From contig CANPZN010000005.1 of NCBI GenBank assembly GCA_947588785.1, forward strand, positions 1 to 47,407: a DNA stretch of 47,407 nucleotides, read 5' to 3'. The stretch is from Candidatus Gastranaerophilales bacterium (GTDB lineage: Bacteria > Cyanobacteriota > Vampirovibrionia > Gastranaerophilales > Gastranaerophilaceae). How positions within the stretch are numbered: position 1 is the stretch's first letter; each line of letters opens with the position of its first letter. Positions 1 to 47,407 of the stretch are shown here, piece by piece. The notes below the pieces were generated by a model. That model searched no databases. It was given only the letters and a program-made list of their open reading frames with translations, and had not been told where the DNA came from. Position numbers and translations under genes: made by a program.

Positions 1-107
1 TCGTTCAGCTCGCCCTCACATTCTCGGGTTCGCTCGCTTTCGCTCGACTTCACCCTACGGAAAATTCGCTCTCTTGATCTTTTCTTATCGCAAAATTTTC
101 TCGAACA
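1..107 (-). repeat. Intergenic repeat copy R1
   Basis: The non-coding sequence before serS carries blocks found again in other spacers of this window. Positions 82-101 are identical to 23468-23487. Positions 15-28 match 23340-23353 exactly (CTCACATTCTCGGG). Read on the minus strand, 56-36 (AGGGTGAAGTCGAGCGAAAG then C) resembles 22181-22202 downstream of kdsA. The copy reads away from serS and runs off the left edge, so its full length and its left-hand neighbour are unknown. The block at 29-50 is CG-rich compared with the surrounding DNA and contains short internal repeats of CGCTCG. Confidence 0.6.
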
Positions 108-193
108 TACTTTGATTTAATTATATCAAAAAAATATCTTTTAATTTATGTGTGTTTTTAATAAAATAAAAGACAGAGTATGAGGTGAATTAT

Positions 194-1459
194 ATGCTTG
201 ATATAAAATTAATAAGAGAAAATCCGCAAAAAATAAACGAATTATTAAAAAGAAGAAATCCTGAATTATCTATAGACGAAATTATTTCAATAGATCTTGA
301 AAGAAGAAAAGTTCAAACTCTTGCTGATGAATTACGTGCTAAGAGAAAAAATATGTCTCAAGAAATCGGAATTATGAAAAAACAGGGTCAAAATACTGAT
401 GAAATTCAATCAAAAGTAAAGGAAATGGCTGAAGAAATAAAAAAATTAGAAGAAAAAGAACAAGAATTAGATTCTAAACAAAAAATTCTTCTTCTTTCCA
501 CACCAAATATTCCTGATGAAACTACTCCTATTGGTCTGAGTGAAAATGATAATGTTGAAATTAAACGAGTAGGAGAAGTAAAAAAAGTAAATTTTGTGCA
601 AAAACCACATTGGGATATATGCACGGAAAAAGATATAGTCGATTTTGAACGTGGTGTAAAATTATCTCAGTCAAGATTTTCGCTGTATAAAGGAAAAGGT
701 GCACAATTAGAAAGAGCAATAATAAATTTTTTCTTGGATGTTCATACCCAAGAACACGGGTATCAAGAAATTTTTCCGCCTGTTATGGTTAATTCAGCCA
801 CAATGACTGGAACGGGTCAGCTTCCAAAATTTGCTCAAGATATGTATAAATGTGAAAATGAAGATTTATATTTAATACCAACAGCAGAAGTTCCTGTTAC
901 AAATATTTATTCCGGCGAAATATTGAATGAAGAAGATTTACCGAAATATATGACGGCATATACTCCTTGTTTCCGAAGGGAAGCAGGTTCTGCAGGAAAA
1001 GATACACGAGGTCTGATACGTCAACATCAGTTTAATAAAGTAGAGTTAGTCAAATTGTGTACTCCAGAAACAAGTGTTGAAGAACACGAAAAACTAACAA
1101 GAAATGCTGAACACATATTGGAATTGTTGGAACTTCCATACAGACGAGTTGCCCTTTCAACGGGAGATATCGGATTTTCAGCCAGAAAATGTTTCGATTT
1201 GGAAGTTTGGTTGCCTTCATATAATTCATATAAAGAAATTTCAAGCTGTTCAAATTTTGGAGATTTCCAAGCAAGAAGAGCTAATATAAGATATCGTTCA
1301 AAAGAAACTGGGAAACCTATATTTGTTCATACTTTAAATGGTTCCGGATTGGCAGTCGGAAGAACTTTTGCCGCAATTTTAGAAAATTTTCAAACTGAAG
1401 ATGGTTCTGTTGTTATACCAAAAGTACTTAGAAAATATACAGGATGGGATATCTTATAA
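194..1459 (+). CDS. serS: Serine--tRNA ligase
   Basis: Charges tRNA-Ser (and tRNA-Sec where present) with serine in the cytoplasm. The 421-residue product has the usual bacterial length. It begins with [10 protein letters not shown], followed by a charged helical-hairpin arm at about residues 30-100. The class II catalytic core shows motif 2 near residue 259 ([15 protein letters not shown]) and motif 3 near residue 383 ([10 protein letters not shown]), with TAEVP and the GTGQLPKF segment between. A GTG nine bases upstream is in frame, but it lies inside the Shine-Dalgarno sequence GAGGTG (183-187), so the ATG at 194 is chosen. The stop overlaps the next start (TAATG), so serS and tmk are translationally coupled. 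Confidence 0.97.
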
Positions 1460-2088
1460 TGAAAAAAGGTCTGTTTATTACCTTTGAAGGTGTTGATGGC
1501 TGCGGAAAAACAACACAATTAACAAAAACAAAAGAATTTTTAGAATCAAAAGGGTACGATGTCGTTGTTACCCGTGAACCCGGAGCTGGTGAAATCGGTA
1601 ATAAGATAAGAGAAATGCTGCTTCATTATAATGGAAATATATCTGATAAATGTGAAATGTTTCTCTTCCTTGCAGATAGAGCTCAACATATTGAAAATTT
1701 AATCAAACCATCTGTAGATAAAGGAAAAGTGGTATTATGTGACCGCCATACGGATTCAACATTGGCATATCAAGGTTTTGCCAGAGGTCAAGATATAGAA
1801 TTATTGAATAAATTAAATAAAATAGCAGTAAATGGAATAATCCCAGATTTAACATTGCTGTATGATCTTGATACTGATATAGCACAAGAAAGGGTAGGCT
1901 TAAATAAAGACAGAATGGAATCTGTAAATATTGAATTTCATAAAAAGGTTAGAAATGGTTATTTAAGCTTGCAAAAAAAATATCCCGAACGAATAAAATT
2001 AATAAATGCAAATAATTCAATAGAGAAAGTATTTGAACAAACTAAAGATATTGTGTTACAACTAATACAAGAAAAGCGAGGAATATAA
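1459..2088 (+). CDS. tmk: Thymidylate kinase
   Basis: Phosphorylates dTMP to dTDP with ATP for DNA synthesis. The product of 209 residues is typical for bacterial TMP kinases. The P-loop is visible at residues 11-18 (GVDGCGKT) inside FEGVDGCGKTTQ. The substrate-binding segment DRHTDSTLAYQGFARG starts near residue 94, and a short LID-like basic stretch follows. An ATG at 1444 is in frame but lies inside serS without a ribosome site. The ATG at 1459 overlaps the serS stop and gives the normal N-terminus [11 protein letters not shown]. Its own stop overlaps the start of the next gene in the same TAATG manner. Confidence 0.95.
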   Translation: MKKGLFITFEGVDGCGKTTQLTKTKEFLESKGYDVVVTREPGAGEIGNKIREMLLHYNGNISDKCEMFLFLADRAQHIENLIKPSVDKGKVVLCDRHTDSTLAYQGFARGQDIELLNKLNKIAVNGIIPDLTLLYDLDTDIAQERVGLNKDRMESVNIEFHKKVRNGYLSLQKKYPERIKLINANNSIEKVFEQTKDIVLQLIQEKRGI

Positions 2089-2420
2089 TGGCTGAATCAT
2101 ATAGACGCTGGTATGATAATGATCCGATATTAAAAGAAGCTCTGGAACTATTAAAACTTCAAACTGATGATAAAAAAACGGCAGCAGCAGATTATATTAT
2201 TTCATTACAAGAACAAGTTGCACAAGACGTAATAGAAAGAATCTATGAAATAACTAAACAGTTTTCAAATAAAGGAAATCGTTGGTATGATAATGATCCT
2301 GTAATGTTAAAAGCTATAGAATTATTGAGAGTTGCACCGCCAAAAACTCAACGAATAGCTGCATTAAAATTACTTCTTGCAATTGAAAATAATGATATGC
2401 ATTCATTAGATATAGAGTAA
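2088..2420 (+). CDS. Small protein with two RWYDNDP repeats
   Basis: A 110-residue protein that I cannot assign to a function. It is built from two tandem repeats about 58 residues apart. Each opens with the identical heptad RWYDNDP (residues 7-13 and 65-71) and continues into an amphipathic helix (ILKEALELLKL and VMLKAIELLRV) and then a second Ala/Leu-rich helix. No signal peptide, membrane segment or Cys residue is present, so it is probably a small cytosolic helical protein. The start overlaps the tmk stop, and folE2 follows four bases later, so it belongs to the same transcript. The invariant Trp-Tyr-Asp-Asn-Asp-Pro core looks like a ligand or partner surface rather than a catalytic site, but that is inference. 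Confidence 0.85.
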   Translation: MAESYRRWYDNDPILKEALELLKLQTDDKKTAAADYIISLQEQVAQDVIERIYEITKQFSNKGNRWYDNDPVMLKAIELLRVAPPKTQRIAALKLLLAIENNDMHSLDIE

Positions 2421-2424
2421 AAAA

Positions 2425-3249
2425 ATGATAAATAAGTTAAAAGATATTCAAAATCAGGAAGATTTGAGGGGGATAGACATACAAAAAGTCGGAGTAAATG
2501 GTGTTGAAGTACCTCTAATTATAGAACGTAAAAATGCACAAAGTCAGGTAGTAAGTGCAAAAGCGAGATTAAGTGTAACATTACCTCATAACTATAGAGG
2601 GACACATATGTCTCGTTTTATTGAAGTATTAAGTGATTATTCAAGTAGAAATCTTCTCGGTATTGATATAAAAGGGCTGTTGGTTGATGTAAAAAATAAG
2701 TTAGATTCACAAAGTGCTCACGTAAAATTTGAATTCAAATATTTCATAAATAAAAAAGCCCCCGTAAGCGGAATGGAGTTTCCGATAGGATATGATTGTT
2801 CATTTCAAGGTGATTTAGACGGTGATAAATATAACTTTTTACTTGGGGTAAAAGTTCCTATTACGACATTATGTCCTTGTTCAAAAGAAATATCGAAATA
2901 TTCTGCCCATAACCAAAGAACAATGGTAAAAGTAAAAGTAAGTTATAATGAAAATGACATAATATGGATAGAAGATTTAGTTGAAAAAATTGAAAGCTGC
3001 GGTTCAAGTCAGGTCTATTCAATATTGAAAAGATGTGATGAAAAATATGTAACAGAAACTGCATATGAAAATCCTAAATTTGTAGAAGATGTACTAAGAG
3101 AAGTTATTAGTTTCTTAAAAAATGATGATAAAGTAACATTTTATGAAATAGAAGTTGAAGCTCAGGAAAGTATACATAATCATAATGCATGGGCATTTCA
3201 AACAGAAGATAAATCACAATTGGAGATAAAAAATGAAAGAATTATTTAA
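2425..3249 (+). CDS. folE2: GTP cyclohydrolase I, FolE2 (type IB)
   Basis: Converts GTP to 7,8-dihydroneopterin triphosphate, the first step to folate (and to queuosine precursors). The 274-residue sequence matches the FolE2 family rather than classical FolE. It has the early LRGIDIQKVGVNGVEVPL segment, the metal-site region TTLCPCSKEIS near residue 149, the AHNQR motif just after it, and late E-S-x-H-N-H-N-A-W-A-F. FolE2 enzymes work with metals other than zinc and are often kept or induced under low zinc. No Zur-type operator could be recognised here. The 3' end overlaps the aminotransferase start by 17 bases. Confidence 0.93.
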   Translation: MINKLKDIQNQEDLRGIDIQKVGVNGVEVPLIIERKNAQSQVVSAKARLSVTLPHNYRGTHMSRFIEVLSDYSSRNLLGIDIKGLLVDVKNKLDSQSAHVKFEFKYFINKKAPVSGMEFPIGYDCSFQGDLDGDKYNFLLGVKVPITTLCPCSKEISKYSAHNQRTMVKVKVSYNENDIIWIEDLVEKIESCGSSQVYSILKRCDEKYVTETAYENPKFVEDVLREVISFLKNDDKVTFYEIEVEAQESIHNHNAWAFQTEDKSQLEIKNERII

Positions 3250-4477
3250 CGATTACGTACAATCATTAGAGACATATATAATGATTCAAATAAAAATGGA
3301 AGCTGCAAAATTAGCACCGGAATTAACAAAAAAAGGCAGAACTCCAATTTCGCTGGCAATGGGAGCTCCTGTTGAAAAACCGCCGAAATTAGTAACGGAA
3401 AAAATAATGGAATATGCAAATACAGATGGTATGCATACATATACTTTAGTTAAAGGTGAATCATATTTATTGGATTCAATAGCAAAAAATATGAAAAAAC
3501 GTACAGGAGTAGAATTCGATATTAATTCTGAAATTTGTGCATTAATAGGATCAAAAGAAGGTATTGCAAATTTAATCAGAGCGTTGATTAATCCGAAAAG
3601 TAATATGAAAGATAGAGATATAATATTAATTCCGGATCCCGGGTATGCTTCTTATAAAGAAATGGTTAAAGTATCAGGCGGAATGAGTTATGGAATTCCT
3701 TTACAACCTGAAAATAATTATATGCCGGATTTGGAAGAAGTTATGAACAATCTTGAAAAAGATGGCTTTGACAGAAAGAAAGTAAAGGCAGTAGTAATTA
3801 ATTATCCAAATAATCCGTTGGGAGCAATATGTACAAAAGACTATTTACAAAAAACGGTGGAATTTTGTAAAAAATATAAAATTCTCTTAATTTCAGATGC
3901 GGCATATATTGATCTTACATTTGAAGGTGCACCGAAAGCACATAGTGTATTTGAAATTGAAGGAGCAAAAGATGTTGCAGTGGAATTTTTCAGTTTTTCA
4001 AAACCATATTCAATGACGGGCTGGAGAATCGGATGGGTTTGCGGTAATAGAGATGCTGTCGGAATATTAGGAAAACTAAAATCTACAATTGATACGGGTA
4101 TATATAAACCGATTCAAAAAGCAGCAGCCGATATTTTAAATTCAAAAGAGGGTGATGAATATATTGTTGAAGCAAATCATAGATTTGAAAGAAAACAAAA
4201 AATAATAGTTGATGGTTTTAAAGAACTTGGTTGGCCAATGGATAAAATTAATCCTCCAAAAGCTACATTTTATTTGTGGCTTCCTGTTCCTCCGAAATAC
4301 AAAACTTCAAAAGAATTTACGGATGATGTGTTGAAAACATCTGGTATAGTTTTAGTACCTGGCAATGGATTCGGAAAAAATGGTGAAGGTTGGTTTAGAA
4401 TGTCAATTGTTGCCGCTGAAACACAAATGAAAGAAGTAATAAAACGATTAAAAGAAGACGGTTTCTATTTTGAATAA
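3233..4477 (+). CDS. PLP-dependent class I/II aminotransferase (possibly LL-diaminopimelate type)
   Basis: A fold-type I aminotransferase of 414 residues. The PLP lysine is in SFSKPYSMTGWRIGW (Lys near residue 257). The Asn-Pro segment INYPNNPLGA, the PDPGYASYKEM loop and the C-terminal Arg in EGWFRMSIV are all present. The start is supported by GGAG ahead of ATG 3233, inside the end of folE2. The genome makes diaminopimelate (dapA and asd are in this window), and the sequence resembles aminotransferases annotated as LL-diaminopimelate aminotransferase. However, its N-terminal SLAMGAPVEKPP segment differs from classical DapL, so the substrate is unproven. Aspartate or aromatic amino acid transamination is an alternative. 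Confidence 0.88.
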   Translation: MKELFNDYVQSLETYIMIQIKMEAAKLAPELTKKGRTPISLAMGAPVEKPPKLVTEKIMEYANTDGMHTYTLVKGESYLLDSIAKNMKKRTGVEFDINSEICALIGSKEGIANLIRALINPKSNMKDRDIILIPDPGYASYKEMVKVSGGMSYGIPLQPENNYMPDLEEVMNNLEKDGFDRKKVKAVVINYPNNPLGAICTKDYLQKTVEFCKKYKILLISDAAYIDLTFEGAPKAHSVFEIEGAKDVAVEFFSFSKPYSMTGWRIGWVCGNRDAVGILGKLKSTIDTGIYKPIQKAAADILNSKEGDEYIVEANHRFERKQKIIVDGFKELGWPMDKINPPKATFYLWLPVPPKYKTSKEFTDDVLKTSGIVLVPGNGFGKNGEGWFRMSIVAAETQMKEVIKRLKEDGFYFE

Positions 4478-5066
4478 AACAATAATTGTAGATTATGAAG
4501 CAGGAAATTTAAGAAGTGTAGCAAATATGCTGACATTTCTAAAAGTTGATTATGAAATTACTTCAGAAAAAGAAAAAATACTGAATGCAGAACGTATAAT
4601 ATTCCCCGGGCAAGGACATTTTGGACAGGCAATGAATAACCTTGAAAAAAAAGGGTTAATACCTATAATACAAGAATGTTGCAGAAAAAATATTCCGTTC
4701 TTGGGAATATGTATAGGGTTGCAAATTTTATTTGAAAGAAGTGAAGAAGCTCCCGGGATAAAAGGTCTTTCAATCTTTGAAGGTGAAGTAAGACGGTTTA
4801 GAACCGGGAAAATACCTCAGGTCGGGTGGAATAAGATAATACCTACGGGAATAGATAAAAATTTAAAAAATGAATATTTTTATTTTGTTAATTCGTATTA
4901 CGTTGAACCTAAAGATAGAGGTATAATAAGTACATATTGTGATTATAATATAAAATTTTGTTCATCAATCAAGAAAAATAATGTAACAGCAGTGCAATTT
5001 CATCCTGAGAAAAGCTCTCAGGTGGGACTTTCTTTTTTTAGAAATTGGTATGGCTTGAATAATTGA
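4470..5066 (+). CDS. hisH: Imidazole glycerol phosphate synthase, glutamine amidotransferase subunit
   Basis: HisH releases ammonia from glutamine and passes it to HisF, which makes imidazole glycerol phosphate and AICAR in histidine synthesis. The 198-residue product is a class I amidotransferase. The nucleophile Cys81 lies in FLGICIGLQILF, and the His178/Glu180 pair in QFHPEKS. HisH landmarks DYEAGNLRSV, FPGQGHFG, PQVGWN and YFVNSYYVEP are present. The start is TTG, overlapping the previous gene by eight bases. No hisF or other his gene is in the window; instead two radical SAM genes follow directly. A role in surface-sugar amidation, as in HisH homologues of some O-antigen clusters, cannot be excluded. 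Confidence 0.9.
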   Translation: MNKTIIVDYEAGNLRSVANMLTFLKVDYEITSEKEKILNAERIIFPGQGHFGQAMNNLEKKGLIPIIQECCRKNIPFLGICIGLQILFERSEEAPGIKGLSIFEGEVRRFRTGKIPQVGWNKIIPTGIDKNLKNEYFYFVNSYYVEPKDRGIISTYCDYNIKFCSSIKKNNVTAVQFHPEKSSQVGLSFFRNWYGLNN

Positions 5067-5075
5067 GAGGAATAT

Positions 5076-6113
5076 ATGTTAAAAGAAATAAAATCGTTAT
5101 TCATAAAAGAAAAAAAAAGTAATAAATATGTAAGCTGTGAATATGTGCAGCACGGATTTAATGTTGATTATGAAGATATAAAAATGTGCTGCTTTAATTG
5201 CCATGAAGGTGGCGGAAGGCAAATATTGATAGACAATTATCATGGAGAAATGATAAATTGGAATAAATTTTTTAAAGAAAAACGGAAAATGCGTGAATTA
5301 AATAAGAAAGGAATAATATTAGATCGTTGCAAAGGCTGTATTTTTTTGAAAGAAAGAGAGTGGGATGAGGAAGATTATATAAATTATATGGTATTTAATC
5401 ATTGGACTCAATGTAATTGTAAGTGTAAGTATTGTTTTACAAATGAGCAATCGGATTATTTTAATGCACGAAAGAATTACAATATGTATCCTGTTATAAA
5501 AAAGCTGGCGGATATGGGGAAAATAAGAGGCGGCGGAGAGATTGGATTTGGCGGCGGAGAACCTGCATTATTACCTGAATTTGAACCAATGGTCAATTTA
5601 CTTTTAGATTGCGGTTGTGATAATATAAGGGTTCATTCATCCGCTGTAAAATACTCCCTGGCAATAGAAAGAGGATTACGGGAAGGTAAACTTACACTTG
5701 TTGTATCGGTTGATTCCGGCAGAGCGGAAACTTATGAAAATATAAAAAGAGTAAATCATTTTAATAAAGTTTGGGAAAATATGGCAAAATATGCTCAAAG
5801 TCAAAGTGAGAATAAATATAAGGCCAAAACAAAATATATAATATATCCCGGATTTAATGATAATAAAGAAGAAATAGATAAATTTTTTGAATTAACAAAT
5901 CAATCCGGAGTAAAAAGTGTTGTTTTGGATATTGAAGGCGGATGGTATGAGCAAAATAAATATAAAGTTCCGGACTATATATATGAACTTTTAGATTATG
6001 CTTATGATAAGGCATTAAGCTATGATATGAAAAATATAGAATTATATGATAGGGCAAGCCATATGAAATCTCATAAAGAAGAATATATAAAGCTAAGAGA
6101 TAATGTCAAATAA
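5076..6113 (+). CDS. Radical SAM protein with Cys-rich N-terminal domain (paralogue 1)
   Basis: A 345-residue radical SAM enzyme of unknown substrate. The iron-sulfur motif CNCKCKYC (Cys113, Cys117, Cys120) is unusually far from the N-terminus. It is preceded by a domain with further ordered cysteines: Cys21, the pair Cys38-Cys39, Cys42-His43 followed by GGG, and Cys85-x-x-Cys88. These could hold an additional cluster or metal. After the SAM cluster comes the SAM-binding GFGGGEP segment, then a barrel with VVSVDSG and YPGFNDN. There is no SPASM-type C-terminal Cys domain. A good ribosome site (GAGAGG) precedes ATG 5076. It lies ten bases after hisH and overlaps the next, paralogous gene by 11 bases, so they are co-translated. 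Confidence 0.92.
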   Translation: MLKEIKSLFIKEKKSNKYVSCEYVQHGFNVDYEDIKMCCFNCHEGGGRQILIDNYHGEMINWNKFFKEKRKMRELNKKGIILDRCKGCIFLKEREWDEEDYINYMVFNHWTQCNCKCKYCFTNEQSDYFNARKNYNMYPVIKKLADMGKIRGGGEIGFGGGEPALLPEFEPMVNLLLDCGCDNIRVHSSAVKYSLAIERGLREGKLTLVVSVDSGRAETYENIKRVNHFNKVWENMAKYAQSQSENKYKAKTKYIIYPGFNDNKEEIDKFFELTNQSGVKSVVLDIEGGWYEQNKYKVPDYIYELLDYAYDKALSYDMKNIELYDRASHMKSHKEEYIKLRDNVK

Positions 6114-8379
6114 TTATACATCTTGTGATTGGCTCAGAAACGGAATAGATTTTGAGTTAGACCATATAGAAATATGTTGTTTCCGCTGCCATAGCGGGGG
6201 TGGTGAAATTAAACTTGCCAAAATAAAGAATGGTCAGATTGATATAAAAGAACTTATTGAAAATCGTGAAGTTTTAATAAATGAAAATAAAAATGGAAAA
6301 ATAAACAAACAATGTATTGGGTGTTTTAATTTAAAAAATGAAAAATGGCTTGATAAACCAAGTATAAAATATATTCATTTTAATCATTGGACGTATTGTA
6401 ATTCAAATTGCATTTATTGTTATACAAAAGCTGACGAAAAATATAAAAATGGAATTCAAAATTATAATGCTTTACCTATATTAAAAGAGATATTAAAATA
6501 TATAGATTTTTCTTCGGAAGGTGAAATTACCTTTGCAGGTGGAGAACCTGTAATGTTAAATGAATTTGAAGATATAATTAATTATCTTTTGGAAATAGGT
6601 GCAAAAAAAATTATTGTACATACCTCCAGTGTAAAATATTCAGAAGCATTAGAAAAAGCATTAGCTGAAAATAAGGCTCAAGTTGTAATTTCTCATGATT
6701 GTGGTTATGAAGATACATTTAAAAAAATAAAAAATACAGAAAAATATAATCAAGTATGGGAGAATACAAAAAGGTATGCAAGATATAAAAATGTATTTTC
6801 TAAATATGTAATAATACCGCAAGTGAATGATAATAAAAAAGAAATTGATTACTGGTTAAATCAGGTAGTTACCAATAATGTAAAATCTGTGATAGTTGAT
6901 ATTGAACATAATTATTATAATGAGGTTAAAAATAAACTAAAACTAACGGTAAATATAATAGAATTGTTAGAATATATAAAAAAGGAAGCAAAACGTTTAG
7001 GAATTAAAGTAAGTTACTATAATACAGCAATTTATTTGAATAAAAAATATAAATATTTAATTCCGTTTATAAAATATAAACACTATTTCATAGAATTGAT
7101 AATTCTCTCATTGCCTTTATTAATGGGAAATTTAGGGCAAACATTAATCGGTGCGACAGATATTCTTGTAGTAGCAAAATATAATATAAATTCATTGGCG
7201 GCAATAAGTATTGCGAATTCAATATTATTCACGATATTTATATTCGGTTTGGGGATTCTTGGAGCAATATCAATAATTTTATCAAATATGCGAGGATCAA
7301 AACAGAAAACTAAAAAGTATTTGATGCCAAGTTTAATATTTTCATTATTGCTTGCAGTTATATTTACAATAGTTTGTTATTATTCAAAATATCTGGTAGA
7401 TTTAATGGGATTTGAAAAAATGTTAATCCCATATATAAAAGAATATATAACAATAGTATCGTTTTCAATGTTTGGCATGTTTTTATTTCAGGGAATAAAG
7501 GAATTTTTATTAGCATATGAAATAGTAAAATTTCCTAATTTATTATTATTAGCTGCAGTATTAATCAATTTATTGTTTGATGTCATGTTTGTATATGGTT
7601 GCGGAATAATACCCCCAATGGGGTCAAAAGGAGCAGCAATAGCCACGTTATCAGTAAGAACAATAATGGGGCTAATATTATTATTATATGTATTTAAATT
7701 AATCAAATTCAAGGATATGATAGATTTCAAATATATGAAACAATTGATAAAAATAGGAGTTCCTATAGGATTTGCATTATTGTTTGAATTTTTGGCATTT
7801 AACATAATAACCGTGCTGGTAGGAAGAGAAGCAGGGATATTATCGGCAACACATAATATAATAATAACAATATCTTCAGCAACATTTATGGTGCCATTAG
7901 CAATAGCAACAGCGGTTGCAATCAAGGTATCGTATTATTACGGAGCAAGAAATTCTTTGGAAATTAAAAGATATTCATATGCATCATTAATAATGGGAGT
8001 AGGATTTATGGCAGTTGCCGGCATAATATTAGCATTATTTCCGAAAGAAATAATAAGCATATTTACAAATAATGAGGAAGTTTTAAAAATAGCAATGCCG
8101 CTTGTAATAATTGCAGCAATGTATCAAATATTTGACGGATTTCAAGTTGTTGCCGGCGGAATATTAAGAGGATTTAAAATGACCAAAATAGTATCAACAT
8201 GTGTATTAACAGGGTATTGGCTGGTTGGTGCTCCATTAGCATATATATTGGTAAATAAATATAATTGTTCATTAAAAGGATACTGGATAGCACTTGCAGT
8301 ATCACTGTTTTCAATGGGAATCGGTCAGGCTGTTATCGCAAAATGGAAATATAATAAAATAAAAAAAATATATCAATAA
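6103..8379 (+). CDS. Radical SAM - MATE transporter fusion protein
   Basis: One uninterrupted 758-residue reading frame joining an enzyme and an exporter. Residues 1 to about 310 are a radical SAM domain paralogous to the preceding gene: Cys8, Cys25-Cys26, Cys29-His30-x-GGG, Cys71-x-x-Cys74, the cluster Cys99/Cys103/Cys106 (CNSNCIYC) and FAGGEP. From about residue 325 a full MATE-family transporter follows, opening with ELIILSLPLLMGNLGQTLIG. It has about twelve hydrophobic segments in two halves, the second half holding TISSATFMVPLAIATAVAIK. The junction falls where the free-standing paralogues end, so both parts look complete. MATE proteins export organic cations, drugs or lipid-linked sugars using H+ or Na+ gradients. 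The idea that the enzyme part makes the transported substrate is an inference. Confidence 0.9.
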   Translation: MSNNYTSCDWLRNGIDFELDHIEICCFRCHSGGGEIKLAKIKNGQIDIKELIENREVLINENKNGKINKQCIGCFNLKNEKWLDKPSIKYIHFNHWTYCNSNCIYCYTKADEKYKNGIQNYNALPILKEILKYIDFSSEGEITFAGGEPVMLNEFEDIINYLLEIGAKKIIVHTSSVKYSEALEKALAENKAQVVISHDCGYEDTFKKIKNTEKYNQVWENTKRYARYKNVFSKYVIIPQVNDNKKEIDYWLNQVVTNNVKSVIVDIEHNYYNEVKNKLKLTVNIIELLEYIKKEAKRLGIKVSYYNTAIYLNKKYKYLIPFIKYKHYFIELIILSLPLLMGNLGQTLIGATDILVVAKYNINSLAAISIANSILFTIFIFGLGILGAISIILSNMRGSKQKTKKYLMPSLIFSLLLAVIFTIVCYYSKYLVDLMGFEKMLIPYIKEYITIVSFSMFGMFLFQGIKEFLLAYEIVKFPNLLLLAAVLINLLFDVMFVYGCGIIPPMGSKGAAIATLSVRTIMGLILLLYVFKLIKFKDMIDFKYMKQLIKIGVPIGFALLFEFLAFNIITVLVGREAGILSATHNIIITISSATFMVPLAIATAVAIKVSYYYGARNSLEIKRYSYASLIMGVGFMAVAGIILALFPKEIISIFTNNEEVLKIAMPLVIIAAMYQIFDGFQVVAGGILRGFKMTKIVSTCVLTGYWLVGAPLAYILVNKYNCSLKGYWIALAVSLFSMGIGQAVIAKWKYNKIKKIYQ

Positions 8380-8399
8380 TTACAAATCTTTAATAAATG

Positions 8400-8427
8400 T
8401 TCAATTCAGACTAATTTAAGCTATAAT
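8400..8427 (+). promoter_or_regulatory. Probable promoter of the pyrH operon
   Basis: A perfect -10 hexamer TATAAT (8422-8427) follows a weak -35 TTCAAT (8400-8405) with a 16-base spacer. It starts a leader of about 85 bases before pyrH and lies in the only sizeable spacer (140 bases) between the radical SAM-MATE gene and pyrH. It overlaps the first copy of an 11-base direct repeat and a TGTTCA/TGAACA inverted pair, so it may be regulated. Confidence 0.5.
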
Positions 8428-8470
8428 GATGTTAATGTTAATTAGAATGAACATAAAGTATTCAGACTAA
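8404..8470 (+). repeat. Direct repeat pair flanking the pyrH promoter -10 box
   Basis: ATTCAGACTAA occurs at 8404-8414 and again at 8460-8470, 56 bases apart and on either side of the -10 box. In addition TGTTCA at 8399-8404 and TGAACA further downstream (about 8447-8452) form an inverted pair. The arrangement would suit a dimeric or looping regulator, but no protein is implied by the sequence itself. Confidence 0.5.
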
Positions 8471-8519
8471 GTTATAGAGTTTGTGAAAAAATAGAATAGA
8501 TAAGTAAACATAGGTTTTT

Positions 8520-9245
8520 ATGGAAGAAAAATTAAAATATAAAAGAATATTATTAAAATTGTCCGGAGAGGCACTATTAGGGAAACAAGAATTCGGTATA
8601 GACCAGATACCGTTAGAAATGATAGCAAATGAAATAAAAGAAGCATATAATGCCAGAGCTGAAATAGCAATAGTTGTAGGTGGCGGAAATATATTCAGAG
8701 GAGTAAAAAATTCTGCGAAATACGGAATGGATCAAGCTACAGGGGATTATATAGGAATGCTAGCGACAGTGATGAATGCAATAGCCCTACAAAGTGCCTT
8801 AAGAAAAATAAATGTACCATGCAGAGTCCAATCCGCAATTGATATGAATAAAATAGCCGAACCATATATTAGATTTAAAGCGATAAGACATTTGGAAAAA
8901 TCAAGAGTAGTAATATTTGCCGCAGGAACAGGAAATCCGTTTTTTACAACAGATACAGCGGCAGCATTACGAGCTTCTGAAATAGGAGCAGAAGCAATGC
9001 TAATGGCAAAAAATGGTGTAGATGGAGTTTATTCTGATGATCCCAGAATAAATCCGAATTCTAAAAAATATGAATCAATAACTTATGATGATATAATTGT
9101 AAAAGGTTTGAAAGTAATGGATACAGCATCGTGTGCATTATGTAAACAAAATTCCATACCCATAGTGGTATTTGATTTTGCTGCAAAAGGAAGCATTATA
9201 AAAATATTAAAAGGTGAAAATATAGGAACATATGTAGGAGGTTAA
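8520..9245 (+). CDS. pyrH: UMP kinase
   Basis: Phosphorylates UMP to UDP, feeding UTP/CTP and RNA synthesis. The 241-residue product belongs to the amino acid kinase fold used by bacterial PyrH. It shows LKLSGEALLG at residues 13-22, VVGGGNIFRG near 55-64, the GDYIGMLATVMNA segment and GTGNPFFTTDTAA. It heads a conserved block with frr (one base downstream, after a strong AGGAGG that sits inside the pyrH end) and cdsA. The ribosome site of pyrH itself is weak (ATAGG). Confidence 0.96.
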   Translation: MEEKLKYKRILLKLSGEALLGKQEFGIDQIPLEMIANEIKEAYNARAEIAIVVGGGNIFRGVKNSAKYGMDQATGDYIGMLATVMNAIALQSALRKINVPCRVQSAIDMNKIAEPYIRFKAIRHLEKSRVVIFAAGTGNPFFTTDTAAALRASEIGAEAMLMAKNGVDGVYSDDPRINPNSKKYESITYDDIIVKGLKVMDTASCALCKQNSIPIVVFDFAAKGSIIKILKGENIGTYVGG

Positions 9246-9246
9246 A

Positions 9247-9807
9247 ATGTCAGTAGAGGCAATGTTTAAAACAGGTACTGAAAAAATGGAAAAGGCAATT
9301 AATCAGCTTAAAAAAGAATTTGTCGCAATTCGTACGGGTAGGGCCAATCCTTTAATATTGGATAAAGTACTTGTGGAATATTATGGGGCTCCTACTCCAT
9401 TAAGACAATTATCACAAGTAAGTGTACAAGATGGAACAACTTTAGTAATAGCTCCTTATGATAAAACAATAATAAAAGATGTTGAAAAAGCATTGGTAAA
9501 AGCAGATTTGGGAATAAATCCAAGTTCGGACGGTATAGTTGTAAGGTTAATATTTCCACCATTAACAACAGATAAAAGAAAAGAAATCTGCAAAGATGTT
9601 AAAAAAGTATGCGAAGAAACAAAAGTTGCAATACGAAATATCAGACGTGATCTTACTGATGAGTTAAAAAAATTAGAAAAATCAGAAAATCTTTCTGAAG
9701 ATATAGTAAAAGATAATCAGGATAAAATTCAAAAATTAACAGATAAATATATAAAAATATCAGATGATTTATCTGCAGAAAAAGAAAAAGAGGTATTAAC
9801 TGTATAG
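9247..9807 (+). CDS. frr: Ribosome recycling factor
   Basis: Together with EF-G, splits the post-termination ribosome so that subunits can be reused. The 186 residues match the family length. The signature FVAIRTGRANPLILDKV is near the N-terminus, and the conserved RRDLTDELKKLEKSENLSED helix is near residue 138, giving the expected three-helix bundle plus small domain. A near-perfect ribosome site (AGGAGG) lies six bases before ATG 9247, inside pyrH. The stop overlaps the GTG start of cdsA. Confidence 0.97.
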   Translation: MSVEAMFKTGTEKMEKAINQLKKEFVAIRTGRANPLILDKVLVEYYGAPTPLRQLSQVSVQDGTTLVIAPYDKTIIKDVEKALVKADLGINPSSDGIVVRLIFPPLTTDKRKEICKDVKKVCEETKVAIRNIRRDLTDELKKLEKSENLSEDIVKDNQDKIQKLTDKYIKISDDLSAEKEKEVLTV

Positions 9808-10706
9808 TGGCTGTTTTTAATACAATAGTAAAAAACAGAGTTATAACCGGATTTATTATAGGTGCATTAGTATTTTCGTGTATATTACTTGGCGGTAAAT
9901 TTTTACTTGCCTTATTATTGCTTTTTATAATAATGGCGTCAAGAGAATATGCACAAATACTGAATAATAAAGGATTCTTACCGTTTTTTAAGGTTATTTT
10001 GACTGTGTCAATAACAATGGTATTAATAACTGCCAGCGGTTATGATAATTTAATTCCTTTAGTTTTGGTTGTAGGTACAATAGGGTCTTTTTTGGCAGTG
10101 CTATTTCGGGGACGACAACCATATATAGCAAATGTAGCAACAACAATATTAGGATTTTTAATAGCTTGGCTTCCTTGCCATGTTTGCTTAATAAGACAAA
10201 TGGGAAATGATGTTTCTTTATTTAATATTACATTCAAACAGGGGTTATATTTTCTTTTATTTATATTCTTTGTAATTATGTTTACTGATATTGCGGCATA
10301 TTATTTCGGAATAAAGTTCGGTAAGCATAAACTCTCTCCGGTGATAAGTCCGAAAAAGACAATTGAAGGTGCTATGGCAGGTGGTGTTTGTGCCGTTATC
10401 GCAGGAATAATAATCGGTAAATTAATAGATATTTCACTATATCATTCAATTGTACTTTCATTAATAGTAACAATAATGGCACAATTGGGAGATTTATCAG
10501 AATCTTTAATAAAAAGAGACGCAGGAGTTAAAGATTCAGGTCATTCACTGCCCGGGCATGGCGGTTTTTTAGATAGAGCAGACAGTTACCTTTTTTCAGT
10601 ACCTGTAGCATATTATTATATTAAATATTTTATACTGGAAGGAGGACTTACGTTTACAATGATATTTGATTTAATAAAGAAAGTCCTTTATGTTATCTCA
10701 GGTTAA
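9807..10706 (+). CDS. cdsA: Phosphatidate cytidylyltransferase
   Basis: Makes CDP-diacylglycerol from phosphatidate and CTP, the branch point of membrane phospholipid synthesis. The 299-residue protein is highly hydrophobic with about eight membrane segments. It carries the family signature near its C-terminus: SESLIKRDAGVKDSGHSLPG followed by HGGFLDRADS. The start is GTG, overlapping the frr stop by one base. In many bacteria uppS lies between frr and cdsA; here it is absent. The end overlaps rnc by 17 bases. Confidence 0.94.
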   Translation: MAVFNTIVKNRVITGFIIGALVFSCILLGGKFLLALLLLFIIMASREYAQILNNKGFLPFFKVILTVSITMVLITASGYDNLIPLVLVVGTIGSFLAVLFRGRQPYIANVATTILGFLIAWLPCHVCLIRQMGNDVSLFNITFKQGLYFLLFIFFVIMFTDIAAYYFGIKFGKHKLSPVISPKKTIEGAMAGGVCAVIAGIIIGKLIDISLYHSIVLSLIVTIMAQLGDLSESLIKRDAGVKDSGHSLPGHGGFLDRADSYLFSVPVAYYYIKYFILEGGLTFTMIFDLIKKVLYVISG

Positions 10707-11400
10707 ACAAAAAGAAATTCTGGAATTATTAAAAAAATTAGGAATCGAAAATGCTGATTTAAATTTGGTAAATGAAGCATTAACTCATCCTTCATATAAT
10801 TATGAACAATCCAAAGAGAATGCACCTGATTATGAACGTTTAGAATTTTTGGGAGATTCAGTATTAAGACTTGCTGTAAGTAATTATTTATTTGATAAAT
10901 TTAATGATTATGATGAAGGAAAATTAACAAAAATAAGGAGTTGGCTGGTTTCTGATTTATTTCTTTCAAAGATTGCGGAAAATTTGGAATTAAATAAATA
11001 TATAAATATAGGTCAGCATGAAGAAAAAGATGGCGGAAGAAATAAACAGTCAATATTGGCTTGTTCAATGGAAGCTATTTTAGGTTCAATATACAAAAGC
11101 TGCGGATTTGAAAGTGCAAAAAATTGTATTTATAAAATTTATAATCAAATAGAACTTGATATATCTTCAATATTATATTTATATAATTCAAAAGAACTTC
11201 TTCAACAATATACACAAAGTAAAAATAAAGATTTACCCGAGTATAAAATTATAAAAGAAACAGGTGAAGCACATAATAAAAATTATGAAATTGGTGTATA
11301 TTATAATGGAACGGAACTTGGAACAGGTATTGGGAAAACGAAAAAAGAAGCAGAAAAACAAGCTGCATTAATGGCATTAAAAAATTTGAATATTATATAG
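10690..11400 (+). CDS. rnc: Ribonuclease III
   Basis: Cleaves double-stranded RNA, processing rRNA precursors and structured mRNAs. The 236-residue product has the catalytic signature YERLEFLGDSVL near residues 49-60, the second acidic motif in CSMEAILGSIY near 125-135 and a C-terminal double-stranded RNA-binding domain from about residue 165 (ending in GIGKTKKEAEKQAALMAL). The ATG at 10690 lies within the end of cdsA, so expression is probably coupled to cdsA. Rpe follows ten bases later. Confidence 0.95.
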   Translation: MLSQVKQKEILELLKKLGIENADLNLVNEALTHPSYNYEQSKENAPDYERLEFLGDSVLRLAVSNYLFDKFNDYDEGKLTKIRSWLVSDLFLSKIAENLELNKYINIGQHEEKDGGRNKQSILACSMEAILGSIYKSCGFESAKNCIYKIYNQIELDISSILYLYNSKELLQQYTQSKNKDLPEYKIIKETGEAHNKNYEIGVYYNGTELGTGIGKTKKEAEKQAALMALKNLNII

Positions 11401-11410
11401 GAAAAAGACG

Positions 11411-12052
11411 ATGAATAAAATAATAATATCCCCTTCAATACTATCAAGTGATTTTGCCAATTTAGAAAAAGAAATAAAAAGACTGGAAGATGGAGGAGCT
11501 GATTGGATACATATAGATGTTATGGATGGACATTTTGTTCCGAATCTTACTATTGGAGCACCGGTGGTAAAATCATTAAAAAAGGTTACCCGATTACCTT
11601 TAGATGTTCATTTGATGATAGATAATCCGCAAAAATATATAAAAGATTTTGCTCTTTCAGGTGCAGATATAATAACTTTTCATTATGAATCAAATCCTGG
11701 CAATGTAGTTGAAATAATAAAATTAATAAAAGGATATAATTTAAAAGCAGGATTATCTATAAAGCCGAAAACAGAAATTATAAAAATTATTCCATACTTA
11801 AAAGATATAGATTTAGTTCTAATAATGACAGTTGAACCCGGTTTTGGCGGTCAAAAATTTATGGAAGAGTGTGCAAATAAAATAAAGGAACTAAAAAAAT
11901 ATATAACAAAAGAGATAATAATAGAAGTAGATGGCGGAATAAATGATAAAACAGGACAATATTGTAAAAGCCTTGGAGCAAATGCTTTAGTTGCAGGGAA
12001 TTATATTTTTTCACAGAGTGATATAAAATTGGCAATAAATTCATTGAGGTAA
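11411..12052 (+). CDS. rpe: Ribulose-phosphate 3-epimerase
   Basis: Interconverts ribulose 5-phosphate and xylulose 5-phosphate in the pentose phosphate pathway. The 213-residue TIM-barrel shows the family landmarks SPSILSSDFANLEKEI, the metal and catalytic segment HIDVMDGHFVPN, LDVHLMI, TVEPGFGGQKF and the second catalytic Asp in EVDGGIN near residue 174. The ribosome site AGGA lies upstream in the short spacer after rnc, and the nagA-like gene begins two bases after the stop. Confidence 0.97.
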   Translation: MNKIIISPSILSSDFANLEKEIKRLEDGGADWIHIDVMDGHFVPNLTIGAPVVKSLKKVTRLPLDVHLMIDNPQKYIKDFALSGADIITFHYESNPGNVVEIIKLIKGYNLKAGLSIKPKTEIIKIIPYLKDIDLVLIMTVEPGFGGQKFMEECANKIKELKKYITKEIIIEVDGGINDKTGQYCKSLGANALVAGNYIFSQSDIKLAINSLR

Positions 12053-12054
12053 TT

Positions 12055-12984
12055 ATGAAAAAGACATTCGGATTAATAGAGCAGCATATTCATGGTGCTT
12101 ATGGTATAGATTTTATGAAAAGCAGTTCAAAAGAAATATGTGACTTATCAGAACAATTATTACAAGATGGCGTTGCTGCTTTTTTTCCTACGATTATGAC
12201 AGATGATTTGAATTTAATAAAAGAAAGAATAAAAATAATAAAAGAGGCACAATCAAAAAATAGTAAAAAAAACTCGCAAATTATTGGAATCCATCTTGAA
12301 GGGCCATTTATAAATCCAAATAAATCAGGAATCCATGATAAAAAATATATACAACCATTAAATATTGAAATTTTCAAAAAAATAGAAGATGAGTTTATAA
12401 AAATAATAACAATAGCTCCTGAATTAGATAAAACAGGTGAATTTATAAAATATTTGAATAAAAAAAATATAAAAATATCAGCCGGACATTGTGAATGTTA
12501 TGATTTTCAAAATATAAATCAAGTTACCCATTTATATAATGCAATGGGAAGTTTTTTACATAGAGGTGATTCTTGTTGTGTAAAGGCATTGATAAACAGA
12601 AAAATATATACGGAAATCATAGCTGATTCGCAGCATGTATCTGATGATGTTTTAAAATTAACGTTTAAAATAAGACCGAAAAATAAAATAATATTGATAA
12701 GTGATGCACTACCATTGGCACATAGCGATAAAGGGGAATATATGTTTGCCGGTCAAAAAATTTATAATCATTCAGGGAAATTGGTTAATGCAGAAGGTGT
12801 ATTTGCAGGAAGTTCAATGTTATTATGTGATATTATAAAAAATTTAACGGATAAAAAAATATTAAAATTTGAAGATGCAATTAAATTCGCATCTTCAAAC
12901 ATGACATTTTATCATAAAGTATTAAATAAACTAACAGTGTACTGGAATGAAGATAATACAATCAACCGAACAGAATTAAAATAA
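12055..12984 (+). CDS. nagA: Short N-acetylglucosamine-6-phosphate deacetylase-like protein
   Basis: NagA removes the acetyl group from GlcNAc-6-phosphate, recycling amino sugars from peptidoglycan or lipopolysaccharide. This copy shows the amidohydrolase core: EQHIHGAYGIDF at the very N-terminus, the metal Glu in HLEGPFINPNKSGIH, the His in SAGHCE, VTHLYNAMGSF and the catalytic Asp in ISDALP, then GVFAGSSM. At 309 residues it lacks the roughly 50-residue N-terminal beta segment and part of the C-terminal strands that usually complete the second domain. Only two bases separate it from rpe, so no hidden upstream exon-like piece exists. The gene name is by motif; activity of the shortened form is uncertain. 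Confidence 0.85.
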   Translation: MKKTFGLIEQHIHGAYGIDFMKSSSKEICDLSEQLLQDGVAAFFPTIMTDDLNLIKERIKIIKEAQSKNSKKNSQIIGIHLEGPFINPNKSGIHDKKYIQPLNIEIFKKIEDEFIKIITIAPELDKTGEFIKYLNKKNIKISAGHCECYDFQNINQVTHLYNAMGSFLHRGDSCCVKALINRKIYTEIIADSQHVSDDVLKLTFKIRPKNKIILISDALPLAHSDKGEYMFAGQKIYNHSGKLVNAEGVFAGSSMLLCDIIKNLTDKKILKFEDAIKFASSNMTFYHKVLNKLTVYWNEDNTINRTELK

Positions 12985-13509
12985 ATTTCGTTCCGGAGTT
13001 GATTTTGTATAGAAACCGAAAGGAATTTTTTTAAACGAATTAATTTCTTTTTTTAATTTATAATTTTCTTTATTTAATTCATTAATTTTGAATCTCATTG
13101 TTTCATTTTCAGTTTTAACTCTAATGAGTTCCAGAACTACATCGTCCATACCGTCAAGTTTTTCATCGAGGAGTCCTGTTAAACGATCAGTAATATTTTT
13201 TTCAATACTTTTTAATGTATCTACAAGTTGAACAACCGAAGCATTAGAAATTGAATTTGAACCTTTTAAAACCGGATATTTTTCAATAGGTTTAGTAACT
13301 TTTTTATTATTAAACTTAGCGGAATAAGCAGATAAAGTTTTTACTTCATCCTGAGTAAAATAAGTAAGTCCACGTTCATTTCTTTTAAGTTTTATATCCG
13401 CAAGTTTACAAAGTTCCTGAATTTCAGAATTATCGATTCCTAATAATTCTCTAATTTCTTTTGGAGAAATTTCTTTTTCTTCGATTTGTTTTAATGTAGA
13501 AGCTCCCAT
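12976..13509 (-). CDS. MerR-like helix-turn-helix protein with coiled-coil tail
   Basis: A 177-residue protein without a recognised specific family. Residues 10-65 look like a MerR-type DNA-binding segment (SPKEIRELLGIDNSEIQELC, then the wing-like ERGLTYFTQDEVKTL). A Ser/Asn-rich linker follows, then a long charged helix or coiled coil (about residues 90-165) and a distinct end with a GFYTKS segment. No ligand or metal Cys cluster is present. It is read from a good ribosome site (AAGGGGA) and has its own promoter, diverging from manC. Its 3' end overlaps the end of the nagA-like gene by nine bases. A DNA-binding or chromosome-associated role is inferred. Confidence 0.8.
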   Translation of the reverse strand: MGASTLKQIEEKEISPKEIRELLGIDNSEIQELCKLADIKLKRNERGLTYFTQDEVKTLSAYSAKFNNKKVTKPIEKYPVLKGSNSISNASVVQLVDTLKSIEKNITDRLTGLLDEKLDGMDDVVLELIRVKTENETMRFKINELNKENYKLKKEINSFKKIPFGFYTKSTPERNLF

Positions 13510-13553
13510 GTATTAAATCCCCTTTATTATAAAGCATGTCCTAGTTATTATTT

Positions 13554-13583
13554 ATTATAGCTACTTTTTATTACATTTGTCTA
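13554..13583 (-). promoter_or_regulatory. Promoter of the MerR-like gene
   Basis: Read on the minus strand: -35 TAGACA (13583-13578, five of six bases match TTGACA), an 18-base spacer and a perfect -10 TATAAT (13559-13554). This leaves a leader of roughly 40 bases ahead of the AAGGGGA ribosome site. Confidence 0.6.
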
Positions 13584-13616
13584 AAATTCTAAAGTATCTT
13601 TACATAACTTTTCAAT

Positions 13617-13646
13617 TTGCTAGAGAAAACGAATTAGGGGTAAAAT
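13617..13646 (+). promoter_or_regulatory. Possible promoter of manC
   Basis: TTGCTA (13617-13622), an 18-base spacer and TAAAAT (13641-13646) lie 37 bases before the manC start. The -35 box matches four of six consensus bases and the -10 five of six. It is back to back with the promoter of the MerR-like gene, leaving about 33 bases between the two -35 boxes, where a shared operator could sit. Confidence 0.4.
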
Positions 13647-13682
13647 AAAAAAGTAAGCGTATGAAATTGTGAGAGTAAAATA

Positions 13683-15065
13683 ATGAAATGTATAATAATG
13701 GTAGGAGGATCGGGAGAAAGGCTTTGGCCTGTATCCAGAGCTTTATATCCTAAATCTTTATTAAAATTATATGGTGGAAACACATTATTACAAAATACAT
13801 ATGAAACAGCTTGTAAAATTACTCCGGCAAAAAATGTAATTCTTATTACCAATATAAGGCAAGCATTGGATACAAAACTTCAGTTACAAAAGATGTCAAA
13901 GAATCAGATTATATTATCTGAACCTATGTCTAAAAATACCGCACCTGCCGTAGCAGCCGCATTAACGTATATAGATAGTGAAGATACTGTTGTTTTACTC
14001 CCTGTTGATTTTTATGTAAAAGATCAAATAAAATTATTAGAAGCAATAAATAAGGCAAAAAATATAGCTGCTTCAGGATATATAACTGCGTTAGGCGTAA
14101 ATCCCGGGGGATATCCGGAAACAGGATACGGTTATATATTAGCGGGTGATAAATTAAAAAAAGGAAGAAAAGTAATAAAATTTACTGAAAAGCCTTCTTT
14201 GGAATTGGCAAAAGAATATATTAAAAATGAAAATTATTTGTGGAATTGCGGAATATATGTTGCAAAAGTTTCTGTATTAAAAGATGCATTTAAAAAATAT
14301 GCCAATAATATTATTTCATCGATGACGGTTGATATGTTTGATGAAAATAAGGTGATTAATTATAAAAATTATGAAAATATAGAATCAATATCAATAGATT
14401 ATGCTGTTATAGAAAAGGCTGATAATATTGCGGTTGTTAATTTAGAAACGGAATGGACGGATTATGGTTCTTGGAATGCTGTATATAACCATGAAAATAA
14501 AGATTCTAAAGGTAATGTGCTGCATGGTAATGTTGTAATTGATAAAGTAAAAGATTCTCTTATATATTCTTCAAAAGAATTACTTGCCGTAAGCGGAATT
14601 ACAAATACAATCGTTGTTGAAACAGAAGATGCAGTTCTTGTATGTAATAAAGAAAAGACTGCAAATGTTGGTAAAATTGTAAAAGAATTAAAAAAACATA
14701 ATAAAAATATAGTTAATATACATAAAACAGTATATAGACCTTGGGGATATTATACAACGTTAAACGGAGGAAAAAATTGGTTAACTAAGATAATCAATGT
14801 TTCACCGGGACATAAATTATCGCTGCAATCACACAATTATCGTTCCGAACATTGGGTAGTGTTGGAAGGTTCCGCAACAGTAGTTCTTAATGATAAAACT
14901 TATACTTTGCAAAAACGTCAGAGTATAAATATTCCAATACAAGCGAAACATTCATTACAAAATTTAACGAAAGATCCGTTGAAAATTCTTGAAGTTCAAA
15001 AGGGAGCATATATTTCGGAAGAAGATATTATAAGATATGAAGATATGTATGGAAGAGTTAAATAG
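13683..15065 (+). CDS. manC: Mannose-1-phosphate guanylyltransferase / mannose-6-phosphate isomerase
   Basis: Bifunctional enzyme supplying GDP-mannose for surface glycans. The 460-residue protein begins with the nucleotidyltransferase signature MVGGSGERLWPVSR and YPKSLLKLYGG. It continues with VVLLPVDFYV, GYGYILAG and EKPSLELAKEYI. From about residue 350 a type II phosphomannose-isomerase cupin follows (VYRPWGYYTTLNGG, then LSLQSHNYRSEHWVVLEGSA), giving the normal two-domain length. It stands alone between the MerR-like gene and ftsH. Together with kdsA at 21.3 kb it supports a lipopolysaccharide or capsule. Confidence 0.93.
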   Translation: MKCIIMVGGSGERLWPVSRALYPKSLLKLYGGNTLLQNTYETACKITPAKNVILITNIRQALDTKLQLQKMSKNQIILSEPMSKNTAPAVAAALTYIDSEDTVVLLPVDFYVKDQIKLLEAINKAKNIAASGYITALGVNPGGYPETGYGYILAGDKLKKGRKVIKFTEKPSLELAKEYIKNENYLWNCGIYVAKVSVLKDAFKKYANNIISSMTVDMFDENKVINYKNYENIESISIDYAVIEKADNIAVVNLETEWTDYGSWNAVYNHENKDSKGNVLHGNVVIDKVKDSLIYSSKELLAVSGITNTIVVETEDAVLVCNKEKTANVGKIVKELKKHNKNIVNIHKTVYRPWGYYTTLNGGKNWLTKIINVSPGHKLSLQSHNYRSEHWVVLEGSATVVLNDKTYTLQKRQSINIPIQAKHSLQNLTKDPLKILEVQKGAYISEEDIIRYEDMYGRVK

Positions 15066-15207
15066 TTAATGATATAATTTAAAAAAATATATAAATACCT
15101 AAAATTTATCGATTTATCAAAGGGATAAAAATTAAAATAATGATTAAATATGTAAAATAAAATAAATTTTTTTCCCGCAATACCGAGAAAAATTAATTGA
15201 AAAAAGG

Positions 15208-15232
15208 TTATCAAATGATACTAAATTGATAA
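15208..15232. promoter_or_regulatory. Inverted repeat upstream of ftsH
   Basis: The 220-base spacer between manC and ftsH contains no plausible gene. TTATCAA (15208-15214) and TTGATAA (15226-15232) form a perfect seven-base inverted repeat with an 11-base gap, about 55 bases before the ftsH start. It could be an operator, but in DNA this AT-rich such palindromes also arise by chance. Confidence 0.3.
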
Positions 15233-15285
15233 ATTTTGAATGATATAAAGAGAAAGAGAAACTAGTATTAAGTAAAGGATTTAAA

Positions 15286-17154
15286 ATGAATAAAAATCAA
15301 TTAATGGGTATTTGGATAATAATAAGTATATTAATTTTATTATTGGCATCAACATTTTTTACCGCCCCTTCCACTTCAACGAAGATATTAACCTATACTG
15401 AATTTATATCAAAAGTAAAAAATTCCGAGATAAAAGAAGTAGTAATAGAAAATGATACAGTAACAGCAGTACCCGTAAATGAAGAAATAAAAACAAATAT
15501 AAACGGAAAAGAAACAGTAACTGCATCATTGAGATATAGGGTCAATGTTCCGGCAAATGATACGACATTATATCCATTGCTTGAAAATAATAACGTTGAT
15601 GTAGAAATAAAAAAGACAAATGAATCTTCATCAATGATGGGATTAGTAGGAACTGCATTACCGATATTATTAATAGTGATGTTTTTGATAATACTAGCCA
15701 AAATTGTACAAACAGGCGGTTCTCAGGCACTGTCTTTCGGTAAAAGTAAAGCAAAAATGATGCTTGATAGTAAGGTGAAAATAACATTTAAAGATGTTGC
15801 CGGAATAGATGAAGAGAAACAAGAACTTGAAGAAATAGTTGATTTCCTAAAAAATGGAGAAAAATATTTAAAATTAGGAGCAAAAATTCCGAAAGGAGTA
15901 TTACTGGTAGGAGCTCCCGGAACAGGAAAAACGCTTATGGCAAAAGCAGTAGCAGGAGAAGCAGGTGTTCCGTTCTTTTCAATAAGCGGATCAGATTTTG
16001 TTGAAATGTTTGTAGGTGTCGGAGCTTCAAGGGTAAGAGATTTATTTGAGCAAGCAAAAAAACATCAGCCTTGTATAGTATTTATAGATGAAATTGATGC
16101 GGTAGGCAGACAAAGAGGAGCAGGTCTTGGCGGTGGACATGATGAAAGAGAACAAACTTTAAATCAATTGCTGGTAGAAATGGATGGATTTGACGGTAAT
16201 ACAAATATAATAATTTTAGCTGCTACAAACAGACCTGATATATTAGATAACGCTCTTTTACGTCCTGGAAGATTTGACAGACAAATTATGGTAAGTCTTC
16301 CGGATGTAAAAGGAAGAGAACAAATCTTAAAAGTTCATGCAAAAGGGAAACCGTTAGATAAAGATGTAGATTTAAAAGTTTTGGCGAAAAGGACACCTGG
16401 GTTTACAGGAGCAGATTTGCAAAGTCTTTTAAACGAATCAGCATTACTTGCGGCAAGAAGAAATAAATCTGTAATAAATATGACGGAAATTGATGATGCT
16501 ATTGACAGAGTTATTGCCGGAATAGAAAAGAAAAGTCGTGTAATGACTGATGAAGATAAAGAAATTACTTCTTATCATGAAGTGGGTCATGCTCTTTTAG
16601 CTAAACTGTTGAAAGATTGTGATGAATTACATAAAGTTACAATTATACCAAGAGGTTATGCCTTGGGTATTACTTGGACAAAGCCTGAAGATAATAAAGT
16701 TCATATAAGTAAATCTAAGTTATTGGATCAAATATCAATGACTTTAGGCGGACGAGTAGCGGAAGAAATAGTTTTCGGCCCTGAAAAAATATCAACAGGT
16801 GCTTCAAGTGACTTGGAAAAAGTAACTGAAATTGCAAGGAAAATGGTTACTCAATGGGGTATGTCGGATAAAATGGGTGCAATGACATATGGAAAATCAC
16901 AAGAGCATGTATTTATGGGCAGAGATTTCGGTGCTACAAGAGATTTTTCAGAAGAATTCGCTGCTGATTTAGACAGGGAAATTAAAAAAATCGTTGATGA
17001 ACGCTATGAAGTCGCTAAAAATCTTTTGAGCAATAATAGAGATCTGTTGGATGCTATTGCAAAAGAATTACTTGAAAAAGAAACTTTAGATGATGACGAT
17101 GTAACAAAAATTATAACTGACATAAAAGGTGAAGATTTTATAGAAAAATTATAA
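15286..17154 (+). CDS. ftsH: ATP-dependent zinc metalloprotease FtsH
   Basis: Membrane-anchored AAA+ protease degrading misfolded membrane proteins and regulatory proteins. The 622-residue product has two membrane segments (about residues 8-26 and 110-132) bracketing a small periplasmic domain. Walker A GAPGTGKT lies near 209, Walker [12 protein letters not shown] near 263, and the second region of homology around [20 protein letters not shown]. The zinc-binding HEVGH is near residue 430 with the third ligand Asp in ASSDLEK. The start ATG follows AAAGGA. A membrane protein gene follows after 11 bases with a strong ribosome site and is probably co-transcribed. Confidence 0.97.
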
Positions 17155-17165
17155 AGGAGTTTATT

Positions 17166-17873
17166 ATGGCATCTTTAATGAATGCAGTAAGAAATATATA
17201 TAGTGATAATTATTGGCTGATAAAAATTATAGTGTTATCTGCCCCCTTATTTCTTATTTTGTCCGGGAAATTAAATTCAGATCAAAGTAATATTATTTTA
17301 TTTTTATTTGTGGTGATCATAAATTGCGGATGTTCTTCTTTTTTAATGAATAGAAATATAAATAATAACTATCCTATACTTCCTTCTTTATTTTCGATAC
17401 CTGAAGTGTTGATAAAAACAATTTGTTCAACAATAGTGATGTTACCTGCTTCATTTATTTTGTATGTCCTTATTACATTTATAAATCAGAATATAGTATT
17501 TGAATCATTTATAATGTTTATTATTTATTTTATTGTAATTGTTATAATGTCTCCATTTATTGTAATACCCGGCGTGTTATATTCCGTAAGAGGCAAAATA
17601 AGTGATGCATTAAAAATGAAATTAATATTTCAAGGTGCAGGAAATTTTTCGGTTGCATTTATGTCATTTCTTCTTCAGTATGTATTTTCTATTCTCTTAT
17701 TTTCGTTTTTGATATGTATTTTCTTCAAACAAATGTTAGGTGAAGATACAATATTGATTCAAATCATTCAATCAATAGTTTTTACATTTAGTTTTCTGTG
17801 TTTCTTTTCATATTGCTCAGATTTATATGAAGATGTAATACCGGCCATTAAATCAAAAAGTGATATTTTTTAA
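17166..17873 (+). CDS. Six-helix membrane protein of unknown function
   Basis: A 235-residue integral membrane protein with about six hydrophobic segments (around residues 20-35, 43-58, 78-100, 110-140, 160-185 and 195-215) and only short polar loops. No enzyme or transporter motif is visible. It starts from an ideal ribosome site (AAAGGAG) 11 bases after ftsH, so it is likely made with FtsH and could be a membrane partner or substrate; this is inference from position only. Its 3' end overlaps the end of uvrB, on the other strand, by 21 bases. Confidence 0.85.
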
Positions 17874-19838
17874 TTTTTTTATTTGATTTCTAATTTCAGC
17901 GGCTCTTTCAAAATCTAAAATAGAAGCCGCTTTTTTCATAGCTTTTTCTAATTTATCAAGTAATTTAGGTAAATCTTTTTCTGAGATATTATTTTCGACC
18001 ATTTCTTCGGCAACAATGTCTTCAATATTTCTATAACTTGCAACAAGTTGTAATAAATTATTTTCAATAGGTTTTTTTATAGTTTGAGGAGTAATATTAT
18101 GTTGTTTGTTATATTCTAATTGAATAGATCTTCGTCTTTCTGTTTCTTTGATGGCACTGTTCATACTCTCAGTTATTTTATCCGCATACATAATAACTTT
18201 TGAGCAAACATTTCTTGCCGCTCTTCCAATAGTTTGAATTAAACTTGTTTCAGAACGTAAAAATCCTTCTTTATCCGCATCCATTATTGCAACCAGTGAA
18301 ACTTCAGGAATATCAAGACCTTCTCTTAATAAATTTACGCCGATTAATACATCAAACGTGCCGAGTCTTAAATCTCTTAGTATTTCAACTCTTTCTATTG
18401 AGGCAATTTCACTGTGCAAATATCTTACTTTTATTCCCAATTGCTGCAGATAATCGCAAAGATCTTCAGCCATTTTTTTTGTTAAAGTTGTAACAAGTAT
18501 TCTTTCTTTTTTCTCTGTAACTTTTTTTATTTCCGAAATTAAATCATCTACTTGATTTAAAGTCGGTCTTACAAATATTTCAGGGTCAACAAGACCTGTC
18601 GGTCTAATAATTTGTTCAACAAGTTGGTTTGATGTATTCTTTTCAAAATCTCCGGGGGTCGCAGAAACATAAATTTTTTGCCCTACTTTATTCCAAAATT
18701 CTTCTATTTTTAAGGGTCTGTTATCTTTTGCACTTGGTAATCGAAATCCGTAATCAACAAGTACTGTTTTTCGTGCTTGATCCCCGTTGTACATTGCTTT
18801 TAATTGTGGAATTGATACATGTGATTCGTCTATTACCAATAAAAAGTTATCTTTAAAATAATCTAATAAAGTAGCGGGAGCACTTCCCTTTTCCCTACGT
18901 TCAATTATTCTGGAATAATTTTCAATTCCGCTGCAATATCCCATTTCTTTAATCATTTCTATATCATAATTCGTTCTTTGATATATTCTTTGTGCTTCTA
19001 TTAACTTGTTTTCTACTTCAAATTTCTGTACTTGTTCTTTTAATTCTTCACGAATAAGTCGTATTGTTTCTTCTTTATCTTCATCACCTGATATATAGTG
19101 TACGGCAGGAAATATAACTGTTGAATCCAAATCTTCCAAAATTTCGCCTGTAATCGGATTTATTCGTGTTATTTTTTCAACTTCATCCCCAAAAAGATAA
19201 ATGCGAGTAACCATTTTTTCATATGCAGGCATTATTTCTATGATATCCCCTCTTGGTCTGAATGTAGAGCGTTCAAGTTCTATGTCATTTCTGCTGTATT
19301 GAATATTTATCAATTCTTTTAAAAAAGCATTTCTGTCTATTTCATCACCGACTTGAATTTGAAGAGCTCCTTTGAAATATTGTTCAGGAAGTCCTAAACC
19401 ATATATGCAGCTCACTGACGCAACAACTATAACATCATTTCTTTCGTATAAGCTGCGAGTTGTATTATGTCTTAAACGATCTATTTCGTCGTTAATTGTT
19501 GCTGATTTCTCTATATAAGTATCGCTTCTGGGTATATAGGCTTCAGGTTGATAATAATCATAATAACTTATAAAATATTCAACTGCATTATTGGGAAAAA
19601 GTTCTTTAAATTCATTATAGAGCTGTGCTGCCAACGTTTTATTATGTGCAATTACAAGTGTTTGTCTTTGAATTTTTTCTATAACATTGGCTATAGTAAA
19701 TGTCTTTCCGCTTCCTGTTATACCTAACAATGTTTGCGAGTCATAACCTTTAAGAATACCATCCGTTAGTTGTTTTATTGCTTTAGGCTGATCACCTGAG
19801 GGTTTATATTTGGAACATATTTGAAATTGTTTTTCCAT
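17853..19838 (-). CDS. uvrB: Excinuclease ABC subunit B
   Basis: Damage-verifying helicase-like subunit of nucleotide excision repair. The 661-residue protein has Walker A GITGSGKT near residue 40, the DNA-clamping beta-hairpin [12 protein letters not shown] near 92-103, the DEAD-like DESHV motif, the C-terminal helicase motif TIGRAARN and a final UVR domain that binds UvrA/UvrC. No Shine-Dalgarno sequence precedes the ATG, and a good promoter lies so close that the transcript is predicted to be nearly leaderless (see promoter at 19850-19879). Confidence 0.97.
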
Positions 19839-19849
19839 AGTAATATTGT

Positions 19850-19879
19850 AGTATAAATATTTGTGTGCTTGTATATCAA
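19850..19879 (-). promoter_or_regulatory. uvrB promoter giving a near-leaderless mRNA
   Basis: On the minus strand: -35 TTGATA (19879-19874), an 18-base spacer and -10 TATACT (19855-19850), each five of six to consensus. The uvrB ATG begins only 11 bases after the -10 box, so a normal transcription start would leave a leader of about five bases. No ribosome site is visible. No LexA-type palindrome was recognised around it. Confidence 0.55.
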
Positions 19880-19998
19880 TTTTATTATAAATAAAAAATT
19901 GTCCGCATAAATATTGTTGTTCATTTTTTTTAATTCTTTATTATATAATTTTTTACGGATACTTTACTATTATCAGTATTAAAAATATAATAAGTAAT

Positions 19999-21159
19999 AT
20001 GAAAAAAGAAAATGAATCAGAAATATATGAAGATGATTATGAAAAATCAATTCAAACTGTATTAGAGGCTTTGGCAAAAAATTCTTCTGATGCTTCTTTA
20101 TATTTTAAACTTGGAATATTATATTCTTTAAAGGGGTTTCTAAAAGAAGCGGAGGATAATTATTGTGTTGCTATTTCTTTAGATCCTTATAATATTGATT
20201 ATAATTTTGCATTAGCTTATTTATATTATCTGAATAAAAAAATATCACTTGCTGAAGTGGTTGTTAATTATACACTTTCTATAGAAAGCAGTCATGTTCG
20301 TTCTTTGGCATTGAAATTAATGATTTTAATCAGTTTGGATAAAATAACGGAGGCAGATGTAATTGTAAAGAGATTATTAAACATTATTAAAGAAGATGAT
20401 TTTGCTTATTATGCTTTAGGCACTTATTATTCGTATATAAATAATTGGGGAAAAACTGAATATATACTTGAAAAAGCTGTTGAATTAAAACCTGATTCAA
20501 TAGAGTATAATTCTTTACTTGCTAAATCTTGTTTAGAGTTAAAAAAGTATAAAAAGACAGTTGAATTGTGTGAAAAAATAAAAGAAATCAATAAAAACTA
20601 TATTTTGGCATATATATATGAAGCAGAAGCATATTTAAAATTGAAAGAAAATGAAAAAGCATTGTGCTTGTCGGAATTTGCTTTAAAATTAGATATTAAT
20701 GACGGTAATCTTTATAGATTAAGAGGGGATATATATTATAATTTAGCAGATTATGATAAAGCAATAGAAAATTATAAACAAGGTCTTTTATTAATGCCTG
20801 CAGAAGAAAGTTTATATGAAAAAATAGCGAAATCATATTATAATCAAGCTGATTATGAAACTTCATATTTGTATTATAAAGAAGCGTCTGAAATTAATAT
20901 TACAAATGCTCAATATTTTTATTATATGGCTAAATGTAGTGAACATAAAAAAGATATAGAAGAAACAAAAAGAAATTATTTTAATGCCAGAAGAATACAG
21001 CCGAATAATTTAAATTATTTGAAAGAATATGTAGAATTTTTGATGAAATTAAATGAAAAAAAAGAAGCAATGAGTGTATTAAAAAGTTCTTTAAAAAATT
21101 ACAAAGAAGAAGATGATAAAATGGAAATAAAAGATTTAATAAAAAAATTAAAAAAATAA
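19999..21159 (+). CDS. Tetratricopeptide-repeat protein
   Basis: A 386-residue protein made almost entirely of TPR-like helix pairs of 34-residue period. The tryptophan-poor A helices and small-residue positions are clear in SLYFKLGILYSLKGFLKEAEDNYCVAISLDP, in GNLYRLRGDIYYNLADYDKAIENYKQGLLLMP and in similar units, roughly nine or ten repeats. There is no signal peptide or membrane segment, so it is cytosolic and probably a protein-binding scaffold. It diverges from uvrB across a 160-base spacer with no convincing plus-strand promoter, and it ends 47 bases before the tRNA-Ala gene. Its partner is unknown. Confidence 0.85.
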   Translation: MKKENESEIYEDDYEKSIQTVLEALAKNSSDASLYFKLGILYSLKGFLKEAEDNYCVAISLDPYNIDYNFALAYLYYLNKKISLAEVVVNYTLSIESSHVRSLALKLMILISLDKITEADVIVKRLLNIIKEDDFAYYALGTYYSYINNWGKTEYILEKAVELKPDSIEYNSLLAKSCLELKKYKKTVELCEKIKEINKNYILAYIYEAEAYLKLKENEKALCLSEFALKLDINDGNLYRLRGDIYYNLADYDKAIENYKQGLLLMPAEESLYEKIAKSYYNQADYETSYLYYKEASEINITNAQYFYYMAKCSEHKKDIEETKRNYFNARRIQPNNLNYLKEYVEFLMKLNEKKEAMSVLKSSLKNYKEEDDKMEIKDLIKKLKK

Positions 21160-21162
21160 TTG

Positions 21163-21190
21163 TTGATTTTTTTTTATGACATGATATTAT
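21163..21190 (+). promoter_or_regulatory. Promoter of tRNA-Ala
   Basis: TTGATT (21163-21168), a 16-base spacer and TATTAT (21185-21190) lie 16 bases before the 5' end of the mature tRNA. Both hexamers match consensus in four to five positions. Confidence 0.5.
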
Positions 21191-21206
21191 AGACATATAA
21201 GTCCGA

Positions 21207-21282
21207 GGGGGATTGGCTCAGTTGGTAGAGCGCCTGCTTTGCACGCAGGATGTCAGGAGTTCGAGTCTCCTATCCTCCACCA
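21207..21282 (+). tRNA. tRNA-Ala (anticodon TGC)
   Basis: A complete cloverleaf of 76 bases. The acceptor stem GGGGGAT pairs with ATCCTCC (one G-U), the D-loop region is GCTCAGTTGGTAGAGC, and the anticodon stem CCTGC/GCAGG encloses TTTGCAC with anticodon TGC. The T arm AGGAG-TTCGAGT-CTCCT is normal. Discriminator A is followed by an encoded CCA. It reads GCA codons and, with wobble, others of the alanine box. It lies between the TPR gene and kdsA and has its own promoter and terminator. Confidence 0.97.
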
Positions 21283-21286
21283 TTTT

Positions 21287-21310
21287 AAGAGTCCAAATGG
21301 ACTCTTTTTT
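21287..21310 (+). terminator. Intrinsic terminator after tRNA-Ala
   Basis: AAGAGTCC, loop AAAT, GGACTCTT form an eight-base-pair stem starting four bases after the tRNA CCA, running into TTTTTT. It separates the tRNA from kdsA, whose start is only 20 bases further on. Confidence 0.85.
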
Positions 21311-21330
21311 AGTATTCTTATGAGGTGTAT

Positions 21331-22164
21331 ATGGTAAATTTGGTTGCTTTAAAAGATTTTTATATAGGCGGTGAAAAATTGACTATACTTGCCGGCCCTT
21401 GTGCTACGGAATCACGAGATATTTCTTTTAAAACAGCTGAATTCCTAAAAAAATTGACTGATGAATTAGATATAAATTTTGTTTTTAAAACTTCTTATGA
21501 TAAGGCTAATAGAAGTTCTATAAATTCTTTTAGAGGCTTGGGTATTGAAAAAGGGCTTGAAATACTTTCTGATATAAAAAAAGAATTTAATATTCCAATA
21601 GTTACTGATATTCATAATCCGCAGGAAGCCGATATTGCAGCAAAAGTCGCTGATATTATTCAAATTCCTGCATTCCTTTGCCGTCAAACTGATTTGCTTG
21701 TTGCAGCTGCAAAAACTAATAAAATTGTAAATATTAAAAAAGGACAATTTTTAGCTCCTTCTCAAATGAAATCAATTGCTCAAAAAGTTGTAGAATCGGG
21801 TAATAATAATATAATTATTACTGATCGTGGCGTAACTTTTGGTTATAACAATCTTGTATCTGACATGCGTGCTATTCCGATTATTCAAAAAATGGGCTAC
21901 CCTGTTATTTTCGACGCTACTCATAGTGTTCAATTACCGGGAGGGTGCGGCGAAAGTTCTTCTGGCGAACGGGAATTTGTTCCGGTTCTTGCTAAAGCTG
22001 CTACTGCTTCAGGGGTAAACGGCTTATTCTTTGAAGTTCATCCTAATCCTGATTCGGCATTATGTGATGGTGCTAATATGATTGATTTTAATCAAGCCAG
22101 AGAAATTTTTAAAATTTGCAATGAAATTTTTAAACTTGTAAGAATGCCAGGGAATATTTCCTGA
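21331..22164 (+). CDS. kdsA: 3-deoxy-8-phosphooctulonate synthase (KDO-8-phosphate synthase)
   Basis: Condenses arabinose 5-phosphate and phosphoenolpyruvate to KDO-8-phosphate for the lipopolysaccharide inner core. The 277-residue product shows LAGPCATES near residue 20, FKTSYDKANRSS, SFRGLG, PIVTDIHNP, QIPAFLCRQTDLL, the FDATHSVQLPGG segment and EVHPNPDSALCDG. A GTG six bases upstream is in frame but forms part of the GAGGTG ribosome site (21322-21327), so ATG 21331 is chosen. Codons end mostly in T, unlike plus-strand genes left of about 17 kb. A copy of the intergenic repeat begins three bases after its stop. Confidence 0.96.
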   Translation: MVNLVALKDFYIGGEKLTILAGPCATESRDISFKTAEFLKKLTDELDINFVFKTSYDKANRSSINSFRGLGIEKGLEILSDIKKEFNIPIVTDIHNPQEADIAAKVADIIQIPAFLCRQTDLLVAAAKTNKIVNIKKGQFLAPSQMKSIAQKVVESGNNNIIITDRGVTFGYNNLVSDMRAIPIIQKMGYPVIFDATHSVQLPGGCGESSSGEREFVPVLAKAATASGVNGLFFEVHPNPDSALCDGANMIDFNQAREIFKICNEIFKLVRMPGNIS

Positions 22165-22166
22165 TA

Positions 22167-22325
22167 GAAAAATTTGCGAAAGGGTGAAAGTCTGACGAAA
22201 GCATTGTAAGCCTGAGTTTGTAAGGGCAAAATGAATAGTGGCAAGATGAGAAAAAAGCCAAAAACAAATAATAAGCCCCCCCCCCCAAAAAAAGGCATTC
22301 CAAGATAAATAAACTAAACTTTAAA
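22167..22325 (+). repeat. Intergenic repeat copy R0 with C11 tract
   Basis: Starting just after the kdsA stop, GAAAAATTTGCGA (22167-22179) and the blocks at 22181-22202 and 22211-22227 resemble copy R1 at the window start read on its minus strand. The copy contains a run of 11 C (22276-22286) followed by seven A. Its last part, AAACTAAACTTTAAA near 22309-22323, resembles the end of copies R2 and R4 in reverse complement. No gene or terminator is visible in this 194-base spacer between kdsA and the convergent dapA. Confidence 0.5.
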
Positions 22326-22358
22326 GGTAGTACGGTATTATATTAAAATTTCTATTTA

Positions 22359-23243
22359 TTATATTTTATAGTTTTTAAGTATAGAATATAGCTCGTCTTT
22401 TTCTTTATTATCTAAAGTTACCAATGGTTTTCTTACGTATTCTTCCATAATTCCGTAATATTTAAGTGCAGCTTTAACAGGTACAGGATTTGGTGCCATA
22501 AATAATTTTTTAAATAATGGATATAAATTTAAATGATATTTAAGTGCTTCTTTGTTATTTCCCGCCTTAAATTCTTTAATCATTTTCTTTATTTCAGCTC
22601 CTGCAATATGTGAAGCAACTGAAATTACACCATATGCTCCAAGTGACATCATTGGTAATGTTAAGCTATCATCTCCTGAATAGATTATAAAATCATCAGG
22701 GCATAATGATTTTATATCACTGATTAAATCAAGATCAGAATTACTTTGTTTAACTGCAACTATATTATTAAATTCTTTTGATAATTGTGCGATTGTTGCA
22801 GGTTGCATATTAACGCCTGTTCTTCCCGGAATGTTATATAATATTATTGGTATTGTTACTGATTTTGCTATAGTGGAAAAATGTTCGTACATACCTTTTT
22901 GAGAAGGTTTATTATAATAAGGAACTACTGTCAATATAGCATCTGCTCCTAACTCTTGAGCTTTTTTTGAAGAATCTGTTGCGGTTTGGGTTGAGTTAGA
23001 ACCTGCACCCATAATGAGCTTAACTCTGCCTTTAACGATTTTTTTAACAAAAGAAAATATTTCATACTCCTCTTCATGGGAGAGAGTAGGGGTTTCTCCT
23101 GTTGTTCCGGCTACCAAAATTGCGTCTGAACCTGTATCTATCAAATGATTAACTAATTTTTCCAATGATTTATAATCTATTGTTAAATCTTCATTGAATG
23201 GAGTAACCATTGCCGTAATAACTTCACCTGCATTATATCTCAT
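22359..23243 (-). CDS. dapA: 4-hydroxy-tetrahydrodipicolinate synthase
   Basis: Condenses aspartate semialdehyde with pyruvate, the committed step to diaminopimelate and lysine. The 294-residue TIM barrel has GTTGETPTLSHEEE near residue 46, YYNKPSQKGMYEHF, the catalytic Tyr in YNIPGRTGVN near 132, and the Schiff-base Lys in VAVKQSN near 161 (the family more often has IKEASG-like sequence here). The ribosome site AGAAGGT precedes the ATG. Next gene on the strand is asd upstream, 254 bases away, an unusually large gap filled by repeat copy R2. Confidence 0.95.
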   Translation of the reverse strand: MRYNAGEVITAMVTPFNEDLTIDYKSLEKLVNHLIDTGSDAILVAGTTGETPTLSHEEEYEIFSFVKKIVKGRVKLIMGAGSNSTQTATDSSKKAQELGADAILTVVPYYNKPSQKGMYEHFSTIAKSVTIPIILYNIPGRTGVNMQPATIAQLSKEFNNIVAVKQSNSDLDLISDIKSLCPDDFIIYSGDDSLTLPMMSLGAYGVISVASHIAGAEIKKMIKEFKAGNNKEALKYHLNLYPLFKKLFMAPNPVPVKAALKYYGIMEEYVRKPLVTLDNKEKDELYSILKNYKI

Positions 23244-23304
23244 TATTTACCTTCTTTTCTTTTGTATATTTACAATTAGATTCCGTGAAAACTTGTTTTT
23301 ATAT

Positions 23305-23488
23305 TTAATCTAGTGTTGCAACCTTCCGCTTGCTTTGCTCTCACATTCTCGGGGGGGGGGAAAAGGGCGGTGCAGCGGCACTTTAAAAATTTAATTTAAC
23401 TCATTTATATTTGTTTTGAAGCTAATCCAACTTTAAACCGGCTATATTGGTACCTTACGGAAAATGTTTCTTATCGCAAAATTTTCTC
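23305..23488 (-). repeat. Intergenic repeat copy R2 with G10 tract
   Basis: Reading away from asd (minus strand), the copy opens with GAGAAAATTTTGCGATAAG (23488-23470) ten bases after the asd stop, identical to copy R1. It then has TTTTCCGTAAGG, a block at 23398-23369 also present in copy R4, a run of ten C (G on the plus strand, 23351-23360), CGAGAATGTGAG, and a final 23-base block (23327-23305) repeated upstream of asd. This fills the 254-base spacer between asd and dapA; no gene is visible. Confidence 0.65.
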
Positions 23489-23497
23489 AGGCAGAAT

Positions 23498-24514
23498 TTA
23501 AAATACTTGCATTTCAATAACTTTTTCCGCAATCCTTACCGTATTAAGTGCAGCTCCTATTCTTAAGTTGTCTGCTACACACCAGAATGAAATAGCATTA
23601 TCAAAAGCTATATCTTTTCTGATTCTTCCGACATAAACCGGGTTTGTACCTGCTGCCATTATTGCTGTTGGAAATTCATAATTAGCTGTATCGTCGATAA
23701 CTTTAACACCCCAGGCATGTTCAAGTATTTCTCTGGCTTTCTCAGGTGTAATTTTTTCTTTAAATTCAACTGTTACAGCTTCAGAATGTCCTATAAACAC
23801 AGGAACTCTTACTGCTGTGCAAGAAATTGGTGTATTAGGATCTAAGTGAAGAATTTTTCTTGTTTCATTTGTAACTTTCATTTCTTCTTTTGTATATCCG
23901 TTTTCGCAGAAAGAATCAATTTGTGGAATACAGTTATATGCTATTGGTTTTTTAAATACTTTATTTTCAAATTTTTCATTATTATTTACGGCGATGGTAT
24001 TTTCTCTTAATTCATTTATTGCGGCAAGTCCTGCTCCTGAAACTGATTGATAGGTACTTACTATCATTCTTTTAATTTCCGCATAATCATGTAACGGTTT
24101 TAAAACTAACATTAATTGTGAGGTTGAACAATTAGGATTTGAAATTATTCCTTTATGCTTCTTGATATCGTCATCATTAACTCCTGCAATTACTAAAGGT
24201 ACATCTTCTTCCATTCTAAAAGCACTTGAATTATCAATGTATACAGCACCTCTTTTTACTGCTTCTTTTGCCAAAGCAAGGCTTGTAGATCCGCCTGCCG
24301 AAGCTAAAACTATATTTATTCCCTCAAAAGCATCGGGAGTTGCTTCTATAACTGTATAATTTTTCCCTTTGAATTTTAATTCTTTTCCTGCACTTTTTTT
24401 GCTTGCAAGAAATTTTATATCTTCATATACAACATTATTTTCTTCTAATATTGTTAAAATGTTTCTTCCGACAACTCCGGTTGCTCCAAGTACTCCAATT
24501 ACAGGTTTACGCAT
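23498..24514 (-). CDS. asd: Aspartate-semialdehyde dehydrogenase
   Basis: Reduces aspartyl phosphate to aspartate semialdehyde with NADPH, feeding lysine/diaminopimelate, threonine and methionine. The 338-residue product shows the nucleotide motif GVLGATGVVGRNIL, the active-site Cys in SNPNCSTSQ near residue 130, the substrate loop at SVSGAG and HSEAVTVEF with the catalytic His. A GTG eight codons upstream is in frame but overlaps the ribosome site GAGGTAAGG, so the ATG at 24514 is used. Its promoter is visible at 24543-24571. Gene order along the strand is hydroxyacid dehydrogenase, asd, dapA. Confidence 0.96.
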   Translation of the reverse strand: MRKPVIGVLGATGVVGRNILTILEENNVVYEDIKFLASKKSAGKELKFKGKNYTVIEATPDAFEGINIVLASAGGSTSLALAKEAVKRGAVYIDNSSAFRMEEDVPLVIAGVNDDDIKKHKGIISNPNCSTSQLMLVLKPLHDYAEIKRMIVSTYQSVSGAGLAAINELRENTIAVNNNEKFENKVFKKPIAYNCIPQIDSFCENGYTKEEMKVTNETRKILHLDPNTPISCTAVRVPVFIGHSEAVTVEFKEKITPEKAREILEHAWGVKVIDDTANYEFPTAIMAAGTNPVYVGRIRKDIAFDNAISFWCVADNLRIGAALNTVRIAEKVIEMQVF

Positions 24515-24542
24515 ATTCCTTACCTCTTTTCCTAACACTGAA

Positions 24543-24571
24543 ATTATCTGATAAATTGCTTATTATTACAA
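24543..24571 (-). promoter_or_regulatory. asd promoter
   Basis: On the minus strand: -35 TTGTAA (24571-24566), a 17-base spacer and -10 GATAAT (24548-24543, five of six). It leaves a leader of about 22 bases holding the ribosome site GAGGTAAGG. Confidence 0.6.
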
Positions 24572-24652
24572 GTATTTTCTCTAAAAAATTTACTAATAAT
24601 CTTAGCTTTTTTAGTTTTTGAAGAAAATGTATTGATAGTGTTCAGAAAAAAC

Positions 24653-24859
24653 TTAATCTAGTGTCGCAACCTTCCTAAAATTGATCATCTTTTTAAAACG
24701 CCATTCCAAAATTTGTTGACTCGCAACTTGAGCGAAATTTGCAAAAAAAAAAAGAAAAAAGAGGGAAAAAAAGAACGAACCCTAGTAAAGAATGGGCTGA
24801 AATAACACTGACAGAGTAGTTTAAATTTGTATTAAATATAAAAAAAGTGCTGCTGCACC
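24653..24859 (-). repeat. Fragmented repeat copy R3 upstream of asd
   Basis: Positions 24653-24675 match 23305-23327 (upstream of dapA) at 22 of 23 bases in the same orientation relative to the following gene. GGTGCAGCAGCAC at 24859-24847 (minus) resembles GGTGCAGCGGCAC at 23369-23381, here in the opposite orientation. Between them is sequence with CCATTCCAAAAT (about 24702-24713), similar to GCATTCCAAGAT in copy R0. The copy appears rearranged or decayed. Confidence 0.45.
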
Positions 24860-24954
24860 ATTTTTAATACCGTCGGCTGCAAAATCCGATATTAGATAAA
24901 TGTAAATATTTTTTAATATTTATTAATAATATACTCATATTAGCTTTCGTTCTC

Positions 24955-24983
24955 TTTACGATTCTGAAAAAAAGTTGTATAAT
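24955..24983 (+). promoter_or_regulatory. Orphan promoter in the asd upstream spacer
   Basis: TTTACG (24955-24960), exactly 17 bases, then a perfect TATAAT (24978-24983) on the plus strand. No plus-strand gene follows; the next feature is a terminator hairpin about 35 bases downstream of the predicted start. Confidence 0.55.
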
Positions 24984-24989
24984 TATTTT

Positions 24990-25060
24990 GTTATTAATGT
25001 TTCGGCTAGTGTAAATATTGCAAGTTCTTAAATCTTACATTTTAAACTTGCATTTTTTTT
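24990..25060 (+). ncRNA. Candidate small RNA of about 70 bases
   Basis: The segment lies between the orphan promoter at 24955-24983 and an intrinsic terminator. The predicted transcript starts near 24990, has a short single-stranded 5' part containing TTTCGGCTAGTG, and ends in a hairpin TGCAAGTT...AACTTGCA (25019-25052) followed by eight T. It encodes no peptide longer than a few residues. It lies antisense to nothing annotated, between two minus-strand genes. Function and family are unknown; a trans-acting small RNA or a decayed leader are both possible. Confidence 0.4.
25019..25060 (+). terminator. Intrinsic terminator of the candidate small RNA
   Basis: TGCAAGTT at 25019-25026 (T at 25019, G at 25020) pairs with AACTTGCA at 25045-25052, with extra A-T pairing possible in the loop, followed by TTTTTTTT (25053-25060). 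The T run exists only on the plus side, so it does not terminate the flanking minus-strand genes. Confidence 0.65.
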
Positions 25061-25105
25061 GTTTAATATTGTGTTCACATTGTTGTTGACTATCTTTAAA
25101 TTATT

Positions 25106-25165
25106 GGTGCAACGGCATTTTTAAAGTTTAATTTAGTTTGCGAATCAGTAAAATTTTCTCGTACA
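25106..25165 (-). repeat. Intergenic repeat copy R4
   Basis: Reading minus from the hydroxyacid dehydrogenase stop, GTACGAGAAAATTTTAC (25164-25148) opens the copy about 18 bases after the stop, as GAGAAAATTTTGCG does in R1 and R2. It continues directly into the block at 25135-25106, which corresponds to 23398-23369 in R2. It is shorter than R2: the middle part and the homopolymer are missing. Confidence 0.5.
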
Positions 25166-25182
25166 ATTTATTTATCATATTG

Positions 25183-26187
25183 TTATTTAACTTCGTTTTT
25201 TAAATCAATACCAAGTGAATATTCATTTAAGTTCTTAATTGTCATGTTTAATATCCGTTGTACGGCTTCTTTTGTATCATATGCTATATGCGGAGTTGCT
25301 ATTACATTTTTCAAATTAAGTAATTTTGAATTAATCAGTGATGTCCTTAAATTTTTTAAATTAATATTTTCTCCGGGTCTTTTATTTGAAATTGTTTCTT
25401 CAAACTCTAAAACATCAATTGCTGCTCCTTTTATTCTATTTTCTAATAATGCGTTATATAATGCTTCGGTATCTATTAATTCTCCTCTTGCAGTATTTAT
25501 TATTACCGCATTTTCTTTCATTAAATTTATTCTTTCTTCGTTTAAAATATGATAAGTTGATGTGGTTAATGGTGCGTGAAGCATTATTATATCTGATAAT
25601 TTGCATATCGTATTTATATCTGTATATTTTATGTTATATTCATTTTTTAGTTCTTCATTCTCATGAATATCATGGCAGATAATATTCATTGAAAATCCTT
25701 TTGCTATTTTGATTGATTTTGATCCGATTGACCCTGTTCCTATTATTCCTATGATTTTATCATATAGTTCCATTCCGAATGTTTCAGGATACATATCTCC
25801 TTGTTTTAATTCATTTTGACCATAACAAATTCTGCGTACTAAATTTAACAATAATCCGAATGAATATTCTGCTACTGTATAATCTCCATAGTGCGGAGTA
25901 TTAGCTATTAGAATATTATGTTCATTACAATATTCTGTATCAATGTGGCTATATCCTACTGATCGTGTAAGTATTAATTTTAAATTCGGCAGTTTATTTA
26001 AAACATCTCTGTCTACTCTTGAACCTGTAAAAACTGATATTATTTCTGCTTGCTCTTCTTCTTTACTTAATTTCGTTTCGGATTCAAGAGTATTTGACTT
26101 AAATATTAAAATATATTTATCATTTAATTCTTGCTGAAAAAAGTTTTGTTCAAATTCTTTTATGTCATAAAAAACTATTGTTTGCAT
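25183..26187 (-). CDS. D-isomer-specific 2-hydroxyacid dehydrogenase
   Basis: NAD-dependent dehydrogenase of the D-lactate/phosphoglycerate type, 334 residues. Visible are the Rossmann motif GIIGTGSIGSKSIKIA, the HAPLT segment, the substrate Arg in NTARGELID, the later Glu region LEFEE and the catalytic His in TPHIAYDT. The sequence resembles fermentative D-lactate dehydrogenases more than the longer SerA, so reduction of pyruvate to D-lactate is plausible but unproven. The in-frame TTG four codons upstream is part of the ribosome site TTGGAG, so ATG 26187 is chosen. It stands alone between long spacers. Confidence 0.92.
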   Translation of the reverse strand: MQTIVFYDIKEFEQNFFQQELNDKYILIFKSNTLESETKLSKEEEQAEIISVFTGSRVDRDVLNKLPNLKLILTRSVGYSHIDTEYCNEHNILIANTPHYGDYTVAEYSFGLLLNLVRRICYGQNELKQGDMYPETFGMELYDKIIGIIGTGSIGSKSIKIAKGFSMNIICHDIHENEELKNEYNIKYTDINTICKLSDIIMLHAPLTTSTYHILNEERINLMKENAVIINTARGELIDTEALYNALLENRIKGAAIDVLEFEETISNKRPGENINLKNLRTSLINSKLLNLKNVIATPHIAYDTKEAVQRILNMTIKNLNEYSLGIDLKNEVK

Positions 26188-26210
26188 ATTATTCTCCAAT
26201 TTTTTTGTTT

Positions 26211-26269
26211 AATCAGACAGAATTAAGATAATTCTTAGTTGAATCTCTAATCTCATTTACTATCTGATT
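26211..26269 (-). promoter_or_regulatory. Nested hairpins in the leader of the hydroxyacid dehydrogenase gene
   Basis: AATCAGA (26211-26217) pairs with TCTGATT (26263-26269). Inside, AGAATTA, loop AGA, TAATTCT (26219-26235) makes a tight seven-base-pair hairpin. The structure ends 23 bases before the gene start. It could be a leader regulatory structure or the remains of a terminator for recN, whose stop is not far away on the same strand upstream; no T run follows. Confidence 0.35.
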
Positions 26270-26350
26270 CAGAGTTGAGTATCCTCGGACACTTTAATTA
26301 CTATAATAATTTATCAAAGAATAATAATATTTTAATTAGATTAGTGTTTA

Positions 26351-28003
26351 TTATACACCCAGTAGTTTTTTTGCAAATAATTCTGATTCTTCGTTTATTT
26401 CACCGGCACAAAGTAATGCCATTGCTTTTATTCTATTTTCACCTTTTAAATTGTATACTTTTACGCTGGTTTCTATGCCTTGTTCTTTTTTTACGTAGAA
26501 GTGAGATAATGCTTTTGCGGCTATGATTGGTTGGTGCGTTATTAATATTATTTGATGTGATTTTGAAAGATTGGTTATTTCATCCGCTACAGCTTGGGAC
26601 GCCTTTCCTGATATACCCGTATCTATTTCATCAAAGATTACCGTATTTGTATTATCTGCTTGGGCAAATATTGTTTTTATTGCAAGCATTATTCTTGATA
26701 TTTCTCCTCCTGAAGCTGTTTTTGCCAGGGGCTTTAATGTTTCTGAAACATTTGTTGTTATTAAAAATTCTACTCTATCTTTACCTCGTTCATTCATGTT
26801 ACATTCTTCAATATCTATTTGAAATCTTGATTTCGGTAATTCAAGTTTTTCTAATTCTTTTGTTACTGCATTTGATAATACTTCTGCAAGCTCTTTTCTC
26901 TCTTTTGAAATCGTTTTTGCCAGTATCTCCAAATCTTCAACAATATTTTTTATTTCTGTTTCTGTTTTATTTATTTCTTCCTGTGAATTTTCTATTGTAT
27001 TTAATTCTTCCGACAATTTATTATATGTATTAACTACTTCTTCCAGTGATGAACCGTATTTCCTTTTGAGTTTATCAAAAATACTAAGTCTTTCATTGAT
27101 ATAATCCATTCTTTCATTGTCATTTTCTTGTGATTCGGAATAATTTCTTAATTGTATGGCTAATTCTTTTAATGTTTCATAACAGTTAATAAAATCTTCT
27201 TCAATTTGTCTGTTACTTTCATCCATTCCGGTTAATTTTGATATATTGGATTTTATATTACTCATTGTATCTATTATATTTCCATCTTCGCCATATAATA
27301 CCCAATAAGATGAATATGATAAATCTTTTAATTTCTCCGCATTCGATAAAACATCTAATTCTTTTTGAAGTTTTTCATCTTCATTTATATCTTCTATTCC
27401 GGCATTCTCTATTTCGGAAATTTGAAAACTGATAAAATCTTTTTGTTGCTCATTTTCTTTAACAACCTTTGTAATTTCTTCGAGTTTTCTTTTTAATTCT
27501 AAATAGTGATTATATTTTTCTTTAAATAACGAAACATTATCTTTGTGTGATTTCGCTGCGAAATTGTCAAGTAAAATGATATGATTTTTAGGCTGAATAT
27601 AATTGTAACTTTGATGTTGAGTATGTATATCAAGAAGTTGTTCTCTTATATCTTTTATAAAATCAAGTGTGACCATCGTGCCATTTATTCTGTATCGTGA
27701 TGATGTCGGGGTTATTTCTTTTGATATAATTATTTCATTATCGAAAATATCAATTCCGTTATCGACTAAAACTTTTTGATTAAAATTCTCTTTCAGTTTT
27801 ATTGTTAATTCTATTAATGCTTTTTCTTTTCCGCTTTTAATTGATTCCCTATTCGATTTTGCTCCGAGGGCAGAATCGATAGCTCCTATTATTATACTCT
27901 TTCCGGCACCTGTTTCTCCCGTAAAAACATTAAAACCTTCATTAAATTCAAGTGTTATTTCTTCTATCAAAATATAATTTTTTATGGTAATTGATTTTAT
28001 CAT
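26351..28003 (-). CDS. recN: DNA repair protein RecN
   Basis: SMC-like ATPase acting early in double-strand-break repair. The 550-residue protein has Walker A FTGETGAGKSIIIGA at about residues 28-42, the QHQSYNYIQ region, two long charged coiled-coil stretches (about 150-220 and 280-380), then the ABC signature TASGGEISRIMLAIK and Walker B TVIFDEIDTGISG, and a final ITHQPIIAA. Length and order are as in the family. It begins one base after nadK and closes the grpE-dnaJ-...-recN gene string. Confidence 0.96.
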   Translation of the reverse strand: MIKSITIKNYILIEEITLEFNEGFNVFTGETGAGKSIIIGAIDSALGAKSNRESIKSGKEKALIELTIKLKENFNQKVLVDNGIDIFDNEIIISKEITPTSSRYRINGTMVTLDFIKDIREQLLDIHTQHQSYNYIQPKNHIILLDNFAAKSHKDNVSLFKEKYNHYLELKRKLEEITKVVKENEQQKDFISFQISEIENAGIEDINEDEKLQKELDVLSNAEKLKDLSYSSYWVLYGEDGNIIDTMSNIKSNISKLTGMDESNRQIEEDFINCYETLKELAIQLRNYSESQENDNERMDYINERLSIFDKLKRKYGSSLEEVVNTYNKLSEELNTIENSQEEINKTETEIKNIVEDLEILAKTISKERKELAEVLSNAVTKELEKLELPKSRFQIDIEECNMNERGKDRVEFLITTNVSETLKPLAKTASGGEISRIMLAIKTIFAQADNTNTVIFDEIDTGISGKASQAVADEITNLSKSHQIILITHQPIIAAKALSHFYVKKEQGIETSVKVYNLKGENRIKAMALLCAGEINEESELFAKKLLGV

Positions 28004-28004
28004 T

Positions 28005-28856
28005 TTAGCCTTTCCAGGAAAGTCCCCAGTGCAATTTCTCTTTTAATACCGAATAAAATGAATTTTTTTCAATGTTTAATAATAGCAGTTTTGTATTATA
28101 TTCACATTTTTTTATTTCTATTGCTTCATTTATTCCTAAATTATATGTTTCTTGTCCGTCGGCAGAAATTTTCAGCAATGGTTTATTTTGACTTGATGTT
28201 ATTTTAATAATTTCATTGGATGGAATTACTATTGGTCTTGCGTTCATTGTATGCGGACATATTGGTACTATTACTATTGCATCTAATGTTGGTGCAAGAA
28301 TCGGCCCTCCCGCTGATAATGTATATGCAGTAGATCCTGTTGGGGTAGATATTATTAAACCATCTGCAAGGTAATCACATACTATATTGTCATTTATATG
28401 TACATATAATCTTGATGTTCTTGAAAATGCCTCCCCCTTTATTACTATGTCATTTAGTGCATTTAATCTTCCGTCTAATGTGCTTAACATTATTCTATTT
28501 TCTATCTTAAATGAACCGTTTAATATATACTCTATTGCTTCTTGCGTTTGACTTGATTTCGCTTGTGATAAAAAACCTAATCGCCCAAGATTAATTCCTA
28601 AAATTGGTACATCATACTTTGCATAATATCTTGCTGTCTTTAAAATTGTTCCATCTCCGCCTAATACTATTGCAAATGTTATGTCTTTTTTATAATCATC
28701 CGTTGTATATAAAGCACAATTTATATTCATTTCTTGAAAACATTTTTCAATATCTAATCCTACATAATTTGCTTTTTGATTATCTCTATTATAAAAAATT
28801 CCTATTTTTGATATATTTATTAAATCGCCATTTACTGATTTTATTTCTCGTTCCAT
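28005..28856 (-). CDS. nadK: NAD kinase
   Basis: Phosphorylates NAD to NADP. The 283-residue product shows VLGGDGTILKTARYY near residue 64, LGINLGRLGFLSQ, and the second family motif STPTGSTAYTLSAGGPI, then PICPHTMNARPIV. Two in-frame ATGs occur. The first (28862) touches the ribosome site AAAGGA directly, while the second (28856) has a six-base spacing and is preferred. The gene sits between the O-methyltransferase and recN with almost no spacing; the nadK-recN pairing is widespread in bacteria. Confidence 0.95.
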   Translation of the reverse strand: MEREIKSVNGDLINISKIGIFYNRDNQKANYVGLDIEKCFQEMNINCALYTTDDYKKDITFAIVLGGDGTILKTARYYAKYDVPILGINLGRLGFLSQAKSSQTQEAIEYILNGSFKIENRIMLSTLDGRLNALNDIVIKGEAFSRTSRLYVHINDNIVCDYLADGLIISTPTGSTAYTLSAGGPILAPTLDAIVIVPICPHTMNARPIVIPSNEIIKITSSQNKPLLKISADGQETYNLGINEAIEIKKCEYNTKLLLLNIEKNSFYSVLKEKLHWGLSWKG

Positions 28857-28858
28857 TA

Positions 28859-29416
28859 TCATTCCTTTATTTTGTATGCCATTAAAAGACCATCCGGTAA
28901 GTCTAATATTTGCACTTGATAATTCTCATCTTCTGAAATGGCTTCTACAAAAGGTTGTACCTTCGCCGCATGTGATATAATATTGTCTGCCAGTATTATT
29001 CCGCCAATATTTAATAATGGATTTACTGCCTCATAAAATTTTATATATTCCTGCTTATTTGCATCTATAAATACTAAATCAAATTTTTCTTTTATTTCAT
29101 TTGTTATTATATTGTAAGCTTGTCCTATTTTAAATGTCGCTATATCTGATAATCCGCATTCCTCAAAATATTCTCGTGCTAAACTTTGCCGTTTCTCCCA
29201 AAATTCAATTGTTGTCAGATGCCCTTTTGTATCTTTTAAAGCATCTGCTATCCATAATCCGGAATAACCGTTTGAAGTCCCTATTTCTAATACATTCTTT
29301 GCCTTCATTGCTTTTATCAGCATATTAATGAAATTTCCGGTTTGATGTGATACATTCCAAAATTCATCTTGGGTTTTTTCTAGTTTTGTTATTCTTTCCT
29401 TTAATTTACTGTCCAT
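28859..29416 (-). CDS. SAM-dependent O-methyltransferase (family 3)
   Basis: A 185-residue class I methyltransferase resembling the caffeoyl-CoA/catechol type. The SAM motif LEIGTSNGYSGLWIADAL lies near residue 40. An acidic residue after the second strand (TTIEFWEKR) follows, and the metal-binding Asp is in FDLVFIDANKQEY with GGIILADNII behind it. The acceptor is unknown; bacterial members act on small hydroxylated aromatics or on tRNA (TrmR-like), and this gene's place among housekeeping genes would allow either. It overlaps the beta-propeller gene upstream by 11 bases. Confidence 0.88.
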   Translation of the reverse strand: MDSKLKERITKLEKTQDEFWNVSHQTGNFINMLIKAMKAKNVLEIGTSNGYSGLWIADALKDTKGHLTTIEFWEKRQSLAREYFEECGLSDIATFKIGQAYNIITNEIKEKFDLVFIDANKQEYIKFYEAVNPLLNIGGIILADNIISHAAKVQPFVEAISEDENYQVQILDLPDGLLMAYKIKE

Positions 29417-31025
29417 TTTTTCTTTCCAGTATTGTTATCATATTTATGTACTCGCTTATTGGAAGAGTCTGTATCGCTTTATCTTTTGTTGTATCATATA
29501 CCACATATTTTAAATCGGACATATTTGTTATTATTGCAAGATTTGAATTAGGTACAGGGGTGAATGCTTTAGAAAATCCATCTACAGGCAGTTTCTCTGT
29601 CTTTAATTCTTTTGAATCCGTATCATATGTATATACGCTATTATTTCCTGCACATAATACATATAATTTTTTATCTTTTGAATATATATCTACCGGTTTT
29701 GAACCTATATTTATATCTTTTATACTTGTTGCATATTTTTTTATATGTTGAAATTCTTCACCTGCCAATAAAAGTTCATCGTCATTTCCTTCATAGATTA
29801 AATCATCCATGTACATATCTGAATTTCTGTTTTCTTCTTCTTTTATTGCTGTTTCTTTTCGGCGTTGTTTTCTTGATTTCGTTATTTTATTATCTTGTAA
29901 TAAATCATAGCTGATTATTCTTAATTTTGATTGTGTTCTTGAAGCTGTGTAAATTTTATCATCTTTTAAGATTAATTTTATTGCATTCGGGTAATTGGAA
30001 ATTAATTTATTATCATAACCGTTAATTAAGTCAAGAATGTATATATTAGAAGTTTTCATATCTATATATGCTAACTTGCTGCCATCCTCTGACAAACTTA
30101 ATCTTTGTGGGGCACCTACTAATTGAACTTTTTCTTTTACAGATAGTGTATCTAAGTCTATTATGGTTAATGATTCATCTTTTATACTTGCTACATATGC
30201 TTTTTTATTTATGTCATCGACTGTTATTTCTGACGGAATTGCAGTTAAATCTATATGTTTTACTATATATTCATCATTAACATCAATTACATCAATATTC
30301 CTTTTATTGTTTGTTGCTGCAAGTATGTACTTACCATTTAATGCAGATTTTACATCTTTCATTACTCCTGATGTCTTTAATGAGTACAACGGTTCTGTTA
30401 CGTTTGATGTAAAAATCTGTAAATATTCTGTTTGAAAATTGTTTACGAAAAACAATTTATTTTTTAATTGTTCCGGAACACTGTATTGTTTTGTATCTTG
30501 TATTCTTTTTCCGCTTGGTAATGGTGCTGTACGCTTTCCGATTATAAATGTTGTTGTCTTTGCACTTCCTATAAGCGGAACTTGTACATCTCCTAAAATA
30601 CCGGCCAGACTATCCGGTAATACAAATCCTCTGGGTACCATCATATCTTGGGGAATTGCACCTGTCTTAACTTCAATTGGCCAATCTATATTTCTGACTG
30701 TTAATGTATCTGAATCAGTTCTTATTATTTTTATTAGTGCAAGATTATTGTTAAATAATATTAAATCTGGATATTTTTCAATTGTTTGATTCTCGGGATA
30801 TGTTTTTACTATTTCTAAGGATTCTACATCTTTTGGATATGCCGGTAATACGGGCATATACATTAAATTGTCATTATATATAATAAGCCCGTCAAACCTT
30901 ATCGATGGTACATCCTTTTGTGATGTTAAAAATTGTTTTACATTCTTGGGTAATTGTGTTGCTTCTGCTTGCATGACACTTATAAAAAATATTATTAGCA
31001 TTGAAACTATTAATTTTATTTTCAT
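29406..31025 (-). CDS. Exported YncE-like beta-propeller protein
   Basis: A 539-residue protein with a signal peptide (hydrophobic residues 4-19, possible cleavage after AEA near 23), so it is exported. The middle holds YVTN/YncE-like blades, such as GKYILAATNNKRNIDVIDVN, NKKAYVASIKDESLTIIDLD and GSKLAYIDMKTSNIYILDL, and two more near the C-terminus. A charged insert (KSRKQRRKETAIKEEENR) at about 395-412 breaks the propeller. The function is unknown; such proteins often bind other envelope proteins or metals. It is embedded in a cytosolic stress and cofactor operon, which is unusual for an envelope protein. Confidence 0.8.
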   Translation of the reverse strand: MKIKLIVSMLIIFFISVMQAEATQLPKNVKQFLTSQKDVPSIRFDGLIIYNDNLMYMPVLPAYPKDVESLEIVKTYPENQTIEKYPDLILFNNNLALIKIIRTDSDTLTVRNIDWPIEVKTGAIPQDMMVPRGFVLPDSLAGILGDVQVPLIGSAKTTTFIIGKRTAPLPSGKRIQDTKQYSVPEQLKNKLFFVNNFQTEYLQIFTSNVTEPLYSLKTSGVMKDVKSALNGKYILAATNNKRNIDVIDVNDEYIVKHIDLTAIPSEITVDDINKKAYVASIKDESLTIIDLDTLSVKEKVQLVGAPQRLSLSEDGSKLAYIDMKTSNIYILDLINGYDNKLISNYPNAIKLILKDDKIYTASRTQSKLRIISYDLLQDNKITKSRKQRRKETAIKEEENRNSDMYMDDLIYEGNDDELLLAGEEFQHIKKYATSIKDINIGSKPVDIYSKDKKLYVLCAGNNSVYTYDTDSKELKTEKLPVDGFSKAFTPVPNSNLAIITNMSDLKYVVYDTTKDKAIQTLPISEYINMITILERKNGQ

Positions 31026-31035
31026 ATTCCCTCAT

Positions 31036-32157
31036 TTAATTGTGAAGTACATTTTTCATTTTATCAATAAATTTTGATGCCGGTTTTTTATTCCTTGAAA
31101 TTTCAAATAATTTTCCATACAATTGTTTCTCTTCAGCACTTAAATTTTGAGGTGTTTTTATATTTATTATAAAATTATGATTTCCTCTTTTTTGTGAATT
31201 ACCTAAATTGGGAACACCTGCACCTTTAATCTGAAGAACTTTTCCTTGTTCTACTCCGGCTGGAATGGTCAGCATCTGTTTTCCGTCCAATGTATCTACT
31301 TCTATTGTATCACCTATCGCAGCTTGTGGAAAGGATATATCTATTGTTGAATATATATCAAATCCTTCTCTTTTAAATTCTTTGTGTTCTTTTACATATA
31401 AAACTACTATTAAATCTCCGGCTCTGCCGCCATTCTTTCCGCAATTTCCTTCTCCGGATAAACCAATTCTTGAACCATTATTTACACCTGCTGGTATATT
31501 TATTTTTAACTTCCTTTGTACTTCCAAACGTCCGTCCCCGTGACATTTCGGACAAGGATTTGTATTTATTCTTCCGCTTCCGCCGCATTTTGGGCAAGTC
31601 GTAATTTGTCTGAAACTGCCTAGTGGAGTTTGCGTAACTTGTTGTACTCGACCTGTTCCTCCGCAAGTCGGACAAGTCTCCGGCTTCGATCCTGCTTTCG
31701 CTCCTGTTCCCTTACATTCATCACACGTTTCTAAATGTGATATTGTTACTTCTTTTTCTACTCCAAAAACAGCTTCTTCAAATTCTATTTGCATATTTAA
31801 TCTTAAATCAGCTCCATTTTGCGGACTGTTTGGATTCGTTGCACGCTCTGAAAATCCGAAGCCTCCGAAAAAACTCTCAAATATGTCATTTAAATCTCCA
31901 AATCCACTATCAAATGGCCCTGAAGTATTAAATCCTGCATCTCGTAAGCCGTCTTCTCCATATCTGTCATATGTTGCACGTTTGTTATCATCCATTAACG
32001 TTTCATATGCTTTCCCTAATTCTTTAAATTTCTCTTCCGCATCCGGAGCTTTATTTACATCCGGATGATATTGTCTTGCTTTTTTTCTGAATGCTGATTT
32101 TATTTCATCTTTCGTTGCATTCTTTTCTATTCCTAATATTTCGTAATAATCGCTCAT
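31036..32157 (-). CDS. dnaJ: Chaperone protein DnaJ
   Basis: Co-chaperone that delivers unfolded proteins to DnaK and stimulates its ATPase. The 373-residue type I protein has the J domain with YHPDVN near residue 33, a Gly/Phe-rich linker (FDSGFGDLNDIFESFFGGFG), four zinc-finger repeats of the type CDECKGTG, CPTCGGTG, CPKCGGSG, CPKCHGDG at about 147-215, and the substrate-binding C-terminal domains. A TTG six codons upstream extends the frame, but ATG 32157 gives the standard start MSDYYEILG. grpE lies 105 bases upstream with no dnaK between them. Confidence 0.97.
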   Translation of the reverse strand: MSDYYEILGIEKNATKDEIKSAFRKKARQYHPDVNKAPDAEEKFKELGKAYETLMDDNKRATYDRYGEDGLRDAGFNTSGPFDSGFGDLNDIFESFFGGFGFSERATNPNSPQNGADLRLNMQIEFEEAVFGVEKEVTISHLETCDECKGTGAKAGSKPETCPTCGGTGRVQQVTQTPLGSFRQITTCPKCGGSGRINTNPCPKCHGDGRLEVQRKLKINIPAGVNNGSRIGLSGEGNCGKNGGRAGDLIVVLYVKEHKEFKREGFDIYSTIDISFPQAAIGDTIEVDTLDGKQMLTIPAGVEQGKVLQIKGAGVPNLGNSQKRGNHNFIINIKTPQNLSAEEKQLYGKLFEISRNKKPASKFIDKMKNVLHN

Positions 32158-32262
32158 TCTCTTCTGTTCTTTCAACTAATGTATTCTATTAAATTCTTGT
32201 CTTCAACCTTTTCTGGTTTTACTCTTTTATTTCTATATTTCACGAATTTATTAACTATTTAC

Positions 32263-32904
32263 TTATTTTACCGCTACCGATACCATTGCGGGACGAAGTA
32301 CTTTATCTCCTAATTTGTATCCCTTTTGCAATTCTTGTAATATTGTTTCTTCTTCATGTTCATCTGTTTGCGTTTGCATTACTGCTTCATGTAAATTTGG
32401 ATCAAATTTTTCTCCGACACTTTTTATTTGTTCAAGTCCTAATTTTGTTAGTGAATCATTTAATTGTTTATTTAGTATGAAAAAAGTTTCTTTCATTTTG
32501 TCTATATTATCTATCTTCTCTACGGTTTTCATTGCTCTGTCAAAATTATCTACCACTTCTATTACTTTTTTCATGCATTCTTCTGCTCCGTATTTTAATA
32601 GTGCTTCTCTTTCCTGTATTTGTCTTTTTCTATAATTATCAAAATCTGCAGCCAACCTTATGTATTGATTATTCAATTGTTCAAAATCTTTTTTGATTCT
32701 TTCTGTTTCATCTTCTTCTTTTATTTCTGATGTCTCTTTTTGTGTTTCTTCTTCTATATTTTTTTCTTGGGGTATAGTATTTTCATTTTCAATTTCTTTA
32801 TTTTCGTCTGCCATAATATTTATATTTTCTCCATTTACTTTGTCATTATCTAAAAAAGGATTTTCCTTTTCTTTGTTTATTTTATTTTGAAAAAAGTTTT
32901 TCAT
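32263..32904 (-). CDS. grpE: Nucleotide exchange factor GrpE
   Basis: Releases ADP from DnaK so that the chaperone cycle continues. The 213-residue protein has a long acidic, disordered N-terminal part (about 1-70), the dimerising helix (EQLNNQYIRLAADFDNYRKR), and the C-terminal signature LGLEQIKSVGEKFDPNLHEA. An internal ATG at residue 31 could be an alternative start, but the first ATG has a ribosome site (AAAGG) and a promoter. grpE heads the minus-strand string grpE, dnaJ, beta-propeller, methyltransferase, nadK, recN. Confidence 0.95.
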   Translation of the reverse strand: MKNFFQNKINKEKENPFLDNDKVNGENINIMADENKEIENENTIPQEKNIEEETQKETSEIKEEDETERIKKDFEQLNNQYIRLAADFDNYRKRQIQEREALLKYGAEECMKKVIEVVDNFDRAMKTVEKIDNIDKMKETFFILNKQLNDSLTKLGLEQIKSVGEKFDPNLHEAVMQTQTDEHEEETILQELQKGYKLGDKVLRPAMVSVAVK

Positions 32905-32933
32905 TATCCTTTATACTCTCCCTCTTATTTTAT

Positions 32934-32961
32934 ATTATAAAATATCAAGATCTTTACTCAA
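32934..32961 (-). promoter_or_regulatory. grpE promoter
   Basis: On the minus strand: -35 TTGAGT (32961-32956), a 16-base spacer and a perfect -10 TATAAT (32939-32934). No CIRCE element (TTAGCACTC with its inverted copy) is present, so HrcA control is not indicated. Confidence 0.55.
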
Positions 32962-33002
32962 TATTTATTAATTTTTTTTTAACTTTTTTCGTTTTATATC
33001 TC

Positions 33003-33031
33003 TTGTTTTAACTTTAAAAAAACTGTATTAT
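33003..33031 (+). promoter_or_regulatory. Promoter of the GNAT-like gene
   Basis: TTGTTT (33003-33008), exactly 17 bases, TATTAT (33026-33031). The ribosome site AAGG at 33037-33040 follows, giving a short leader. It is divergent from the grpE promoter. Confidence 0.5.
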
Positions 33032-33049
33032 TTAAAAAGGTATTCTTAT

Positions 33050-34045
33050 ATGGCTAAAATTAAAAAAATAAGTTTCGCTGATATTTTAAATGTTAAAAAA
33101 TTAATTTCTATTGTTTGTAATGATAAAGTTATGACTTATAGACGTTTATTTTGGCTTTCTGTTCCTGTTACTTTCTTGCAAAATCTTGTTTATAATGTGC
33201 ATTTTAGAAAATTACCTGAAAGTTATGTCGTTTATAATAATGAAAACTTTTTAAAAGGTATTATTACTGTCAAATCTCAGTTCGGTAACCCCTTTAAATG
33301 GCAGATAAAAAGACTCTTTCTTGATAAAAATGCTTATGAAGAAGGTAAACAACTTCTTGAATATATCATTGCAAAATTCGGTGCCAGAGGTGTTGATACT
33401 TTTTATATTTCTATCGATGATAATCAACAGGATTTAATTGACCTCTTTATTAAAGGTTGTGGCTTTAGATTATGTGCTTCTGAAGAATTATGGTATGTTT
33501 CTAACTTAAATTTCCTTGATAATCAATTCGATTTTACTGATTTTAAAAAATTTAAAAATTCTGATTCTGCTTTATGTTCTGCTTTATATAATGAGAATTT
33601 AATTACTCATTATAAATATTCTCTCTCAAAAGAAAAAGATGAATTTAAAGACAAATTCCTTCAAGGATTTAATTCTTATTCTGATTTTAAATACTTGCTT
33701 GAAAATAAACAAAATAAACAAATTAAAGCTTTTATTGAAATACGTACTTTGGATAATAAAAATTATTTTCTTGATGTTATTATTCCTCCTGCCTTTTTTG
33801 ATTTGTATCCTTCTATTTTGTCTTTTTCAGTTAAAGAAATTGTTAAAAGAAATAAAAAATTTAAGTTATATATTAAAAATAGAAAATATCTCCAAGCCGG
33901 AGATCTAATGACTAATTATTTTAAAGAAAATAAATTTGAACTCTTACAAAATAATGCTATTTTAGTTAAAGATTTCTTTAAAACTATTAAAAATGATTCC
34001 AGAAGTTTTAATGATGTAATAATTTTTAGTGGCTTTGAAGTTTAA
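33050..34045 (+). CDS. GNAT-like protein of unknown function
   Basis: A 331-residue protein that I cannot name. Residues about 55-150 have the strand-helix pattern of an acyltransferase (GNAT) fold: ESYVVYNNENFLKGIITVKS, a strand-turn IKRLFLDKNAYEEGKQLLEYII, then DTFYISIDDNQQDLIDLFIKGCGF. The usual acetyl-CoA loop (Q/R-x-x-G-x-G/A) is not obvious; GARG is the closest. A similar second half (residues 180-310) may be a duplicated, diverged domain. It contains no signal peptide. Codons end mainly in T, as in other plus-strand genes in this part. It converges with and overlaps the radical SAM gene by four bases. Confidence 0.75.
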   Translation: MAKIKKISFADILNVKKLISIVCNDKVMTYRRLFWLSVPVTFLQNLVYNVHFRKLPESYVVYNNENFLKGIITVKSQFGNPFKWQIKRLFLDKNAYEEGKQLLEYIIAKFGARGVDTFYISIDDNQQDLIDLFIKGCGFRLCASEELWYVSNLNFLDNQFDFTDFKKFKNSDSALCSALYNENLITHYKYSLSKEKDEFKDKFLQGFNSYSDFKYLLENKQNKQIKAFIEIRTLDNKNYFLDVIIPPAFFDLYPSILSFSVKEIVKRNKKFKLYIKNRKYLQAGDLMTNYFKENKFELLQNNAILVKDFFKTIKNDSRSFNDVIIFSGFEV

Positions 34046-35028
34046 TTTTCTATTAAATATTTTGCTCTGTCACATATTTCCAGTCTGAAAAAGTTCATTT
34101 CTTTTGCTTTTCTTTGTACGTATTTTATTAAGTCTAATATTCTTTCATCAGGTTTTGAATTTCTGTATCTTGTCAACCAGCTGTTTTCGATATCAATTAC
34201 AATTATTTCTATCCTGTTTTCTTTATTAAATTTTAACCAATTGTCAATTTCTTCTTCCGTATCATTAATTCCAGGTATAATTATATATTTACTTATTACA
34301 TTATAAGATAATTTTTGAGCTTTTGCATACTTCTTTAAATTATTTGAAACTGTTTTGTATTTATCTATTTGTTTTATTTCTTTATATATTTCTCTTGAAG
34401 AACTATCTATTGAAATTACTACTGTTACTTGTGATGTAGAAATACCTTTTGCTATTATAGGTGAATATTTTATGCCGGAAGATGGTATTCTTATATCAGA
34501 AAATCCTTCCTTTATAAACAATGATAACAGTTTTTCAAATTCCGGAAGAATGGTTGGTTCTCCGCCTCCAAATCCTATTGCTCCATTTGGTCTTATTATG
34601 TTCTTTTTGAACATTTCTTTTACTATAGGATATATGTTATAAGTTTTAAGTTTATTATAACCTTTTTTATCTTCTTCTGTGTAACAATATGAACAGTTAC
34701 AATTACATCTTGTAAAGTGGTCAAAGACAATTGAATCAATATAGTTTTCCTGAGGCCAGTATCTCTCTTCTAAAAACACACACCCACGGCATCCTGGAAT
34801 TGTATCACCTCTTTTTTGTATATTTCTGTATTCTTCTTTTATTCTAAAAAAATCATCCCAATCTATTTTTTCACCGTGATAATTCTCATATATCATTGAA
34901 TTACCACCACCTGGTGCACTCATGTAACAACATAATTTTATATTAGAACCATAAACTCCATTATCAAAACATACCCCGGATTCTATCCATTTGCAACTTA
35001 TATATTTTTCAAATTTTATTTTTCCCAT
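34042..35028 (-). CDS. Radical SAM protein with Cys-rich N-terminal domain (paralogue 3)
   Basis: A 328-residue paralogue of the two enzymes at 5.1 and 6.1 kb. It keeps the same order: Cys12, the pair Cys33-Cys34 followed by GGG (residues 40-42), Cys80-x-x-Cys83, then the cluster motif CNCNCSYC (Cys108, Cys112, Cys115) and GFGGGEP. It lacks the Cys-His after the Cys pair that the others share (YMSAPGGG instead of FNCHEGGG). There is no SPASM domain and no transporter fused. The gene lies five bases after a different, SPASM-like radical SAM gene and is surely co-transcribed with it. The substrate is unknown. Confidence 0.92.
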   Translation of the reverse strand: MGKIKFEKYISCKWIESGVCFDNGVYGSNIKLCCYMSAPGGGNSMIYENYHGEKIDWDDFFRIKEEYRNIQKRGDTIPGCRGCVFLEERYWPQENYIDSIVFDHFTRCNCNCSYCYTEEDKKGYNKLKTYNIYPIVKEMFKKNIIRPNGAIGFGGGEPTILPEFEKLLSLFIKEGFSDIRIPSSGIKYSPIIAKGISTSQVTVVISIDSSSREIYKEIKQIDKYKTVSNNLKKYAKAQKLSYNVISKYIIIPGINDTEEEIDNWLKFNKENRIEIIVIDIENSWLTRYRNSKPDERILDLIKYVQRKAKEMNFFRLEICDRAKYLIEN

Positions 35029-35033
35029 AATTC

Positions 35034-36008
35034 CTACTTAAAATTACAGTTTAATAATCGACAATTCATATTACAGTTTATTATTTTTTCTCTTATTTCA
35101 TCAGCCTTTTTACTGTACCATAAATCTTGCGGCAAGCTGTCTTTTAAATTACCTATTGGTTCCATACAAAAACATATTCTACAATTTCCGTAGGGATCTA
35201 TTGCAAAATTATTTTCACCTACCATACATTGAATATTTTGGATTTTCTCAGGTGTATCTATTAAAATTTTAAATGCTTCAAGCTGGCTGAATCCATTACA
35301 AATAGGAAATCCTTGTTTCTTTAATTCTATCATTTCATCTATTGCGTTTAATGCTGCTGTTTTTATGTCTTGTCCATAAATTTGTTTTTTTTCATCTACA
35401 GCTGTGGAAAATGCATCTCCATTGTCCATTAATTGATAACTTACTCCTATTCCTTCTATTTTACAAAATTCTGCAATAGGTCTTATTTCAGTTAAATTTT
35501 CAGGCATTACTACGGTTGACAGAAATATATTTTTCCATTTATGTCCAATTGTGTGTTTATTTCTGTAATTTAATGTTTGTATGGAATCCATTGTTCGTTG
35601 AAATGCATCTTCTCTTCCTCTTGATTTGTTATGTATTTGAGGATCTTTTACCGCATTTAATGAAAATGTTATGTTTGTAAATGCTGAATATAATACTTCA
35701 TTAATTTTTTCAGGTATAGCAAGTCCGTTTGTTACTACATTTACGGTATCTCCAAGATTGCTCGCAAATTCGGATATCTCAAAAATGTCATTTCTAATAA
35801 ACGGTTCTCCACCTGATATTATAAATTGATAATTGCCAAGCCAATTATGCATGTTCGTTAGTACATTTTTCCATTCTTCTAACGTCATTTCTTTTGCTTG
35901 TACTTCACCCGGTGTTTTCCATCCATTACAGGTTATACACCTTGACTGACATCTTTCTGTATTATTGAAAGAAAATGAAATGGGTTTTTTGTCTGAATCT
36001 ATTGTCAT
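35034..36008 (-). CDS. Radical SAM protein with SPASM-like C-terminal Cys region
   Basis: A 324-residue radical SAM protein of another type from the three paralogues. The cluster motif CQSRCITC (Cys20, Cys24, Cys27) is close to the N-terminus, FIISGGEPFIR follows near residue 62-72, and a late strand has SYQLMDNGD. The C-terminus carries seven or more cysteines (QCMVGENNFAIDPYGNCRIC, FC, NCNMNCRLLNC), as in SPASM or twitch domains that hold auxiliary iron-sulfur clusters in peptide- and sugar-modifying enzymes. It starts one base after the end of the repaired diguanylate-cyclase-like frame, and paralogue 3 follows after five bases. No precursor peptide is visible nearby. Confidence 0.9.
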   Translation of the reverse strand: MTIDSDKKPISFSFNNTERCQSRCITCNGWKTPGEVQAKEMTLEEWKNVLTNMHNWLGNYQFIISGGEPFIRNDIFEISEFASNLGDTVNVVTNGLAIPEKINEVLYSAFTNITFSLNAVKDPQIHNKSRGREDAFQRTMDSIQTLNYRNKHTIGHKWKNIFLSTVVMPENLTEIRPIAEFCKIEGIGVSYQLMDNGDAFSTAVDEKKQIYGQDIKTAALNAIDEMIELKKQGFPICNGFSQLEAFKILIDTPEKIQNIQCMVGENNFAIDPYGNCRICFCMEPIGNLKDSLPQDLWYSKKADEIREKIINCNMNCRLLNCNFK

Positions 36009-36009
36009 T

Positions 36010-36880
36010 TTAGTATTCCAAATTTACTTGTGAAAATAATATTATTCTGTTCTTACCTCGTTTTTTTGCATTATACAAGGCATGTTCAGCATATCAAAGT
36101 AACCTTTTCTTCTGATTCTTCTAAATATGGGAATGAAGCAATTCCTCCGGAAATTTTTACAGGATGTCTTTCATCTTCTCCTGCAGGAATAAATGACATT
36201 TTTTCGACATCTCTTCTGAATCTTTCTGCAAAAATAAATGCATTTTCTTCTTTTGTATCCGGTAAAATAACCATAAATTCTTCATCTCCATATCTGGTTA
36301 CTACGTCTTCTTTTCTTGCAAGATTTGTTAGCATTTCTGCTATTTTCTTTAATAAAACGTCACCCCACTCGTATCCGTACATATCATTTACTACTTTGAA
36401 AAAGTCTATATCAAACAGTATGCAAGATACCGTAGAATTATATCTTTTTGCTCTTGACATCTCCGAATCAAGACGTTCTAACAGAAACTTACGATTATGT
36501 AACCCGGTTAAATCGTCAGTTGTTGAGATATTAGTTATTTTATCTTTTAATTCTTTTATTTTTAGCATATTTTTAATTTTTAATGATAATTCATATTCAT
36601 TAACGGGCAAAGTTATAAAATCATATGCTTCACCTCTTATTATGATATTTTCGGGAATTTTTTCCACAAATGCTAAAACCGGAACAGGAAATTTTGTTAC
36701 CATTGATATTTCTTTTAGTTTTTCAATACTTATATCAAGTATTAATACTGAAGGATTGAAAGTTTCTATTTCATTTAATTCTGATAAATTTTTAACTCTT
36801 ACATCTATATCAGAAATTTTTTTGCAGGTTTCTTCAAGTACAGAATTACCATTTTCAGTAAAAATAATTAGATTGCTCAT
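36010..36880 (-). pseudogene. Frameshifted REC-like/GGDEF diguanylate-cyclase-like gene
   Basis: The open frame (36880 to 36086) encodes a receiver-like domain (residues 1-120, with the phospho-acceptor-like Asp in LILDIS but without the usual acidic pocket and KP motif). A GGDEF domain follows: DDLTGLHNRKFLLERL, LFDIDFFKVVND and RYGDEEF in place of RYGGDEF. The frame stops after VTLIC. The missing end, YAEHALYNAKKRGKNRI, continues in another frame and ends at 36010, one base before the next gene. A single-base insertion (or two-base loss) near 36086-36095 explains this. Cyclic-di-GMP synthesis is doubtful because of both the break and the GDEEF motif. A sequencing error is also possible. Confidence 0.8.
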
Positions 36881-37021
36881 TAATCCTTCTCCTTTTGTTT
36901 TTATTGTATCAAATTATTAAAAAAGTTCAAACTGAATTATTAATTTATGTATGTTTTTCTTTTTTTGCATTTGTAAATTGATTCCTTCCTTATTATAATT
37001 ATTATAAAGGGAGATGTGATT

Positions 37022-38173
37022 TTGCCGAAACAACAGTTTTATAAAAAAACAAATTCTTATGTAAATTTATACGAACATTATTATTATGAACAAAAATCTA
37101 AAGTTAGCTCCGTAACAAGAAAGTATAAAAATAGAAAACGAAATAAACCTTTAAAAAAAATAATTTCTTACCTAGTTGTTTTATTTCTGTTATTTTTTGT
37201 ATTCCCGTATTCTTTTAAAGGGTTTATTTCTCCGACTTTGCCTTATAATGAAAATAAAATTCTCAGATTAGATTATTTTAAACTTCTTTATCCTACACAT
37301 CAATATTTATATAAAGATCTATTTTTGGGTAAATATATAATAAAAGACACTACTTATAAAAAACATTTAATGGTTGATATTAGAGAAACAGCGGAACGAA
37401 TTGGTCTAAAAACTCGTTTATTGCAACTTGCACAGCACTATAAAAAAATTCATCCTTCTGTTTATGTTTGGGAATACACAAATGGTACTTATGTTGATAT
37501 TAATGCCGATGAAATATATCCGGCAGCAAGTATTATTAAAATTCCGGTTCTTATTGAAATGTTTAGAGAAATAGAAAACGGCAAGTTTACTTTAAATGAT
37601 CATGTTGTCTTGGAAGATTTCTATAGAGCATCAGGTTCAGGTAAATTACAATATTCTCAGGGCGGAATTGCTCATTCTCTTGATTACCTCGCAAAAATAA
37701 TGATACAAAATTCTGATAACTCATCAACAAATATGATAATGTCCAAAATAGGCGGTATGCCTGAAATGAACAGAGCTATGAATCGTTGGGGACTTACAAA
37801 AACTCATATCAATAATTGGCTCCCTGATTTATCCGGTACAAATGTCACAACCGCACGAGAAATGGCTAAAATGTTCTATAATATTGATTCAACTAAAATA
37901 CTATCTAATGAATCAAAACGTCATATCGCAGGATATCTCGGTCATGTAAAAAATAATAGGCTATTGCAAGCAGGTCTTCCTTCTAATGCTATTTTACTTC
38001 ATAAAACAGGAGATATCGGCTTTGTCCTCGGCGATGCCGGTATTGTAAAAACTTCTAACGGTAAAAAATATATAGTTGTAATATTGGCTAAGCGTCCTTA
38101 TAATAATTTACAAGGTAAAGAATTTATTGTTAAAGCCTCTGAAATAATTTATAACAATATTTTGTACAATTAA
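37022..38173 (+). CDS. Membrane-anchored serine hydrolase (beta-lactamase/PBP-like)
   Basis: A serine hydrolase of the penicillin-recognising fold. A basic cytoplasmic N-terminus and one membrane helix (about residues 48-66) anchor it facing the periplasm. The three active-site motifs are present: S-I-I-K in AASIIKIPV, SDN in IQNSDNSSTN, and KTG in LLHKTGDIG. The Glu-x-x-Leu-Asn of class A beta-lactamases, needed for deacylation, is not seen between SDN and KTG (INNWLPDLSGTNVTT instead). A peptidoglycan peptidase or penicillin-binding role is therefore likelier than resistance. The start is TTG 37022, eight bases after GGGAG; GTG 37016 is in frame but only two bases from it. Confidence 0.85.
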   Translation: MPKQQFYKKTNSYVNLYEHYYYEQKSKVSSVTRKYKNRKRNKPLKKIISYLVVLFLLFFVFPYSFKGFISPTLPYNENKILRLDYFKLLYPTHQYLYKDLFLGKYIIKDTTYKKHLMVDIRETAERIGLKTRLLQLAQHYKKIHPSVYVWEYTNGTYVDINADEIYPAASIIKIPVLIEMFREIENGKFTLNDHVVLEDFYRASGSGKLQYSQGGIAHSLDYLAKIMIQNSDNSSTNMIMSKIGGMPEMNRAMNRWGLTKTHINNWLPDLSGTNVTTAREMAKMFYNIDSTKILSNESKRHIAGYLGHVKNNRLLQAGLPSNAILLHKTGDIGFVLGDAGIVKTSNGKKYIVVILAKRPYNNLQGKEFIVKASEIIYNNILYN

Positions 38174-38196
38174 ATTTTAGCAAAAATTATTTTTTT
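38173..38196 (+). terminator. Weak AT-only terminator
   Basis: AATTTT, loop AGCA, AAAATT, then A and seven T. The stem has only A-T pairs, so it may be weak. It lies directly at the stop of the serine hydrolase gene and before the promoter of the symporter gene. Confidence 0.35.
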
Positions 38197-38205
38197 GATT
38201 TTTTC

Positions 38206-38214
38206 TGGTATAAT
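38206..38214 (+). promoter_or_regulatory. Extended -10 promoter of the symporter gene
   Basis: TGGTATAAT: a TG one base before a perfect TATAAT (38209-38214), as in extended -10 promoters that need little -35 sequence. The predicted start is near 38221, so the leader is about 14 bases and begins with the ribosome site AGGA. Confidence 0.6.
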
Positions 38215-38234
38215 TGTATTAGGAACAATAAATA

Positions 38235-39578
38235 ATGAAAACACAACGTTTAACTTTATACATATTTATTGCTTTAATTCTGGGAGTAATAGTAGGTTGG
38301 AAGTTTCCGCAAATCGGAAGCCGAATGCAGATACTTGCTAATATTTTTCTTAATATGGTTAAGATGATTATTGCTCCTTTATTATTCTCTGTCGTCGTTA
38401 CCGGAATTTCTTCTCATGGTAATATTAAGTCAATCGGTAAATTAGGAGCAAAAACTTTGTTCTATTTTGCTGTTGCAACTTCATTTGCTTTGATAATAGG
38501 ACTTTCTGTCGGTCATTTCTTTGAACCCGGTAAAGGATTCCCCCAAACTGCTTCAGATAATATGTTATTAACTGTTTCTAATATGGCTTCTCATAATGTA
38601 CATTCTTCAATCTCAGATATGCTTATTCATATATTTCCGATAAGTATTGTACATGCAATGTCTTATGGTAATCTGCTTCAAATTGTTGTTTTCTCTATTT
38701 TCTTCGCACTTGCTATTTGTGCCGCAGGGGAAAAAGCAAAACCTGTTTTGGATTGTTTAACTTCTCTTTCCGAAATAATGTTTAAATTTACTCAAATTGT
38801 TATGAATTTTGCTCCAATCGGTGTTTTTGGTGCTATCTCTTATACTATAGCCGAAAGTGGTCTCGGTATTATGTTCAGCTATGCTAAAATAATTTGTTCT
38901 TTATATGTTGCTCTGTTTCTGTTCCTTTTTGTTATTTTAAATATTGCTTGTCGTATTGTAGGAATTTCCGTAGTCTCGCTTTTGCGTGCAATCAGAGAAC
39001 CGGCTCTTTTAGCTTTTACTACTGCTACTTCTGAAGCTGCACTTCCTCAAGCAATGAAAATTATGGAAAGTTTTGGGGTCTCTAAAAATATTGTCGGTTT
39101 TGTTATGCCTACCGGTTATACATTTAACTTGGACGGTTCTACTCTTTATCTCGCTTTAGCTATGCTGTTTTCTGTTCAGGTTGCTAATATTGAATTGACT
39201 CCCATTCAATTAATACTTGTTATGGGAACTTTAATGCTTACCAGTAAGGGAATTGCCGGTGTTCCTCGTGTCGCTCTTGTTATTCTTGCAGGTACTCTTG
39301 CAGGTTTTAATTATCCCTTAATCGGGGTCGCTATTTTGCTTGGTATTGATCAATTTCTTGATATGGGCAGAACTACGGTTAATTTAATTGGTAATTGTGT
39401 TGCTACTGTTGTTATTGCTAAATGGGAAAATGAATTTAATTATACTAAAATGGAAGAATTTAATAAGCAATATTCTCTTAAAATTAAATCTGAAAATTTT
39501 CCGATTTGTAAGAATGAATTATTATCTAAAATTCCACTTGAGGAACATTCTGATTGTGGAAATAAGTTTTCGGATTAA
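38235..39578 (+). CDS. Dicarboxylate/amino acid:cation symporter (DAACS family)
   Basis: Takes up glutamate/aspartate or C4-dicarboxylates with H+ or Na+. The 447-residue membrane protein shows the family core: the serine-rich re-entrant loop AFTTATSEAALPQ near residue 258, GFVMPTGYTFNLDGSTLYLALA near 288, GIAGVPRVALVIL and the late DQFLDMGRTTVNLIGNCVAT segment whose Asp/Arg/Thr residues bind substrate. Arg in MGRTTVNL is typical of glutamate/aspartate carriers, but family members vary, so gltP versus dctA is left open. Codons end mostly in T or C. It converges with the AsmA-like gene, nine bases apart. Confidence 0.93.
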   Translation: MKTQRLTLYIFIALILGVIVGWKFPQIGSRMQILANIFLNMVKMIIAPLLFSVVVTGISSHGNIKSIGKLGAKTLFYFAVATSFALIIGLSVGHFFEPGKGFPQTASDNMLLTVSNMASHNVHSSISDMLIHIFPISIVHAMSYGNLLQIVVFSIFFALAICAAGEKAKPVLDCLTSLSEIMFKFTQIVMNFAPIGVFGAISYTIAESGLGIMFSYAKIICSLYVALFLFLFVILNIACRIVGISVVSLLRAIREPALLAFTTATSEAALPQAMKIMESFGVSKNIVGFVMPTGYTFNLDGSTLYLALAMLFSVQVANIELTPIQLILVMGTLMLTSKGIAGVPRVALVILAGTLAGFNYPLIGVAILLGIDQFLDMGRTTVNLIGNCVATVVIAKWENEFNYTKMEEFNKQYSLKIKSENFPICKNELLSKIPLEEHSDCGNKFSD

Positions 39579-39587
39579 TAATTTATT

Positions 39588-42500
39588 TTATAGATCTGTA
39601 AAATCGGGTAAATCATCGTTTTGTGTATTTTCAGTATTTTTTACATCAGCTTTTATCCAATCAAATGAATTAATTGCATTTAATGATTCTAAATTTCCAT
39701 ATATATTAACTCTAAAAGTATTAGTTTTTCCATTATTGTGATTATATAATTGCGGAATTTTGCCAATAATTTCTGCAGGTATAATTTGTATTTGTACATT
39801 TTTTTGACCGGTTTGACCATTTAATATTTCTGAAAGAGTTATATCTCCAAAAGAACCTAATTTATTTGTTATTTCATCTGATATTCTTCCATAAATATCT
39901 ATATTTGATTCATTGGAAATCATATTATGACGTCCTTCTATGTACAAACTCATATTTTTACCTTGAGTTGTTATTCCGGGAGTTATTATATATCCGTTTT
40001 GAAATAAAATTTTTCCGTTTGCTGATTTAAATTGTTCTGTTTTATCTTTTTTCAATATATCAACAATACGATTGATTGTCGTATTAAGTAATCCGTGATA
40101 AAAAATATTTTTTGCAGATAAATAATATTCAAACTTTCCTAATGAACCCATTTTCCCATTGTATGCATTAAAATCTATTTTCCCTGTTAATGATTTGATT
40201 GTATTATTGTATTTTTCTTGCACTAAAAGTGAGATTGCTGCAGAAAAATCACTTACGCCTTCTATATTATCTTTTAATTTACAAAGATCATATAATGAAT
40301 TTTTTAAATCGGTATTTCTTCCTTCAACTTGAATTTCCATATTATTTGATAAAATATTATAATTTATATTACCTGCAATATTTCCGCCATATGCATTTGC
40401 TTTAATATTATATATTTTTAATAATTTGTTTTCTAATTTAAAATCACTGCTTATATCTTGAGCGGTAAGATCTAAAACTTTAAATTTATTAATTGTTGCA
40501 ATACCATTTTTTATTTCCAGTGGTATTTTATCAGTATGAAATTTTTCTGCCAGATTGAGAAAATTATTTAAATCCAGATTTAAACAATTTAATTGTATTG
40601 AATTTATTATTATGTTGTCTTTGCTAAAATTGGGATCTATATTGATTATTGTATTTAATTTTGAATCATTTATTATAATATTTGGTATTAAAATTTTTAT
40701 ATTATCTTTTGTAAAATTTATGTCTGCATTTTGAATAGATGTTAAGTAGTTTTTTATATTATATCGAAAAATCTTTACAACGCCGGATATTTCAGGCTTT
40801 TCTACTGTATTATTTAATGTTATATCACTATTTAAAGATATTTCTTCTCCACCGAGAAAATTAGTAGCTGCTGTTAATGAATTTGGAATTTGTATTCTTA
40901 AATCTTTTAATAATGTTTTTTTTGAGTTAACAATTTGACCGGTAATATTTATTATTTTTGTTGACATATTAGGATTATTTTCATTGAGTGATAATTCTTT
41001 TAGTGTAATATTATCACTGTTTATTTCTGCTTCTAAATTTAATAAGGATGGTTTATTTAATAATTCTTTAATTACTAAATAAGAAATATAGTTATTTTGA
41101 TTTGCAAATATTTGTAATTTTATTTTTGATAATTTATCTTTTAAAGTGAAATATCCTTGTGTTTTTAATGTTCCTATTGCTTTAAATGGTTCTTTTATAT
41201 ATTGTTTTAAATATTGAGCCATTTCAAGTGAAAGAATATTGGCATTATACTTTATATTTATTTCAGGGTTATTTGTATAATTTTTTATATTACCATTTAT
41301 GTGTATAGAAGAATTACTTGGAATTGTTAAATTGTTCTCAGGAATGGTTATTTGTTTGTTGTCAAAAGACAAAGATAATTCTTTTGCCTCTATTGGAAAC
41401 GGGGTAATACTGTTTTTATCTAAAAATACATCTGATAGTTTTATGTTTCCTGTGTAAAATTTATTGTTGGTATTTAATTGTAGTTCGATTAGTTTTGTAG
41501 TAATAGGGATTTGTTTTGATTTTTCTTTTAATTTTACATTCTTAAGAATTATATTATTTTCGGATTTTAATGTTTTATTTAATTTACCTGTTATTGTAGA
41601 ATTAAAAGAAACTTTTCCTCCTATAATATTTATAGGCATATTTTGAGATTTTATAAAAATGTCAGTAATCGTTTTTAAATCAAGATTTTCTGATTCGGCT
41701 TGTAATTTTACGGAAACATCTTCATTTATTATGCCGGATAATTTAACGGGTGTAGAATTAATTAAAAAATTGGCATTTTCTATTAATATTTTATTATTAT
41801 CAAAATTAATATCTGAATTAATTTTTTCAATTTTATATGGTAATTCCTTATGAGTAATTTTTGTATTTATAATTTTACTGTGTCCGGAAGAACTTAATTT
41901 TTTGAAATCCGAATATAATTTAAAGTCAGCATTTGCAAGACCTTGTATTTTTATATCTTTAAAATTATTTTTTATATTTAAGCTGTCTGAAATTACGGAT
42001 ATTATTTTATATAAATTGTTAAGATTTATATTTTGGGCTTTTGTAATTAATTCTATGTGTTTTTTCTTTCCGAAATTGAAATGTCCTTTTAATTGTGCAA
42101 TATCATTTTTAGAAGTATGAATTTCAGAATTTATATTAACTTCTTCTCCTTTGAAATCTAAAAAAATATTGTTATTTTCAAGTAATGTATTCTCAAGATT
42201 GATTGTTAGATTATTAATGTTAATGATTCCATTTATATAATTATTTTTTAATATATCTATATGACCTTTTATATCACCATTGACATTGTATTCTATAATC
42301 GGTTTGAATGGTGAAAAAGAAAACATTTTTTTATTATTTGTTAAAATAGTTTTTAAATCTATATCATACTTGAGAAATTCTTTATTTCCTTCATAAAGAG
42401 CTCCGGTTGTAATTATATGAGCATTCTCTCCTATTTTTATATTCTTTAATAATAAGTTATCACCTTCTATATATAAATTTTTATTAATACTTTCGTCATT

Positions 42501-42989
42501 TATATTTATTTTGTAATTTTTTAAAACAGTATTTGCTATTATACTGTTCATTTTAAATCCGTTTGTATTAATACTCCGTTCCGGATTAATATATTTTTCA
42601 ATTGATGTAGAAAAATCTTTGTATATTGTTATGTTTATAATGGGTCTTGTGAATTGGGCATCTTTAATTGATATCTTTTTGAATATTAATGGTAATATTT
42701 TTACTTTTAAATTTATGTCTTTCAGTTTTAAGAAAACATTATTATCAGGATATAGAACTATTGTATGAAACATATTTATTTTTAGATATGGCGTTAGTCC
42801 TTTTTTAAAGGATATATTCTCACAAGAAACTTTATACCCTGTTTGGTTTTCTATTTCTTGTGCCACTGTTTCTTTATATTTGTTTAAATCTATAACATTA
42901 GGTATAATTAGTAATGCACTAAAATAAGAAACAGTTAATAAAACTGTCCCTATTAAAATTGTACATAATATAATTTTCTTTTTATTCAT
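39588..42989 (-). CDS. Large AsmA-like envelope protein
   Basis: A 1133-residue protein with one N-terminal membrane helix (about residues 5-29) and a long, repetitive beta-rich remainder, like the AsmA/TamB/YhdP family that bridges the periplasm and moves phospholipids to the outer membrane. The opening resembles AsmA (LIIPNVIDLNKYKETVAQEI, then TGYKVSCENISFKKGLTPYL). The C-terminal part has AsmA-like signature turns such as IRIPNSLTAATNFLGG-like and LEIKNGIATINKFKV. The composition is rich in Asn, Ile and Lys. It begins only three bases after atpG, so it is expected to be made from the ATP synthase transcript, which is unusual. The exact subfamily is uncertain. Confidence 0.8.
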   Translation of the reverse strand: MNKKKIILCTILIGTVLLTVSYFSALLIIPNVIDLNKYKETVAQEIENQTGYKVSCENISFKKGLTPYLKINMFHTIVLYPDNNVFLKLKDINLKVKILPLIFKKISIKDAQFTRPIINITIYKDFSTSIEKYINPERSINTNGFKMNSIIANTVLKNYKININDESINKNLYIEGDNLLLKNIKIGENAHIITTGALYEGNKEFLKYDIDLKTILTNNKKMFSFSPFKPIIEYNVNGDIKGHIDILKNNYINGIININNLTINLENTLLENNNIFLDFKGEEVNINSEIHTSKNDIAQLKGHFNFGKKKHIELITKAQNINLNNLYKIISVISDSLNIKNNFKDIKIQGLANADFKLYSDFKKLSSSGHSKIINTKITHKELPYKIEKINSDINFDNNKILIENANFLINSTPVKLSGIINEDVSVKLQAESENLDLKTITDIFIKSQNMPINIIGGKVSFNSTITGKLNKTLKSENNIILKNVKLKEKSKQIPITTKLIELQLNTNNKFYTGNIKLSDVFLDKNSITPFPIEAKELSLSFDNKQITIPENNLTIPSNSSIHINGNIKNYTNNPEINIKYNANILSLEMAQYLKQYIKEPFKAIGTLKTQGYFTLKDKLSKIKLQIFANQNNYISYLVIKELLNKPSLLNLEAEINSDNITLKELSLNENNPNMSTKIINITGQIVNSKKTLLKDLRIQIPNSLTAATNFLGGEEISLNSDITLNNTVEKPEISGVVKIFRYNIKNYLTSIQNADINFTKDNIKILIPNIIINDSKLNTIINIDPNFSKDNIIINSIQLNCLNLDLNNFLNLAEKFHTDKIPLEIKNGIATINKFKVLDLTAQDISSDFKLENKLLKIYNIKANAYGGNIAGNINYNILSNNMEIQVEGRNTDLKNSLYDLCKLKDNIEGVSDFSAAISLLVQEKYNNTIKSLTGKIDFNAYNGKMGSLGKFEYYLSAKNIFYHGLLNTTINRIVDILKKDKTEQFKSANGKILFQNGYIITPGITTQGKNMSLYIEGRHNMISNESNIDIYGRISDEITNKLGSFGDITLSEILNGQTGQKNVQIQIIPAEIIGKIPQLYNHNNGKTNTFRVNIYGNLESLNAINSFDWIKADVKNTENTQNDDLPDFTDL

Positions 42990-42992
42990 TTG

Positions 42993-43913
42993 TTATTTTT
43001 TTATCGAATTGCTTCCACCTACAATTTCAGTTATTTCTTGCGTTATCATTGCTTGTCTTACTTTATTATATTCAACTGTAAGCTTTTGTATCATTTCATC
43101 TGCATTATTACAAGCTGCAGACATTGCGGTCATTCTTGAGGCAAGTTCACTTGCTATTGATTCCAGCATTGCTTGAAAAATTATACTTGATATAAATAAA
43201 GGTACTAATTCCGATAATAATGCTGACTGGCTTGGTTCTATTTCCATATCGGAAAATTCTTCTTCTGTAAAATCACTTTTAATTTCATCCAGAGGTAAAA
43301 TATCCCATTTCTCAACTGAGTATGACATCATATTTCTGAATCTTGTTGTTATAATTTCCATAGAATCAATATCACCATTAATAAATACTCTTGCCATATC
43401 TCCTGCAACTAGTCTTGCTTGTGATGATGTCGGATTTTCATTAAATGTTAAATAAGTGTTTATTATTTTGAAATCTTTTTCTTCCGCTAATCGTTTTAAT
43501 GAGTTATATCCTTTTTGTCCGACGATAAATAGTTTGCAACTTATACCTTTTTCTTTATATTCTTCTATTGTTTTTATTGTATGTCTAACTACATTGGCAT
43601 TAAACGCTCCGGATAATCCTTTGTTTGATGTTATAACAAGTAAACCGATATTTTTTATGGGGCGTTCTTTTAATAATATCGGATAATTGTTTAATGGTTC
43701 TTTAAAATTCATTTGCTTAGATTCAATTTCATTTACGGATTTTAATAATCTGTAAAATACTTTTTCTAATTCAAAAGTAAATGGTCTTGAGGCTTTTACT
43801 TTATTTTCAAACTTTTTTACTTTTGCCGATGCAACCATTTTCATTGCACGTGTTATTTTTTGTGTGCTTACTATTGAATTTATTCTGGTTCTTATTTTTT
43901 TTAGATTTGCCAT
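42993..43913 (-). CDS. atpG: ATP synthase gamma subunit
   Basis: Central rotating shaft of F1. The 306-residue product opens with the family helix KKIRTRINSIVSTQKITRAMKMVA and ends with the matching C-terminal helix NNADEMIQKLTVEYNKVRQAMITQEITEIVGG (conserved RQA.IT.E), which form the coiled coil in the alpha-beta core. The middle domain has LVITSNKGLSGAFNANV. The 35-residue insertion typical of photosynthetic cyanobacteria and chloroplasts is not evident from the length. It lies ten bases after atpA. No atpD (beta) or atpC (epsilon) follows; instead the AsmA-like gene does. Confidence 0.96.
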   Translation of the reverse strand: MANLKKIRTRINSIVSTQKITRAMKMVASAKVKKFENKVKASRPFTFELEKVFYRLLKSVNEIESKQMNFKEPLNNYPILLKERPIKNIGLLVITSNKGLSGAFNANVVRHTIKTIEEYKEKGISCKLFIVGQKGYNSLKRLAEEKDFKIINTYLTFNENPTSSQARLVAGDMARVFINGDIDSMEIITTRFRNMMSYSVEKWDILPLDEIKSDFTEEEFSDMEIEPSQSALLSELVPLFISSIIFQAMLESIASELASRMTAMSAACNNADEMIQKLTVEYNKVRQAMITQEITEIVGGSNSIKK

Positions 43914-43923
43914 TTTTTACCTG

Positions 43924-45441
43924 TTATTTAAAAAAATTAGTTTTGTAATTATTTAATTTTTCTTTTAATGATTTCATATCTTCTTCAGAAAGTTTATCTC
44001 CTTTATTCAATCTTTCTGATAAGTCCTTCATATTTGCATTAAAGAAGTCAAACCAACCTGTTTTAAATTCTTTTATTTTAGAATTGTCTATATCATCTAA
44101 GAAACCCTCATTTGCCGCAAATAAAATACTGATTTGTTGTGCAACACTTAACGGTGAATATTGAGGTTGTTTTAAAACTTCGGTTAACTTTTGACCTCTT
44201 GTTAATTGGTCTTTTGTCGCTTTATCTAAATCGCTTGCAAATTGAGCAAATGCTTCAAGTTCTCTGAATTGTGCTAAATCCAATCTCAATTTCCCGGCAA
44301 CTTGCTTAATTCCTTTTGTCTGGGCAGCTCCTCCTACACGTGAAACAGATATTCCTGCATTTATAGCCGGTCTTGTTCCTGCATTAAAAAGATTTGATTC
44401 CAAAAATATTTGTCCGTCTGTTATTGATATTACATTTGTTGGTATATATGCTGAAACGTCACCCGCTTGTGTCTCAATTATCGGAAGTGCTGTAATACTT
44501 CCGCCGCCTAAACTGTCATTTAGTTTACACGCTCTCTCTAATAATCTTGAATGTAGGTAAAATACATCACCAGGATATGCTTCACGACCAGACGGTCTTT
44601 TTAAAAGCAGACTCATTGCTCTATATGCCTGAGCATGTTTTGATAAATCATCATATATTATTAAACAGTGTTTACCTTCTTCCATAAATTCTTCAGCTAT
44701 TGCACACCCGGCAAATGGTGCTATATACTGCATCGGAGCAGATTCATTCGCAGGTGCTGATACGATTATTGTATATTCCATTGCACCGTAATTCTCAAGT
44801 GTTTTTGCCAATTGGGCAACGGTTGATGTCTTTTGACCTATAGCTACATATATACATATAACATCTTTACCTTTTTGATTTATGATTGTATCTATTGCAA
44901 TTGCCGTCTTCCCTGTTTGACGATCTCCTATAATTAATTCTCTTTGTCCTCTGCCTATCGGAGTTAAAGCATCTATGGCGGTTAAACCTGTTTGTAACGG
45001 CTCACATACTGATTTTCTTGTTACTATTCCGGGGGCTACTCTTTCAATTGCCCTTGTCTTATCGTAATGTATTTCTCCATTGCCATCTATTGCAGCTCCT
45101 GTCGGGTCAATTATTCTTCCTAATAATCCGCTTCCAACCGGTACTGATGCAATCCTTCCCGTTGTCTTGACTGTCATTCCTTCTTTTATATGAGTATAAT
45201 CACCTAAAATAACTACGCCTACATTATCTTCTTCAAGGTTTAGTACAATTCCCAGTGTTCCTTTTCCGTCTTGAAATTCTACTAATTCCGATGACATTGC
45301 ATCACTCAAGCCGTATATTCTGGAAATACCATCTGCTACTTCCAATACACTTCCTACATTATTTATTTCAAGTTTTGTTTCATAATTCTTTAATTTGTCT
45401 TTTATTATTGAAGTAATTTCATCAGGATTAATCACTGCCAT
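43924..45441 (-). CDS. atpA: ATP synthase alpha subunit
   Basis: Non-catalytic nucleotide-binding subunit of F1. The 505-residue protein has Walker [14 protein letters not shown] near residue 170, [15 protein letters not shown], the [20 protein letters not shown] region, the arginine finger in [11 protein letters not shown] and the DELSEED-like C-terminal helices. It starts inside the last codons of atpH (overlap 14 bases). Confidence 0.98.
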
Positions 45442-46000
45442 ATTTATTTCCTTTTATTAATTGTTTTTTCATATTCTCAAACTTTGTTTTTATACTGCAA
45501 TCAATTGTTTTATCTTCTATTTCTATTATGATACCGCCTATTATTTCCTTATCTATTTGATATGCAGGTATTACTTTTTTTGATAATTTATCTTCTAATT
45601 TCTCATTTAATTTATTTTTTTGTATTTCATTTAATTCTACTGCAGATATTATTATTGGTTTAATTATATTATTCTCTGTATTATAAATTTTAGCATATTG
45701 ATTAAGTATTTCCTTTAAAATATTTAATCTGTTGTTATCTGTTAATAAGTATAAAAATTCTAATGTTAATTTGTCTGTGTGTATCGAAAAAAGTTTTGTT
45801 ATTACTTCTTTCTTATCTTCATTTTTTATTAAAGGACTTGTTAAAAAATCATTTAATTGTTGATTTGCACTTATTGTTTCATTTATAAATAAAAGATCAT
45901 TATATATTTGTTCCTGTTTATTATTACTTTTTGCCATTTCATAATAAGCATTTGAATATTTTTTTGCTATTTTGATATTTTTTACATCACCTGTTATCAT
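45428..46000 (-). CDS. atpH: ATP synthase delta subunit
   Basis: Stator link between F1 and the b-type stalk. The 190-residue product has an N-terminal helical domain ([36 protein letters not shown]) and the C-terminal signature region [20 protein letters not shown] followed by [17 protein letters not shown]. It is the usual poorly conserved subunit and is recognised as much by position between b and alpha as by sequence. The ATG overlaps the atpF stop by four bases, giving translational coupling. Confidence 0.93.
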
Positions 46001-46494
46001 AAATCAATCCTATCAAGTTCATTTATAGCTTCATAAATGTATTTATCATGAAGGTCTCTATTGTTTTCCAACTGATTAATTGCATTTTCTTCAGCTAAAT
46101 TTATTGATGTTTCGCTTAAAATGAGTGTTAATTTTGATTTGAATTTCTTTGTTTCAAGGTTTAAAATTCGATTTGTGTTATTATCTATATCTGACATTTT
46201 TTCTTCTAACTCATTTTCGAGCTTTTGTGATATATTTTCCACATTATTTTTTGCACTTTTTTTAATTTCATCAGTTTCCTGAGGCAACTTCTTTATTTTA
46301 TTTTTTATTTCATTTAATTCATTTTCGGAGATGTTTTTTTCATTTGATGATTCTTCAACAAAGTCTGTAATATTATTCCTGATTTTTTCAAGTTTTTGTT
46401 TAAGATTTATTTTGTATATCAGAAATATTATAATACCAAGTACTATAACAAAATTTAATAAGTTAGACTCTAAAATTATATGGATTATATTCAT
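45997..46494 (-). CDS. atpF: ATP synthase b subunit
   Basis: Peripheral stalk subunit of F0. A single membrane helix lies at residues 9-28 (NLLNFVIVLGIIIFLIYKI) and is followed by a long charged helix rich in Lys, Glu and Asn up to residue 165. The sequence is strongly diverged, but length, topology and position (between b' and delta) fit b. Together with the next gene upstream it forms a two-gene b/b' stalk. Confidence 0.88.
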   Translation of the reverse strand: MNIIHIILESNLLNFVIVLGIIIFLIYKINLKQKLEKIRNNITDFVEESSNEKNISENELNEIKNKIKKLPQETDEIKKSAKNNVENISQKLENELEEKMSDIDNNTNRILNLETKKFKSKLTLILSETSINLAEENAINQLENNRDLHDKYIYEAINELDRIDL

Positions 46495-46504
46495 CTTAAC
46501 GACC

Positions 46505-46966
46505 TTATTGCTCTTTTATTTGAGATTTGTCAATATTATTGATATTAACAGAATCTCCGAGAATTTTTAAAGATATAATTTTTGCCATATCAACTACATT
46601 ATCTTTTAATGTTTCTTTTGCTTCGAGGGCGGATTTTTTCATGTTATCTCTCTCTTCAGATACGGCTTTAAATTTGTCATCTTTATATTTTGCAATTTTT
46701 TTTAATTGTTCTTCTTTTAATTTTTTAGAATTTTCTGCAATCAATCCCCTTGCTTCATCTCTTGATTTTTCGAGTTCAATTTCCCTATACTGAATTTGTT
46801 TTTTTGTTTCATCTTTGTTTAATTTAGCCTGATTATAATTTTGTTCAACAAAAAGCTGTCGTTCTTTCATTATTTTTAGAACAGGCCCATAAAAAATCTT
46901 GTTCATTATGAAAACGAATAAAATAAAACTTATTAAAGATATAAGAAAAGTTGCATCAAGTTCCAT
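46505..46966 (-). CDS. atpF': ATP synthase b' subunit
   Basis: Second, distinct b-type stalk subunit (called AtpG in cyanobacteria). The 153-residue protein has a membrane helix at about 7-26 and the b' landmark NKIFYGPVLKIMKERQLFVE directly after it, then a continuous charged helix. A b' gene just before b is characteristic of cyanobacteria, chloroplasts and some other phototrophs and their relatives. It lies eight bases after atpE. Confidence 0.9.
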   Translation of the reverse strand: MELDATFLISLISFILFVFIMNKIFYGPVLKIMKERQLFVEQNYNQAKLNKDETKKQIQYREIELEKSRDEARGLIAENSKKLKEEQLKKIAKYKDDKFKAVSEERDNMKKSALEAKETLKDNVVDMAKIISLKILGDSVNINNIDKSQIKEQ

Positions 46967-46974
46967 AATTATTC

Positions 46975-47214
46975 CTATTTAAAAGAAAGTATTAATGCGA
47001 TTAACAAACCGTATATACCGCAGGCTTCAGCAAGAGCCGCACCAAGAATAAATTTTGATTGTAAGTTTTCAATCAATTCCGGCTGACGTGATGCACCTTC
47101 CATGAACCCTTTTGTTGCAATACCAAGACCGATACCTGCTCCCATTGCTGCAAGTCCTACCGCAAGCCCTGCACCTATGTAAATCATATCGGATACTGTT
47201 TTTACTGATTCCAT
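46975..47214 (-). CDS. atpE: ATP synthase c subunit
   Basis: Proteolipid forming the rotor ring. The 79-residue hairpin has two helices and the polar loop GASRQPE. The ion-carrying Glu is in LAEACGIYG near residue 62. The residues after it are Ala-Cys rather than Ser-Thr, and no Gln is present at the equivalent first-helix site (GLGIATKGF). The Na+ ligand set is thus absent and proton coupling is favoured. A perfect ribosome site (AAAGGAG) precedes the ATG. It follows atpB by 16 bases. Confidence 0.97.
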   Translation of the reverse strand: MESVKTVSDMIYIGAGLAVGLAAMGAGIGLGIATKGFMEGASRQPELIENLQSKFILGAALAEACGIYGLLIALILSFK

Positions 47215-47230
47215 TTTTATCTCCTTTTCT

Positions 47231-47407
47231 TTATTGTTCTTCTGCTACTGCTGTTGAAATATATGCTATAGACAGCATCATAAATACAAATGCTTGCAAG
47301 AATGCTATAGCAAACATACTTACCATAACCATTACAAGAATTTCTCCTGCTAAAATATTCGCAAAAAGACGAACTGCTAAACTTAACGGACGTGTAATCA
47401 TTTCTAA
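47231..47407 (-). CDS. atpB: ATP synthase a subunit (partial, C-terminal end)
   Basis: The last 58 codons of the proton-channel subunit, cut by the right window edge. The essential Arg lies in TRPLSLAVRLFANILAGE near the start of the fragment, followed by the last membrane helix (MFAIAFLQAFVFMMLSIAYI) and the end TAVAEEQ. The frame is open from the edge to the stop at 47231-47233. It belongs to the operon with atpE downstream. Confidence 0.95.
   Translation of the reverse strand, partial: LEMITRPLSLAVRLFANILAGEILVMVMVSMFAIAFLQAFVFMMLSIAYISTAVAEEQ

Follow-up and report, generated by a model that had tools for sequence, protein, structure and literature searches.

A radical SAM enzyme joined in frame to a MATE exporter in one genus of gut Gastranaerophilales

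Introduction

Exporters of the NorM/MATE family (TIGR00797, PF01554) are cation-coupled multidrug exporters, and the NorM-type members are often broad drug pumps. The nearest known arrangement to the one described here occurs in streptococci: their tryglysin (wgk) RaS-RiPP cluster encodes a radical SAM enzyme together with a transporter, each as a protein of its own (PMC8092268). The protein WgkD of this cluster is named a MATE transporter in the NCBIfam model NF052396. The cluster also has a precursor peptide and an RRE protein, whereas neither was found at the locus considered in this study. A second point of comparison is provided by the SPASM radical SAM enzymes, which combine the radical SAM core with an extra Cys-rich domain. 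Finally, fusions of an enzyme with a transporter of the Rosetta-stone kind are known, wherein genes that are neighbours in relatives have been joined in one lineage.

We analysed a stretch of 47,407 nt from a Candidatus Gastranaerophilales genome assembly (the window), in which a reading made from the sequence alone had proposed that a complete radical SAM enzyme and a complete MATE exporter share one polypeptide, a pairing for which it knew of no precedent. No radical SAM-MATE fusion was described in the literature that we searched. Taken singly, each domain is an ordinary representative of its family; what is new is that they are joined.

Results

Architecture of the fusion gene

The open reading frame at positions 6103-8379 runs uninterrupted from ATG to TAA, and its product consists of an intact radical SAM part (residues 1-318) with an intact 12-helix MATE protein of the NorM type joined behind it. 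The genes and domains relevant to this analysis are as follows.

4470 to 5066, plus strand: hisH, upstream anchor of the syntenic locus (profile match; synteny)
5076 to 6113, plus strand: rSAM1, free-standing paralogue from the same radical SAM family as the fusion; its last 11 nt overlap the fusion gene
6103 to 8379, plus strand: radical SAM-MATE fusion gene, 758 amino acids (single open reading frame; Pfam/NCBIfam matches; same fusion in seven further species)
6103 to 6372, plus strand: N-terminal Cys domain of the fusion, residues 1-90, with C8, C25, C71 and C74; putative auxiliary Fe-S site (Cys conservation)
6382 to 6837, plus strand: radical SAM core of the fusion, residues 94-245, with CxxxCxxC at 99/103/106 and GGE at 146-148 (PF04055; radical SAM fold of the paralogue model)
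7024 to 7086, plus strand: seam between the halves, residues 308-328, where the last radical SAM helix runs into MATE TM1
7087 to 8376, plus strand: NorM-type MATE exporter half, residues 329-758 (Pfam MatE; TIGR00797; NorM-VC alignment)
8520 to 9245, plus strand: pyrH, downstream anchor of the syntenic locus (profile match; synteny)
34042 to 35028, minus strand: another member of the radical SAM family of the fusion (family search)

The main elements of the sequence-only reading are borne out by these data, including the single 758-codon frame with the cluster Cys residues 99/103/106, the 12-helix transporter, and the stand-alone paralogue alongside. Residues 94-245 match the Pfam Radical_SAM model PF04055 with an E value of 2e-15 (57.6 bits, cut-off 29.5). 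The CxxxCxxC motif and a model score above cut-off are both present, and the fused domain may be expected to bind a [4Fe-4S] cluster and cleave SAM. The four N-terminal cysteines and the three core cysteines are present in 33 of 33 members of this radical SAM family in the genome, and the invariance of the former suggests that the N-terminal domain is a probable auxiliary Fe-S cluster site. This recalls the Cys-rich extension of SPASM enzymes, but the N-terminal domain of the fusion family is not matched by PF13186 (SPASM), which at E 0.001 gave no match in either the fusion or rSAM1. The model for prokaryotic viperins (NF038283) scored 49.1 bits, below its cut-off of 180.

The second half matches Pfam MatE above cut-off (E 5e-49) and, over residues 338-728, TIGR00797 (matE) with 237.7 bits (cut-off 147.4), and we counted 12 hydrophobic segments in it. 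Its nearest solved structure by sequence is NorM (E 5e-49), and with NorM-VC it shares 28% identity and a fold match. D353, E562 and D678 align with D36, E255 and D371 of NorM-VC, the acidic residues of its cation site. The MATE half is predicted to be an ion-coupled exporter of the NorM type, and it differs from the known NorM/MATE exporters in the radical SAM enzyme that precedes it in the same chain.

Structure models

The fusion was modelled with AlphaFold from 17 sequences. The mean pLDDT was 72, and at a pTM of 0.52 the placement of the two halves relative to each other is unreliable. The model predicts a partial barrel followed by helices at residues 308-315 and 317-360, the second of which would continue into TM1. 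Because the N-terminus of known MATE pumps is cytosolic, the radical SAM half is expected on the cytosolic side of the membrane, which is also where SAM and reductant occur.

The model of the 38% identical paralogue rSAM1 (pLDDT 82) has the radical SAM barrel fold (Foldseek, VIA). Its best fold matches are SkfB, SuiB, PFL activase (PFL-AE) and BlsE, with similar Z scores of 13-14; these matches name no substrate. If the radical SAM proteins were maturases of a ribosomally made peptide, the cargo of the pump would be that peptide after modification, as happens for tryglysin. Two of the closest folds, SkfB and SuiB, favour such a role, as does a match of the MATE half to the WgkD model; that match is weak, however, reaching 84.3 bits where the cut-off of NF052396 is 510, and the maturase folds match no better than PFL activase and little better than BlsE. 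Moreover, the locus holds no gene for a carrier or precursor peptide, and the interval from hisH through rSAM1 and the fusion to pyrH has neither a free open reading frame nor the space for a precursor gene. We consider peptide maturation very improbable on these grounds. No substrate gene was found at the fusion locus either.

The fusion is a selected gene

The same fusion occurs in eight of 41 genomes of the genus, a member of the gut Gastranaerophilales, and the other copies are 57-72% identical to that of the window. Where the contigs are named, they come from Candidatus Gastranaerophilales metagenome-assembled genomes and one metagenome-assembled genome from goat colon. The order rSAM1-fusion-pyrH-frr and a gap-free alignment of the linker at the seam are found in all eight species, and none of the eight has a stop or a shared start codon there. 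Internal re-initiation at the seam was rejected, as the fusions share no start codon there and M341 falls within TM1. Between species pairs, where it could be calculated, the radical SAM half has a dN/dS (NG86) of approximately 0.15-0.24 and the MATE half one of 0.05-0.11; both halves are under purifying selection. Recurrence in eight species, the gap-free linker, the lack of a stop or common start, and the low dN/dS together identify a selected gene rather than an assembly error. The genome of the window is fragmented (153 contigs), which might have raised the suspicion that assembly or binning had joined two genes, but the identical seam in the assemblies of eight species refutes such an artefact with near certainty.

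Restriction to one genus and relatives with separate genes

Among 383 genomes from 52 genera of the order, none of the 51 other genera carries the fusion, and a phylum sample of 386 genomes contains no example beyond this genus. A pattern scan of genome contigs likewise returned only the genus-level set. Long open frames at other MATE genes (G166, G163 and G140) turned out not to be fusions, and a widespread distribution was rejected, with no instance in another genus of the order or in the phylum sample. The fusion is therefore restricted to this genus of gut Gastranaerophilales.

At the same kind of place, 25 sister species of the genus have rSAM1 followed directly by a separate MATE gene, whose product is approximately 60-73% identical to the fused MATE half. 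In total, rSAM1 adjoins a MATE or fusion gene in 33 genomes of the genus, and in one further genome the pair is split by a contig end. The sequence-only reading had held that relatives with two normally separate genes would speak against the fusion; separate genes are indeed the state in most relatives and appear to reflect the ancestry, but they do not detract from the reality of the fusion. Four other species of the genus keep the MATE gene without rSAM1, and these have few radical SAM genes (0-1 SPASM genes).

A second genus (g19) has the order rSAM1-rSAMa-rSAMb-MATE in five species, at chromosomal places other than that of the fusion locus. The neighbours of this cluster vary by species, with rpsG in G386 and CHAP-type proteins in G384. 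In one case (L132:1685-5575) two proteins of approximately 600 amino acids are encoded directly upstream of the cluster, the second with a C-terminal CHAP domain. An alpha/beta hydrolase with an N-terminal membrane segment (L132:10061-10906, L134:5604-6419, L089:6055-6867 and L135:2760-3611) follows the MATE gene in two genera (g33 and g19) and rSAM1 in a third (g13). As it is unlinked elsewhere, it was rejected as a constant partner.

MATE matches are found in 58 of 60 genomes of the family, mostly without a radical SAM neighbour, and in several genera such MATE genes adjoin housekeeping genes such as ndk and tgt. Since most relatives have the pump without the enzyme, the fusion might serve for tethering alone: it could hold the radical SAM protein to the membrane or ensure that both halves are expressed 1:1, with the MATE half continuing in its old role of general efflux of some unrelated substrate. 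Retention of the MATE gene in the four species that lack rSAM1 fits such a reading and points to an older pump role independent of radical SAM enzymes, and the nearest solved structure is that of a drug pump. An unrelated pair, however, would not need the adjacency of radical SAM and MATE genes that is kept in the second genus amid varied neighbours. We view tethering alone as a possible but doubtful account.

Origin of the fusion

In the radical SAM tree, the fused domain, rSAMb of g19 and an rSAMb of the fusion-bearing genus itself (contig C36) form one clade (100/98), and thus the fused enzyme belongs to subfamily b, as does rSAMb of g19. The fused domains and the C36 protein are nearest kin (95/89), and the alternative grouping of the fused domains with rSAMb of g19 is not rejected (p 0.07). 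The C36 gene belongs to a trio a-b-c of radical SAM genes followed by a D-isomer 2-hydroxyacid dehydrogenase, VanH-like in look (L065:14172-18117); the trio is kept in the genus, and the dehydrogenase is present in most relatives inspected.

A tree of MATE, rSAM1, pyrH and frr places the fusion species in two positions, but the AU test does not reject a single clade for them (p 0.136). Two separate fusion events were set aside for this reason and because the radical SAM halves form one clade. The simplest, and most likely, history is that the fusion arose once by the joining of neighbouring rSAMb and MATE genes, a route like that of other enzyme-transporter fusions. The corresponding last two reading frames of the g19 cluster already overlap or nearly do so. 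Loss of a stop between overlapping genes could also have given a near-neutral fusion, tolerated with no new function, and its limitation to eight species would suit this, as would the overlap or near-overlap of the separate radical SAM and MATE frames in relatives. Against it stand the gap-free linker and purifying selection maintained over species whose copies are only 57-72% identical, along with the long stem (0.77) that the fused radical SAM clade has of its own and that suggests a changed role. We judge a near-neutral fusion unlikely.

The radical SAM family and its glycan context

The 2.1-Mb genome encodes approximately 33 members of the radical SAM family of the fusion, each with the N-terminal four-Cys domain, and 18 SPASM hits. 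Many family members cluster with glycosyltransferases (GT2), DegT aminotransferase, GDP-mannose dehydratase and SPASM-first radical SAM proteins; examples are L067 and L069 of genome G000 and L156 and L157 of a relative. Within the window, two adjoining radical SAM genes are located at 34042-36008 (minus strand), one belonging to the family of the fusion and the other encoding a C-terminal SPASM domain. A GT2 glycosyltransferase gene lies directly upstream of rSAM1 in three of the eight fusion species. One fusion species has a gene for a protein with an ADP-ribosyltransferase exoenzyme domain (L030:4468-5601, minus strand) between hisH and rSAM1. Taken together, the clustering of the family with glycan genes, the GT2 genes near rSAM1, and the scarcity of SPASM genes in species without rSAM1 point to an envelope- or glycan-related role for the enzymes.

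Discussion

We propose, with a probability of roughly one half, that a small metabolite undergoes tailoring by rSAM1 and the fused enzyme and then leaves the cell through the fused pump. A subfamily b radical SAM enzyme has been joined in frame to a NorM-type MATE exporter, most likely the one that adjoined it. The enzyme should then lie in the cytosol, attached directly to TM1 of the pump, which cations would drive. The fusion and rSAM1, presumably made together from their overlapping genes, would each modify by radical chemistry a small metabolite connected with the envelope or with glycans, and the pump would export what results. The architecture, the intact motifs, the conservation, the synteny and the place in the b clade are observed, whereas cofactor binding, the membrane side, the substrate and the coupling of catalysis to export are what we infer.

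The best evidence for a functional link is that radical SAM and MATE genes are kept together in a second genus, and the best evidence against a dedicated link is that the pump is common without a radical SAM partner. The empty locus, with no gene for a substrate, carrier or precursor, and the broad drug range of many NorM-type pumps also weigh against the proposal. The suggestion in the sequence-only reading that a radical SAM product is exported directly by the pump is supported in part: the genuine single polypeptide with two intact halves, its overlap with a stand-alone paralogue and the company that the two genes keep in the second genus favour it, while most MATE genes stand free of radical SAM neighbours. 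A more specific and tentative version is a bifunctional synthase-exporter, in which the cytosolic radical SAM half might hand its product directly to the pump, so that one polypeptide, with rSAM1, would make and secrete a new metabolite.

We found nothing on the expansion of radical SAM enzymes in Gastranaerophilales in the literature searched. A fusion that is stably kept provides good genetic evidence of a link between its two activities. The present one connects a single exporter with an orphan radical SAM family that has expanded greatly in uncultured gut bacteria. The exported product of a single gene would therefore offer a concrete handle on the role of these approximately 33 enzymes per genome.
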